Shown here in pieces: positions 1 through 64,000 of a DNA stretch of 64,000 nucleotides. The notes under the pieces are model-generated. The model made no database searches. It saw only the letters and a list, made by a program, of their open reading frames with translations, and was not told where the DNA came from. Origin of the DNA: Cystobasidiopsis lactophilus (taxonomy: Eukaryota; Basidiomycota; Agaricostilbomycetes; Agaricostilbales; Chionosphaeraceae); the NCBI GenBank assembly GCA_001599975.1, contig BCIO01000004.1, forward strand, positions 1,029,434 through 1,093,433. The letters run 5' to 3'. How positions within the stretch are numbered: position 1 is the first letter of the stretch; each line of letters begins with the position of its first letter. The translations under genes and the position numbers were made by a program.

Positions 1-44
1 GCCACCAGATCCTGCTTGGATTCAAGAACGCGATGTTTGCCCAG

Positions 45-1100
45 ATTGGCGCCGCGTTCCTGAGCCAGACGGTTCAGCTGGACGACAATAGGACGCTCAA
101 GTTCGAGGTAGGGCCCACCACTTGCAATCTATCAGTTCGCTCTGACGGGGAGCATTTGTGATACTGCAGATCTGGTGAGTGTTACACATAGCTAGTCAAC
201 GGTGTACGGGGCCTGATGCTTGGGCGCAAAGGGACACGGCGGGACAGGAGCGATACAAGTCTCTAGCGTACGTGTTCCGCTCCCTCCTTCATAAGAGGTC
301 CCATTCTTATGCGAAAGATTGGAACACGCAGTCCTATGTACTACCGCAGCGCAAGGGTGCGTGGCGGGCTCACTGCTTGAGACTTAGCTCACACGAATCC
401 TTTGCCCTGCACAGGCTGCTATTGTCGCCTACGACATTACGGTAGGTTCTCTCCTCGCATTCTTACAGTATTGCCCGACCAGGTTCTCACAATCAATTGA
501 CATTGCAGAGCGAGGTGAGGATTGCGGCCCACCATGAGATCACGGTCGAATCTCATCTGCCCGCTCTTCGCTTTCTACCTGACAGGCCTCGCTGGAGAAA
601 GCGCGGTCTTGGATCAAGGAACTGCAACGCCAGGCAGACCCCAACATTGGTGCGCGGAGTTTTCCCTTATCAGGACCACCTCTCCTGATCAGCCGACGTT
701 CGCGACCTGCACAGTGATCTGCCTGGTGGGCAACAAGGCCGACCTGGAAGAGTCGCGCGAGGTGTCCAAGGAGTCGGCGACCAAGTTTGCCAAGGAGGAG
801 AACGCCATGTTCTACGAGACGTCTGCCAAGTCGGGCGACAATGTGTCCGAGATGTTTCTGGCGATCGGTTCGTTTTTCCATCATCCTGCCTGATCAGCCT
901 GGTGTATACAGTGCTGATGAAGTGCATGGCATGACGAACAGCCAAGAAGCTCGCAGAGCAGGACCCGCCTGCTGCCCGGTCCCATGGCGTCCAATTGGAC
1001 AACCAAGCTGCAGCGACCGGTGCGTGTCCTCTGAGCTTACCGAAGTGCTTGTCACTTACCTTTTGCCGTGCCATACACAGACTCGCCCTGCGCATGTTGA
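45..1100 (+). CDS. YPT5: Rab5-type small GTPase (Ypt5/Vps21), 3' part
   Basis: Endosomal Rab GTPase that cycles between GDP and GTP forms and directs early-endosome fusion. The window opens inside the gene; the first 44 bases look like intron tail, and the coding part starts at the Rab5 signature IGAAFLSQ. Exons read 45-107, 170-174, 232-267, 332-356, 415-441, 509-514, 586-649, 715-867, 942-1019 and 1081-1100, giving 158 residues without a stop. Visible motifs are WDTAGQE (switch II), NKAD, ETSAKSG and a C-terminal CAC for double prenylation, ending in TGA at 1098-1100. The P-loop exon lies upstream of the window. Two exons are only 5 and 6 nt long; the 6-nt one adds Ser-Glu between YDIT and ASLEKA, where Rab5 proteins carry two residues. 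Family assignment is firm; YPT5 versus VPS21 naming is a convention. Confidence 0.93.
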
Positions 1101-1325
1101 TTCTCGCCGCCCCCTCCGCTCTTCTCATGGACTCTTCTCTTTAGATCAGCTATCTCTGCCTCCCTCCTCCCCAAGGTCTCTTTGTACAACACATGCGCTC
1201 TTCTACCTCCTTAGTCAACTCAGGCATACCCGCTCCTTTGTACAGAATCTAAACCACGCAAGGTCGATAATCCCTCTTACAATCGTTTTCGGTCCCCTCT
1301 GAGCGGTCCGGCCCGCTCTGGGTGC

Positions 1326-2924
1326 ATGAAAGATGAGGGCATACGCATCGAAAGTGGCGACGGGACTCGTGCACCACGTTTTGCCACCGCCACCGCTGAG
1401 CCTCGAGCAGCTTGCTTCTTATCAAGCAGCCAGCTCCATCAGCCTAGACAGCCCTCTTTCGATGTGATTCTGAGAGAGGACCTGACCCGCCTGCAAGATG
1501 GTGCGCTGTTGCTTGCGTTCGACCGCCGTTTCAATGAGCTCAGACCGCCTTTTGGATTTGTGCTGCAGTCTCAACTCAACTTGCTCTCCCTGCCCATTAC
1601 CGTCTTGGAGGAGATCTTCTCGTGTGTGGTGATCCTCCAAGGGGCCAAGGAAGAGAGTGTTATTGGACCGGCCGAGCGATTCTATTCACAAAAACTGCTT
1701 CTTGACGACGACAAGGCACCCTATCTTCAATCGACCCTGCCCTTGCAGTTGATTTGCAAAAGCCTGACCGAAATCGCAAGACGAGCCATTTGGCGCACAC
1801 TCGTCATTTGGATCTGCGCCCGGAGCGAATCCCAGCAAGCAAGGGCTTTGTCGCTCGGCGGGATCTTAGGACTGGCGGGCCGACTCAATACTGTCGACTG
1901 GAGCATAGCGCAGCGCCACACTCGGCGTCTAGATGTCTACATCGACTTAGATGGCGATAATAATCCGGTCACCGAGCAGCTTGTCCAGGGCAGGTCCATG
2001 GCAGCGCTTGCGCAGATTCTCTCGGTCGTGGGGTCGGGCCTTGATAGGGTTCAAGAGACAAGAGTGTGTATCCGGACTCCGTTTTTCCAGCATGGACTGC
2101 AATTCTGGGATGCTTGGGCGCAAGAGAAGACAGCTTATCTTTACATCGAGGCTTGGGGCCGAGGGATTCTACCCAGTCGGACCACACTTTGCTCCCTCGG
2201 CTCGCAGCTGAAGCATCTCTGCCTATACGAAGAGACAATTGGAGTGCCATTGACTCTCCTGCCGCCCACAATCGAAACGTTTGACGAGCCGGTGGACCTC
2301 GCCGCCGCGGACGTCGACAGTATTCTGGGATTCAATTTCCTATCGTTGTCGCCACTCGCCACTACCCTTTTGCATACGGCAAATCTCTACGAGCTGCGCC
2401 TTGCCGGTGAATCGTTGACCGCAGCTTCTGTGAAACTGGTCTGCCAGCTGCTGTCCCACGCTACCAACCTTCGAAATTTATTCATCGTGCCATCTGACGC
2501 CGAATCAATAGATGAATTTCCTCTCGACATTCTTCACAGCGTTTCAAGCAGAAATCTTCTACAGCTGTCGCTGCCACTTGGTTCGCCTGACCTTGTGCCG
2601 AAGCTCATCTTACAACCTCAGGTGCAACATCTTCAGCTTTTCCTCCCCGGTTTCAACGATTTCAGCCTCCAGCGACTCGAGCGCATTTCGGCTCACATCT
2701 CACCGTGGTTGGATGCGCTGATACTGGTGGTGTGCCGGCTGAACAGGGATTTGCGTTCCGACGCCGATTGGGCACTGGAGTGGCAGAGCATGCAGAGTAG
2801 ATTTGAAGAGTGGGGTTTAACTTCGATTGAACCGGGGGTGCTGTCAGCAAAGTCTTGGACGAGCACGCCTTGGGCCAGGCGAGCTTTTCGATTGTTGCAC
2901 TCGGAGAACAACACTGATGCTTAG
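1326..2924 (+). CDS. F-box-like / leucine-rich protein
   Basis: Single open exon of 532 codons, intronless, unlike most genes here. Around residues 85-95 it reads LLSLPITVLEEIFSCV, which resembles the start of a fungal F-box (LPxEILxxI), followed by an IC.SL..IARRAIWRTLVI segment typical of the second half of an F-box. The rest is leucine-rich with regularly spaced hydrophobic stretches, suggesting LRR-like packing, so a substrate adaptor of an SCF ubiquitin ligase is plausible but inferred. The ATG at 1326 is the first in frame and lies 226 bp past the Rab stop codon. No enzyme motif, signal peptide or membrane segment is seen. Confidence 0.6.
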   Translation: MKDEGIRIESGDGTRAPRFATATAEPRAACFLSSSQLHQPRQPSFDVILREDLTRLQDGALLLAFDRRFNELRPPFGFVLQSQLNLLSLPITVLEEIFSCVVILQGAKEESVIGPAERFYSQKLLLDDDKAPYLQSTLPLQLICKSLTEIARRAIWRTLVIWICARSESQQARALSLGGILGLAGRLNTVDWSIAQRHTRRLDVYIDLDGDNNPVTEQLVQGRSMAALAQILSVVGSGLDRVQETRVCIRTPFFQHGLQFWDAWAQEKTAYLYIEAWGRGILPSRTTLCSLGSQLKHLCLYEETIGVPLTLLPPTIETFDEPVDLAAADVDSILGFNFLSLSPLATTLLHTANLYELRLAGESLTAASVKLVCQLLSHATNLRNLFIVPSDAESIDEFPLDILHSVSSRNLLQLSLPLGSPDLVPKLILQPQVQHLQLFLPGFNDFSLQRLERISAHISPWLDALILVVCRLNRDLRSDADWALEWQSMQSRFEEWGLTSIEPGVLSAKSWTSTPWARRAFRLLHSENNTDA

Positions 2925-4170
2925 CGCCACGTAAGCGCCTCTGTATATGTTCATAGGCTAATGCTGTTCTCTGATGTTAGTACCACACAGCTGGACCATG
3001 TGTCGGCCCTTTGCCACCTGGACTTTCTCCAGCTCTTGCTCTTCCCTCCGACTCGGCCAAATCTTCTCCCCCTATTTTTTGTGCAGCATATACGATCTTA
3101 TTTCGCTAGCTGGACCGCCCTCCAAAATCACAGCCAGTTAGACTTTCTTCACCTGGGAGCGCGGTCGGCGGTTGCTCCGAGTCTTCCTTGCATTGACCAG
3201 TGCGCGGATTTCTCTTCTCATGGTAGGTCTTTATCGCTCATAAAGCGTTCTGATGACACAGGCGAAGGCATAGGGACTGTCCATCGCGTTAATTCTTCGG
3301 ATGGCCAACATTAGGCCAATGTAGGCTTCCCGAGCACTTGTAACTGCCCATGACTTCGCCCAAGGTGCGCTTTGGCCCGTCTACTCGAGTGGCTGCTACT
3401 CATAACTACCTTGTCGACGCACAGAGTGCCCGGCCACCTCGATTGTCGCCACCGAGGGCCCACGTTCAACTTTTCTGCACCCGCCACCGGCGCCGACACA
3501 GCTTGCCACACCGCTCCGCATCTCAGCTCACCCGGAGGCGACCCTTTGTGTCGGTCCAGGCATCGAGGATTTGGCCCAAGCCTTTTTTGTGCGAAGCATT
3601 CCAGAGCTCGCTAAGGGTCTCGTCAATCAAAACAATCAAACTGTAATTTGCCTTTACGCGTCCGTCGCCTCTCTGAGCCTTTTGTCGTCCGCCAACCAAC
3701 CACGACGCTCCACAATCGCGAGCAGCGAGGCCCCCCTGCCCGAATCGATAGCCAAGAGAGACTTTGACGCGCTCAGGCCTCTGAGGCAGCCACCTGAAAC
3801 CTCTGTCTTCGGCTAAGCTCTGGTTGGACCCGCTCCTCCAACCCAGCCCCTTGCGCCTCGCTCTTTGTTTGTTGTATACCCCTTCGCTGCTGCCCAAGAG
3901 CCTACCCCAGGCCTGCCGCAGCTGCAGCGAAACACGTCGAGAAGGGCTGGCTTGATTGCGCATTGCGGATTTTGGTTTTGCTTCCCGTTGGTGCCCATTG
4001 CCTCCTGGCCTCAGCTGCTGCCCTCCAGCTCACCCCAGCCTGCATATTTACAGGGCCACAACCAAGCGCAGAGAGACACGTCAATCGCAGCAAAGGTAAA
4101 TTTGTCTCTCGCCTGTCAAAGAGGGCCCTTTTTCACATGCTTTCGGCCTTTCTGCCCACAGTGAGCCAAG
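2925..4170. other. Intergenic region and 5' leader of the kinase gene
   Basis: About 1.2 kb without a convincing gene. Short open frames exist on both strands but none shows motifs or a coherent splice pattern. The 3' end carries the kinase leader with a clear intron just before the start codon. The 5' part probably holds the F-box gene's 3' UTR and the kinase promoter. Confidence 0.5.
4096..4161 (+). other. 5' UTR intron of the kinase gene
   Basis: AAAG|GTAAAT donor and CCCACAG acceptor, 66 nt, ending nine bases before the ATG at 4171. Size and borders match the coding introns nearby. Confidence 0.65.
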
Positions 4171-7100
4171 ATGGCTTTACCAATGACGCCCCCTCGCACG
4201 CCACAGCCTGGACAGTGGGCTGCGGACCTGCTGCAGGAGCAAGAGCCAAGCCGGAAGCGGAATTTGACAGATGCCTACCCTTCGCCTCCTTTATCGGCCG
4301 CGCCGTCCCCAAGCCTTAGCACCTCCACCACCTACTCCCAGGGCCCACCGGGGACAGCGCAGGGACGGATGCCGGGCATCGACCAGACTTTGGCCAAGTT
4401 TCAGATCCCCGAAATCCCGCCTTTCAACCCGCACGGCAAGAAGCAGGCCAGACCGTCCTCCAACGCGTCCTCCGTCTACTCGTCTGGTTCTAGCTCCGCT
4501 CCTGGACCAACTGATGGGGTGCTGGCGCAGCCGGTCCACCGTGTGCCAGCTGCTCACCAAGCCGCGCACCGTCCAGCCTCCACCACCGTTGTGCCCTTGC
4601 CCGGCGATTTCGCTCAACCAACGCCCCCGTCGCGCATCCCTGCCCCGGCACCATCCAACAAGGCCAACAGGGCAAGCCACAACATCGTCATTTCCCCCTC
4701 CACGAACCAGCAACAACCCATGGGCCTCTTCCCCCACCCTGCCACCTCCTCTTCCCAACTCCCGCCGCCGCAGCAGTACATCCAACACCCGGAATCTAGG
4801 TCGAGTGGATCGGGCGGAGGGAAGCCCAAGATCTTCTTTGGGCCGTACCAGCTGCTTCAGACGCTCGGAGAAGGCGAGTTTGGCAAGGTCAAGTTGGGCG
4901 TTCGAGGCGATGCGTGCGTTTTGCTTCCTTTGCCTTCATGTGATATGACCCTAGAGCTGATGTGGTACTCTTGATGCTCAGACGGTGGGGAGAGGAAGTG
5001 GCCATCAAGCTCATCAAGCGAGGTTCGGTCCAAGACTCGCAGCAGCGCATGACCAAGGTCAACCGCGAGATCGACGTCCTCAAGGTTCGTACATTGCGTG
5101 ATTTTATCTACAGTGGCGAGTTCTCAAGCCTGAAATTGGTGTCGAATGAACAGGTTGTCAGGCACCCCAACATTGTGCGCCTCCACGATGTCATCAACAC
5201 GGACAAGTACATCGGCATCGTCTTGGAATATGCCAGTGGTGCGTCTCTGTCTCTTCGCAATGCTCCAAAGAGTGTTCTGAACGTCACCGTTTGGCGCACA
5301 GGGGGCGAGCTGTTCGACCACATTCTGGCACACCGCTACCTCAAAGATCGGGACGCGTGCAAGTTGTTCGCCCAGCTCATCTCTGGCGTCTCCTACCTGC
5401 ACGCCAAGAAGATTGTGCACCGGGACCTCAAGCTCGAGAATCTGCTTTTGGACCGGAACCGCAACATTATCGTGACGGACTTTGGCTTCGCCAACCAGTT
5501 CCACAACCGCGAAGACGACCTGATGGTCACCTCCTGTGGCTCGCCGTGCTATGCTGCACCCGAGCTGGTCGTGCAAGATGGGAAGTACGTCGGACAGGCG
5601 GTCGACGTTTGGTCTTGCGGTGTTATTCTCTACGCCATGCTCGCTGGTTACCTGCCCTTTGACGACGACCCACTAAATCCGGATTCGGAGAACATCAACC
5701 TGCTTTACAAGTACATCTTGTCTACCCCGCTTTCGTTCCCAGGTTCGTTTGTCCTCTCTCGACATTTAAGTCTTCGCAATCTAACTGGTGGCCCCCCCGC
5801 CGCGTGAGCAGACTGGATCACGCCTCAGCCAAGAGATCTGCTCTTGCGCATGCTCGTCCCCGACCCGGCCAAGCGGTGCACTTTGACCGACGTGAAAGCT
5901 CACCCTTGGTTAAGCAAGTACACCCACCTGTTCGAGCTCTCCGTGGACCAGCTGGAAGAGCAGGCGGAAGAGCAAAAGCAAGCAAAAGAGCAAATGCTCG
6001 AGCGCCGGAAAGAGGCCTTCCTTCACCCCGAGCAGTCGGCGCAGGGCATGGCTCGGTCCCAGTCCTCCAATGTCGCCAACCGCCACCAATCGGCCGTGGT
6101 CACTTCTACTACCATGCAGCACCTCTACTCCCCTCCCGTCGGCGCGCCCCAGAGCAGGCCCCAACCTACCGCCCAACAGCCTACGGCGGCACCATTTGGC
6201 ATTCTGCCCCAGACTCAACAGGAGAAGCGCCGCGCCCACGCGCAATCCGCAATTGTCGTCCCATCGGCCGGAGTGACTGTCCAGCCCTCCACCTCTCCTT
6301 CAGTAGCCGTCGCCGACCCATTCATCTACGAGCGCGGCAACACCCCCTCTCCCAACCCGGAGTCGGCCCCCATGGCCGTCTCTGCTTCCGCTCCTCTGCC
6401 TAGGTCGGACAGTCCGGCGGCTAGAACGACGTCTTCCAAGACCAGCTCCAAGGCTTCCGCTGAAACCCAAGCTGCCGCTGCTGCGGCCGCGGCGGAGAAG
6501 AAGGCCGAGGAAGAGGCAGCGGCACGAAAGCGCAGAGCTCAAGCGCACCGCTACACTGTCCAAGTCGAGTACGACCCAGCTTCAGCAACTGCACCGGCGA
6601 GGCCATCGAGGTCTTCCCCTACCAAGGTCCCCACTCCATCGAAAGCACCGTCGGTGGTGACCGCTTTGGCCGAAGAAGTCGCGCCGGCTGCTCCTCTGGC
6701 TATTTCGACGGAAAAGGCGCAGGAAACGCCGGTGGCGCCAGCTCTGGAGACGCCGAAAGCGAACGGCACCCCTCCCGTTTCGACTTCAACGCCAACGCAT
6801 TCGACGACGCGCAATAATGTGCCTTTCCCCTCGCCAGAACGAGAGCGCAATCCGTCTCTGCCTATCGTCGCGCCCGATTCTGCTTCCAGGGCGTCGTCGA
6901 TTGCAGCTCCCCCTGCGCGGCGGCCGCCGTCCACCGCTTCCAACGCCAGCGCCCACCGCCCCGCGTCCAAACATGGCTCCTCCGACCGCTTCTCGATCTC
7001 TCGCTTGCTCGGCACCTCCTCTAATTCTATCGATCGCCTCGCTGCTTCAACTCCACCGGCCGAGCCGGAACAGCAGGAAGGCTTGCCGCCTCTCAACGAG

Positions 7101-8468
7101 CTCACCAACAAGCGCAAGTCGGCGCGCCGAAAGGCTCTCAGCATGGTCGTCGAGCCTTTCAAAGGCTCCAACTCTACTACTCGGTCTTCTAAGAGGTCGA
7201 GTGTCCGCGTGCAGGACGCAACCCCGGCCCCGCCGTCCCCTGTTTCCCGCGCCCGGCCGACTACCCTCTCCTCTCCCAGCCCGGCGCCACCCAAAACCTC
7301 ACCGGCTACTACCTCCCCGAGAAAAGCCCGAGCAGCTGCCCCGGCTTCGGCGCAGCAAGGGTCTGGCGCCACCCTCAACCAGGACCCGGCTTGGATTGCC
7401 AACGGACCGGCAGCAGGCAAGGCCAAGAGGGTGATGGATTGGTTCAGATGGCGCAGCATGCCGCGCGACTCCAGCCTGACCGACTTGGCCTCCCAGCAGC
7501 AGCAGCACTCTGCGCCGGCCGCGGTGGACACGGATCGGCCAATGACGCGCCAACAGCTCCGCAACTCGGTCATCGTCCAGACCAAGCTGTCGCAATCCCA
7601 ACAGGCGGCCCAACCTCAAGTCGTTGTCAGTCCTGTCGTCGTCAATGGCCAGACCACTGTTGATGTCGATTCACAGCCGTCATCGCGCTCGGCCAGCGGT
7701 AGCGGCAGTTTGGTCGAAGCAAGTGCGCCTACCTTGCCCAGCTCCATCCCAGTCCCTACACCCGCCAAGCGCCCGGCCACCGCCGCTTCTGTCCTTCAAC
7801 GCGAGGCGTCCGTCTCCTCCCAGCAGACCATCCCCAGCGGCCGGGAGCGCGAGCTGGCCTTCCACGAAAGCCGCTTGCGCTACCACTCGGGTGCCGTCGA
7901 TCAGAACGCGCTCACCTCGCGTAGCCCTGTTTTGGTCCTGGCCGACCTGCGCAAGGTGCTCTGGTCCATGGGCGTCGAAGTGCGCGAAGAGTCGTCCCCC
8001 TTCAGGCTCAAGTGCGTGCGCCAATCCAGCAAAAAGGTTGCCGCCATGCATGGCCTGTCGGTCGCTACCGTCCACCAGGCCAACGGCGCCGCGGCTCCCA
8101 CCTCGCCCGCGCTGTCCTCTTCCACCATGTCGCACTCGCCCAGCACCAGTTTTAAGGCCTTCTTTGGCCGCCGCAGCTCGTCCACTTCGGCCCAGCTGTT
8201 GCACGGCAGCGCCAACGGTCCTCTCCCGTCGCCGGCGCTCAGCACGTCCTCCGAACTCACCTCGCCCTTCATGAACTCGACTGCGTCCTTCCAGCAGCCG
8301 CTTCCACACTACGGCGACCAAGATTCTGGCGCCGAGCTGCGCTTCAGCACCGAGATCAGCCAGATCAAGGGGCTCGGAGGCGTCTGGGCGGTCGACATCC
8401 GAAGGCTCAAAGGCGATCTTCGCGCTTACAAAGCTGTATACCATGCTCTCATCGACAAACTAGAGTGA
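4171..8468 (+). CDS. Ser/Thr protein kinase, CAMKL family, Kin4-like, with KA1-like tail
   Basis: Protein kinase, probably of the Kin4/Frk group that restrains mitotic exit in yeast. Exons 4171-4913, 4982-5084, 5154-5238, 5302-5742 and 5812-8468 join to 1342 residues. Residues 1-220 are low-complexity Pro/Ser. The kinase domain follows: GEGEFGKV (glycine loop), VAIKLIK (catalytic Lys), [26 protein letters not shown] and HPWLSKY at its end. A long disordered Ser/Pro/Ala region (about residues 530-1200) comes next. The last ~110 residues ([20 protein letters not shown] ... [13 protein letters not shown]) look like a KA1 membrane-binding domain. All active-site residues are present, so it should be active. 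Subfamily (Kin4 versus other CAMKL kinases) is judged from architecture only. Confidence 0.9.
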
Positions 8469-8963
8469 GCACCTGTTGTCTCGCCGTTGCAACCTTTGCT
8501 CACGGTCGGCGCACAGGCTCAGCGTCTAAACCATTTTTCGCCTCCCCATTCTCTGTCCCATTATCACTTGCTGCCTTCGTTTGTTCGGCCTCATCATCCA
8601 TACCTCTAGTACCCCATGTCCACATTAGCTTCTGATCTACTTCGCTTTAACTCTCTCCACACACGCAAACCAGCTCATGCATTTTCTCATGCCCTAATTC
8701 TGCCCTTCTCTTTCGCTTCATGGCCCCTTGTCTGTCTAAGCTTGAGTCTAAGCTTGAGTTCCAAAGTGTTGAGCGCTCTTCTGGATGGCACTGACTGCAG
8801 CAACGTATCACGAAGGGAGATGGGTAGATGGGTGGCAAATTTTGTTCAGGCTGTCCCGCAGCGGTTATCGTATAAGGTACACAGACACTCTACTACGCCT
8901 AAGCCATATGGAAGTGCTGGCCGTTTACTCTGCAATTCATGCCCTCCTCGCGCAATCTCGGCT
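8469..8963. other. Convergent intergenic region
   Basis: About 0.5 kb between the 3' ends of the kinase gene (+) and the gene read from the minus strand. T- and C-rich, with a small direct 12-bp duplication (TAAGCTTGAGT repeated) near 8738-8761. No gene seen. Confidence 0.45.
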
Positions 8964-10684
8964 TCAGATCCGGGAATGGATGTCTTTGACCATGCACGCC
9001 TTTCCGTCCTTCATCCTCAGCGCATGCATCGGATGCACGTCGGGCGTCAAGCCAGACTCTTCGACCAGAAAGCGAACTTCGAGGCTGACTCGAGGTATCC
9101 AGTCAGGTTGGCTCTGGTCGACACGATACGCAGCGTGAGGCGTCACTTTAGGGAACGGCCAGCCGGCCGAGCAGAACAGTAACGCATCACCCGTGCAAGT
9201 CTTTTTATCCGCGTTTACGCTGAGCCGCATAGCCATCTTAGTCGCCCAGATGTGGCGCCAAGAGCGGTGAATGCGGACTATGTCAGTGGGATCCAAGATC
9301 GGGACGAGAATTTCCGACTTGTCTTCGGTCAAAGATGGATACAGACACACAGCTAGACCGTTGCCCTTGTTCTCGGGGATCCGGATAGGAAAATGGAGAT
9401 TCCAGATGCTGATTTGAGGGTCCTTCGTCGCAGACAAAGAGATGCCTTGATGCCTACAGACGTTTTCTGCGAGGTCTTTGACCAGCGGAGGCGGGAAATC
9501 GTAATGAGCTTCATGCAACGGAGCCCGGCGAATGGGATCCTGCTGGAACGTGTCAGCAACAGGACAACAAACTTTTTCACACTCGCCTCTATCTCTGATC
9601 CGTCGCTACGTTCACGTCGTATGTTCCAGTTCTGTACAAAGCGGGATTCATTTCCTATCACCACCGAACCATCATTAAACGATCACGTACTGCAAGTCCT
9701 AGCCACCGCGGCTTTTTGTGATGGGAAGGCGCTTTGGAGTACAATTCGTCAAAGACCCTGTACATCCGGAAGGGGCGAGACTCCGGGATCAGAATGGCGG
9801 CATTTATCAGGCGTTGCAGCTCACTGTTTGCACTGATTTTGGATCTCGCGTAGGATTCGCGAGCTGAAAGACGCGTCGGAGCGGACAATGCGCTGTCCAC
9901 CGGTGAAGTCGTCAGACACCTCCCAGCTCTGGGCGCCGAAAAGGAGGTCCAGCAATTCGACGTCGTTGAGGGCGTCAATCAACCAATGCGGAAAGTGATG
10001 CTTAATGTAAACAGACCGAGCAATCTCGAACACTTCATGAGGCTCTTTGCCGGGCCAGAACGCCTTTTGAACCTGTTCAAAGTCGAAAAGATTCACGAGC
10101 TCCTCCTTGAGTTCACCGGTTGCGGAAATCCGGTGGCGTATCCAAGCCTGGTGGATATGCTGAATTGTGGTGCCCTTATTCATCCGGGTATGCGACTGGC
10201 TTCAGGCAATAATGCGGGTTGGGACCGCGGGAAGAAAAGACGCGAAGGACGACAGAAGGCGTCAGGACGAGCCGCCAAGCCTGTAGAACGCACCAAGACG
10301 GCAGGCAGGAAACAGCGTCTTCAGTCGAACCTCAGAGAGAATCAAGCCTAATCGGGTCTTCAGCCAGAAACGTCGAGTCGAGGAACTTGAAAAAGAAGAA
10401 AGAAGGGAGGGCCAAGACCTCCGTCTTACACCTGACCTCTTGCCGGTTCCACGGCGGCACTCACCTCCTGGAATTCCTTCCGCTTGTGATCAAATTAAGG
10501 AGGCACCGCAGAGCACCGGGGAAAGGCGAAAGACAGGCATCCACGATTCGTGAGGCAACATCTTGACGAGAGATGGATCGCACAGCAGAATCAAGCGCGA
10601 GCACAACCGCACCACATACTCAAACTCAGTACCCTGAGACACCATATGAGGAAGCGCAATACGGCCATTTTTGCTGTCAGGCAT
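8964..10684 (-). CDS. Hypothetical multi-exon protein
   Basis: Not recognised. Minus-strand coding segments are clear at 9821-10183 (contains AFWPGKEPHEVFEIARSVYI), 9690-9835, 9593-9635 and 8964-9545 (contains ISIWNLHFPIRIPENKG), with good introns between some of them (GTACGT donor near 9690). The last exon ends at a stop at 8964-8966. Two points are unsettled: the join near 9835-9845, where the frame changes without an obvious intron, and the 5' end. I take the ATG at 10684 because the frame from there (MPDSKNGRIALPHMVSQG) looks coding and leaves about 210 bp of shared upstream DNA with the divergent helicase gene. The 10200-10550 exons are not resolved. No known domain is visible. A decayed gene is possible. 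Confidence 0.4.
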
Positions 10685-10897
10685 GTCTGCGCGATTAGCC
10701 GGCGCGTTGAGCCTTCGAAGTTGGAAAGCATTTAAGGGGGTAAGGCCAACAAAGCTGAATAATGAGATCGATGCGCTTTCATGGCGATGCGTATACATCA
10801 TAGGCCTCCGGTTCAGAAGACAATCACGCTGTTGCAGGCATTGTAGGCCGTAAAGGAACAAGAGAGAGTTTTCGCTCTTCTTTCGCCGCCGGCCATC

Positions 10898-13502
10898 ATG
10901 GCTGCACGCTTTGACCCTAATGCTGCTGCGGCTCCGACTGTCACGCCCTCTCTAGAGGATGGCCTGAGTGCCTTGAGAGACAGAGTCGCTCGAAACAGAG
11001 CCAAGCTCGAGGATGACCAGCAGGCGGCAAAATCTGCCAAAGTTCAGTTCTCGCCCACAGTGGAGACTCGCATCATCCCTGCCAATGCCGAAGTTAGCTC
11101 GACTAGCGCGAAGAACACAAAGGAGAAGACGGCTGCCAAGAAGAAGTACCTCAAGCGCAAGCTGGACCGCAGAAAGGCTGCCAAAAAGCAAACGCAGCTG
11201 GGAGCTGGCGCCAAGGACAGCGCAAACGCAGACGGCGATTCGTCAGAGACCCCCAAAGAGACACCCGAACAGCGCCTTGCTCGCAAGCGGGCTGCCAAGG
11301 CGGCTCGCAAGCTGACTGCCCAAGCTGAAGAGGCGCCCATCTCAGAAGCCATCATTTCTGAAGGCGCATTGGCAGAGTCGGAGACACCATTAGATGACGC
11401 TGCACCATCTACCGTCGAAGATTCTTTACCTGTGGAGAAAAGGCGAAAGCGAAAGCGAACTGTCGAGCAAGAGGAAGAGCCAGCGCCCGTGGCGGCTGAG
11501 GAGGTGGCGGAGGAAGAGTCTGAAAGGCCAGCCAAGTCAGCCCGGGCCATTGAAAAGGCCAACAAGGCCTTTCTGAAGGCCCAGCGGCGTCTGGCAGCCC
11601 AGCAAGCTCAGGCCGTAGCCGAAGCACCAGCTGACGACCACGCCGAAGTCTTGGATGCCATGCCTCGCTTCGCTCGTCCGAAGAAAGCTGCAGGCCCTGA
11701 TGAGGCTCTTTTGGCGACGCTCAATGTTGCCGAGGAGCTCCGAATCCCCTTGAAAGTGGCGAGTAGCTCCAAGACCAAGGTGGGTCACGTCGCGACATTT
11801 CGCCTTTTCCACGTCTTTACGCAATTATCAGGTTGAAGATCTTGTCGAAGATGGAGTGCCTCTTCTGGACACCCGACTTCAAGGCCTTTTGGACAAGGCT
11901 GGCATCAACGACTTCTTTGCCGGTATGTGGCTTTGTCAGTTCGATGAATAGCGCTTAAATCGTCGATCACAGTCCAAGCTGCTGTCCTCCCTCTTGTTCT
12001 TGGGAAGCGGGCACAGACCCGCCGACGAACCGGTATGGCCCAAAGAGATTTGTGCGTCAATGCGCCTACCGGCAGTGGCAAGACTTTGTCCTACGTGTTG
12101 CCTCTGGTGCAAGTAGGCATATTTACCTCCCGTGCCTTCCGACATGCATCTGACACAATTGGGCCACAGCTGCTTTCCAGGCGGATAGTCCGACAGCTGC
12201 GGGCTTTGATTGTCCTGCCAACACGGGACCTGGCTGCTCAAATCAAAGAAACACTGGACACCTTCATTGCCGGCACTGATCTGAAAGCCGCCATCCTTTC
12301 GGGTAGTGAGAATAACACCCAGAAATCCGATCTCTTATCCCTCCCAGACGGCACTTGGTGGGTTCACCGGCGTTCTTCTTGGTGGTCACAGCGCGCTGAA
12401 CGGATCTGTAGCAAATACGACATTTTGATTGTCACTCCTGGCACGCTCACTTCGTTCCTACTAGACGGAATCCTCCCGCTCCAGTGTCTCGAGTTCTTGG
12501 TCGTCGACGAAGCAGACCGCTTGCTCAGCCAAGACTTCAGCGAATGGCTCTCCTTCCTCGTCGACGCATTAGAGAGTCGGGATGCTAGGACAGCCACCTT
12601 TGTGAGCATAGATTGGCACTCGAGAAAAGCGCGACTCATTGGTGCCGCACTGCAGACCCAAAAGCTCCTATTTTCCGCCACTCTTTCCCGCGATCCCATT
12701 CGCATAGCTGCCCTCCACCTTTGCAAGCCACTCTATGTCGCCGTCTCCGATAATTTGGACTCGGTAGCCACCAACGAGTCGGCCGAGTTTGCGCTTCCTG
12801 CTACATTGACAGTAGGTTGACCCCCTTCTTCACGCTGTAAAAGACCGGCTCTGAGTCTGTGTACCGCAGGAAAACATTGCAGTGATCTCCAGTGCGGTGA
12901 AGCCGCTGGTCTTGGCCTACCTTTGCGCCAAGTCGTCCCTGTCCAACATCCTTTGCTTTACAAAGTCGACCGAATCGACCAAGCGGCTCTGCAGCTTGCT
13001 TCTTCTGCTGCAGAAAAGTCTTCCAGAGCTTGCTTCGGACCTCAAAGCCAGCGCCTTCTCCAGCGATATGCCCATGGCCACCCGCTCCCGCATCTTGCAG
13101 GACTTCCGGGAGGGCAAGCTGACCATGCTCGTCTGCTCCGACTTGGTGGCGCGCGGCATTGATCTACCGCAAGTGGAGCATGTGGTCAACTACGACGCGC
13201 CCATCGACATGCGCAAGTACATCCACCGCGTTGGGCGGACGGCTCGGGCGGGGCAAAGTGGGACGGCGTGGTCGTTGGTGGAAGAGCAGGAAGCTCGTTA
13301 CTTCAAGGGCATGCTCCGGTCGGCCGGCCGCTGGGACAAGGTGAAGCAGATCAAGCTCAAGGCGGACGACTTGGCGGACCTTCTCCCAGGCTACGAGGTG
13401 CGTCCCATGCTTCCCCTTCCTCTCTTGCCCTCTCTGCGTAATCTAACTCAAATCTACCAACAGACGGCATTGGGCCAACTCAAAGAGGAGTTCGTGGCTT
13501 GA
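10898..13502 (+). CDS. DBP6: DEAD-box ATP-dependent RNA helicase Dbp6 (DDX51)
   Basis: Nucleolar RNA helicase needed for early 60S ribosomal subunit assembly. Exons 10898-11779, 11832-11922, 11973-12112, 12170-12811, 12870-13397 and 13464-13502 give 773 residues. The first ~260 residues are Lys/Arg/Glu/Ala-rich, usual for nucleolar helicases. Then come NAPTGSGKT (motif I), LIVLPTRDLA (Ia), VTPGTL (Ib), VVDEADR (motif II, DEAD), LLFSATLS (III, SAT), CFTKS (IV), SDLVARGIDL (V) and YIHRVGRTARAGQ (VI). RDLCVNAPTGSGKT and the long spacing between motifs I and Ia fit Dbp6/DDX51 better than other DEAD proteins. Normal family length; all motifs intact. Confidence 0.9.
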
Positions 13503-13602
13503 GCGCGGAGCGTCCTGAGCCAACGAGCGTCCATTTGCGTCGTAGGGGCTCTTCGAGTTCAGCACCTTGCTCACCCTTTTTCAATGAAGGGCAGGATTGC
13601 AA

Positions 13603-14945
13603 CTAGCGCTTTGAGTAGTAGTCTAGGAAAGCCTTCTTGTCCTTCCAACTCAACCCCTTGACCACTTTGAGCTTTGACAAGAAGGCGACCGCCTCCTCGC
13701 ACGCCACCCAGAACGCGGGGGAGGACAGGTCCACCTTTGGAGCCTCGGAGGGGTGGAGAGAGCGAACGGCAAGCGTGCGCGGCGCGAGGGCTTGGCCCAG
13801 GGAGAAGAGGTGTGGGATGGGATTGCCGAAGATGGGGATGGGGAGAGTGGCGGAGGGCGCCAAAGCGGTCGGTGCCTCGTGTCTTTTTTCGAAATCAGAA
13901 AGGAAGTGGGCGCGCCAAAGAGAGAAGGCCGAGGCTCACTTGAAGGAGAAGAGGAAGACTTGGGGCTTGACTGGTGGGATGGCCTTCGTTGGCTTGATAG
14001 TTGACAGATCCGCAAACTTCAAGATGGATCGGTTGTTGGTCGTCACAAGCTCGGGCTGGACCAAGGCAATTTCGATTTTGAGGTCAGAGTACGGAAGGAG
14101 GAGGAAGAGCGACTTACGAAGATGGCGACGGGCGCCGGGGAAGAGATCAGCCACTCTTCGATCGACTTGCAGCCTTTTGGGATCTTGTCGTAGATCTTGG
14201 GCGGGTAGCCCGCCAGCGCTTGGATCCTGAACACGCCAGCCTTGGCAAAGCCAACCACTTGGAGATCAGTTGAGATGACTGGGCGAACGAAGGTCGCATT
14301 GTATCTGAACCGAATGAGATCAGTTTTGCTCTGGACAGGGCAGCAGAGGCTTTCGCTTTACCGGAAAGCGAGGTAGAGGATCTCGACGGTCGAGCTCCAG
14401 TTGGCGACGATGAGATCGCCCTTCTTGGGATGGACGGGAGGCAGGCCCAATTTGCTACCTGTAGTTTCAGTTCTTGAGCTTCTTGGCTCGTAGGAAAGAG
14501 GCGACAGACCCAGAGCTACGTTTTAAGGAGACCGAGTGCTCTGTCGGGATCCACAAATAGCCCATGAACAGAAGGGCGAGGCGGCAGCAGATGAAAGTGG
14601 TGGCATGCAGTAAGGGTGGGTATATCGGCAGAGATTTCTGTTGTAATATTAAGAGAGAGAGCCAGGTTGACAGGCGAAGTGTGAAACTCACGACGAGCAG
14701 AAGGACGTCGCCCAAGAGCAGTTTGGCGCCCATGAGGGCCAAGTACAGGGCCACTCTGACCAATGAGATGATCCACTGCAGCGGGCGAAGGGCGAGGAGG
14801 GCATGGTTGGTCTCGAGGGATGCTGGCACTGGCCGGACGAACGGAGCTTGGCCCGTCGACTTGTCTCGCCACTGGCCCTGGATTCGCTGGCGTCAGTCCA
14901 CTCGTCTGGCTTAAAACTATCTGTTCCACGCACAAACTTCTCCAT
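13603..14945 (-). CDS. LOA1: Loa1-type lysophosphatidic acid acyltransferase
   Basis: ER/lipid-droplet acyltransferase that makes phosphatidic acid from lysophosphatidic acid and acyl-CoA. Start is the tiny exon MEKF (ATG at 14945), then WRDKSTGQAPFVRPVPASL matches the start of yeast Loa1. A hydrophobic segment (LQWIISLVRVALYLALMG) follows, then an in-frame 54-nt intron, GYLWIPTEHSV, NWSSTVEILYLAFRYNATF and FPELVTTNNRSILKF. The last two occupy the places of the acyltransferase HxxxxD and PEG boxes but differ: no His/Asp pair in the first, and Leu for Gly in the second. Whether these changes are normal for basidiomycete Loa1 I cannot tell. The final exon ends at a stop at 13603-13605. Several introns are placed by frame and motif. 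Confidence 0.78.
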
Positions 14946-15162
14946 CTGAGCACTTTCTTTTGGCTGAACCACCACAAGGGGAACATGAGGCTTCGGTTCG
15001 GCTCCGGAAACGCGGCTGATCCTCCAGCCGAACTGTGGCGGGAGCTTCCTGGCTCTATCTCTCATTCGTCCGTCTGAAAGTGTCCTTTTCAAAGCTTACG
15101 CTTCATCTGAAGCCTCTATCTACTTGGCGGCGCCGAATTTGCTGCTCAAAAAGCCGCCAATC

Positions 15163-17139
15163 ATGCCCGCGCCCGAATATGTGAGCGCGCCACAGCGATT
15201 GAAGGGATCTCGGAGCTGAGCCTCCAAAAACAAGGGCGTGGTCATCTTGGGAACAGGCTTCTCTGGTCTAGGCTTTGCGGTCCAGCTCAAGCGCAAGCTG
15301 GGCTACTCCAACTTCCTGCTCGTCGATCGAGCCGCAGACTTTGGAGGGACGTGGGCGTCCAACGTGTATCCCGGAGCTGCCTGCGATGTGCCCATGCCTT
15401 TCTACTCGTTCTCGTTCGAGCAGAAGTACTGGGAGGAGCCCTGGGCACCGCAGAAGGGCATCCAAGCTTGTAAGCTTTCGTTCTCTCTCGAAGATTGCGG
15501 TCCGCTGAACCAGTTTTGAAGACATCAAGGACGTGGCGACAAAGTACGATCTGCCAAGACATACCAAGTTCAACCAGGCGGTCGTGCGCGCGGTGTGGAA
15601 CGACGCAGAGAGCTATTGGACAGTCACGGTCCGCGACGTCGAAACCTCTGTCGAGACCGACCTCACCTGCAAGGTCTTCGTGGCCGCCACCGGTGGCTTT
15701 GCGAACCCCAACCCGTTCAACTTGGAAGGCAAGGATTCTTTCAAGGGCAAGATCATGCATTCGGGCCGCTACGATGCATCGACCGATCTCGTACGGCATT
15801 GACTTCCCTCCTCTCCGATCGGAACTGACCTCTATGTAGACTGGAAAAGACGTGGTCGTTTTCGGAAACGGGTGCTCTGCAGCCCAGATCGTGCCCAACA
15901 TCGCGGGCCAGGCCAAGACTGTCACCCAATTCGCCAGGAGCCAGCATTGGTTCTTCCCCAAGACTCGCTTGCCCAAAGGCGGCCTATGGGACAGGCTGCT
16001 TAAGCGCTTCTCCCTTGTGCGATCCGTCTTTCGCTGGATGCTCTTTGTCGGAACAGAGGCGCAATTCAAAAGTGAGAGTATCACCACATTCTCCCGCAAT
16101 CTTCGACTAACGCCCGGTAGTGATGAGCCTTCTCTCTGGTGCTAAAATGCGAGCCAAGCATGCGGAGATCTCCAAGAAGCTGTGAGTCACCCGCTGGGCT
16201 GCTATGGTCACACCCTGACTCTCCCCAGTGTTCGCAAGCTGGCCCCGCCAGAGTACCACGACTTCTTGATACCCAAGGACTTTGAAGTTGGATACAAGAG
16301 GCGGGTCTTTGCTGACGACTATCTGGAGTCTCGTGAGTGCCCCTGCACACTGCGCAAAGGTCATCGGCTTAAGTGGCGAATGTGCAGTCAACCTTCCGAA
16401 CGTCAAGCTGTACCCAGAAAGCCCTGTCCGATTCGAAGAAGACGGTCTCGTCCGAGCCAACGGCGAAAAAGTCAAGGCGGACGTCGTCATCACCGCCACT
16501 GGCTTCTCGATCCAAAAGGTCCTCCACGGCTTGGACATCCGAGGCCAAGGCGGCCAGTCCTTTGCGGAGCACAGTGCTCGGGTCGAAACCCAAGGCTACT
16601 TTACGGCCACCTTCTCTGGTTTCCCCAACTTTTTCGTCATGCCAGGCTTCAACTCGGCCACCGGCCACTCGAGCGTCATCTTCACCAGCGAATGTCAGAT
16701 CAACTACGCCTTACAGCTGTACAGACCAGTACTCAAGGGTCAAGCAGACTCAGTCGCGCCGTCTGTAGAGGCCGAAGTCAACGAGTCCAGATGGATGCGC
16801 AAGAGTATGAAGGGGTGCGAAATTTTGCCACCCGGTTTTGAGCCCCAAGCTGACTCCTTCCGTTTAGCATGATTTGGGAGCAGACCGGTGGCCATGGACA
16901 GCGGGCCTGGTACACCGACGAACACGGCCATTGCGTGACTTTGTATCCCAAATCTCAGGTTTCCTTCTGGCTTCGATCTCTTTTTGTTAGATGGTGAGTG
17001 CCGCTCTGTCCTCTGACCTTTTTTTTTGACGCCAGAAGCGATCAGGTCCGACTTCGAGGTCAAGAACGACACTCGCACGTCGCTTTGGGGCTACTTGCCA
17101 TTCGCTGCGGGAGCGGGCATGCTGCTGGCTGCCCTCTAG
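15163..17139 (+). CDS. Flavin-dependent monooxygenase (class B), copy 1
   Basis: FAD/NAD(P)H monooxygenase of the FMO / Baeyer-Villiger type; substrate unknown. Nine exons (15163-15180, 15235-15469, 15522-15790, 15840-16071, 16121-16181, 16229-16332, 16388-16814, 16868-16993, 17046-17139) give 521 residues. Visible: GTGFSGLG (FAD Rossmann loop), DFGGTW, the fingerprint FKGKIMHSGRY (FxGxxxHxxxY), GNGCSAAQ in the position of the second nucleotide-binding loop, and ATGF near the C-terminal third. The protein ends in a hydrophobic stretch (LPFAAGAGMLLAAL), suggesting a tail anchor in the ER membrane. The first exon is only 18 nt (MPAPEY). A close paralogue follows in tandem 455 bp downstream with the same exon plan, so the pair arose by duplication. 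Confidence 0.88.
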
Positions 17140-17594
17140 ATATGCGCACCTGCCATCCAGGACGTGTCAGATATAGAACATTTTGCTAATTATGAGGCCC
17201 ATCATTATTCATTCCCACAAGAACCGTGCGAATCGAATTAGGAAGTGAGAGCTGGGTCTCTCTGCACGCACCACAGTGTGCTTTGTCTTTACTACACTTT
17301 GCCCTCGCAAGGATGCCTCTTGATCGGCATAGTCTCCATTGCTGTTGCATCGCGGAGCCAGGCTGCGTAGGCTCGATTTTGGCTTCAGCTCCAGGTCCTG
17401 GTCACTCAATGCATGCATCTGTGCGCTCTTCTCTTGATTCGGTTTCCCCCCGCAAGACTACTGCGCTACGATGATAAAAACGACTTGCACGACGATAGGC
17501 GGCCGGCCGAAACTTTTTTGCACTGCAAATGTCTGTGCACGCTGGCTGTCGCGCTGCTTCTCTTTTTTGCTAGTTTACCACCACAAGGGGCTCC
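17140..17594 (+). other. Spacer between the two monooxygenase genes
   Basis: About 455 bp holding the 3' UTR of copy 1 and presumably the promoter of copy 2. No gene or repeat seen. Confidence 0.5.
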
Positions 17595-19611
17595 ATGGCA
17601 CCCCCAGAGCATGTGTGTACACCTGACGACGAAGCCTCACGGTAGTGCGATCGACTGATATGCCATGAAAGGGCGTTATTGTCCTGGGAGCGGGCTTTTC
17701 TGGCGTGGGCTTCGCAATTCAACTGAAGCGGAAGCTGGGCTACGACGACTTCCTGCTGATTGACCGTGCTTCGGACTTTGGCGGGACATGGGCCAACAAT
17801 GTTTATCCTGGAGCTGCATGCGACGTGCCCATGCCCTTTTACTCTTTCTCATTCGAGCAGAGGTACTGGGAAGAACCTTGGGCAGGCCGAAAGGAAATCC
17901 AAGCCTGTATGGACTTGATTGCGTCTTGCCCAAACCATGCTGAACCGCGACTATTAGACATCACCGACGTGGCGTTAAAGTACGACCTTCCGCGAAAGAC
18001 GAGGTTCGACCAAGAGATCGTGCGGGCTGTTTGGAACGACCTCGAAAGTTATTGGACGATCACAATCCGAGACATCCACACGTTGCGGGAAGCGGACGTC
18101 ACTTGCAAAGTATTTGTCGCTGCTATCGGCGGGTTTGCAAACCCCAACCCCTTTGAGCTTGAAGGCAAAGAGCTTTTCAAGGGCCAAATCATGCATTCCG
18201 GACGATATGATCCAAATACTGATCTGGTAGGCGGAATGACTACCTCTGCGCGCTTTGGACGTGGTCCTTCACTCGTTAACGCAGGCTGGCAAAAACGTCG
18301 TGGTTTTTGGAAACGGCTGCTCTGCAGCCCAGATTGTGCCTACCATCGCAGGAGAAGCCAAAAGTGTCGTTCAATTCGCCAGAAGCCAGCATTGGTTCTT
18401 TCGTAGACCGCGCCTGCCTAAAAGTGGCTGGCTGGTCTTTCTACTGAGGCGTTCCGCCTTCGCACGGACCCTGCTCCGCTGGTTTATCTTTGCTGTGATG
18501 GAAGCGGACTTCAAAAGTGAGCCACTGCCAACGCTGAATGCTCGGTGATCTGACGACTTTCTAGCGATGAGGGTCCGTGATGGCGCTAAGAGACGTGCCA
18601 AGCAAGCAGAAGCTTCAATCAAAGCGTGAGTCTCCTCGATGACTGCTACGGTGTGTCGGTTATCCGACAAGGAGGCCCTTCGCAGTGTTCGCAAGCTTGC
18701 CCCACCGGAATATCACGACTTCTTGATACCAAAAGACTTTGAAGTCGGTTACAAGCGACGTGTGTTTGCAGACGACTATCTCAAGTCGCGTAAGTTTATG
18801 CTCTTACAACCACGATTGGTCCCTGACATGACATTGCAAATGCTCAGTCAACCTTCTGCATGTCAAATTGTACGCGGAGACCCCCGTTCGATTCGAAGAG
18901 GACGGCCTCGTTCGAGCGAACGGGGAGAGAGTCCAAGCGGACGTTGTGCTGCTTGCCACCGGCTTCCAGACACGAGAGCCTTTGCACGGCCTGGACATCC
19001 GCGGCCAAGGCGGCCAGTCTTTTGCCGAGCACATTGGACGACCTCAGACGCAAGGCTACTTTGGAGGCACCTTTTCTTCTTTTCCGAATTTCTTTGTCAT
19101 GCCAGGCTTCAATTCGGCGTCGGGCCATTCCAGCGTTGTTTTCAACAGCGAATGCCACATCAACTTCGCATTGCGACTCTACCGGCCAATCTTGCAAGGT
19201 CGTGCCGACGCCATTGCACCTTCTGTGGAAGCAGAAGTCAACGAATCCATGTGGCTGCGGCAACGCATGAAGGGGTCAGAATTATTGCCACTGTCCTTGG
19301 CCTTGCTTGAATGAATTCTTTTCCCATTCAGTATGATCTGGGAGCAGACCGATGGACACAAACAACGAGCTTGGTACACTGACGACCACGGGCGCTGCGT
19401 CGTTCTGCACCCTCGCGGCCAAATCGCCTTCTGGATTCGATCCCTTTTTGTCAAATGGTGAGTTTTTGCTGGGCATTTGGACACACTCTCTCTTTCTCTG
19501 ATATTTCGACCTTTAAGGTCTGATTTTGAGGTCAAGAACGACACTCGCACAGCTCTCTGGAGATATCTGCCCTTCGCAGCGGTGGCGGCCTTGTTGTTGG
19601 CAACAGTCTAG
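17595..19611 (+). CDS. Flavin-dependent monooxygenase (class B), copy 2
   Basis: Tandem paralogue of the preceding gene, alike over its whole length. It starts with an 18-nt exon MAPPEH, matching MPAPEY of copy 1, and then GVIVLGAGFSGVG. Motifs: DFGGTW, FKGQIMHSGRY, GNGCSAAQ, ATGF, and a hydrophobic C-terminus (LPFAAVAALLLATV). Intron positions agree with copy 1 at every junction I checked, for example the intron after IQA and the one inside the Trp codon of VKW|SDFEVKND. Differences cluster in the region after GNGCSAAQ (about residues 210-280), where side chains near the substrate pocket may lie. No sign of decay. Likely same compartment and cofactor, with possibly different substrate range. 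Confidence 0.88.
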
Positions 19612-19762
19612 AAGGCATCTCACGTTCGCGGAAAGAGACCGTCCTTGGATGTAGCATTTAAGGCTCGCCAGACTTTTGCATTGTCACGTCCCACAAGAAG
19701 CTCGACGCCCAAGTTCACGCGTGGTCGGAAAGTTGAACGCTTCTCTTCTCGGTGCCGCCAAC

Positions 19763-20848
19763 ATGTCTCCTCCTAAGACGGACCGCACCAATGAGTTTAG
19801 AGAGGCCCTCAAGCAACAGCCAACGTCTTCCAAGCTGGTCCGCAAGCCAACGCGGGAGCGGGACGCCTTCTTCGAGAGCGCCACGGCCATTCTCGCGGGC
19901 ATCAACCGGCTGCATACATTCCTCCGCAAGATCCGCGGCGCCTACTTGGACACGTCAAGGCAAGCTCGGAGGCCGATAGGCGAGAAGAAGGAGGGCTTGG
20001 AGTTCTGGGAAAGCGTCAAGAGCCTGTCCGACCGCGAACGGGACGAGATCGATTTCATGGTGAAAGTGCACCTCAAGCGGACGCTGGAGCAGATAAAAGG
20101 GCTTGAATCAGCAGAACTAGGTATGTGTGGCATTTCGGGGTAGCCAGGCAAGCCTGATGGCCCTCGCACAGCCCGGCAGCAGGCGGAAGAGGCCAAATCC
20201 GTTCCCTCGCTAGTGCGATATCTGGGCCTCCCAGCTGCGGACGGCCATGTCGCCGAGCTCATTAAAGCTCATCGTTCCGCCATCACCTTGTACCTCAACA
20301 ACGCGCTCACCAAACTTTCAAGGGAGCAGCAGTCGCAGCAGGAGATCCGGGTCAAGCGGCAGATGGACCGGTCCGCGCCTCTCAATCTGGAGCAATACGG
20401 CTCGAAGATGGCCAGCGAGCATTCGTCCTCCAAGTCGGTCAAGGGCAAAGCCAAGGAGAGTATCTTTGTGCCTCACTTCACGCCGAGCTCGACTAGCGCC
20501 CAAGAAGCAGAGATCGACTCCCTCTTAACGCCGGCTCAGATCCAACAATTCGAGAACGAGTCGTCTGCTCTTCTTCAGGCCACACAAACGGAGCTGGCAG
20601 CACTAAAGCAGGCCGAGTCCTCTTTACTCGAGATCAGCGCCTTGCAGTCCGAGCTCGTCTTGCACCTCACACAGCAAAGCGAGCTTACGGATAAGCTATG
20701 GGAGGACTCAATGTACGTCAGCGGGAGGGTGGAAGAAGGGAACAAGCAGCTCAAGAAGGCGAAGGAGCGGAACAAGGAAGGGAGGATCTGGCTGCTCGTC
20801 TTTCTCATTGGGGCCAGCTTGTCGTTGCTCTTCCTGGATTCGTTTTGA
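19763..20848 (+). CDS. UFE1: ER t-SNARE Ufe1 / syntaxin-18
   Basis: Qa-SNARE of the ER for retrograde Golgi-to-ER vesicle fusion. Two exons, 19763-20120 and 20172-20848, encode 344 residues. The N-terminal part (DRTNEFREAL ... RERDAFFESATAILAG) is the conserved syntaxin-18 N-terminal region. The SNARE helix lies near residues 255-320 (EISALQSELVLHLTQQSELT), and the C-terminus is a single membrane anchor (IWLLVFLIGASLSLLFL) with only a few residues after it, as expected for a tail-anchored SNARE. Bases 19842-20007 of the first exon recur inverted about 1 kb downstream inside the next gene. The function call rests on N-terminal region, heptads and anchor together. Confidence 0.85.
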
Positions 20849-20904
20849 AGTCTTGTGAGATAGACGGAGCTTGCAGATTGCGAGGGCAAATGGAAAACAA
20901 AAGA

Positions 20905-20924
20905 CAAGAGCCTGCAGGCTCTTG
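20905..20924. repeat. Perfect 20-bp palindrome
   Basis: CAAGAGCCTGCAGGCTCTTG is its own reverse complement. It lies between the Ufe1 stop and the inverted Ufe1 fragment. Half of it, with the adjacent GT, matches the sequence that follows the copied part in the Ufe1 gene (GTCAAGAGCCTG), so it may mark the fold-back junction of the duplication, or act as a hairpin terminator-like element. Confidence 0.6.
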
Positions 20925-20950
20925 ACGTTCTGCTGGCTCTTCGAGTTTTC

Positions 20951-21888
20951 TCAGAACTCCAAGCCCTCCTTCTTCTCGCCCATCGGCTTCTGAGCTTGCC
21001 TTGACGTGTCCAAGTAGGCGCCGCGGATCTTGCGGAGGAATGTGTGCAGCCGGTTGATGCCCGCGAGGATGGCCGTGGCGCTCTCGAAGAAGGCGTCCTG
21101 TTCCCTCGTCGGCTTGCTGTCAGAGGTATGTTGCTGTATCAAGGTCCCTCGACCATCACTTGCATGTCTCTCGCCTACTCCGACAGCGGCCAAAATAGCT
21201 GTAATGGACGGAAACGGTAGTTATTGCGCCTTGGAACGCGCGCTCGAGAGGAGGTCTGGCGGGGAAAACGGGGCTGCTCTCTACGAGGTACCAGTGGCTT
21301 AGCCGTTTAGCGAAGAAGGGATCGCGCAAACCGGACGTCAATATGTTGTCCGCCACTCGCAGCTGTAGGGGTTTCTCGCCATTGTCGATCACCAGTAGCG
21401 GTGTCTCGAGAAGATAACCGTCTGGCAGGAGCTAGGGTCAAGTTTGAGCGCCATGCCTGGCTATCGCAAGTGAGTTGCACTCACAGTTCTGATGCAATGA
21501 TCCAGACCAGAGGCAACGCTGCTGTCCACAAAATTGACGATAGCTTCCAAAAGAGCTGTGCGACAGAAATTTAGTACATTGGATCGCAAACCGTTCCACT
21601 AACGGAAAGCGAACCATAATGGAAGATCAGCTGCGTTCCAAGCGGCAGTCAGCCTGCTGCTTGTGCCAGCTATGTCACGCTCACTTTCAGCGTCTCGTCC
21701 CGATTGCCATGGTACCGGTTCTTGAGCGCGCGAAAGTTGTCTGTGAGGTGCTCGTGCTGCCACCGGATTACGACGGTCGGGATGACTTCGCCGTAGCCTA
21801 GCTCGATGGCCTGGGCAGCCCTGCTCCAGCCAATCTTGTGCAGCTCGGCCCGGAACTTGATACCTTCCGTGTCGACAAACCTGGGCAT
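20951..21888 (-). CDS. Hypothetical protein with captured Ufe1 fragment as last exon
   Basis: Not recognised. Starts at the ATG at 21888 (MPRFVDTEGIKFRAELHKIG) and continues through several exons: ...NFRALKN|RLTAAWNAADLPLWFAF|PLLEAIVNFVDSS...|LLPDGYLLETPLLVIDNGEK...LERAFQ. A GTGATG donor and CTGACAG acceptor then join the frame to KPTREQDAFFESATAILAG, the duplicated Ufe1 segment, ending at the stop at 20951-20953. The acceptor sits one base before the duplicated block, so the block is used almost exactly as an exon. The first intron acceptor has three equivalent options (AAG|CAG|CAG). No domain was identified in the N-terminal part. The alternative is that the gene ended earlier (a stop lies 29 codons past LERAFQ) and the fragment is noncoding. 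Confidence 0.5.
20952..21117 (-). repeat. Inverted 166-bp duplicate of Ufe1 exon 1 (source 19842-20007)
   Basis: The minus strand here matches the Ufe1 gene over 166 bases with no gaps; I count nine mismatches (about 95% identity), four of which change the amino acid (R to Q twice, R to K, I to M). Similarity stops abruptly at both ends, apart from a short GTCAAGAGCCTG match beyond an 18-nt insertion. The reading frame is open throughout and ends in TGA right at the edge. Confidence 0.9.
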
Positions 21889-22101
21889 GATGGTCGCAGT
21901 TGAGGTCAGAAAGGCGCTCGTGCAGCAACGGCTTCTTCTCCGCCACCATTCTCGCCACTTTTGGTCCTCTCAAAGGTCCAGGGGCTACCCACACTGTCAA
22001 GTGCTAGACATGGTCTTCAATGAAGCTCTGTGTTTGATGCATTTGCTTCCAGTGTGGTTCCCTAAGGGAATTTTTGGAGAAAAAGTGAGGCAGAGGGCAG
22101 G

Positions 22102-23351
22102 TCACCGCCGCTCCTCGTCCACGTCTCCCGCCCGGATGGTCATCTCGCTGTCGTCCTCCTCGGCAAAGTCGGAGAAGTTGTCGCCCCACTGGTCCCCTTC
22201 GTCCGTGATGCCCTCGCTCCGCAGCGCCGCGTCCAGCTCCTCCCTCGACATGTCGTTGTGCTCCCCGCCTTCGTCCTCCTCGTCCGACGCTTCTAAGTCG
22301 TCCAGCCGCTGCGCTTCCATGTCGTCGTCCGTTAGCGCAATTTGAACATCTGTGCAGCAGGCGGACAGCTGAAGCTCAGAGAGATCGGGCTTGAGGGGTA
22401 GCAACCTTAACGCACATCTTAAGGCAAGACGATAAACGTAGATGCCAGTCAAGACTCCAAGCAAAGAGCCAAAGCCAATGTACAGGCCGTTGACGAGCCG
22501 GGTGGTCGAGTCCATTTGCGACCGAGTGTCCGGATCTCTGTGCGCGCAACGAAACCGCCCATCAGCATTGAAGGAATGAGATAAGGAAACGGCAGGACGC
22601 ACGCTAAAGAATAGATGCGGGTGCCGATCCAGACATGCAGGAGCAGCTTAGGGGAGATGATGAGGGTGGCAAGCATGAATTGGGAGAGGGAGACGTCTTC
22701 CAGACTCCCGAAGAAGAGGTTGCTGTAAGGATAGGCGATCGGGCAGAGTCTGTGCATGCGCATATCACAGTTAGCTCCAAAGATGAGAGTGGCGAAAGGA
22801 ACCAGGCGAACGCACCTAATAAGGATGATCAAAGGCAGGCCCTTGACGGCAATGGCCCGGGACAGGCCTTGGAAGGTGGGCGAGCTGGCAAGCCAGTCGG
22901 AGTAGTAGGTTTTTAGGAAGCGGCGGCAGAGGATGAAGGAGACCAGGCCGCCAGCCAGGCAGCCGACAAAGGCGAGCAGGAATCCCGTCATGCCAAACGC
23001 GAAGCCGCAGACCGTAATGAGCGAGCCGTAGCCGATCATCGGTGGTATCTGTTCGGCGCAAAGCTCCTTAGCCCAACCTGGCTAGTGGTAACATGCGCAG
23101 AGACGAACCGAGGTGAGGATGATGAGAATGACCAGAACGAGCCAGCCCAGAGTCATGGCGCGCAGGCTGTCTGCCAAGCCGGCGAGCCACTCGAAGACGG
23201 CCTTGGGCCCATTGTACCAGATCAAGCAGAAGATGGCCAGGTTCATGAGGCAGAGGCCGACGAGGGACGCCTTGGCCTGGGCGGACAGCCGCTGGAACGA
23301 GCGATAGAGCGACTCGTTCCACGAGTTGAGCCTGGCGAGGATGCCGTCCAT
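22102..23351 (-). CDS. TVP38: Tvp38/TMEM64 family membrane protein (VTT domain)
   Basis: Golgi/late secretory membrane protein; the VTT/DedA family includes lipid scramblases. ATG at 23351; the first exon ends in LTS before an intron, and the second begins IPPMIGYGSLITVCGFAFG. A hydrophobic helix (MNLAIFCLIWYNG) and a second (LGWLVLVILIILTSV) precede the VTT core: the re-entrant G-rich segment, the RCVRLVPFA-type region, here interrupted by a GTGCGT..ACAG intron after LIIIR-like codons, then AYPYSNLFFGSLEDVSLSQF and ISPKLLLHVWIGTRI. A later helix (LYIGFGSLLGVLTGIYVY) leads to an acidic cytosolic tail rich in Asp/Glu (ASDEEDEGGEHND) ending at 22102. Length and order fit fungal Tvp38. Confidence 0.82.
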
Positions 23352-23842
23352 GGCTGTTGCGTTGGCTCCTTGAAGGCGTTCAAGATGAGGCCATGGGGCG
23401 GGCGGCGCGTCCAGAAGGCTGAAGCTTGAGGCCGACGCAGAGCAAGGACTTGAAGCCGCGGGCGAGTGCAAGGCGGCTGCTCGGGTTCTAGCTTGTGGCG
23501 CAGCTCCTCGCAGCTGGCCTGAAGATACTTTCTGAAGGCCTTCTGAAGAGATTCGGGAGGCCCTATGGTGTCCAAATGATGCACTGTCTGGACACTTTGA
23601 CGGAATTTCTCATTTGCCACCTGGACCAGCAGTGGTCGGTCGACGCCACTCTCAAGCTGTATTCAAGGTCTCGAATGCGTGATGAGAAGCCATTCAGGGT
23701 GACAGAGAGCCCACAGACGCGTTACAAAGGTAATACGTGGCGAAACTGCGGCGAGCCTGGCTCGAGCAAGCAGCAGCAGGCCGCAGAACAAGGAAGCAGT
23801 AAAGGAAATGAATAGCGAATACAGATCATGCCCAAAAGGTGC
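23352..23842. other. Upstream region of the Tvp38-like gene
   Basis: About 490 bp between the Tvp38-like start and the stop of the small secreted gene. Open frames on both strands lack an ATG in a good position or any motif. Nothing supported beyond promoter and 3' UTR. Confidence 0.45.
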
Positions 23843-24351
23843 CTAGTTGGGCGCCTCAATGCCGACCATGGGGACCATGTCAATGATCTCGCCGCGCTTG
23901 TCCAAGCTGTCTTCATCGCGCTTGCCCTTGCCCTTCTTGGCGGGATAGTAGTTGGCTGCATGCAGACTTAGTCACGGGAAGCTGGATGCGTAAATGGGAG
24001 AAAAGACGCACTGCAAGACCGCTTGGCCAGCTTGTCGCCACCGGACAGGTTGGCGCAGTTGCACTTGTACGACAAGATGTCGGTGTAGGTGTTAACGCCT
24101 GGAGGGTAGTAGATCTTGCCATCACAGGGCAAGCGGAGGTTGCCACCCAAGATGACGCAGCCGCCAGGGGTGGCGCAGGCAGGCGACTCGACTGGGAAGC
24201 AGGCCGACTTGGGCTTGGCGGACGCGCACTGGGAGCCGTTGTACAGGCAAGCCTGCTCGTATTGGGTGACGAAGCAGCCAGGGTGCTTGGCAGAGGCAGC
24301 CAGAGCGACCGACAGGAAGGAGGCGATGACGGCGAGCTTGATGAAGGCCAT
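23843..24351 (-). CDS. Small secreted Cys-rich protein with Kex2-like sites
   Basis: Two exons (24012-24351 and 23843-23955) give about 150 residues. The N-terminus MAFIKLAVIASFLSVALAASA is a clear signal peptide. The middle holds about ten cysteines in short-spaced pairs (HPGCFV, QACLYNGSQCA, SACFPVESPACATPGGCV, LPCDGK, YKCNCANL). The C-terminal part has three Lys-Arg sites (LAKR, KGKGKR, SLDKR), after which the protein ends RGEIIDMVPMVGIEAPN. Dibasic sites after a signal peptide suggest maturation by a Kex2-type protease, releasing a 17-residue C-terminal peptide, but this is inference. Function unknown; secreted effector, adhesin or peptide precursor are all possible. Confidence 0.78.
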
Positions 24352-25042
24352 CTGACAAATGAACTCGTCAGCGAGGGATCAACCCCAAATAAAGGAACTT
24401 GGTCACAATTGGATAGTGTCTTGAAAAGTTGGTCGGAGAGAGCAAGAGGTGAACTTGCTGTTAGCAACTTCACCTGCCAAGGAAGATCCGCGCTATTATT
24501 TGTTTGCTGTGCCAATCGATTGGCCTCTGATCAGGAGTGGCAGCAGAAACAGTAGGCATGATCAGACTTTCATGGTAGCAAACATATCCGACAGCTCGTT
24601 CACGAATCCAGATGCATGAGGATTGGCGGGCCAAGCAAGATCGCCAACGGTCAAGCACAAAAGGCCTGATCGAGGGTGGGCGGGCAAGGTTTGAGGGTAT
24701 GAGGCATCGTGAAAAGAGATAACAAGATTGAAAGCACTCTATAAAGTCGAGAATGGGCGCCAACACTGCGCGAATCTGCAGCAAGCCCGCCGAATCAGCA
24801 ACGCAGTCTGACAGTTAACGCCTCGACTTCGTAACGACTGCTGGCATTGTCTGGTTGCAACCGAGCAGCAGGACCAAGGATAGCTTTAGGACTAGTCTCC
24901 TAGCACAAAGAAACGGACGCTGCGGGAGAAGGACCCCAACGAAACTTATTGAACGACGCGCCGCCGGGCCAGCTGCCGCCGGGAACTGTGGCATTATTCA
25001 ACACGCCTTGACACGTCTCGTTCAAGGTTTACAATGGTCATC
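24352..25042. other. Intergenic region
   Basis: About 690 bp between two minus-strand genes. It must hold the promoter of the small secreted gene. No coding frame with motifs and no repeat was found. Confidence 0.5.
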
Positions 25043-26924
25043 TCACACGAAAAAAGCCTCACTTTGAGAGGATGTACATTTCCTTTTTGCCACCGCGCCC
25101 AAACTTGGCCTTGACCAACTTTTCATCAACATGACCAGGTGCGGCTTGAGGCGCGTCGAGGAGGAAATAGAGTGGTGCACCACTGTAGTCGAATACACCA
25201 CGACCTCGCTGGTGTAGATGTCGCTGTCGCCATTCGCGTCTGAAGGGGCCACTGATGTCGAGGACGCTAGCTGTTGCTGATTGGCTCCAGGTGAGGTTGT
25301 CACCGTCCCAGTCCCAGCAGTAGAAGCGGAGCCTCCGAAAATGTCGTTCTGTGCGCCTGGGACCAAAACGTTTAGGAACTGGCATCACGCCGCTCGGAAG
25401 GAACTGGGTGGCGCACCGTCCGGCCAGCCCATGGCTGCATTGTACCCCAGCCTCGGATCCTTTGGATCTTCAAAATTGTTCCCTTCAGCCTGATGGTAGA
25501 CGAGCATCTGCTTGGCGCCAGACACGCAAGCCGAGGCATCGTCGGCGCACCACTTGGGCGGCTGAGCGGTCGCGATTGGCCGTGCAGATGTTGCTCCCGT
25601 CACTTGGCATCGAATGGCTGGGCAAAAAACGATGCGTCAGAGGGAGCAAGCACAGTCTTGACGAAATGGGCCCACGGTTCATGTACATGTCTTTATGCAA
25701 GCAAGACCGGTTAGCTGCGATACCCTTTTGTCCTTCCGAAGTTGGGTACTCACTAGGTTCACCGCTGCTCCAGACATTATGAGTCGACGTGCAATGGCAG
25801 GGAGCAAGCTAAAAGAACCAACCAAATTGCCGCCACCCACAGCGCTACGCAAACACATCCTCCTTGTGGACAGGGCGGCATGGCAGCCGGCACATCATAT
25901 TGTACGAGTCGCTTCCACGGCGTGTTGTGTCTGACTGAAAAGACCACTAGATTGTCCAGCGCCACTTTGGTCAAATCCGATGTATCTATCATGGAGCTCG
26001 TGAGCACCGCCAATCCCGATACGAGTAAGGAAGGATACATGAAATGGCCAGAGCAGTACCGCTCGCGGTCTGCCAAGACAGGTTGAGTCCGGTGAAAGCC
26101 GCTTGAACACGGACTGGAAGCTAAACACGCACACTTTGATTGTAGGTATGCATGGCACCGTCTTCGGTAATACAGCTCCCGTTAGTTCCGGACCAGTCGT
26201 CGGGATGCTGCTTGCCATCTGGCCAGTCCGACATAAACTTGCCGTCGTAGCTCACTGCACCCCAACTTGGACATCAAGCAAGAACGCATTGTCCGAGCCG
26301 AAACGCCCACATGTAGTCTGAGCTCGGTCATGAGCGTGCTCTCCTCGAGCCACTCCGCCAGCAGGTAGCTGAAGAAAGTCTCCCGCGTCCGGTGGCCTAG
26401 ATGATGATAAACATATTGTCGTTGCAGGACCGATACGAACTGACTGGGTATCGCAGCCATAGAAATGGTTCATCCACTGTGTAAGCTGTGTGAGCGGGTA
26501 GGTCCATCAAAGAGCGCAACATTCTCACCCAGTCCGTTCGCGAGAGCTGATACAGTGGCCGGTCTCCTCGACATTTTGAGCATCTGGAACCTCGCTGGTG
26601 GTGGACAGAGAAGCAGAAAAACTCACCAGGCAAGTTGTCTGCGGCTCGTTGACATGAGGTGCATGCGAAGATGTAGCCGAGACGCGCTCACTATTCTGAT
26701 TGTCCGTCCCATCCGTCGTTCCCTACCCAGTGCCTCAATACAGATCGGCATCGTCAACACAGCTAGCAACTACTCACATTCAAGCAATACATTCCTGTGT
26801 AGACGAGGCCCTTGAGACATAATACAGAACTCCGAAGTGGCCACTTGCCTTTCACCCACAACGCCGTGTGAGCCAGGCTGGACCCAACAGAGACAAGAAG
26901 CAAGACAAGTCGAAGCATTCTCAT
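25043..26924 (-). CDS. Secreted AA14-like copper oxidase (putative lytic polysaccharide monooxygenase)
   Basis: Signal peptide [18 protein letters not shown] is followed at once by [13 protein letters not shown], giving an N-terminal His as in copper-histidine-brace monooxygenases. Later blocks fit, from memory, the AA14 family: [77 protein letters not shown] and [11 protein letters not shown] Ser/Thr/Gly-rich tail follows. AA14 enzymes act on xylan-coated cellulose. The gene has at least eight introns; the first has GC as donor (AAAG|GCAAGT...ACACAG). The exon near 26200-26330 ([12 protein letters not shown], then [16 protein letters not shown]) and the 3' end are uncertain: after SDIYTSE two frames stay open to stops at 25043 or 25059. 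The family call is recalled, not searched. Confidence 0.65.
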
Positions 26925-27328
26925 AATCACAACTGGTCGACGTCGGTCAAGTCCCAGCCTGACTGAAGACAGAAGAAACGTCGCGACAAAGGGAAAGCAC
27001 TGGGCCATTCTGCCAGCTCTTCGACACCAGTTGCAGCCAAGGGTCACCGTTTCATAAGATTCGCAGTTCAAGACGAAGCAGAGCACCAAGCCATGGCACA
27101 GTCGAGGTCGCCTTCAGACGCGCCGGAGGCGTTCGAGCCGCATTTGCCGCTGGAGGGCGCGAGCAAAGCGCGATTCGTAGCCAATGAGCAGGCTAGAATA
27201 CTCAGACACTTCGCAGAAACTAGGAGTACAGGCATAGGGCGCTTCCACAGGCATGCTCGTTGCAGAGCACAAGTGTATCTCCGAAACTTGGTCACCGTTT
27301 TATTTGCACCGCTGAGTGCCAATAAAAG
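26925..27328. other. Intergenic region upstream of the AA14-like gene
   Basis: About 400 bp between the AA14-like start codon and the stop codon of the regulator gene, both minus strand. No gene seen. Confidence 0.5.
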
Positions 27329-30143
27329 TCATACAGCAAGGGCTGCCTCGTTCACGCCCGTTCCTTTGACATGCGCCAGCAGCTGCTCCCACTCGCGCAC
27401 GTCGGGGACAGTCGGCAGGACCGCACCCCAGCCAACCAATGGCTGCCAAACCCGCTCCCACGACGCCTCGCCGAACGACACACGGCCTGCTCGCATGTCC
27501 AAAGTGTCGAGCATGCCGGTAGGCAAGGGTCCCGAGAACATGACGGTGGACAGAAAGAGAGGGTCGGTCTTCAGCTCCGGGTTGGCCTTGGTGGTGGCGG
27601 TGCCATAGGCCCTGCAACGAAACGAGGTAAGCGGAGCGCAGTGCATCAGTGGAACTCAACATACCAAATTTGAGCTCGGCCATACTCGTGATTTCGGACT
27701 ATGGCGCAAGGTCAGCCGCCTGACACGGGAAGGGGAGGGGCGCACGCACATTTGCCAGAGTCAGCGGGCAGGCGCTTGCGCTTGGAACCCACGATCTCCG
27801 GTTGCCTGTTCTCCACCAGCGCCATGATCGTTTCCACCGCAGCATAGACATGCTGGACGAAGAACGATGAGAGGGACATGCCAGCGAGCAAGTCGAGCAC
27901 GGTGTAGATGGACTCTTCGGCCATCGCAATGTCATTGGGGTCGGTAAGCACTGTTCATGAGCTCTTGTGAGACCAAGACCTTCATTGAGAGGCAGATAGA
28001 CCCTACGCAGGCGATCAATGGCCAAGACGATGGCCGCGTTGCAGCCGAAGTAGGCCACTTCCATGCTCTTTTTGCCACGATCAGTTCCCGCCGCGGATCG
28101 GAACATCACGACGAGGTATTTGCTGCGACTCGGACATGATGTTAGACCTCTGGTCAATGTGGAGGACGGACCGTGTTCTTACGTGGCGGACATGCAAGCG
28201 AACTTCAAGGCGGCATACCGGGGCTGGAAGAAGCCACGGACCAAGCTAGGGGAGATATGTCAGCATCGCGCATCGAGAGCGCAGGGGCGTGCACTCACAA
28301 TGGGCGGGTCAGCTTGAGCAACAGCATGCGATGGTCGCAGTGTAAGAGGCGCAGGTTGTGGTCCAATGCGTGAGCATCGTTGGCCAAGTCGGGAATGGAG
28401 CCGTTGTGGTTGGGATGGATCTCCATGTCACCCTAGAAGAAGCACCAAGACGAGTCAGCATGGCTTCAGTGGGCACCAAGTCGAAGGGCTTCTCTCACCA
28501 GAAACTCCGATTCGACGTTCATCAGCTTCTTGATGATCGCGTCGAAGTCGGCCAAAGAGGGCCGGGCGCGAATGGCGAACACCTTGTCGGTGATCTCCTG
28601 GCTGATCTCGACCAGGCGACACTGGAGGATCAAGCGAACCCGGCTGTCCTTGCCGGTCAGCTGGCGCCCCATGTTGAACATGTCTTCGATTGGGTGCATT
28701 GGGAGCTTGGTGTTGTAGTGCGAATGAGCGATGCGGTAGGAGGTCAGGTCGGAATTGAGGGAGTCGGCGGTCAAGACCATGGCGAAGAGCTGGCGGACGG
28801 CCTCGCTATCCAAGCTGCCTTCCTCCACCGGATCTCGGTTCTGTGGGGCAGAATGAGCAACAAATTCGATTAGGCAAACATGAAGCTTACGAAGCCCAAT
28901 TCAAAAGCTGCTCCCACGGCAGAAGACAAAAGTTCGCCTGCCATGAAAGTGAGCTCAGCCAGAAATCACGAGCCAGTGGCAGCTTACGGGCAGCTGATGG
29001 TTCTCGGAAGCGCTTGTAGTAGTAGAGAGTCAAATGAGCCCTGATAAAGTCGGTGTCCAGCACCGGGTCGTACTGCGGGTTGGCGAGGGATTCGCTCGCG
29101 CGGCGCTGCTTGGCCTCGTACAAAGCTTTCGAGCTGCGGGCGACCATGTCAGGCAGGCAGGACGTGTCGACCGGACGGCCGGTCTCGTCCAAAGGCGAGC
29201 AGTCGGTCATGACGAGGCAGATCTGCGCCAGGATGGTGGCGACCAAAGACCAGTCGGCCGCGGTTCGAGGCTGCAGCGGGTTCTTGGTGGTGACGTGGCC
29301 CAGTCGAACCCAATAGTTGGACGTATGAACGATAGGATAGGTAAAAATGAGATGCTGCATGAAATGATGGATGAGGCGCTCCCAGCCGGGCGGCAGCAAG
29401 CCATATGGGTCTTCGTCGGCGCCGCCAACCAGATTCTGTGAAATATCGGCCACCATCAACGCGTGCTCTCGCTCGGTGATGAGAAACCTCACCAGGGGAG
29501 CGAAGGCGCTGCTCATGAACGGTGAAGAGTTGGGCGAGTCGTAGCGATCCATCAAGCCGGTCAAGCGGTCGAGCTGGAACCGAAAGCTGTCCATCTCATC
29601 CTTGCTCGGCCTGTGATGGATTCGAATTAGCACTGGCGTCCATTCCCGAGGCCAACAGGGAGCGGCAGACGAACCCGGTATTCGGAGCGCGGACGGCGTC
29701 TTCCCAGTCACACAGCGTTGCTTCATTGCGCTGTCCCTCAAAGTGAGTGCCCTGTTCCTGCAGCATACAACAAAGGCCTAAAACAGACCTCTTTGCAGGA
29801 GCTGCAAGGGTCTTGCCGGTCGCACTGCATTTGCCGTCCGTGAGCTGAGTGAGCTGGCGCTGCGACGGGGTCAAATCAGGGCGCACCTTGAGCTTCCTCC
29901 TTCGGCACTGAGCAGCACCTCCGTTCAGTTCTGGCCCTCTTAAGCTCGTGTGGAGCCGCTCACAGGCGCACAAGTCACAGGCTGCAGCCAGGCGTCAGAA
30001 ACAAAACAAGCAGCTGGCCAACGGCGCCTCACCTTGCGGTTGCGCTTCTTCTTCAGCGGGTTCTGCGTCTCGCTGGCTGGCGATCCAGTCGCCATCGCAG
30101 CAGAGGGCAGCGATGGATCCAACAGCTGGTCTTGAGCGTCCAT
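27329..30143 (-). CDS. Zn2Cys6 fungal transcription factor
   Basis: Nuclear transcription regulator. The N-terminal part has a basic run (LKKKRNRK), then zinc-cluster pieces: ACDLC, CRRRKLK and CDRQDPCSSCK, separated by introns. Together they give the C-x2-C-x6-C ... C-x2-C binuclear cluster. The junction between ACDLC and CRRRKLK is not resolved, since no GT donor falls in the exact frame. The body holds the fungal transcription factor middle homology region (RFQLDRLTGLMDRY, PYGLLPPGWERLIHHF, WSLVATILAQICLVM) and ends GTGVNEAALAV at 27329. About ten introns. The ATG at 30143 gives 33 residues before the cluster; Met codons at 30095 and further upstream are alternatives. Position between an AA14-like gene and a P450 on the same strand suggests a local target, which is inference. 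Confidence 0.78.
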
Positions 30144-30318
30144 GTCGTCGACAAGCGCAAAGTCCCAAAGTCCGAGGTCGCGCCGGAGAAGGCCGGACCT
30201 TGCCACTGGCGGTGGCAAAAAGTTTGGGAAAGGGACTGTAGATGTACCGTGGTGCATGTCCATGTCGTTATGACACCGGGTTCCAATTTGCAGCTTTAAT
30301 TTACAAAACGCGCGACCC

Positions 30319-32310
30319 TCATTCATCCACAAAGCCAAAATCAAAGGCATCCTCCTTCCCAGGCCGTTTGGTGAGCACCACCGAGACTGGATCGACAAAA
30401 CTGGCAAAGAAGGCATCGTAGATCGACTTGTGATAGAAGTAGTCTGGGTCAAAGCCCTCGGCGAACTTGGCGTCAAACAAGAGCAAGGTGGCGGTGATTG
30501 TGAAACGAAGCTCTTGTAGCGCCAGTTGCCTCCCGATGCATGCATGGGGTCCACTGTAAAGCCGATTCAGGAAGAACAATAAAGCATGTGTGGATTTGCA
30601 GAACCCACATGTTGAACGGGTAGTAGGCATTCAAGTTGAAAGCCTTCTCCTTTTCTGGGTTGATCCATCGCTCGGGTCGGAACGTTTTCGGAGAAGGACT
30701 GAAGCTGGCCTCGTCGCGCTGCACAACATAGGTGGGACAGCGCACAGTAGTGCCGCCCGGGATAAAGTGGCCGGCAACGACTTGGTCGCTTGGCGCCTCT
30801 CGAATCTCTCCGCTCGGGAAAGGCGAGATCATGCGCAAGCTCTCGTTGATGGCGGCGTTTAAGTAGGCGATCTCTCTTGTCTTTTCGATGGTCACCACAG
30901 AGTCCTTTTCGAAGACATCGTCCAACACCTTTTGCAGTTTCTGATACTCGCCGGTCTGGATGAGAAAAAGTATCGTCATAGTGTAGGCTTGCGAAGTCGT
31001 ATCGCTGCCGCCGATGATCAAGCCGAAGCTGTCGTTACCGAGCTGCGTGGGGTTAAGCTTGCTCCCTGATTCAGAATCCTCGCCCAGTCTGAAGACATCC
31101 CTTCGAGCATCAGGAGAAGAAGAATCGAATCTAGACGACAAACGCACAGGTAAGAGAACATGTCACGCTTCGACTCGTCCTGGGCGCCGCCTTGCCACCG
31201 ATCCAGAAATGCCTTCGTGGCAAACCCTTTCATTTGCTTCAAGTCTTCACTCTCGGGCATTATTGCAAGGTAAAGATCCCGAAGCCATGGGATGGCGTCG
31301 AATTTGGTCCCCCAGCGGGTGACGCGAACCTGAAGCAGGGAGTTCAAAACGATTGCCCGGTGCTAAAAGGGAATCAGTGGCAAGCTTACAATGCCATCGA
31401 TTACTCCGGTCTGATCCTCGTCCACGTCTAGGGTGTTCGTTCGCTGGCCAAAGACGACGTCGTTCATGAACTCCCATGTAAAAAAGCGCATCTTTTCGGC
31501 GATGTTGATTTCCTTGCCAGCGTGCTTGTTGAACAGCTTGATCAAGCCATAGGTCCCGCGGTAGATCGTGGGCTCATACGTTTGGAGCGCGCTGTTGACG
31601 AAAGCGGGCTCAAAGATCCTCCGGCGAATCTTGTGAGCGCCACCTGGTTGACACTCAATTGGACAATCCCTCCTTTTGTGGTCAAGCAGCACTCACGAGG
31701 TTTGACTCGACCCAATGAAGCGTCTGCCGGGTCCTTCGCAGCCGCAATGCCCGCCTCGTGCGCTTTGCCTCGCTCCCAGCCACCTTTAAAGCCATTGATA
31801 TGCTGCACCGCGTCCGGGATGGCGATGGACAGCTCGTTAGGCCCAATTCGCACAATAGGACCATATCGAGCGTGCAGGTCTTCCAGGTAGAACCGAGCGT
31901 AGAGCGAGAAATGCTGGTAGGCCCACGGAAGCTGGGAAACCTTGCAAAACAGCGGGCCGGGATATTTGGCCAGACCGTGGAAGGGAGAGAGTCGATAGAA
32001 TACAATGCTGGAGGAGAGTGTGGCCAGGAAGATGCCACTGTAGTAGCTTGCGAGTTTGCCGGCCGCCAAGGCCGAATCGAGGGCCAGCCCTTTAAAAAGA
32101 CCCAAAGCCAGAGTCCCAAACGCAAAGGGCGCAAGCAGAATGAGATATAGTGCTACTGGCTCATGTTGCTTGAACCAAAGATGAGAGGCTGCTCCGCCGC
32201 CTCAGTCTCCAGGAAACATGCGCGCAGCCTGCTCGAGGAGGAAGCCCACTGATGCCCAGAGCCACAGCGGACAGCACGCCCGCATCGACATTCGCTTCCA
32301 GCACACCCAT
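30319..32310 (-). CDS. Cytochrome P450 monooxygenase
   Basis: Membrane-bound heme monooxygenase; substrate unknown. The first exon (ATG 32310) reads MGVLEANVDAGVLSAVALGI, then SHLWFKQHEPVALYLILLAP and two more hydrophobic stretches, a multi-pass N-terminus common in basidiomycete P450s. Conserved blocks: AKYPGPLF, HKIRRRIFEPAFVNSAL (C-helix area), GGSDTTS (I-helix oxygen-binding), NESLR (ExxR of the K-helix), FRPERW and the heme loop FNIGPHACIG, split by an intron after FN and with His where Arg is usual, seen in several families. All signature residues are present, so it should be functional. Six or more introns. Only 176 bp separate it from the regulator's start codon. Confidence 0.87.
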
Positions 32311-32873
32311 TCTAATAAAGTTGGACGAACAAGAGCAACAGAAAGGGCATCGCTTGGAGCGGCAGGTTTTGGGCGAGATGGAGCCGTCGGCTTCAGTTCA
32401 AGTGTGGCCGCGGTCTTGCGCCCTCGAGTGTAGGTCGGAGCACATTGCTACAACAAGCACGAGCACAAAGAAAGTTGTCAAGAAGGTGGTCTTATGGGAA
32501 ATAGAAGCGTCGCTGCTTCAAAAAGCTGAAGGCTCATATCCTGAGCAAAGTTAAGTGGGAGCGGATGGGGAACAGAGAAAGACTACCAAAAAAGCCCTTT
32601 GCCATCACTTCTTCTGCCATTTTCCCGCGCATATGCTTGCCCTCTTTCTGTACAGCAAAGCAGCAGCAGCCGCTACTACTCAACCGCTGCCAAAAGGCGC
32701 AGCTGGCTGGTGGCCTCGAACATGCCTGGATCGTCAAGATCGGCAGGGCAGAACCTCCTGACCAGCCTGACCTTCCTTTGTTTTGCTTGGCGTGCCTATT
32801 ATTTGCATTCTTTGCTTCCCTCGCATGAGCTTGATCGCCCTCCGCCACCGTCCAAGCAGCCCTTTGGAAAATC
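32311..32873. other. Divergent promoter region with direct-repeat copy A
   Basis: About 560 bp between the P450 start (minus) and the signal-peptide ATG of the next gene (plus). It holds one of two related ~110-bp blocks that flank the next gene. No gene seen. Confidence 0.45.
32541..32650 (+). repeat. Direct repeat, copy A
   Basis: Begins CTGAGCAAAG and shares AAGTGGGAGC, CAGAGAAAGAC, ACCAAAA, ACTTCTTCTGCCATT and CTCTTTC in the same order with 34331-34437. Weaker similarity extends 60-70 bases on the left side. By eye about three quarters of the positions agree, with a few small gaps. Confidence 0.65.
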
Positions 32874-34007
32874 ATGCTGTTGCTGTTGGCGCCCATTGTG
32901 TTGTTGTTGCCGGCCTTTGCAGCCGCTGCTTGCTGCCCACAAACGATTGGTGTGGAACCTACACCCATCAGGAATACGCCCTTGTAGGCGAGACGCACAC
33001 TCAGGAGGGCACAGTGTGCACGTAAGCTACTTAGTACGCGCCGGGCGCCTGATAGATTGCTAACGCTCAGCGCTTTAGCTACGACCCCCCTGGCGACGGC
33101 AACAACCATGATGTTGTCGCGTACTGTCATTACGACAAAGACGGCAAGCTTGAATTTGGCGACGACCCGCAGTGTCCTTCAAAACTGTCAGTGGGGCCTG
33201 CCCTTCTTCATGCCTGCTTTCTCACCCTCTACTGTTGCGTTCAGGCCTGGCTCCTGCAGCACCGACCCTTGCAAAGACACCCTAATCAAGCCAGCCCTTC
33301 CTGCCGGAGTTACTTCGAACTTCGACGTCGTTATCCACCCATCCTTCTTGCCGTACTTCCAAAAGGCGGCCGCTTGTGCCGTCAAGACGGTTGCCGGCTT
33401 TCACGTCGAGGCCAGTATTCGCGGCCACGGGGGAGCAGTCAGTGGACCGCACTGGCCGGGCATGGCTCTTGATGTCAGCTTGAGATTGCCCGGTGGCAAG
33501 ATCTGCGAAAAGTACAGCTGCATGGCACAAGGCTACTGTGCCTTCAACCCTCAATCCACCGAGTGCCTCCAATGGTACGCACGCTCGCCCACCGGCCCCG
33601 AGCCCAAAGGCGCCAAGGGCATCTACTCAGCCAAGAAGCCGCCTCCCAAGTCTGCGCAGAACGCCGCAATCTGGGCCTACTTTCAGTGCATCATCAGTAT
33701 GAAGCCGGCTCTCCAGGTCGCGCCGCAGTACACGGTTAGTCCCGGCAGCCTTGAACAAACCTCGAAGCATCTGCTAAGTGGCTGCCGACCTGTAAATCAG
33801 GATCCCACAACGAAGGTCTTATACAAAGATTGGAACCATTTTGGCGTGCAGCTGGGGACCAAATACGCGGCGCAAAAGGCAAAGGTGCAGGCGGCGCTCA
33901 AGGCGGCCTGCACCAACAAGTGCGACAGCCTGAAGCTCAAAAAGCCGACGAATTGGGCGTGCTGCGCGTTCAAAGGGAACCCTTTCTGGCGCACTTGCGA
34001 AGGCTAG
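32874..34007 (+). pseudogene. Secreted Cys-rich protein; signal peptide and body out of frame
   Basis: From 32874 a strong signal peptide reads MLLLLAPIVLLLPAFAAAAC but meets a stop at 32985. The second frame from about 32936 (TNDWCGTYTHQEYALVGE) runs to 33021, then an intron to about 33070 leads to FSYDPPGDGNNHDVVAYC, a 55-nt intron near 33188-33242, and a long exon (PGSCSTDPCKDTLIKPALPA ... GGAVSGPHWPGMALDVSLRL ... NPFWRTCEG) ending at 34007. The body has about 16 cysteines and no known domain. No intron of normal size reconciles signal peptide and body, so a one- or two-base shift near 32925-32940 is implied: decay, sequencing error, or an unusually small intron. The body itself is open and looks constrained, so decay, if real, is recent. 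Confidence 0.55.
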
Positions 34008-35029
34008 GCGCCTTCTCCTGCGGCTTCCGTGAATGAATTGGTGGTGGGGCACAAATGTTGTCTGCTCGAGGTTTTGGCGCTTTTCGCGGTGTAGTCTGTT
34101 GTTATATGTCTTTCCCATCTACCTCCTTGACCTCTCATCGACTTCGAAAGGAGACATGAAACAAATCGGCGCTGGAGCCGTTTCGGCTTCACTCCACAAT
34201 GTGTACGCGGTCTCGATCTGGCAAGGAAAGCCTGAGGCATATCTAAACGACTACAAAACAAGAGAAACAGTCATGAAAGCAGTCTGGCGAGAAGAGAAGA
34301 AGCGGGTTGCAAAGGCTCGAGGTTCACATTCTGAGCAAAATGAAGTGGGAGCTGGACTGGAGCAGAGAAAGACCACCAAAACCCCTCTGCCGTTACTTCT
34401 TCTGCCATTCCGCCGGGCTTGTGCTTTGCCTCTTTCCAACACTCGAGCCATAGAAGCCCCAAAGCGAACCGAGCTGGCGGGTGGCGGTCGCCGAATGATG
34501 GCTCCAGTCGTTCCGAAAGTCCCAAGCAGGTTACCAGCAGGGAGACCTAACCAGTGTTGTATATTACGCTCTGCATAAACGGTTCTATATCAGCATCGAG
34601 ATGGGATGGACCAAAACCGATGCCACGAACAATGAGCGACTGGAGACACGGCGTCGCAGGACAAGCCAGATCGGTTAGTTGCACCGCCGCCAATGTATAG
34701 AGAACGACAGAGGTTGGAAGGTCGAGTTGTCAAGGTCTGTTCGGGCCGTAATATGAGCCGGTGGTGATTGGCCATTCTGTGCTTCTAAGAATTAAAACTC
34801 GGTACCCAGTGAGTCAGAAGGAAGATCTGACGTACTGATAACGCCAGAGATACCAAACACATTGCCAGAAGCAATGACCTTGCACTTGAAGAGGACAGTG
34901 GCCTTCACTGCCAGTCCGCAGGTCCGCCCTCCTCGACTCCCTCTTCATGCCCCGCTGTCTCCGCCTTCCCGATGCATACACCCATCAAGCGCTCCCAGCG
35001 ATCATGAAATGCGCAGCGAGCACCAATTC
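34008..35029. other. Intergenic region with direct-repeat copy B
   Basis: About 1 kb between the secreted-protein gene and the 3' end of the Dad2 gene. Contains repeat copy B. Open frames here are short and without motifs. Confidence 0.45.
34331..34437 (+). repeat. Direct repeat, copy B
   Basis: Partner of 32541-32650, same orientation, 1.79 kb away, so the two bracket the secreted-protein gene. Probably the trace of a local duplication; no terminal inverted repeats or target-site duplications were seen. Confidence 0.65.
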
Positions 35030-35368
35030 CTAAGCAGCATCAGGCGGAGGCGTCGACGAAGAGGCAGGGGCGGATGAGATGGGAATGCGAATCAGCGTCT
35101 CTGGCAAGCGGCCGGCCTCTGTTGACTGCTGCTGCTGACCCCGCTCGGGCACAGAAGCCATGGCGAGCTGCGTGGCGCGGAAGACGTGCTGCCAGTTGTC
35201 GACGACGGCCGCCGTCGCCGCGGTGCCCTGCTCGAGCGTCGAGAACTGCTGGACGAGGTCTTGCAGGGACGCGGCGAGCGTGGCCGACTGCGCGTCGAGC
35301 TCTTTGAAGTGCTGCAGCTCCTTGATCTTGGCCAGCAGCTTGGCTTGGATCGGCGTCAGGCCTTTCAT
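35030..35368 (-). CDS. DAD2: DASH/Dam1 complex subunit Dad2
   Basis: Outer-kinetochore protein of the DASH ring that couples chromosomes to microtubules. One open exon of 112 codons from the ATG at 35368. The conserved part is at residues 8-75: AKLLAKIKELQHFKELDAQS, then LAASLQDLVQQFSTLEQGTA and VVDNWQHVFRATQLAM, matching the Dad2 pattern of a coiled coil followed by the NWQNVFRAI-like box. The last ~40 residues are low complexity (QQQQS, SSAPASSSTPPP). Length is usual for Dad2. An extra short upstream exon is possible but not needed. Confidence 0.88.
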   Translation of the reverse strand: MKGLTPIQAKLLAKIKELQHFKELDAQSATLAASLQDLVQQFSTLEQGTAATAAVVDNWQHVFRATQLAMASVPERGQQQQSTEAGRLPETLIRIPISSAPASSSTPPPDAA

Positions 35369-36417
35369 TTCGAGTGCGAAGGCCGTCTCGGGTCAACAAC
35401 CGAGATTTTCAGGTGAAGCGCACCTCAATCGTATCTCAATTCCACTTCATGGATCTAGACAAATACAAGATAGCAGATAACGAGTGAATGGAGGATACAG
35501 CGCGCGATAGAGGGTTAGGGTGTCCAGTTCTCGAGATGGCGCACGCCGTGATAACCCCACTCTCTCCTCCCTCTGTCGTCCTCCTTCCAAGCCCTAACCA
35601 GGCATTTCAAGAACTCTTTGCCGTGCACGTTATCGCAGAGTCGCAGCGTTTTGACCTGTCCCGAAGCGGCTAGGTTCTTGCAGACCAGGCGCAGCGCTTG
35701 GTGCCTGCTGCGTCCACCTGGGATCAAATACCTGGCTGCGGCAGTCTGGTCGGTGCATGGTCTGGATGATCTAGATGAGGCTGGGCAGGTCCGGCATCTG
35801 TTTCTGCCCATGGTCAACATCTTCACGCCTGTTCTGGCCAGAGTCACTTACGAGTCATGGTACAGTACTTCCAATCTGAACGGAAATCAAGTGAGGGGCT
35901 GAAAGGTGGACGAACGGGAAAGAGAGACAGAACGGGCTCTTTCGCGGGACGTCCTCGAGGCAGCTCAACCATGAAAGGGAATTCCAGTATGACGCACCGA
36001 GAGCGCGTCGAAACAGGGTCGCTCCCAGCCTCTAGTCTCATGTACTCCTCGATTTCCACTCGAGCTGCGCATCGGCTTCACTTATCAAAGGTGAGCGAGA
36101 GGAATAGTACGCTCCCCTCTGTCTTGAATCGAAAAGCAACCCTTCGGGTGTCGGCCGAGCAGCATTGTGCAAGATTGCTTGAAAGGCTACGACATGCCAG
36201 CGCATCAAAAAGCAGGCAGAAGAGAGACATGATCGTCGGCAAGGCAGGATCGATTCTGGAAGGAAAACGCAAGCTTGACTCTCGAACACCGGAGCGAAGG
36301 ACTAGCACAGCCCATTTCCTTCTTTCACAAGTCCCAGACGAGTCAGCAAGCCAGAGCAGGCAGCGCGAAAAGGGCAAAAGCAATCTTCGTCGTGGACGGC
36401 CACTTCCAAGAGGAGCC
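35369..36417. other. Intergenic region with a possible F-box-like gene remnant
   Basis: About 1 kb between Dad2 and Tap42, divergently transcribed. On the minus strand at 35515-35700 a frame reads HQALRLVCKNLA, KTLRLCDNVHGKEFLKCL and RAW, which resembles the end of fungal F-boxes and the start of the following helices. I could not connect it to an upstream start or F-box core, so it is at most a gene fragment. Confidence 0.3.
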
Positions 36418-37609
36418 ATGGCCGAAGTCACCCTCTCGCAGCTCTTGCAAACCACCATCTCCGACTCTGAGAGCTTCTTGGAAGCGGGCCACTCGACTTC
36501 CGAGCAGCCCGCCCTGCTCAAGCTGCTCTCCAACCTCACCCTTGCCTCTGCCCTCATCGACCGACTCGCCCTCTTCTCGCCTAACGAGACGCTCGAAGAC
36601 CTCTCCACTCCGACTCTGCGGTGCTTTCTGGTCGACTACTACCTCGGTCTGCTTACAGCTCAGCTGAAATCAACGGGCACCAAGGAGAGGCAGGCGCACT
36701 TGGCCACCGCGACTGTGTGTTGCGCCTCATAAGAGCTTTCGCTGGGAGTTGAACTAAAACATCTGGTACAGGAACACTTGAACAGCTTCTTGGACCGGCT
36801 GAAGGCGTACGAGATCGTGGACGCGGATCGGATCAAGGCCACCACTTCCAAGGGAGGCGACCAGGGAGCGCGGCGGCAAGCCAAGATCGCGGCTTTCAAG
36901 CTTGAAAGAGAACTGGCAGCATCTTTAAAAGTGTGTATGTCCGTCTGCCTTCCCGATGCAAAGCTCAATTGTGCTGCAGGACTTGCAAAGCAAGCGGTCG
37001 GCCAACTCTCTAGAAGAAGTGGACGAAGAGGAAGACGAGCACCTGCGCCCTCTGCTTCTGACTCAGCTCAACTTATGTTTTCTCAAGGCCATCAACGAGC
37101 TGACGTCCGTGTCCGCCGAGACCGACCTGCTGCGGGAAGCCATCCCTTACTCCGACCTGCCCTCCTCCCACATTTCCGAAATCACAGACGACGGCGATTC
37201 AACTTGGAAGCTGGACCAGCCGTCGCAGTCATGGTTCGACCCCAGCTCGGGCCCAATCTTGGACCGAGGCGGCAAAGTCTTGCGGCCCTTCACCATCCTC
37301 CCTTCTGCCTCGTCGACCTCGACCCGCCTCCGACTTCAAACGGAGGTCTTCAGGCCTGACCATAGGCTACCCACCATGTCCATCGACGAGTTCCTGCAGA
37401 TCGAAATGGAGCGCGGGAATGTGCTGCAGGGAGGCGAGGCGGACGCGCAGAGGCAGGACGAGGAGAGCGCTAGGAAGAAGGCAGAGCTGGAAGAGGACAA
37501 CGTTCGGGGTTATGAAGCGGTGGAGGCCAAATTGGCGGAGGAGAGGGAAGGGGACGAATGGCGGGACACGCACCGCAGAGGCGAGGGCAACAGGTTGAAT
37601 CGAGGGTGA
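36418..37609 (+). CDS. TAP42: PP2A regulatory protein Tap42 / alpha4 (IGBP1)
   Basis: Binds the catalytic subunits of PP2A-type phosphatases and works in TOR signalling. Exons 36418-36714, 36772-36930 and 36980-37609 give 361 residues. N-terminal part is helical and TPR-like with CFLVDYYLGLLTAQL; the middle has DRLKAYEIV and an acidic EEVDEEEDE stretch. The C-terminal part carries the family signature KVLRPFTIL ... VFRPDHRLPTMSIDEFLQIE, then a charged EAD-rich tail. Length is typical. The ATG at 36418 starts the conserved region. It shares a 1-kb divergent intergenic region with the Dad2 gene. Confidence 0.9.
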
Positions 37610-37705
37610 AAGTGGCTGCTAGAAATACAATTGCATGATGCTTTTCTCCTTCGTTCATTCCTTCGATACCATTCAAGGTCGCCATCGTTTCCCACGGCTC
37701 CTTTT

Positions 37706-39576
37706 CTATTTGGACGAGTCGAGGCCCTTGGCCTTGTCGACCGCCGAAGAGAACTGCTGCATCATCTGCGTCAAAGCTTCCACCTCATGCTCTGGTGCCA
37801 AAAGGTGGTCCGACAGGTGGAAGCCCATCACGCCCGCTTTGAACTCTGTTCGTGGCCATCGGCCTTGTCAGCGAAGAAGATCAAACGGAAAAAGGAATGC
37901 CACGAACGAGCTACATTATCTCTCTGCGGAAATCCCGAACGAGCGGATCAGCTTCCAAAGACAGATACAAGCAAAGGGAATGCCCACATAGCGCAGGAGA
38001 AAGTGCCTGGACGCCTCCAAATCGTGCCGCGCCACCTTGAGATTGTCGATACTGACGGCAACAAAACCTATCTTTAGACCGACCAGAGATCTAAGGGCGG
38101 AATGCAACCTACCTCAGCTCTGCTAGCTCCAAATCTCGAGACAGCTGTTTCCCTTTGAATGAGTTCTTGTCCAGCAAAAACCGCCATAGCGGAGTGTCCT
38201 GTGCAAACGCCTCTAAGTGAAATTTCTTAGAGAATTGGAAATAGAGGTGGGCGTACCTCTTTGAGCCGGACGAGGTCCTTCCGCTCCGAGCTGAGGCGTT
38301 GCAACACTTCGCCACCCAACAAGCTGGCTCGGTTGGTGAACGGGATCGTCTCTTCGATCTGCTTCAAGAGCGACTCGAGGTTGACTTGCAGGCGCTCGAA
38401 CAGCGTGTCGAGCAGGCGAGAGATGTCCCGCGAGTCGTACTTGCCGGTCTTCTCGTGGATGTGCCGAATGGTCTGCTCGATCCGCTTGAACTCGTACACC
38501 GTCCAGGAGCTGTTCATCTTTCCACAAGACATTCTAACAAGAATGAAACGAGGAAAGAACGAACAAGGAGCTGATGCCCATCGAGTTGATTCTGTAAGTG
38601 ATGGAGGGGCTTGTCACAAGATGGCTCATTTGACAGGCGGGGTACTTTACACTCACGTTATCAATCGATCCTTGACATCCCGAGTGTAGTCGCCCAAGTC
38701 CTTGAGCGCCATCCCAAACTCGTCCCGGCTGGGCAAGTTGGACGTGGCCGTCACTGCAACTGCCAACTCCCAGATCCTGCATTGCGTGCGTCAAGACACG
38801 TATCTGAACCGACGGACGAACTCACTCGGTGTGGTGTAAGCCCAAAGAAGCCGGATTCCCCATGGCAGTCAAGCTTTGGAAAATGTCGTGCGCCTGCGAC
38901 GCCTGGTCCGTCACTGTCCTGGCCAACCGCGCCACCTGCTTCTTCTCATCCATCCTACACCCCACGCCAATAGTGCTACAGTAGACCGAAGTCAAGGGCG
39001 AAATCACTGTCGTTTTTACATAAGTCGACGGCGGAGGGAAGGTCAAGAGAGAGAAAGAGGCTTACTCAGAGCGGAATACCGTAAAGGAGCCGTGAGGAGG
39101 TCATAAGAAGCGACGTAGGTGTGCAGCGAGTACAGCAGCAGGCAGACCACGCCCAAGATGGTGGCGGTGGCGACGACATGAGCGAGCACTTCTCGCAGGA
39201 TCGGCCGGCAAATCAGCAAGAAGAGGTTGACGATCGTCGTCAGGGCGTTCCAACATAACCCTAGGATGATCTGAAAAGGGCGAGGGGTCGGCGGCTCCCA
39301 GATTTTCAAGTCGGGTTGTGGCCCAGTTGGCGATCCAGAAAAGCTGGCCAGGGGAGTTGAGGCGCCGCTGAACGAGCCCTTGGGCGACCGCGGCCCGCTG
39401 GAGCCCTTCTTGATGATCACTTTGGAGCTGCGCTTTCTTGGCGAGGAGGCGGTAACTTGGGATGATGTGCGCCGCCTGCGAGTTTCCGCTGCTGATGCCC
39501 CTGCGCCGGAACTCGACCCTCCGGACACGCTGGCTTCTGGCGGCCCCAAATCCTCCCAACTGCTCTCGATGCCCAT
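37706..39576 (-). CDS. Membrane-anchored coiled-coil protein, unrecognised
   Basis: ATG at 39576. Residues 1-85 are Ser/Gly/Arg-rich and disordered; PRPFQIILGLCWNALTTIVN and LAHVVATATILGVVCLLLYS form two hydrophobic segments. After the first intron the frame continues MISPLTSVYCSTIGVGCRMD and DEKKQVARLARTVTDQA, then IWELAVAVTATSNLPSRDEF, MNSSWTVYEFKRIEQTIRHI, RLLDTLFERLQVNLESLLKQ and EEVLQRLSS-like heptads, predicting long helices. The last exon ends VEALTQMMQQFSSAVDKAKG before the stop at 37706. Exon joins near 38120 and 37900 are uncertain. Layout (basic disordered head, one or two membrane spans, luminal or cytosolic helices) recalls nuclear-envelope or ER tether proteins, but I recognise no family. 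Confidence 0.6.
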
Positions 39577-39840
39577 ACTGAAGGTCGCTGGTAGTGCTCA
39601 AGCACGATTTCGTGGCCAAGATTCGCTCTGTGACAGCTGATTTCTTGACGATTGAATGCCTGTCAAAGGTTATAGAGCCTTCCGCAGAGAGAGGGGGCGA
39701 TGACGTCGGGCTGCTTCGTGCGCACCGCCAACTTCTTCTTCGTCCCTTTTTGCTTCTTGCTCTGCTACACTCTTCACTCCCTCGAAAAAAACTTTGTACT
39801 TGCCCCATCTCCCATTTATCTCGCCCGCCTGCCCTTCAGA

Positions 39841-40907
39841 ATGCCAACTGCGGTCTTCGGTGTGAGTTTGGGATCTTTGTTTACAATGGGCTTGGCCCTG
39901 ACGTACTGTTCGCCCTGCCTTTGCCAGTCCATCTTCGCCCTCGCGGCAACAGTGCTGCTCATCCTCGCCACCGTCTCCACTCCCATGTGAGTCTCCCCGA
40001 CGACCAAACGAAGGCCCCTGCTCAACGCTGCGAATGTTCCCACAGCGTCCACAGTTTCAGCTTCCTCAACGTGGACTTGGGCTCGACGGAGCTCACTTTT
40101 GGCACCTTTGGCTTCTGTCAGTCGACGGGCGGCGTCAGGACGTGTACGGCCAAGCACCTGGGCTACCAAATCGGCGACGTCCTCGTGCGTTCCATTTTTC
40201 GTCGTTGCCTCTTGCCCTCCGCGCTCGCTCACGCTGCGCCGGTGTGCCATACAGAACCAGTTCACCAACGATGACTCGGATGTCAGGAGCGCCATTGAGC
40301 ACGGCTTGGTGAGCTTGCGCCTCCTTTGCTCACCACCTGGCCTGGCCTTGCGTGCTGAAAACTTATGACGCGTGCCAGACTAAAGCTTTGGTCCTCAACC
40401 CAATTGCTGCTGGGTAAGTCTGTCGGCGTCGTACTTTGAACCTTTGGTCTGACGACGTTTGGTGACATTCACAGCTTCGCCGGCATCGCCTTCTTGCTCG
40501 CCCTCGCCTCGGGCATCTTCAGCCACATCCTCGGCTCCATCGTGGCCTTCTTTGGCTTTGTGATCGCTGTCGTCGCCCTCGGCATTGACTTGGGTCTCTT
40601 CATCGCCGCCCGCCACCGCTTCAACAACTTTAGCGATGGCAGCGCCGAGTTGGGCAACGCCATGTGGTTCGTTACTGGTGAGCAGCCCCCATTCCTATCC
40701 ACTTTGGATTCGTATTGAGGTAATCTCCTTTCAGCCGCCGTGATCTGCTTGCTCATCGCCGCTCTCACCGTCTGCTGCGGCGGCATTCGCGACAAAAAGG
40801 TCCGCCACTCGTCTTACGCCGCAGACCCAGCCTACGCCGGCACCGCGCCCATGTCCCAGCGCCCCGGTCGCTTCAACATCTTCCGCCGCCGAGGTGCCGT
40901 CGTCTAG
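39841..40907 (+). CDS. SUR7/PalI family four-span membrane protein
   Basis: Plasma-membrane tetraspan of the SUR7/PalI (Rim9) group, linked to eisosomes or ambient-pH sensing. Exon 1 is MPTAVFG, then SIFALAATVLLILATVSTPI (span 1), an extracellular loop with FGTFGFCQSTGGVRTCTAKH holding the family's paired cysteines, GFAGIAFLLALASGIFSHIL and IVAFFGFVIAVVALGIDLGL (spans 2 and 3), and AVICLLIAALTVCCGGI (span 4) followed by a basic tail ending RRRGAVV. Six or seven short introns. The W-x2-C-like Cys loop and the span spacing are those of the family; SUR7 versus PalI cannot be separated by eye. Confidence 0.82.
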
Positions 40908-41213
40908 ACGCACGGGCTCGAAACGGACACTTTGCCATCGTCGTTCTCTCTCAAGTCGTTATAATTGCCGCCGTACCCGCTTTCGTTTCCCACTTTCCCC
41001 CCTTTACACACGCGCATTCGTTGGTGTGTTTTGTGGTGGTTTCTTACTTCGGTTGTTTGGCAAAGGAGATTGTGTTCGCAACAGCAGGAGAAAAGAAGAA
41101 AGATCCACTTGTACAAACTTCATGTCGTTCCCGCTTTTTTAATACCTCCTCATGCAAACACCCCATCATCATGCTCCTTCCCACTTTCTTTGCCCCTTTC
41201 GACCTTGGACACC

Positions 41214-41741
41214 TCATTGGTCCTTCGCGAGGATGGCCTTGACGCTCTCGACTTTTCCGGCGTTGGTCCCTTGCTTGTCCGTCCGCGTGCCGATGCGCAA
41301 GTCGGTCGAGATCCTCACTGGGCCCATGGCGTGGACGGCTTTGTGGCAGTCTTCGATCACTCGGCACACATCCGCCCACTCGCCCTCCAGCCCGGTCTGC
41401 GCCTCATTCAGCTCGGCTTTTGTCCTCCACAACCGAACGACTCACACCATAGCCATGCATCTTCGAATGTCGACGTCAGAATAAGGCCACAGGAAGCGAG
41501 GGCAGAGACCAACCTCGTACACCTGAATCTCGATTTGAGCTTTGGCAGGTCAGATTCACAGAGATGGGACTCACCAGCCCAGATTTCGCCAGCACACGCT
41601 GACACTCTGCAATGTATGGAGCAACGGAGGTGGAGTCGCTGCCGCCAAATGGGATCAAGCAGACTGCCAGTCAAACAAGGACATGGGCATGCATCATCCA
41701 GGGGCGCCAGTCTCAGGAGCACATACAATCAGCCACAGCGT
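41214..41741 (-). CDS. ECM15: Ecm15-type thiamine-binding protein (MTH1187/UPF0045)
   Basis: Small cytosolic protein of the UPF0045 fold, a ferredoxin-like tetramer that binds thiamine. The 3' exon (41214-41396) reads TGLEGEWADVCRVIEDCHKA and GPVRISTDLRIGTRTDK, the family signature, ending at 41214-41216. Upstream are tiny exons: MHGYG (41446-41460, 15 nt) and VYE (41514-41522, 9 nt), then 41575-41663 with CLIPFGGSDSTSVAPYIAEC and VLAKSGL, and a piece at 41727-41741 reading DAVAD. Joined, they give SGLVYEMHGYGTGLEGEW, matching the usual order of the family. The start codon exon was not found; the start given is the first supported base, so the gene extends a little further. Confidence 0.8.
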
Positions 41742-42080
41742 CTGCATTTCATATCAGCATCATACTTGGTGGATCTGGAGAGCGACTTTACACATTTCTG
41801 TCGAGAGGCAAGCGGACGTGAACGGCAAAGAACAGGTCTCTCCCGGACAGCGACCTGGCCTCGATCGTCGACGGCCTCCAGTGGTCTCCTTCTGCCCTTC
41901 TTGAGAGTGCTACTGACCTGTGAAGTGGTGATTCGCGCTTCTCGTGCCCCCAAAAGCCCAGGGGCAGCTGTCTCGACCTCCGACCCTTTTCATCATCACC
42001 GCCAGAAGCCCACCTCCAGTTCTGCGCCCTGACGGACGCTTCGCTTCGAGTTTTTTGCTTGACAGCCTCAAAAAGCAAAG

Positions 42081-44535
42081 ATGGCCGCCGCTGGCAGCAA
42101 AATCATGTCTTTGCCCAACGAGATATTGGCGAGGATCTATGTCGTGAGAGGCGAGTTGTCGGCGAACGCAGACGCGAAGGCTTCCATGCTGGGCCAAGTG
42201 AAGAAGGTGCCCAAACTTTGCCTGGCCAACAAACGCCTGTTCACGGTCCTGTCCCAACCCTCCGTCGCTGCGCAATGGTTGATAGCTAGGGTGAGGCGCA
42301 CACAAAACTCGCGTAAGACTACGTACGCTGACACCCAGCTGCCAGGTGGGTCGTGGTGCCGCCGTCGCACACGCCATTTCGCTTGGGGGCCTTTTCTGCG
42401 CCCCGGACGTCGTCGAGCAGCTTTTGGCGCAGCGAGCCAGCTTCCCCCGCTTCATCGCGTCGCAGCTCTGCCTCGCGTACTCGCTCACCATCGAAAAAGG
42501 CCGTCAGCACAAGGGCGCAAAGTTCGGCCTCGGCAACTCGTCGCGCTGGGGTCGCAAGCAGAGCGTGAACCTCGTCGCTTTCTCCTTCTTGATGCGTCAG
42601 GCCTCGCTCCGCTACGATATGGAACCAGGCCCCGTCACCGACCAAGAGCTTTTCGAAACGACTGTCAACTCCTTGCAGTCCCATTGCACGCAGCTCGCCG
42701 GCAACCCCGCGCCCTCCGTCAAAGCGACTCTGCTCCTCAGACTCGACTCCACCCTCGACGCTTTGGAGAAGCTCATCAAAGAGCACGAGCATCGCTTGTT
42801 CGACCCCAACTTTGAGCCGTACCGCACTTTGCAGCATCTTGCCATTGGTGCGAGTGCAGAGACCCAGCAAGAGCGCATCTTCAGCTGCCTGATAGGCTTC
42901 GCTTCGCCCCTTTTCTTCGCCTACGACGAGCCCTGGGTGATAGCGACCATGTTGAGCGCGTGTGCAGACCTCGCCGCCCTACGTCAGACCATGGCTACCC
43001 TCCGCAAAGTTCTCTGTCCCGGCCGCACCGACGACGCCCCATTTCTCACGGAGAAGCACTTTCAGTACTTCTTGCAGTTCAGGCGCTTCCCGGACGTCGG
43101 GCTCATCGCTGACCTCCTCAAAGAGCTGCACGGCAGGGGCCAGCTGGCTTTTGACTTGATCAAAGCGGTGGACCTCCCGCAGGCCGAGACTTTCATCGCG
43201 CTCCACCTCGAGATCCTTACGCGCCTTGACCGAGCTGATCTCTCACCCGACCTCGAGCTTCGCCTTTTGTCGTCTTGTTTTGCACCGCCCGACAGCCCGT
43301 CGCTCGCGCTCGACGACATCAAGGTTCGCCCATTGTATTGCATTCCTCAAACCTGATTTAACACGAGAGACCTGATCTACACAGTTTGAGGTTACGGCTT
43401 CCCTCATGGCTGGTGTTCTGTGCCAACCTCACTTGGACGTTGTGTCAATCTGCGCCCACTTACAGAGCATGCCGCCCGCTTACCAAAACGTCATCGTCCG
43501 CGCCGCGCTGCCAGTCCTGATGTCGATGCCCAGCGCCGGTGGCTCGTTGGCCACTATTGCCGAATTCTTCCCGCACGTCCTGGATAGCGCCAACAACAAC
43601 CATATGGCTGGCCTCAAAAGACTGCTGATGGCTCGAAAGCTCGTCTTCAACCCCGACAAGACGCCCAAATCGGACGCTTTCAAATCCGCGCTGGGCTGCC
43701 AGCGCAACCAAGCCACCGAGTCGTATGAGCGTGACATTCAGCGCGACTGGGAGGAGGGCGCGATGCTCCTCGAGGATGCCTACATCGTTCCCTCGGAGTT
43801 CAGCGAGGGCTTCAAGACGTTCATGACTCCCACGACTAGACTCCTGAGCGAGTTCTTCAGCGTGAGCTTTGTTCTCCTTTCCGTCAAATCTGCCCGCTTA
43901 ACTGAATATTCAGAGCACCTTCATCGGCGACGAGGAATGCTTGGAAGTGCTGTTTGATCACGCACTCTTGATGGAGGCCTGCTTGCCCCACGCTTCATCC
44001 CGCCAAATCCTGGACTTTGTCTGTCGCGGCTTCTCGCTGAGCGCTCGCCAGGTTCGCTTGATCGCAGCTTACAAAGGAGCCGTCATCCCCGGAATTCTAC
44101 AAGAGCGAGCCCATCTCCGCATGTGTGAGGAAAGTCAAGGCGAAGTCGCGCTGCTCCGCCCGCACCCGAACAAGTTGCAACTTTCTGGCAACGTGGACGA
44201 TGTCGACGGGCCTCCTACCATCCAGCAACTCCAAAACTGCCTTCTGTGGAAGTCTTGTGAGCCGGTCTTGGCCCAGATCTTTTGCGCGACGCTGACTCTG
44301 TAAACTCCAAACAGCGGTGATGGCCACCATTCAAGGGGTCCAGACCAAGTTTCTGGTTTCGCTTCTCGGCAACCAAACCACTGTCGCTCCTTCCAGAATG
44401 TCCAACACCTCGCTCCGTTCTTTTTATAGCCGACTGGAAGAGATGGAGGACAGCTTGGTGGCGACCATTCAGACCGAGCTGCGCATCTCGCCCGAGCTCG
44501 CCGACCAAGTCAAAGCTCTCTACGCCTCCGCTTGA
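42081..44535 (+). CDS. Large F-box-like protein of unknown target
   Basis: Begins MAAAGSKIMSLPNEILARIY, an F-box-like opening (LPNEILARI), with CLANKRLF as the second half of the box. Exons: 42081-42291, a long exon from about 42347 to 43322, 43385-43861, 43913-44256 and 44316-44535, roughly 740 residues. The remainder is helical with repeated hydrophobic/charged alternation (YDEPWVIATMLSACADLAAL, DVGLIADLLKELHGRGQLAF), suggesting an alpha-solenoid, but I see no named repeat. Likely a fungal-specific SCF adaptor; that is inference from the N-terminus alone. No signal peptide, no catalytic motif. The splice borders used keep one open frame to the stop at 44533-44535. Confidence 0.65.
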
Positions 44536-44875
44536 CATGACGCGCTATTTCCCGAAAGCAGATTCAACTTCCGAAGACTAGGCTATAGGAGGGCAACGAA
44601 CTCTGAGGGGATGCCACCTGAGTGCTGCAAGGCTTTTGTACGGGCTTTGACACGACGGTCGCGCTGCATTTTCATGTTTTCTATGCCTCCTGACTACAAT
44701 TCGCGAGCTACCGTCAGTAAAGACTCTCGTGCCAGAACAGAAGAGCGAGAGAGCGCGCTCGCCCCTTCAAGTTGGTCTGCAACAGCCGCGCGTCCGGGTT
44801 TGCCCCTCCAATACGAATCGGTTCGATGCCCTTTTTAGCGTATGCGGATGTTAGAAAACGGGCAGTATACCTTCT
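44536..44875 (+). other. Upstream region of the glucosylceramide synthase gene
   Basis: About 340 bp that should hold the promoter and the unresolved first exon of the synthase gene. A stop precedes the first clear coding segment, so at least one intron lies here. Confidence 0.4.
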
Positions 44876-46276
44876 CACGATGCCTTCAGGCTCGTCGGTC
44901 TCACCGTGTGGATTTTTATCTGGGCGGTCTGCCTTCTGGGCTGCTATGTAGCGTAAGGTCGCTCATCCTTCCGCATACACTCCATGTTGAGACAATGTGC
45001 TCAAAGGAATACGCGATACCGGCGAACCCAAATCGTGGCCTCGCCAATTCGAGAGCAAGACTTGCCCGGCGTGTCCATCCTTCGGCCCCTCAGAGGCCTC
45101 GAATCCAACCTCTACGAGAACCTGGAATCGTCTTTTCAGCAGAAATATCCCAAGGACAAGTTTGAGATCTTGTTTTCCGTGGCCGAAGAGGACGACCAAG
45201 CCATCCCAATTGTTCGGACTTTGATGCAAAAGTTTCCAGCTGTCGCAGCCGCACTCATCATCGGAGAGGATGTCGTGGGCGTCAATCCGAAAGTCAACAA
45301 CATGACGCGCAGCTATGCCCAAGCCAAGCACGACCTTCTTTGGGTGGTCGACTCGAATGCCATCTCTTCAAGTTCGGCCCTGGTCAACTTTGTCTCCGAA
45401 ATGCTGCAATCCACTTATACCACCAAACCCGTTGGGATGGTTCACCATGTCCCATTTCCCGTCTACCCGGACATCCTTTGGGGCTCGCGGGTCGAGCAGG
45501 CTTTTTTGGGCACCACGCACGCCAAGATGTATCTCGCCATCAACGCCTGCCAAATCGACTCTTGCATCGTGGGCAAGTCTACCATGTGGAGAAAATCGGA
45601 CCTGGAGCGCACTGGGCCAGGGATGCAGGGCGGCCTGGAAGCGTACGGCAACTACCTGGGCGAGGACAACATGATCGGGCGGCATCTTTGGCACGACTTG
45701 AGCCTAAAGCATGCCATGAATTCGGATGTCGTTGGTAACACCGTGGGGTCCATGACCTTGAGCACTTTCTTCTGGCGACGCGTCCGATGGATTCGGGTGC
45801 GCAAGTACATGGTCTTGTGGGCCACTTTTGATCTCTATGAAGTGAACCGACGACTGATTTCAGTTCTTAATCAAAGCTCCTCAACTCTTGCAGAGCCTTT
45901 TACCGAAAGCTTGATGGTTGGCCTCATTGGCGCTCGATCAGTGCACACCTTGCTCGGCTTTCCGTCCCTCCTCTTTTTCGTCCTTCATATGGCCGCCTGG
46001 TATGCGACTGATGTCTCCGTGTACAAGTCACTCGCCCAGGCCTCGCCTCTTCGCCGACCGTCGCCCACTATCTACGAGAACCCTCATTCCTTGACGTTCT
46101 TCCAGGCGTGGATGCTTCGTGAAGTGATGGCGCTTCCGATCTGGCTTTATGCAATGGCGGGAAACAGTGTCAACTGGAGAGATAACAAGCAAGCCTATCG
46201 GGTTCGAAGGGATGGGACAGTGGTTACGATCGACGGGTCTTCGGGAGGCGTGCTCAAATCAAATTTGCCGTCATGA
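44876..46276 (+). CDS. GCS1: Ceramide glucosyltransferase (glucosylceramide synthase)
   Basis: Golgi/ER enzyme that transfers glucose from UDP-glucose to ceramide (GT21). The N-terminal span reads LVGLTVWIFIWAVCLLGCYV, then an intron (GTAAGG...TTGAG) leads to YRRTQIVASPIREQDLPGV. Catalytic blocks: SILRPLRGLESNLYENLESS, VNPKVNNMTRSYAQAKHDL, LLWVVDSN (acidic motif), GEDNMIGRHL and FFWRRVRWIRVRKY with the (Q/R)xxRW motif. An in-frame 54-nt intron probably lies at about 45841-45894, which restores EPFTES seen in the family. Two more hydrophobic stretches follow; stop at 46274-46276. The first exon with the start codon is not identified, so the 5' end is approximate. Confidence 0.85.
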
Positions 46277-46299
46277 TGCATGATGCATGATGCATGATG
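46272..46299. repeat. Perfect tandem heptamer (CATGATG)4
   Basis: Four exact copies of CATGATG covering 28 bp; the first copy contains the TGA stop codon of the glucosylceramide synthase gene. A short simple repeat likely to vary in copy number between strains; because the stop is inside the first unit, changes in copy number would not extend the protein. Confidence 0.9.
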
Positions 46300-46643
46300 G
46301 TGAGCCTTTCCCCCCTCGGATGCACTTCTAAGTGGGCCCTGAGCCCAAGTCTCGGTTTGCAGATCTTTTGCATGCCTTATGCTTCCCACCTGTCACCGGC
46401 AAACTCCTCGACGGTCAACCTTGGCACACCTCAATCTGACCTGCCGCTGTAGGATGGTTTCGTCGATCGCTCAACGGTCTGGCGACCTTCTACCAGACGA
46501 CTTAGGGGCCGCGAGTGCTGGGCTCCTCATAAAGTTGCTGGCGCTGGGCCAAGCCTTGGTCGTCCTTTCATCGTCACCAATGTCCCTCGACTTCGAAACC
46601 CAATTACCATAGAGAAGAAAGCGCCTTAGCGACCCCCCAAGAA
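46300..46643. other. Convergent intergenic region
   Basis: About 340 bp between the synthase gene (+) and the secreted two-domain gene (-). No gene seen. Confidence 0.5.
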
Positions 46644-47909
46644 TCACTTCAAGTCCCACAGCGCCGACTGGTTGTTGGGCAGGGAGCCTTGCGGGTTGAT
46701 GAACAGCTGACTACCACCATTGTATGCAAAGAACTTGCTGGCGGCGTGCTGAATGGTGCAGCCAGAGAAGGAGCCCACCGAAGTGGCGACGCAGATGTTG
46801 CACGAAACGATGAACGGCTCGGCCCTGCGCACATCTTTCTTAGCATCGGATGTAGAACCCAAATCCACGAATCTCACTTGATTTTCAAGACCAGGCTCAA
46901 AATAGAGGTGTCGGCGCCGACGAAGAGGCTGCTGCCAGCAAAGCTGCTTGCACAGCATGAGCACCGGGCCCTGTCAAGAAAGCGCCGGTCAACCTACCCC
47001 AGGTTAAATTGGCCAGTGGTGGAGGTCGAGGTAAATTTAATCAGATCCGTGCTTTCGGTGAACAGCGACAGCAAGTCGCCGCTCATGGCGGGCGAGTTCT
47101 GGTCGTCGTGCCAAGGGAGGACGCCGTCATCGCCGAAGGGTTGGCGAGGGCTGAGCGACTTGCCATTGAGCGAGGGAGTACACTTGGTCGCTGGGTTGGC
47201 CACCAGATTCCAAAGCTGCGTGCCAGCCGGGATCTGCCGTAGTTCTATGAGACTCTTGGCTTTGTGAAATCGTGCAAGACCTACTTGGCCGATTGGATTG
47301 AGGAAAAGTTGGTTGCCCGAGTTGTAGATAAAGCGCTTGGTGGCCACATGCTGGGACGATAGTTGGCTGGGCTGTCGAGGCACCAAGGAGAGATGACTTA
47401 CCTGGATCGTGCAGCCGATGCCAATGGGCGAACCCGTAGTCTGGCATTGCTGGCACGATATGGCGAAGGGCTGTCCAGTCGCGACCAGCTGCAACGAGAA
47501 GTTGTTGGACGTGATGGCCACAGCGAGCGGGGTGCCAATCAACCTGGCATGTTTGTTTAGCGCGTGAGGCCGGGATGAAAGAAAAGGCTCAACTTGATAG
47601 TGAATTGGCCAGATGTGCCAGTGCTGACAAACTGAAAGAGCTCGGTGGCCTGGGTGAACAAGGACAACAAGTCGCCCTGATGGCGAGGGTTGTTGTCATC
47701 GTGCCAAGCGATGTTGCCGTTTTCAGCAGGATCGCCGAAAGGCTGCTGGACGCTGTAGCGGCCCGAAGTGATACCGGGAGTGCAGGCGCTGTTAGACGCT
47801 TCAGGATTGGTCGGTCTTTGGAGCGAGCTGCTCGAAACGAAACTCACGCGCTGACGCCGCGGATGACAGTAGCGCTCAGGGAAAGCACAGCGAGCAAAGA
47901 GGCCAGCAT
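46644..47909 (-). CDS. Secreted protein with two tandem copies of one domain
   Basis: Signal peptide MLASLLAVLSLSATVIRGVS (ATG 47909). Copy 1 includes ACTPGITSGRYSVQQPFGD, NGNIAWHDDNNP, GDLLSLFTQATELFQF, GTSGQF, AISCQQCQ, GCTIQHVATKRFIYN and GNQLFLNPIGQ. Copy 2 repeats the pattern: KCTPSLNGKSLSPRQPFGDD, GVLPWHDDQNSP, GDLLSLFTESTDLIKF, TTGQF, IVSCNICV, GCTIQHAASKFFAYN and GSQLFINPQGS. Cysteine positions (C..PG, ISCxxC, GC) are conserved between copies. Six introns, several at equivalent points of each copy, so the duplication took introns along. The first intron after the signal peptide is only about 30 nt in the best model. Family unknown; the SGNQLFLNP-type ends recall sugar-binding beta folds, but I do not assert it. 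Confidence 0.72.
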
Positions 47910-48617
47910 GTTGGTTGTTGGCAGTTAGGGTTCGAAAGAGCAAACTAGGTCCCGAACACCAGAGGAAGCAATCTGGAACGAGGCAGTGATTCATGGGCCA
48001 TCGTCTTCTCATTTCAAATGCTTCTTGCAGCGGAGACCCGAAAAGGGCGGCGTCTCATCAAGATCGGAGGGAGTGGCGCTGCTCTTCTCTCTAGCACGCC
48101 ACTCGAGGACGCAAGAAAAGCAGTCAAGCATCAAGAAGGCGCCCGGCCCAGGCGCCGTGCCAGTCCAAAGGCGGGTCCGACGTCCATCGGTCGGTGCGCT
48201 CCCCGTAGCTGCGCGTCAGGCGCTGATGCTTCAGTGGTTCTCAAGCTTCAAAACGCGATGCAGTCGGCGAAGGAGAGTGAGAGGCCAATCTCTCCTTTTT
48301 CCACGGGGTCGGCTCGGCTCGGATCCGACCCGAGCCTCGCGCAAATTATGGTGCCCATTTTTCGCTTCTTCTGGATGAGCCATGACCTTGTTTGAAGCCT
48401 CTGCCCCTCACTTACCGTCGAGTTACAAGAAGAGAAATGGGCTGACCGTCTGTCCAAGCTCGTGTTTCTGCGCTGTTCTTTTGAAGTCTCCCGAATTCCG
48501 TCGTGCGCTGCGCCCCTGCCTCCTTCTGCATATCCTCCTCGCTCTCTGCCAAAGGAGGCTTAATACATGCGAGAGTAGGTACGAACGTACCGCGAGAAGA
48601 CCTTCCGACGGTGTCAG
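47910..48617. other. Divergent intergenic region
   Basis: About 700 bp between the start of the secreted two-domain gene (-) and the next gene (+). A GC-rich palindromic-looking stretch (GGCTCGGCTCGGATCC...) lies near 48310. No gene with motifs. Confidence 0.45.
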
Positions 48618-49430
48618 ATGGCGTCCTCCAAGTTGGACTCCGCGGTGTCACCTCTCTCTTTCTCCCACCTTTTTGACCCCAACCTCGCAATGGACCCACT
48701 GGTCGGGTACTGGAAAGAAGACGTTCTTAACCCTCTCGAGGAGGGTGAAAAGACCAACATTCGCTACCAAGCTCCGTACACGCAAGACCTCAATGTTGCC
48801 CATTTGCACCAGCATCCTACGGACACGGACCTCAACCACCAATGCGATACTTTTTTGGCGCATACGGTCTTCCACGTTATACATCCATCTTGGCGCCCCG
48901 TAGTCCAAGCCAAGATGTCGGCGGCGTGGCGGGCAATTCGAGACGCGCCAGCTGGGCCTTGGAACCCAAAAGAGGACTCCCTATTGGTCCAGCTACATCG
49001 CCGGGGCCTCTTTCTGAAATTCACATCGCAATGGCTCGGGGGCACTGTCGTCAAAGGCCGACTAAAGCTGACCATCGACCAGAACTTCAAACAGCTCGTA
49101 ATGGCCCCAGGCGACTGTGTCCAGGTCTATGGCTACGAAGCGACCGTTCTGAGGCGCTTTCATTCTTTGGGTATTCTACAAGAGTCAGAGACTTTTCTAG
49201 AAGAGGAAGGCCCTCGTCGTGGATTGTTCAAGGATCAGCGCCAGATCAAGGTCATCTCTCACGAAGGTTCGGTATGAGTGGCTCATTCCGATGTTCACTC
49301 TGAATGAGATGTTTTAGGTGGCCGCTATGCTACGGCGAACCCCCGGGAAGCCGGCGTCCACGAAGAAACCTTTGAGCAGGCTGTGTCCTGGTTAAACGTT
49401 ATTCTCCGTCCCAACCGGCCTTGGAAATAA
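48618..49430 (+). CDS. Unrecognised fungal protein, paralogue A
   Basis: Two exons (48618 to about 49265, then about 49319-49430) give around 250 residues. Characteristic segments: PLVGYWKEDVLNPLEEGEKT, NHQCDTFLAHTVFHVIHPSW, WNPKEDSLLVQLHRRGLFLK and QWLGGTVVKGRLKLTID. It aligns with the gene at 51873-53019 over almost the whole length (shared H-QCDTFLAHTV-H-IH-SWR, KGRLKL / RGRLLL, and the join HEG|GRYA versus HEN|ERLNP at the same intron). No known domain or active-site pattern. The ATG at 48618 gives no signal peptide, whereas paralogue B begins with a hydrophobic exon, so an upstream exon may be missing here. Confidence 0.65.
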
Positions 49431-49888
49431 GTCAGTGGTATGCGAATTTGCCACCCCAGGACCATTTCACTAGCTAAAGCCAATCTTGCTTTGCGCGAAT
49501 AGTCGATGGAAATAGAACGATACCAGCTCGCTCCGAAATACCTGTCGCCGATGCCCCCTCTCGTGGTGTACTCCGGTGGTGCCTATCATAAATGAGCCTG
49601 GGACTTTGCCTGATTCCTTTTTAGCGGAAGACCTTTGTTTCGCGTCTTTGTAACGACGACTCCTTTCCCCCTGCATCTGTCTTTGAGGGCATCAACGATA
49701 TCCCTCAGCTTTCTGCGCACAATCGAGTTGCCATAGTTGCGCCACGAGCATGAGTTTTGAACATTTGGAAGTTCGCCACCACCCACCAGCGAGAGCCTCA
49801 TCGCCGACCGCCCTCTCGGCACGCTTCTCCCTCTCTCCCTCCCTCTCAACCTCACCTCTTCTCCTGCGCACTTGACTTGTTTTTCAAA
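49431..49888 (+). other. Intergenic region
   Basis: About 460 bp upstream of the aldo-keto reductase; pyrimidine-rich near its 3' end as in many leaders here. It contains GTTCGCCACC at 49771, which recurs at 51564 and 53207. Confidence 0.45.
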
Positions 49889-51510
49889 ATGACTAAGATG
49901 AGCTACGGTGCACTCCCGTCTGCCCCTTCTCGCGAGCGGAGAGCTTATCATCTTTTCGTCGGCGTTCCAAGTTCGATTGGGCAACTCGGGCCTGAAAGTG
50001 TCCAAGTTGATCTTGGGCTGCATGTCCTGTGTGTCTACACTTCTAGATCTGAATGCAGCAGTTCTGAGCGAGGAGTTGGCGCTCAGACGGCAATAGCAGT
50101 GAGCTGGCCTTCCTGAAACTTGACTTTAATTTGGGGCGCTCAGAAGCAAAAGTGCGACAGCCTGGCAGCCTTGGGTTCTGGATGAGGCCGAAGGCATCAA
50201 GCAGTGAGCTTTGCCTTTTGCAGTCGCTTGGCTTGGAAGCCGGCGTCGCAAAGATCGGCCCAAGCTCATGATGTGACCACGCGCAGCATCAAGCTAGCCT
50301 ACTCGCTCGGCATTAACACCTTCGACACGGCCAACGTCTACTCCTCGGGCGACAGTGAGGTGTGCCTGGGCAAAGCGCTCAAAGAGCTCGATGTGCCCAG
50401 GTCGGACGTCGTGGTGTTGACCAAGGTGTACTACCCGGTCTCTCGGGACAAGTCGAACCTCCTCGGCCTGGATCGGGATGGATGGGACGCTGAAGGGCTG
50501 GTCAATGGCCACGGTCTGTCGCGGAAGCACATCTTCGACTCGGTCAAAGCCTCGTTGGAACGCTTGCAGCTCGACTACATCGACGTGCTCCAATGCCACC
50601 GCTTCGACTACAATACACCCATTGGGGAAACCATGCAGGCGCTCCATGACGTGGTCCAGTCCGGCATGGTCAGGTATATCGGCATGAGCTCGTGCCACGC
50701 CTACCAGTTCGCCATCATGCAGAACTACGCCGTGCAGAACAAGTTGACGCCGTTCATCTCGATGCAAAATTTGGTGCGTGGCGCTCTTCATTTCTTTTGC
50801 CTCTCGTCGAGATCGAGTGAACTGATTTGTGACGCTTGCGGGTAGGTCAATGCCGTCTACAGAGAGTGGGTCTCTATAGCTCCCTCTATCTCTCTTCAGA
50901 CAATGGCTTCATTGCAGCTCACAGAGAGGAGCGAGAGATGCTGCCCACCCTGGAGCACTTTGGCGTCGGGTGCATCCCCTGGTCTCCTGTGCGTTCTCCT
51001 CCCTCCCTCCCTCCTAGTCACTTTGCTCTAGCCTGACTTCCAACCATTCGTGGCTGAACTCACAGCTAGCAAGGGGCTTCCTGGCCCGCCCTGTCGCCGA
51101 ATCCACCACCACCTCTCGAGGCGCCTCGGACCGCCTAATCAACAACTTCAACTCGGCGTCTGACAACGCCATCAATGCGGCTATCGAGGCCATTTCTAAA
51201 GCCAGGGGAAAGACCATGGCTCAGGTAAGCACCCTTCCTTTCCTTCCTTCCAAGACGAGACGAGAGCTGACGAGGGCGAAAGGTGGCCACGGCTTACTTG
51301 TTGAGCAAGAAAGGAATTACGGCTCCGATCATTGGAACTACCAAGCTGGACTCTTTGAAGGAACTGGCGGAGGGCGTAGACATTGTTCTGAGCGCTGAAG
51401 AGATCAAGGTTCGCTCCAATCCCTTGCCTTTTCTTTTCATAAGTTGACTCAGGCGAGGACAGGCGATTGAAGAACCTTACACCCCTCGAGTCATTATGGG
51501 CCATAAATAG
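49889..51510 (+). CDS. Aldo-keto reductase
   Basis: NAD(P)H-dependent oxidoreductase of the AKR fold, close to fungal aryl-alcohol dehydrogenase/YakC-like members. After MTKMSY an intron leads to VRLGNSGLKVSKLILGCMS, the beta1 strand. The catalytic tetrad is visible: Asp in NTFDTANVYSSGDSE, Tyr in NVY, Lys in VVVLTKVYYP, His in DVLQCHRFDYN. The cofactor region carries GCIPWSPLARGFLAR and APIIGTTKLDSLKE (phosphate-binding). Seven or more introns; the one after GCMS is placed by frame and leads to WQPWVLDEAEGIK. The C-terminus EEPYTPRVIMGHK is typical. Complete, no missing key residue. It sits between two paralogues of an unknown family. Confidence 0.87.
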
Positions 51511-51872
51511 CGTATGCTTGCATTGTGACAATCGGACAGCGTGCCGTCAAGAGGACCTCAAAAGTTCGCCACCGCCCACCATTGACAGCTGCAGCGGCGA
51601 GGCCCCAGGAGGCCTCGCTTCCCCATGTTGATTTAGCCCCATTAAACTCGCTGTCTCTCCTCTTCTCGTGTATTTGAGCTGCTCTGAGAATATCTAGCAT
51701 GGGCCACAGCTCGCGGTACCCTGCTGCTACTTCCCAACTCGCGCGCGTTCAACGATGAGATGATCTCTTGTTGGCGTCAAGCAAATGCACCTGGTGAAGG
51801 CCTTGCGTTGTCGTCTTTCACAAGAAGACGGATTCGCCTATCCTCTGTCGCTCCAGAAAAGATGCAAACCCG
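51511..51872 (+). other. Intergenic region
   Basis: About 360 bp between the reductase and paralogue B. Contains GTTCGCCACC at 51564, repeated elsewhere near these genes. No gene seen. Confidence 0.45.
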
Positions 51873-53019
51873 ATGCCGACGAACCTTGCCTTTCTGCGTT
51901 GGGCTTTCGCCATCTCTTTTGCCAGCCTGACACTCTCCCTCATCTTGGGAAACACCCTGTTTGAAGGCGAGGTCTGGCCAACCACCCTGTTTTGAAACGT
52001 CTCAAAAAATGGGTTCTCGATGCGCGCCAGTTTGATGAGGATACAGTAGGAAGCCCTTTGTTCGGCTGTTTGGAGAACGTTCAGGACGACGTCGAGCCTC
52101 TCCCTCCTCCCACCGGAATCCCTGTCGCGCCATGCAAATCATACCTCACTACTGGGATCATGCGCTGCTGAAGCCTCTCCAAGAGGGCACCAAAACCAAC
52201 ATCGCCTACCACCAGCCCACCGACTTGGAAGTGCTTGAAGCCGACTTGCATCGAGATCCGTTGGCTGTCAGAACAATGCATCAATGCGATACCTTTTTGG
52301 CTCATACAGTCCTGCACGCCATCCATTCCTCGTGGAGAAGCGAAGTTGCGGCTCAAATCGCGGCCGACTGGCAGACAGTCCTGGCCAACAGGTTGCCTTG
52401 GAGGCCAAAAGAGTACTCCCTTTTGGTCCTGCTCTATCGGCGTGGTCTCTTGACTGCCCCCTCGGTCCATTGGCTCCATGGCACCGTCGTCAGGGGCAGG
52501 CTGCTGTTGAATGTCGACGCCGGACTGACGCAACTCACCCTCCCGCCTGGCGAATGCGTTCAGGCATACGGTTACGTAGATAACATGCCGTGGAAGTTTC
52601 ATGCCTTTGGTGTCTTGAGATCGTCCACCGTTTGCTTTGAAGGCTCAACGGTTGTAGACCAACGATGGGCCAAGGTCATTGCGCACGAAAGTAAGCACGC
52701 ACTCTATGAGTTGCTCTGGTTTCCACTTTGATAGGTTTGGTCCATTGCAGATGAGCGCCTCAACCCATACAGTCCCAGAAATGAAGGGGTGCAGCAAGAG
52801 ACACTGGAGGAAGCGCTGGCCGCCTTGTTTTCCCTCCCATCTGGACCAGGCGACAAAGACGTGGTACGAGTGCTTACTTTTTTCTCTGTCTTGCCAACGG
52901 GATTGACAAGGCTCTCGCAGGCGATCGAGTTGGAACGGTACAAGGTCCACTCCAAATACCTCTCTCCCAAACCCTACGAGCCCCCCGTCGTGGTTCATTC
53001 TGGAGGCAAACGCAAGTGA
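51873..53019 (+). CDS. Unrecognised fungal protein, paralogue B
   Basis: Exon 1 (51873-51971) reads MPTNLAFLRWAFAISFASLT and SLILGNTLFEGE, a likely signal peptide or signal anchor. Exon 2 from 52031 carries FDEDTVGSP and then IIPHYWDHALLKPLQEGTKT, MHQCDTFLAHTVLHAIHSSW, WRPKEYSLLVLLYRRGLLTA and HGTVVRGRLLLNVDAGL. Two further exons give NERLNPYSPRNEG and AIELERYKVHSKYLSPKPYE, ending KRK at 53019. Paralogue A is 48618-49430; an unrelated aldo-keto reductase lies between, on the same strand. The conserved QCDTFLAHTV...H...W block suggests metal or ligand binding (Cys, Asp, two His), but no family is known to me. Confidence 0.68.
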
Positions 53020-53329
53020 CCGGGATTGCCATCGTTGCGAGCCACCCCTTTGCATTGTACTTCCCAACTTTTTATGAACTTCACTTTGAGCGTTAGCCTG
53101 CCTCACGGGCTGCCTGCCATTTTCTATCGGGGCCGAATTGGAAACGCTAGTCCAACTCAGCAGCGCCATTATCAACTCGCACAAACAGGCCGTGAGAGAA
53201 TCGAGAGTTCGCCACCTCCCAGCACCGCAGCTTTCATCGCCGATGCTCTCCGCTCAATCAGCCAATCAAGTCTCAAAGTCACTTGAGCTCCGAGGGCAGT
53301 CGTAGGGCCACGCGCCCAACATTGCAAGC
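53020..53329. other. Convergent intergenic region
   Basis: About 310 bp between paralogue B (+) and mS35 (-). Contains the third GTTCGCCACC copy at 53207. No gene seen. Confidence 0.45.
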
Positions 53330-54262
53330 CTACTCTGGCAATTCCCCCACCAACGCCTTCCTCGCCCGCCTCTTCCGCTCCTCCGCTGACAACTCCTCCT
53401 CCGCCTCCGCTTTGTGGATCCACTCCTCCGGGAAGTCCTTGATAGTCACGCTCTTGAGCCTCCGCACTCGCCGAGCTGCGCGGGCTTGTAAAGGGCGCGG
53501 GTCGAGAGGGATGTCTGAGAGGTCCTCGCCATTCTGTGCGATCAAAATGCGCAAATCAGACAGCGCCAATGCCTGATAGTGTAGAGGGTTCGAGCGCACC
53601 TTTGCCTCTGACAAAAGCCGGTCCAAAGTGTCCGAACACCACTTGGCGTTCGCCTCCCTCCCTTCGAACCGCTCGCACGCAATGGTCACCCCATCCTCCC
53701 CGTCGAACCGTGGCCCAGCGAGCAGCGCCGCGTTGTGCCATTCTTTGCTACTCCGTTCCAAGCCTAAGCTGGAGAGGGAGGCGGTCAAGACGACTTTTGA
53801 AGAGGCCGGATTAGGTGCGCCGAGGAAGCCCGTCAGCTTGAGCCGCAAGTCGGACTTGGCTGGTGCTTTAAACGGCCTCTGGAACTCTGTGCACCGACGG
53901 CTCCTTGAATACCGCCCAGTGTATCGAGGTGAGCACGCAGGCAACGCACTTTTAAGTTCGCCCATCTGCCCAGCTACGACCCTGGCCAGATCCAGCCGCT
54001 GCTTCTGCTTCAGCAAGCGCTGGTACACCGGCGTCGGCGCGTCGTTCCAGTCCGACTTGGACATGGGCTCCAGGTCGAGCAGCTCAAAGTCGGGCTGGAG
54101 GGACTCCATTTGGAAGAACTGCGTCTTGACCTTGCCGCCCGGAGCGTACGGGTGCGGCTTGGGCGGGCCTGCCTTGTCGTCGGCGGAGGAGGAGCTGGAA
54201 GTAGAAGCCAGTAGTGAGCGGCTGGTGGACAGGCCGCGACGCCGGAGGAGGGAGGTCGACAT
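53330..54262 (-). CDS. RSM24: Mitochondrial small-subunit ribosomal protein mS35 (Rsm24)
   Basis: Component of the mitochondrial 28S/37S ribosomal subunit. ATG at 54262 begins MSTSLLRRRGLSTSRSLLAS, an Arg/Ser-rich mitochondrial targeting peptide. The conserved core is LKLTGFLGAPNPASSKVVLT, GLERSSKEWHNAALLAGPRF, DGVTIACERFEGREANAKWC and LDRLLSEAK, as in Rsm24/mS35. A 63-nt in-frame intron (53887-53949, GTGCGT...CACAG) removes Arg/Ser-rich codons and joins LKK to FQRPFKAPAKS. Mature coding length is 289 residues, usual for the family. The C-terminus is charged (EEELSAEERKRRARKAL). Confidence 0.88.
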   Translation of the reverse strand: MSTSLLRRRGLSTSRSLLASTSSSSSADDKAGPPKPHPYAPGGKVKTQFFQMESLQPDFELLDLEPMSKSDWNDAPTPVYQRLLKQKQRLDLARVVAGQMGELKSALPACSPRYTGRYSRSRRCTEFQRPFKAPAKSDLRLKLTGFLGAPNPASSKVVLTASLSSLGLERSSKEWHNAALLAGPRFDGEDGVTIACERFEGREANAKWCSDTLDRLLSEAKVRSNPLHYQALALSDLRILIAQNGEDLSDIPLDPRPLQARAARRVRRLKSVTIKDFPEEWIHKAEAEEELSAEERKRRARKALVGELPE

Positions 54263-55082
54263 TTTTTTGTTGTGCTCGAGCAAGTGCAAAGAAATTTATG
54301 CGCGGAGGGTGGGCGGTGGCAGCGCTTGGGGTTTTGGGAGTGGCAAATAGGATCTAATAGGGAGTAGATAATATATAGAAGCGAACGATATGGGAAAGTT
54401 TGGGGAGAAGACGGGGAAAGCAGCACCCAAACAAGGCAACACCCAAGACCGACCACTTGCGTCCGCGTCGCTTGAGCTTGTGGCCACTTGCACTTGACCG
54501 ATGATTTGGAATGTGATGCAGAGGAGCGCAGGAGGCGTACGGGCCACTGTAGCGCACGACCAGGCCCAGGTGGCAGGCAGGTGGCAAACAACAAGCGGCC
54601 AACGTGTCAAGGGAGACGACCCTGCGAGTCGAAAGCCCCATTTAAGAGGGAAAAGGGCCATCGGAGGAGCTAAGAGGCGAGGAGAAGGGAAGACACGGTC
54701 CGGGAGCGCGAGGAGTCGCGAGGACCATTGATCAAGACTGCGCTATTCAGGGCGGTAGGGACGCGCTCACGTTCGATTGTTGGCTGGTAGCGCTGATTCA
54801 ATGAAAGAGGGGCAGGAAGCGCCAGAAGATGCTAATCGAGTTGGTCATAGGGTCAGACCGTCCTGAGAGTCGGTCGATATCATTATGAAACCGTTCATCA
54901 GGTAGGAGGCCCAACTCACGGCTTCTGCTAGGCGCTACAGGCTTCGCATCTTTCTTCTGCGAGGTTGGAGACAGTTTGAGCTTTCCGTCGAGAGACAGCA
55001 GAAGCGACCGGACCTCAGCTTGTTCCAGGAAGCAATGCCTCTTGCACCCACCAAGCCCCAATCGAGCAGACCACATCCTCAA
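54263..55082. other. Intergenic region
   Basis: About 820 bp between mS35 and the transporter's stop codon, both minus strand. Should contain the mS35 promoter and transporter 3' UTR. No gene or repeat supported. Confidence 0.45.
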
Positions 55083-56555
55083 TCAAGCTTTTACCAACAA
55101 CCTCGGGTTAGCCACGAATCGCAGGAGCGAAGCGAGGCAAGTCGCCACCAACGCCATGCCGCCCGCGTAGAACATGGCCGGTCTGAAAGCCGACAAGCCA
55201 CCACTTTGACCTCCGAAAGCTGATAGCAGGTAAGCAGCAATAGGTGCTCCCTGTTCCGCGACACCTGACTCAGCCACTGTTTGGGAGGGCAAACGGAGTT
55301 GGCCGACGAACCATGAGGTAGCCCCCGACCCATCCAGAGACAGTCATTCCCATGGCCACAGGCACTTGATGCGCCCCAAAAACCGCCCCCACGACAGTAG
55401 GCATGACCGAAAAGAACCCGCCGTTGGCCGCTCCGTTCAGCACGACAAAAACAGTGAGCGGGCCGAGGGAGCTCGAGACGGGCCAGATCGCTAGCATGCT
55501 TAAAGCACTGAGACCGAGGGAGAGGCAGAGGGAGTTCAGAGCGCCAAGTTGGTCGCAGAGCTGGCCGAATAAAAGGCGACCGACGGCCGAGGAGAGGTTG
55601 TAGCCCGCTACCAAGCCGGCGCCGGTGCTGGTTGAGAAGCCGAGTGCGGAGCCGTAAAGGGGTAGAAAGAATGCAGGGACGAAGAGGGGGAATGTGGCCG
55701 TGGCGCCGGTGAAGAATAAAAGTAAGAAGCGGCGGTCCCGGAAGAGGTGGCTGCAACCGTGGCTCAGTTTAGAGGGCCGCAAAGAGTTAAAGGGAGGCAT
55801 ACACATCAATATAGGAGCGAGAAGGCATCGGAGCTCGATCTTTTAAGAGCCAAGCAGCGGGCAAGCCAGTTCCGAGCGTCAGCAGGCCGATGATGCGGAA
55901 AGTCCAAGCGACGCCAACAGAGTCGAGTAAGGCCGCAATGGACGGGCTCAAGACGGCTCCTCCAACACCGCCTCCAGCATAAACAATGCCATTGGCCAGC
56001 CCACGCTTGGTCTGGAAATATTGGGCAGGAGTGGCGGAGGCGACCATGAAGTTCATGCTAGTTTGAGTCCTTGAGCTCGTCCCACTATGAAAAAGGTATG
56101 AACTAGACAACTCACCTGGCACCAATGCCCATCACCAAGCCGACTGTAGCAAAAGTCCCGCCCAGGCTCTCTGAAGCCCAGCCGGTCAGAATTTCCCCTC
56201 CTCCCAAGAAACCGACGCCGATAAGGGCCATAGTCCTCGGCCCAATAGCTCTCAACAAACGAGCGGACGGGATGGCGAAAGCAGCGACGCAAGCGACCGT
56301 CATGCTGCCGACGAAAGCCAAGGTGGAGCTTGACGAGAGGCCTTGTTGAGTGAGCTGGAGCTGGAAGACGCCCCAGGAATAGGTCGTCCCGACAAACCAG
56401 AACGTCAACACAGAGCAAGCTAGCACGACCACCCAGCCATATCCACCGTCCAAGGGAGGCCCTTCAGGCGGAGCTGGTGTCACGGAGGCTGATGTTCGAG
56501 AAGACAGGCGAACACTGCCATCGCGAAGCTCTATGTTCGAGCTCTGGACGGACAT
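55083..56555 (-). CDS. MFS transporter, monocarboxylate-porter type
   Basis: Plasma-membrane or organelle transporter of the MCT/Mch group, twelve predicted spans. ATG at 56555 begins MSVQSSNIELRDGSVRL; then the family opening PPLDGGYGWVVVLACSVLTF (DGGYGWVV is the MCT signature), TTYSWGVFQ, and helices up to LGGTFATVGLVMGIGAS. After introns come GLANGIVYAGGGVGGAVLSP, FRIIGLLTLGTGLPAAWLL, a loop, HLFRDRRFLLLFFTGATATF, and GFFSVMPTVVGAVFGAHQVP. The last exon follows an intron after GGYLM and ends in FVANPRLLVKA at 55083. Four exons, all joins in frame. Substrate (short monocarboxylates, riboflavin or other) cannot be told. It lies alone, far from the metabolic genes. Confidence 0.85.
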
Positions 56556-57879
56556 TTCGCTTCGCCTCGACAGGGCCAGTTAAAGGTATTGAAGGAAGAA
56601 GCGGATCCATGGCCAATCCGGAGGAACAGTCAGCAATGACTTGGTGCCGGCCCGATGACGGCAACTCAGGTAGAGAGTTCTAGAGTAGTCTCCGGTTACA
56701 ATCGGTTGTTTTATGAGAATTGAGGAGACCACAAGGCAGGGGAAGATGGAAGTAATGGAGCAAGCTGAACTATGAAAGAGTTCAGGTCTCGGTGGCAAAA
56801 CAAGACAGGCCGAAGTGCTGAGCGTCAGACGGCCTGACTTATTGTAAGAGCCATGTAAAGCGAGCATATCTACCGTCAAACTTCAGGCGGGAGGAGGGGA
56901 GGAGGACAGGGTTACTGCGAACTCGGACTTTGAGCTTGGACTTTGGCCACATTGCTTTCCAATAAGGGCAAAAACTCGCTCACTGTGGGACGGAATACTC
57001 CCAGCCTGCCATCTGGCATCGTAGTGAGGCAGTCGCAGTCAGCCGATTCAGCTGATCAACGAGCCATCCTACCAGCGAGCGTGCTCCGGAAGCGATGCCA
57101 TCAGCCGGTGAGCTCTCGGCTTCTCATGGATGCATGGATGAGGCGCAGGATTGACTTCATAGATGGAGGGACCGACCGCTGGCAATTAGTTCAGCATAAG
57201 AAGGGATGAATATGTCGTGCTCTGTGGACGATTCGACCTAAACATCAGGTCCTTTCGAATGATGCTGTAGAGTCAGTCACCTACCAAGCTCTCATAGCCG
57301 CGTAGTGTCTCGAGCACAGGTGGAAGTACGCGAGCCGGGTCTGGTCGGTTCAAGAGGAGAGCCAACGACGCAAGGATTGTGAGGACGATTCTCTCGCCAT
57401 CTCATCCCAGTCGGAGAGATAGATGGTGCAGTCGCTCACCTTGACGCCTTCTCGAACAAATCCAACGGAAGATCAAACAATCAAACAAGCGCAAAGGGTC
57501 AAAACAAGAAGCGTGATTTCGAAGGCCCGCAAGATTAGGCCCGCCCTCCTGGGGCTGTCTATGATTCCAGTAGGAGGAGCAAAAAAGTGCAAAAATGCGT
57601 CAATCAAAGGTATATGTGCGTGGTTGTGGGGGTTTCTCAACCGAAAAACGAAGGTTTGACACCGCTTGTACTAGTAGCGAGGGTTGTTAGTGAGGGTCGG
57701 GTAAAAAGGAAATAGGTCGATGGTGGTAGTGGCACACAAAGGGTTGGGAATATAGGACGACAGAGACGAAAAGGTCGGGATAGGTGTACGCAAGAGAAGG
57801 CCACACGTGTATTATAGGAGAGCCGCAGTGGTCAAGTTGGTGCGCAGAGCGTGCTATAGGCAAAAAGGTTTTTGAAGTA
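56556..57879. other. Intergenic region
   Basis: About 1.3 kb, the longest apparent gap. Frames on both strands are short and without motifs or splice logic. It must include the transporter promoter and the 3' UTR of the G-alpha gene. A small noncoding RNA cannot be excluded. Confidence 0.45.
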
Positions 57880-59645
57880 TCAAAGATTGATGAGGGCAAG
57901 AGCGCCACCTACGTCCGCGACAGAAGCCAGCACCTTTTTCATCATGCCTCGGTCCTGCGGGGGCGGTCCTTCTAGCACAATCAAAAGCTAAATACGGAAA
58001 GTAGCGACCCACGATGGCGCAGGTGTAGTGGTGGTAGAGAACCTCCCTCTGGACGCGCTGCATGGCGAGGTATCGCTTGAGCAAGAACTTGGCCACGGCC
58101 CTGTAGTCCTTCTCCTGGTCCTTGGGGAACTCGGGGCAGCGGGCGTGGAAGGAGGACTTGGGCAGCTTCTTCCGCAGGAGGTCGATCTTGTTGAGGAAGA
58201 GGATCATGGTCGTCTTGCTGAACCAGCGGCTGTTCACCGTCGACTCGAACAGGGCCTCGGCGTCCTCCATTCGCGAGGTCTTGTTGTCTTCGTACATGGT
58301 TTGGTCGTAGTCGGAAAGAGAGGTCACTGTGGAGCCTCACGTCTGTACCAATACCAGGTGAAAAGGGAGCGCCGCTACCCACCATAGATGAGCACGTCGA
58401 CGTTTTCAAAGGCGTGCACCCATTTTCGTCGCTGGCCGAGCTGTCCACCGACGCTGGGATGGGGTCAGATTAGCCTTGTTGTGTGGCAGACAGTGGTGGA
58501 GGAAGCAGACAAAACTCACTCTGAGAGGAGATCGAAACAAAGGCGTAAGCAGCTTGATCAAGAGCTTAATCAGGATGATCGCCTCACCGAAGACCCGGAA
58601 GATGTGCGAGTTGATGGTGTACTCTGTGCGTAGTGCAATCATGTCGTATCAGCGATCTGATACGGTAAGGAAGGAGCACCACCCACCATGCTCTTGGATG
58701 CCGGTGGTCTTGATCCGACACCTCAAGATATCGTCGTCGGACGGGAGGTAGTCTGGGTCGGAGATCCGGGGCAGCTGGTCCAAGAAGAAGGCCGCCGAGT
58801 CGTTCACTGCACATTTTGAAGTGCCATGGCCATGAGCGCAGCACGGATCATACGGTAGGCCTAAACGCACGTTGGAACTCGGAAGATCTCTCCAGGGCAG
58901 CCAAGATGGCGGGCTGGGTGCGGAGGTGGTCGACAGCAGGGAGGACTTCGCCGTAGAGCAAGTCGGGCGTCATCGCTTGCTGTGGCGTCGTCAGGTCGTG
59001 CAGCTGGGTCGCGAAGACGCGGGACTGGTTGTCCTCTAGTTTGAGGCTGTGACAAGAGAGGTCCAGGCTGTCAAGATGGCGGCACTGGAACCGGCAAGGG
59101 AGGCAAGGGGCGCTCACCCAAATTGCAGCGTTGCGCCAAGAAGGGCCTGCATTGACTGCACCGTGTTTCTGTAGACACAGAGCAGCCCCTTAGAACAGTG
59201 GTGTTGATGGTCTTTAAGATGAGCGCCGCCTACTGAATGAAGACCTGTTCACGACGGCCTTCGCGGTTAGCTCGAACCAGCTCAAAGGGGACGGCTCGAC
59301 GAACATCCTTGTACTCCTCCCGCTCAGCCTGGCTGTATGAGCTGCCGTAGATGAGCTGCAAGTTGCGAAGAATCGTAGTCTTGCCCTGTGAGTGGATAGC
59401 ATCCGGCTTAGAGCTGTCACTTCTCATAAGTCCAAGCCCCGCTCACCGATTCGCTGTGAGGTTCACCTTCGACAATTAGAACAATCAGTTCTATCAGAGA
59501 GCCGAGGCACCCACCCAGCGCCGAGCAAGAGCAGCTTGGTCTTTGCTTTCTCGAGCCTTGCGTCTTCTTTCAGCTCCCGGTCAATCTGCTCGCTCAGCAA
59601 CCCGCCCTGGTCCGAGGCGCCCGAAGTCGACTGAGTGCAGCCCAT
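57880..59645 (-). CDS. Heterotrimeric G-protein alpha subunit 1 (twelve exons, microexons)
   Basis: GTP-binding signal transducer acting behind seven-span receptors. Exons (in gene order) 59515-59645, 59447-59453, 59305-59385, 59234-59244, 59118-59168, 58871-59046, 58687-58806, 58588-58623, 58520, 58383-58453, 58013-58326 and 57880-57954 total 1074 nt, 357 residues plus stop, all phases consistent. MGCTQS gives the Gly-2 myristoyl and Cys-3 palmitoyl sites. Motifs: GAGESGKTT (P-loop), RIKTTGIQE (switch I, Arg and Thr kept), [12 protein letters not shown] (switch II; Leu-Gly-Gln replaces the usual Arg-Ser-Glu), LNKIDL, TCAID. The C-terminus GGALALINL differs from the usual ...GL receptor-contact end. 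A second, diverged G-alpha lies 2.8 kb away on the same strand. Confidence 0.92.
58520..58520 (-). other. Single-nucleotide exon in G-alpha 1
   Basis: The minus strand reads CTCCTCTCAG|A|GTGAGTTTTG. Upstream exon 8 ends VF plus G; exon 10 begins with C then GTC GGT GGA CAG. Only insertion of one A between them gives GAC (Asp) of the invariant DVGGQ and keeps the frame. Flanking introns are 67 nt (58521-58587) and 66 nt (58454-58519), each with good donor, acceptor and branch-like sequence. Confidence 0.8.
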
Positions 59646-60070
59646 CGTGTCGCGAAAAAGATTGTCGGAGTGGTCGGTTGACAGGGAGCAAGAAAACCCT
59701 GAGAGCGGCGACTTTACGTCTTCGGCTTGGCCCCCCTTCAAACGCGCTAGAATGTCCCAAATCTAAGGTCTCTGAACTGCAATCAAAGTGTGACTCGCAC
59801 GAGCCAAGTCAGCCAAACGGCGCGCAAGGAACGTCTCCGACTCGCAGGCACCAGCATGGATGGTGGCACGAATGCAAGACAAATGGCCGACGGGTCGACA
59901 CGTCTCGAAGCTTGGAGCTGCACCACCATCCATGTCGTCGCCGAGGCAAGAGGACGCGTCCAATGGCCATCGACGACGCAAGTGGAGCATTGGCGTCACT
60001 GCCAGTGGCGACAAATGAAGTCAAGCTTGAAGAAGCTCGCAGGCTTTTCCCTTGCCCAGCTCCATTCACG
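59646..60070. other. Divergent promoter region
   Basis: About 425 bp between G-alpha 1 (-) and a small plus-strand gene. No gene supported. Confidence 0.5.
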
Positions 60071-60562
60071 ATGTCAAAGACTCCAGGAGGCCAGCAGCCA
60101 AGTGAGTGGCTTCGTGAGATTCACGCGCTCAAATTGCAAGGCTGATCGGTGACAAAACAGGCGAAAGGTTTCTCAAAAGGGAAGCCCAGGGTGAGCCGCG
60201 CTATTTTTCGCTACCGAAGGCTTTCGTGTCTGATTAGCGATCACAGCCCAAGGTCTTGGTGCTGAAAATGCTCCTGGCCACACGGAAGGCAGAGCTCCAG
60301 GCGATGCGCCCGTGGCGGGTGATGCACCTACGTCCAACATCGGCATCAGTGAGGCTCCTCCCCCAGTTGACACTTCCGGCTTTGCTGAATGAAAATCATC
60401 AGCTGAAATCAAGAGCTCTGCGTCTCAAGCCCAAAAGACGGCTGAAGGCTTCGGTGGCGAAATCCGCTCTGCTGGTGCTCCCGTGAGCCGCCACTTTCTC
60501 ATCCTCATGCGCTCGGCTCATTCTATTCCCAGACCAATAATGTTCCTTCTGAGTATAAGTAG
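60071..60562 (+). CDS. Small hydrophilic protein, unrecognised
   Basis: Five short exons joined by good introns: MSKTPGGQQP, SERFLKREAQ, AITAQGLGAENAPGHTEG...PTSNIGI, TEIKSSASQAQKTAEGFGGE and TNNVPSEYK, stop TAG at 60560-60562. The intron GTGAGGCTCC...CATCAG (about 60351-60411) removes an in-frame TGA and preserves the frame. About 95 residues, Ala/Gly/Glu/Lys-rich without hydrophobic core, so probably disordered. Such composition is seen in stress-protective small proteins, but no family is recognised. It is the first of three plus-strand genes enclosed by the two G-alpha genes. Confidence 0.6.
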
Positions 60563-60732
60563 AGATCAAACTAGACTAGAACCACATAGACCTGCATTTG
60601 CATTTGACCAAGACTCCGAGTTCGCCACTGCGGCTGCTCTTCCCGCCTCGACCACTTTTAACCCCCAAAATCTTTGGCCACCTGCCGCTCGGTCGACAGT
60701 CCGACGCTGAGAGTGCTTCAGTAGCTTGTCCA

Positions 60733-61166
60733 TGGGCTCCAGCCTTTCGGTCACCAATGACACGGACAAGCGCGCCCACGTCCGGGTGTACACTGTCGGC
60801 CGCTCGTTTGTCGTTGGGACTATGTGAGTTGGACCCCTCCCTTTGACCCGGTGTCTGGGTTGATAAGGTCAATCACAGGAACCTGCTGCCCGGCGAGAAG
60901 GCGAAGCGAGACCTGCACAAAGTGAGCGCCGTCATTCATTTCGGCATTTGTGAGAGCGGGTGCTGATTTTGGCTCTAGGTGTGGTACGATGTGGTACGGC
61001 TTTCTTGCTTCTGCATATCCGGCCGAATCCTGAAGCAGCGCAGGTATACGACTTTGGGCAAATGTCCGAAGAGGGCACGGAGGGCGAAGTGCATTACGAA
61101 TCGCCTGGCCTCTACTTTGCACAGTCAGTATTCTCTTCCGCCTTCTCGGGCTTCGTTTGGAAATAA
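60733..61166 (+). CDS. Small protein with N-myristoylation-like start, unrecognised
   Basis: Starts MGSSLSVTNDTDKRAHVRVY, where Gly-2 and Ser-5/6 suit N-myristoylation, giving possible membrane attachment. Exons: to VGT plus split Met, NLLPGEKAKRDLHK, a 15-nt exon VWYDV, then VYDFGQMSEEGTEGEVHYES and on to GFVWK, stop at 61164-61166. About 90 residues. The intron after VWYDV (GTACGG...GCGCAG, 50 nt) is needed, since reading through gives an unrelated basic frame. A later donor (GTCAGT near 61125) could instead splice into the next gene, in which case this would be the N-terminus of the VASt protein; I consider separate genes more likely. Confidence 0.5.
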
Positions 61167-61314
61167 CAATTGGTTGAGCCAGCCCGAGAGAGGTGAACCT
61201 AAGCGAGATTTTGAAGAAAGCCGCGGAAGTCGACCCTCAAGGCGTAGCTGATTGTGCGTCCCTTTTCCTGTCCTGCTCGACTTATACTAACTAGGAAACC
61301 TAGGTGGCGATGGT

Positions 61315-62402
61315 ATGAGCACTTTAAATCATGAAAGTGAGGAAGAAGACCATGTTGACCGCCGCTCAGATTCGGGCTCGTCTGAGAAAGGTCAGCCGTC
61401 CGCTTCTCGAACTGCCGCGGGAGGGACCTGATTTTGGTGAACCCCAGATCTGACATCAGCAGATGAAAAGGCTTTGCATTCACCGACCAAAGACGGCGGG
61501 ACACCCTTGTCTCACAAAGCCGTCGAGGCCTCCTTCCCCTGCACCCCGCAAGCCCTCTTTGAACTCTGCTTCAAAAATAAGGAGTTCCGCGCATGGCAAA
61601 GAAAGCAAAACAAGATGGAGTTGACCAAGTATCAGGAAAGCGAATGGCAGAAAAGCGAGGATGGAGAAGGAGAAGAGTTTCGGACAATGTCGTTCACCAT
61701 GCCGCTGGACGGAGGCGGGCTGAGCCCTTCCAAAGCTGGTGAGCATTGCTCTCGCTTGTAATGACTTACCTTCTGACCTTCTCGCACCAGACTGCGAGAT
61801 CAGAGAAGTCGTGGAGCACAATGACGACGAGTACATCGGCAAGTTATTGGATCCTAGCTTTTTGACCTGCATCGGCTTAAATCGCCCCCATTAGCGGTGC
61901 TCGGAACCACTCGAACACCAAGCGTGCCCTATGGGAAGACATTCCACACCCAGACGCGGACCTGCTTCACCTGGGGTCGGAAGGGCACCATCATGTCGGT
62001 GACTTGCGAGACCGTCTGGGACAAGTCCACTCTTCTCAAAGGTAGATTAACCTTCTTGACCTCTCCTGACCGATTCTGAAGCATCAGAGAGCAGGCGTCA
62101 TTGAACGGTCTTCAAACGACGGCCAAATCAAGTCCAACAAGTCCTTGGTGGCGTCGCTCAAACAATGGATCAGCGAGCACGCGAACGACTTCGCTTCAGA
62201 GGAGTTAGGAGCACAAGATGGAGACACCATACAAGGAGAACACGCGGAGGAAGAGCTACAAGCAACAAGTGCGGCACACGCGCCAGTCACCCAGACTGCC
62301 CAAGCGGCCACCTTTTCAAAGCACGTCGTTACAGGGCTCTTTTTGAGCAACATCTTCTTCTTGTTGTTGTGGTTGTACGAGCGGTCAGATTCTATAGTGT
62401 GA
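61315..62402 (+). CDS. VASt-domain membrane protein (Lam/Ysp/GRAMD1-like sterol transporter relative)
   Basis: VASt (StART-like) domains of the Lam/Ltc family move sterols at ER contact sites. From MSTLNHESEEEDHVDRRSDS the protein runs through an intron to AVEASFPCTPQALFELCFKN, YQESEWQKSEDGEGEEFRTM, CEIREVVEHNDDEY, VLGTTRTPSVPYGKTFHTQT, MSVTCETVWDKSTLLKG and IERSSNDGQIKSNKSLVASL, covering a whole VASt domain, then the anchor VVTGLFLSNIFFLLLWLYER and stop at 62400-62402. One intron (61849-61892 region) has donor GC (ATCG|GCAAGT...CATTAG). No GRAM domain is seen upstream, unlike Lam5/6. An exon reading EVNLSEILKKAAEVDPQGVA with a TACTAAC intron lies just upstream and may belong, so the start is provisional. 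Confidence 0.75.
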
Positions 62403-62448
62403 ACGCGATTGTATATTACATGTGTCCATCCCCGACTCGAAAGGCTGC

Positions 62449-64000
62449 TTACAACAGTCCCTGCAAACAACGGATGAGCAGAGGCAGTATTGGGGTTGTG
62501 AGAGAACGTACAGCTGATTTGAGGTCTGCCTTCACCGTTTCTTGGATTAAACTAGTCGTGATCGGGCCCATTGCTTCTTTATCGAGAGCGCACGTGAAAT
62601 GGCGATAGAAGGGCATGTTGGGCTGTTGCTCTGAGCTGTTAGGCAGCCGCCACGTCTCACACATCTCACTCACGTTCTTGTGCATCGCCGTGAATCGGGT
62701 CAGCATGTAACGAAGGCACTCCTTGGAATCGCCACTTTTAGGAGCATCTGGGTAGCGGCGGTGCAATGGGACCTTGTCCAGCTTCTTCACGAACTGCAGT
62801 CATATGAAGTTACTCTCTGCTCTAATGAAGACCCAGAAAAACCCACCAAGTCGCACTTGTTCAGGAAGAGCATGATGATCGACTTCGAAAAGAAGCGACC
62901 TGCGCAAAATTAGTGTCCGCTTGCCGTCGCCGACACAATCCAGAGGTGAGCTTACTGTTGATGAACTGGCCATACAGCGTCTCCGTCTCCTCCATCCGGT
63001 TCTGCTTGTGATCTTCGCGCAAAGTTTCTGCGGAGGAAAGTCAGTGGTAGATTTGGTGGAATGGAACCGGACAGCCAAACGGTCATATTCGCTGATCGCT
63101 GCAACAAACAACAGCAGTTCGATGTCTTGGAAGCAGCTGACCCATTTACGGCGCTCCGAACGCTGTCCTCCAGGATCCACTGCCAATGGCAATCAGACAC
63201 GAAGATCAGCACACCAGGAAGCAGTCTTACGAAAGATGATGTCGCGTCCCTTGACGTGGATCTTGTACTCTTGAATACCGACAGTTCGCACGCGGACTCG
63301 GAGGATGTCCTGGTCGCTGGGGATGAAGCCGGGTTCATTGAAACGCGCCAGGTTCTCTATCAGGTATTCGCAGCTATCGTTCACTGATGCGATACAAAGT
63401 ATCAACATACGAATTGCTTCGCGGAGGCTTGGTAAACATACGCTGAAATTCCGACCGGCGCTCCATGGCCTGTTTGACGGAGGGCTTGGCTGCCAACTTG
63501 CTAATGCTCTCACACAGTTGAGACTGGTTCTTGAACAGATCGGTCTGGGCGTTGATTGATGCGACGAATTGAGCTTCCGATTTGACATCCTCTTCCAGCG
63601 GGATGTGCAGCGACTCCAGCGCATCGACAATCGCTTGCATGGACTGCACAGCGTTTGACCAAAGGATCTCCGTATACTCCATCCTCTCTTCATCGGAGTA
63701 GGCCTCGCCATGGCTGAGCCGAACCTGTCGTAAGACTCTACGGATGACCTGTGAGCGGCGAATATCTTTGTTCGAGCGGCAGTTGCAATGCAACTCACGA
63801 CGTCTTTCCCGACTCGCCAGGGCCCAACAAGAGAACTTTGGACTGGATCCTGAGGAAACCCATCAGAATCAGGCGCATGCTCATAGCGAAAGGAGGCCTC
63901 ACTTCAGCTCTTTGGCTTTTTCCCGGAGGTCCTTATCAATCTGGCTTGACTTGGCCCGCATCTCATCGGAGGCGGGCTCGAAACCTCTTCCACGGAAGCA
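62449..64000 (-). CDS. Heterotrimeric G-protein alpha subunit 2, 5' end beyond window
   Basis: Diverged G-alpha, minus strand, entering from the window edge ([13 protein letters not shown]...). Motifs: [14 protein letters not shown] (P-loop), [10 protein letters not shown] (switch I with Arg for Lys and Val for the second Thr; Mg-binding Thr kept), [12 protein letters not shown] (switch II with Pro for Val), LNKCDL, TCALD. The end is [13 protein letters not shown]...RCLQGLL, longer at the C-terminus than usual. Introns lie after [24 protein letters not shown] and CDL; the second-last splits SR of SRFFSKS. Loop insert [12 protein letters not shown] sits between the switches. It is not a recent copy of G-alpha 1; identity is confined to motifs. 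The N-terminal myristoyl exon is outside the window. Confidence 0.88.

Follow-up and report, generated by a model that had tools for sequence, protein, structure and literature searches.

Does a G-protein alpha gene on the minus strand of this DNA carry an exon of a single nucleotide? In the window, by which we mean the whole stretch of 64,000 nt that was analysed and whose numbering is used throughout, the codons for the switch II motif are interrupted by an interval that cannot be removed in one piece with the frame kept, and a sequence-only reading had proposed that one A within the interval is spliced in on its own. We consider it very probable (roughly 0.9) that the A at position 58520 would be a true spliceosomal one-nucleotide exon in a working G-alpha gene of an intron-crowded genome.

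The gene was joined by hand into 13 exons, from an ATG at 59645 to a stop codon at 57812, and the same model was recovered independently, and without prompting, by a spliced-profile aligner written for this analysis, in which the profile consists of 16 fungal G-alpha proteins and a one-nucleotide exon is charged 4 bits. Exon 1 (59515–59645, 131 nt, with an MGC start) ends within the GAG of the P-loop GAGESGKT, and the ES of this motif is supplied by exon 2 (59447–59453), a 7-nt micro-exon with the sequence CGAATCG. These are followed by exon 3 (59305–59385, 81 nt), by exon 4 (59234–59244), an 11-nt micro-exon with the sequence GTCTTCATTCA, and by exons 5 (59118–59168, 51 nt) and 6 (58871–59046, 176 nt). 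Exon 7 (58687–58806, 120 nt) encodes the switch I region, RIKTTGI, and exon 8 (58588–58623, 36 nt) leads up to switch II, which is completed by the putative exon 9 (58520, one nucleotide) and exon 10 (58383–58453, 71 nt). The NKID and TCA motifs are located in exon 11 (58013–58326, 314 nt). Exon 12 (57913–57954, 42 nt) and exon 13 (57812–57853, 42 nt including TAA) complete the gene with the C terminus LRTNLTTAALL; the aligner gives the same last exon minus the stop codon. Exon 4 is contingent on the splicing of a 60-nt intron (59304–59245), which is a judgement call, as the intron is a multiple of three in length and contains no stop codons; if it were retained as coding sequence, the protein would have 380 residues. 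Provided that it is spliced, our exon numbers coincide with those of the sequence-only reading, and the model sums to 1083 nt and 360 residues in an open frame, which replaces the earlier figures of 1074 nt and 357 residues.

The model matches PF00503 with 352 bits against a cut-off of 48.8 (residues 18–348), and it aligns over nearly its whole length to solved G-alpha chains. The P-loop, switch I TTG, DxxGG, NKxD and TCA motifs are all present in the model and in the alignment to the solved chains. Besides the junction in question, the frame is unbroken and contains no other stop codon, and the C terminus is intact. From its sequence, the gene is a clear family member, predicted to encode a heterotrimeric G-protein alpha subunit. 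It is a divergent one, with no homolog of more than 45% identity, and no ortholog recognised, among the best 120 of 1585 matches. Its switch II region (58453–58383) reads DVGGQ followed by LGQRRKW at the place where 117 of these 120 homologs have RSERKK, and contacts with beta-gamma or with regulators may therefore differ.

At the junction, exon 8 ends in VF plus G (TTC-G) and exon 10 begins with C plus VGGQ (C-GTC-GGT-GGA-CAG). If the two are joined directly, the frame shifts and a stop codon follows after 228 residues, as the sequence-only reading had noticed in part. Within the 134 nt between them, a single A at 58520 is directly preceded by an AG acceptor and followed by a GT donor, in the sequence context and at the position originally described, and it would provide the second base of GAC, the Asp codon of the switch II (G3) motif DVGGQ. 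This motif, described earlier as invariant, is present in 120 of 120 homologs (the best 120 of 1585 matches). The putative upstream intron (58521–58587, 67 nt, phase 1, gtgagg...ctctcag) contains a branch-like CTTAC whose A lies some 26 nt before the 3' splice site, with others at 38 and 50 nt, and the downstream intron (58454–58519, 66 nt, phase 2, gtgagt...tcccag) has two branch-like sequences, CTAAT at 17 nt and CTGAC at 12 nt. Both lengths are normal for the genome, as had been thought, since 86 other G-alpha introns span 48–89 nt with a median of 58 nt. Compared to these 86 introns, the donor and acceptor rank at the 26th and 35th percentiles in the upstream intron, and at the 77th and 35th percentiles in the downstream intron. 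Retention of the downstream intron would lead to a stop codon after 205 residues, retention of the upstream intron after 242 residues, and retention of both after 264 residues.

We compared the alignment scores of the gene with and without the putative exon. The real sequence scored 384.7 bits, which fell to 368.7 bits when a one-nucleotide exon of this kind was forbidden and to 370.8 bits when the A was deleted. Replacement of the A by C, G or T gave 380.5, 381.5 and 380.0 bits, a loss of only 3–5 bits out of 385. As base swaps cost little and the deletion costs 14 bits, the gain is mostly an effect of the frame, to which the identity of the base adds little, and the alignment supports one base at 58520 more than an A in particular. 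The real score was reached by none of 300 shuffles, and some one-nucleotide exon was called in 54 of the 300 when the frame needed rescue, so that a bare aligner call is weak evidence.

The strongest rival is that the whole interval of about 134 nt forms one ordinary intron and that the assembly lacks a base at one of the junctions (a base error or frameshift), the internal acceptor and donor being present by chance. Introns of this size do occur, with 4 of 371 modelled introns having a length of at least 134 nt, which makes one long intron feasible, if uncommon. The rarity of such lengths is one of three coincidences that this explanation would require, the others being an indel exactly at the junction and a chance pair of splice sites. 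To evaluate the last of these, the 134-nt interval was shuffled 20,000 times with its dinucleotides preserved, and the shuffles were searched for AG-A-GT. A pair was accepted if both sites scored at or above the 10th percentile of the 86 other G-alpha introns and both introns were at least 45 nt long. Acceptable pairs were found in 0.17% of the shuffles, and both sites were as good as those observed, or better, in 1 of the 20,000. In the whole window, the word AGAGT occurs 101 times on the two strands, of which 3 occurrences pass the 10th-percentile limits and 1 matches the observed quality. Moreover, the interval occurs only once in the assembly, and the frame is kept across the rest of the 13 exons. 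We therefore regard an assembly error of this kind as improbable.

It could also be that the frameshift is real, located in the gene or in one allele, and that the gene is decaying, so that a functional DVGGQ is not made. The low identity to all of the listed homologs and the LGQRRKW that stands in place of the common RSERKK would both be in keeping with decay. Against this, no second stop codon or frame break is found in the gene, and the P-loop, switch I, NKID and TCA motifs are intact, as is the C terminus. Furthermore, at third codon positions in the assigned frames the GC content reaches 80% on the upstream side of the junction and 85% on the downstream side, as compared to 54% in the introns. 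Both sides thus look like maintained coding sequence, and we consider a decaying gene highly unlikely.

A third explanation is that the transcript takes another route through the interval. To list such routes, GT-AG paths with at most two introns, each of at least 20 nt, were enumerated. A total of 348 paths were obtained, of which 50 were in frame and open, and 8 of these contained DVGGQ. A single path, the one-nucleotide exon, gave HIFRVFDVGGQ with no residue gained or lost. When GC-AG and AT-AC introns were also allowed, the number of paths increased to 3450, and the one-nucleotide exon was still alone in yielding an unaltered RVFDVGGQ. One other path retained FDVGGQ and both exons, but with an insert of 17 residues and an intron of 20 nt. 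Candidates for an alternative route include a 5-nt exon, AGTGA, combined with a donor further upstream (FR-S-DVGGQ), a 4-nt exon, TTTT (VF-VF-VGGQ), a 20-nt intron that leaves part of the interval as coding sequence (a long insert before FDVGGQ), and a non-AG acceptor, which was reasoned from the sequence outside the enumeration and gives Gly for Asp. The first three leave the frame open. However, these routes lose VF, gain residues, require introns below the observed range of lengths, or give up the Asp that is present in 120 of 120 listed homologs, and there is little chance that one of them is the main route. A stwintron can be dismissed, as removal of the whole 134 nt shifts the frame and leads to the stop codon after 228 residues. 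The one-nucleotide exon is thereby supported as the most economical of the explanations found, with the splicing itself read from the sequence.

How might such an exon arise? The sampled conserved genes appear to be so crowded with introns that adjacent introns sometimes fall 1, 2 or 3 nt apart. The two flanking introns would then represent two independent gains within one codon, one in phase 1 and the other in phase 2. Two separate gains are suggested by the finding that the introns are no more alike than random, and by the different placement of introns in the paralogs across the surrounding stretch of 14 codons. In this stretch, which includes DVGGQ, the introns of this gene and of nine other modelled G-alpha genes occupy twelve different positions (in profile column and phase: 201.0, 202.1, 203.1, 203.2, 204.0, 205.1, 206.0, 206.1, 210.1, 211.1, 214.0 and 214.2), for which repeated intron gain at new places would be the simplest reading. 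None of the nine other modelled genes has a one-nucleotide exon at the same codon. Separate gains are also favored over duplication since no other copy of the two introns is present in the genome. As for other origins, a tandem duplication of an intron in this gene was rejected, with 480 of 592 intron comparisons scoring as high as the pair, and a mobile intron (introner) was likewise rejected, with a 170-nt stretch matching only itself in the genome at E-values up to 10.

Since one nucleotide cannot seat the acceptor machinery and U1 together, the two introns would be removed one after the other, and the geometry, along with what is generally known of splicing, suggests that each is recognised by intron definition. 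If the upstream intron were to leave first, TTCG would be joined to the A and the GTGAGT donor would be left in place. If the downstream intron were to leave first, CTCTCAG|AC would stay as a normal acceptor. Either order would produce GAC and hence Asp.

The exon is not isolated, with exons of 2 and 3 nt modelled in other conserved genes of the genome. In a paralogous G-alpha gene, L013 (G000:C2:4500500-4506000, plus strand), a 2-nt exon, TG, was modelled at 2731–2732 within the Trp codon of RSERKKWIHC, flanked by two introns of 64 nt that are somewhat alike. Its two intron positions occur singly elsewhere, with 214.0 used by the second G-alpha gene at L010 and 214.2 by L012, which gives extra support for the 2-nt exon. 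The two introns are more alike than most pairs, with 2 of 592 comparisons scoring as high; a duplication is only a weak lead here because both positions also occur singly in the paralogs. In an alpha-tubulin gene, L034 (G000:C2:177800-180900), a 3-nt exon, AGC, was modelled at 1866–1868 of the reverse complement, within NEPPAQVPGG. A gene of the Rab1/Ypt1 type, L047 (G000:C3:2128800-2130800), was modelled with two successive 3-nt exons, TCG and GCG, at 518–520 and 602–604 of the reverse complement. They are located in the P-loop LLLIGDSGVGKS, where three phase-1 introns fall in three neighboring codons, and they persist under a higher intron charge in the aligner. The real scores of L013, L034 and L047 were reached in none of 200 shuffles each, and an exon of 3 nt or less was called in 37, 12 and 14 of the 200 shuffles, respectively.

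These models come from a survey in which the aligner was run on 52 loci and gave 45 usable models of genes chosen for their conservation: 9 G-alpha genes, 16 genes for EF-1-alpha, actin-related proteins, tubulins and phosphatases, and 20 genes for Hsp70 and the Ras family. Some of the models span their gene only in part, and the near-duplicate actin-type pairs L026/L030 and L028/L029 were counted separately. Seven of the reference proteins were checked against solved chains. The pooled counts leave out L017, the Arf-like L018, the Ras-family loci L040, L044, L048, L056 and L057, which scored less than 100 bits, and a terminal exon of zero length that was called in L010. They also exclude the second G-alpha gene at L010, whose last intron, again with a zero-length end, is the same kind of artefact. 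In L017, the aligner called a one-nucleotide exon inside an insert that aligns poorly, with flanking introns of 107 and 109 nt, and this call was discarded.

The 45 modelled genes contain 371 introns and 326 internal exons, a density of 8.6 introns for each kb of coding sequence in the models. In a study of 263 species, the highest fungal value was 4.5 introns per kb, in a chytrid (PMC8476143); the comparison is only indicative, because our genes are conserved and chosen, and because the aligner charges little for introns with good sites. With introns placed at random in the 45 genes, 3.4 one-nucleotide exons would be expected and 1 is seen. For exons of 3 nt or less, 9.9 are expected and 5 are seen (5 or fewer in 6% of the simulations). 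Two exons are seen with a length of 2 nt or less, and 4% of the simulations gave no more than two. For exons of 10 nt or less, 18 are seen as compared to 31.6 expected, and this rarity suggests that very short exons probably carry a cost. Very short exons are thus tolerated but somewhat avoided, or they are partly missed by the method.

A broader reading would be that the genome is saturated with introns, which enter nearly at random and with no practical lower limit on exon length, so that exons of 1–3 nt form a regular tail, with dozens or more of 1 nt in the genome, an extrapolation from 1 in 326 internal exons, and are spliced sequentially by intron definition. We hold the chances of this reading to be about even. 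If true, the density in these 45 conserved genes would exceed the fungal maximum given above (PMC8476143).

Some further observations concern other genes. A second G-alpha gene (in L009) lies upstream of the first, at about 62452–63964 on the minus strand, across a gap of about 2.8 kb, and has DPGGQ instead of DVGGQ in its switch II. About 11 G-alpha loci were found in the genome of 22 Mb, which is many for a fungus with a genome of this size. At the left edge of the window, exons of 5 and 6 nt were called on the plus strand at 170–174 and 509–514 (604–608 and 943–948 in L054), in a gene for a Rab-type GTPase that begins to the left of the edge. The window also contains a gene for a ceramide glucosyltransferase (44984–46276, plus strand) with one open frame of 430 codons, many of its best homologs being longer; the single frame suggests that at least most of this gene is without introns, unlike the modelled genes. 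The top five matches to this protein are at 50–53%, and those that carry a name are from Pucciniomycotina. EF-1-alpha reaches up to 92%, with Phenoliferia, but discriminates weakly, as 90% is reached by other fungi. The genome thus looks Pucciniomycotina-like, more from the glucosyltransferase than from EF-1-alpha.

One-nucleotide exons probe the limits of splice-site recognition, and gene finders readily overlook them. In a compact genome of 22 Mb, housekeeping genes with exons of 1, 2 and 3 nt would provide a natural series, with a bearing on the order in which the spliceosome handles two sites that overlap, and on selection on exon size. In this lineage, genes for G-alpha, tubulin and Rab proteins may also be mis-annotated or wrongly called broken.

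With regard to earlier reports, no one-nucleotide exon from a basidiomycete or from a G-protein gene was found among the titles and abstract openings searched, a scope outside which most subscription papers fall. The exon described here is not the first of its kind in a fungus: where the sequence-only reading knew of none, one is present in CYP621A of Fusarium (PMC12940212). That reading had also spoken of very few genes, one of them in Arabidopsis. The Arabidopsis case, APC11, holds, and plants have a second such gene, VPS55, both of which are treated in one paper (PMC8831610); APC11 is also cited in a paper on a plant micro-exon database (PMC12409088). A mitochondrial one-base exon is in print as well and is of a different kind.

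Fungal stwintrons resemble this gene in that two introns leave one short interval by consecutive splicing. They differ in that a splice element of one intron is interrupted by its partner, whereas removal of all 134 nt breaks the frame here. The lipS gene of Dactylellina haptotyla, with two exons of 3 nt (PMC5639578), is likewise an intron-rich fungal gene with several very short exons; the passage on lipS mentions no exon below 3 nt, as compared to 1 nt in our gene. In Arabidopsis APC11, as here, a single A lies between AG and GT and is essential for the frame, but that exon was demonstrated by cDNA and reporter constructs and lies in a plant gene within an interval of 422 nt (PMC4674806), whereas our evidence is comparative and both introns are short. 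The VPS55 exon is also a single nucleotide, with a GTRAGT donor, and was missed by annotation; it is conserved in flowering and other land plants, is backed by RNA-seq and RT-PCR, and is alternative in some lineages (PMC8831610). CYP621A, described in February 2026 by its authors as the first case for a fungal gene, is similar to ours in being fungal, in that the exon supplies the central base of a codon within a conserved motif, and in its phase-1 and phase-2 flanks, and the interval is 139 nt in F. graminearum, as compared to 134 nt here (PMC12940212). In CYP621A, an ascomycete P450 gene, the exon is a G in a Gly codon and is documented by 20 orthologs and by RNA reads from two species (PMC12940212), whereas the gene described here is a G-alpha gene of basidiomycete type, in which the exon would be an A in an Asp codon.
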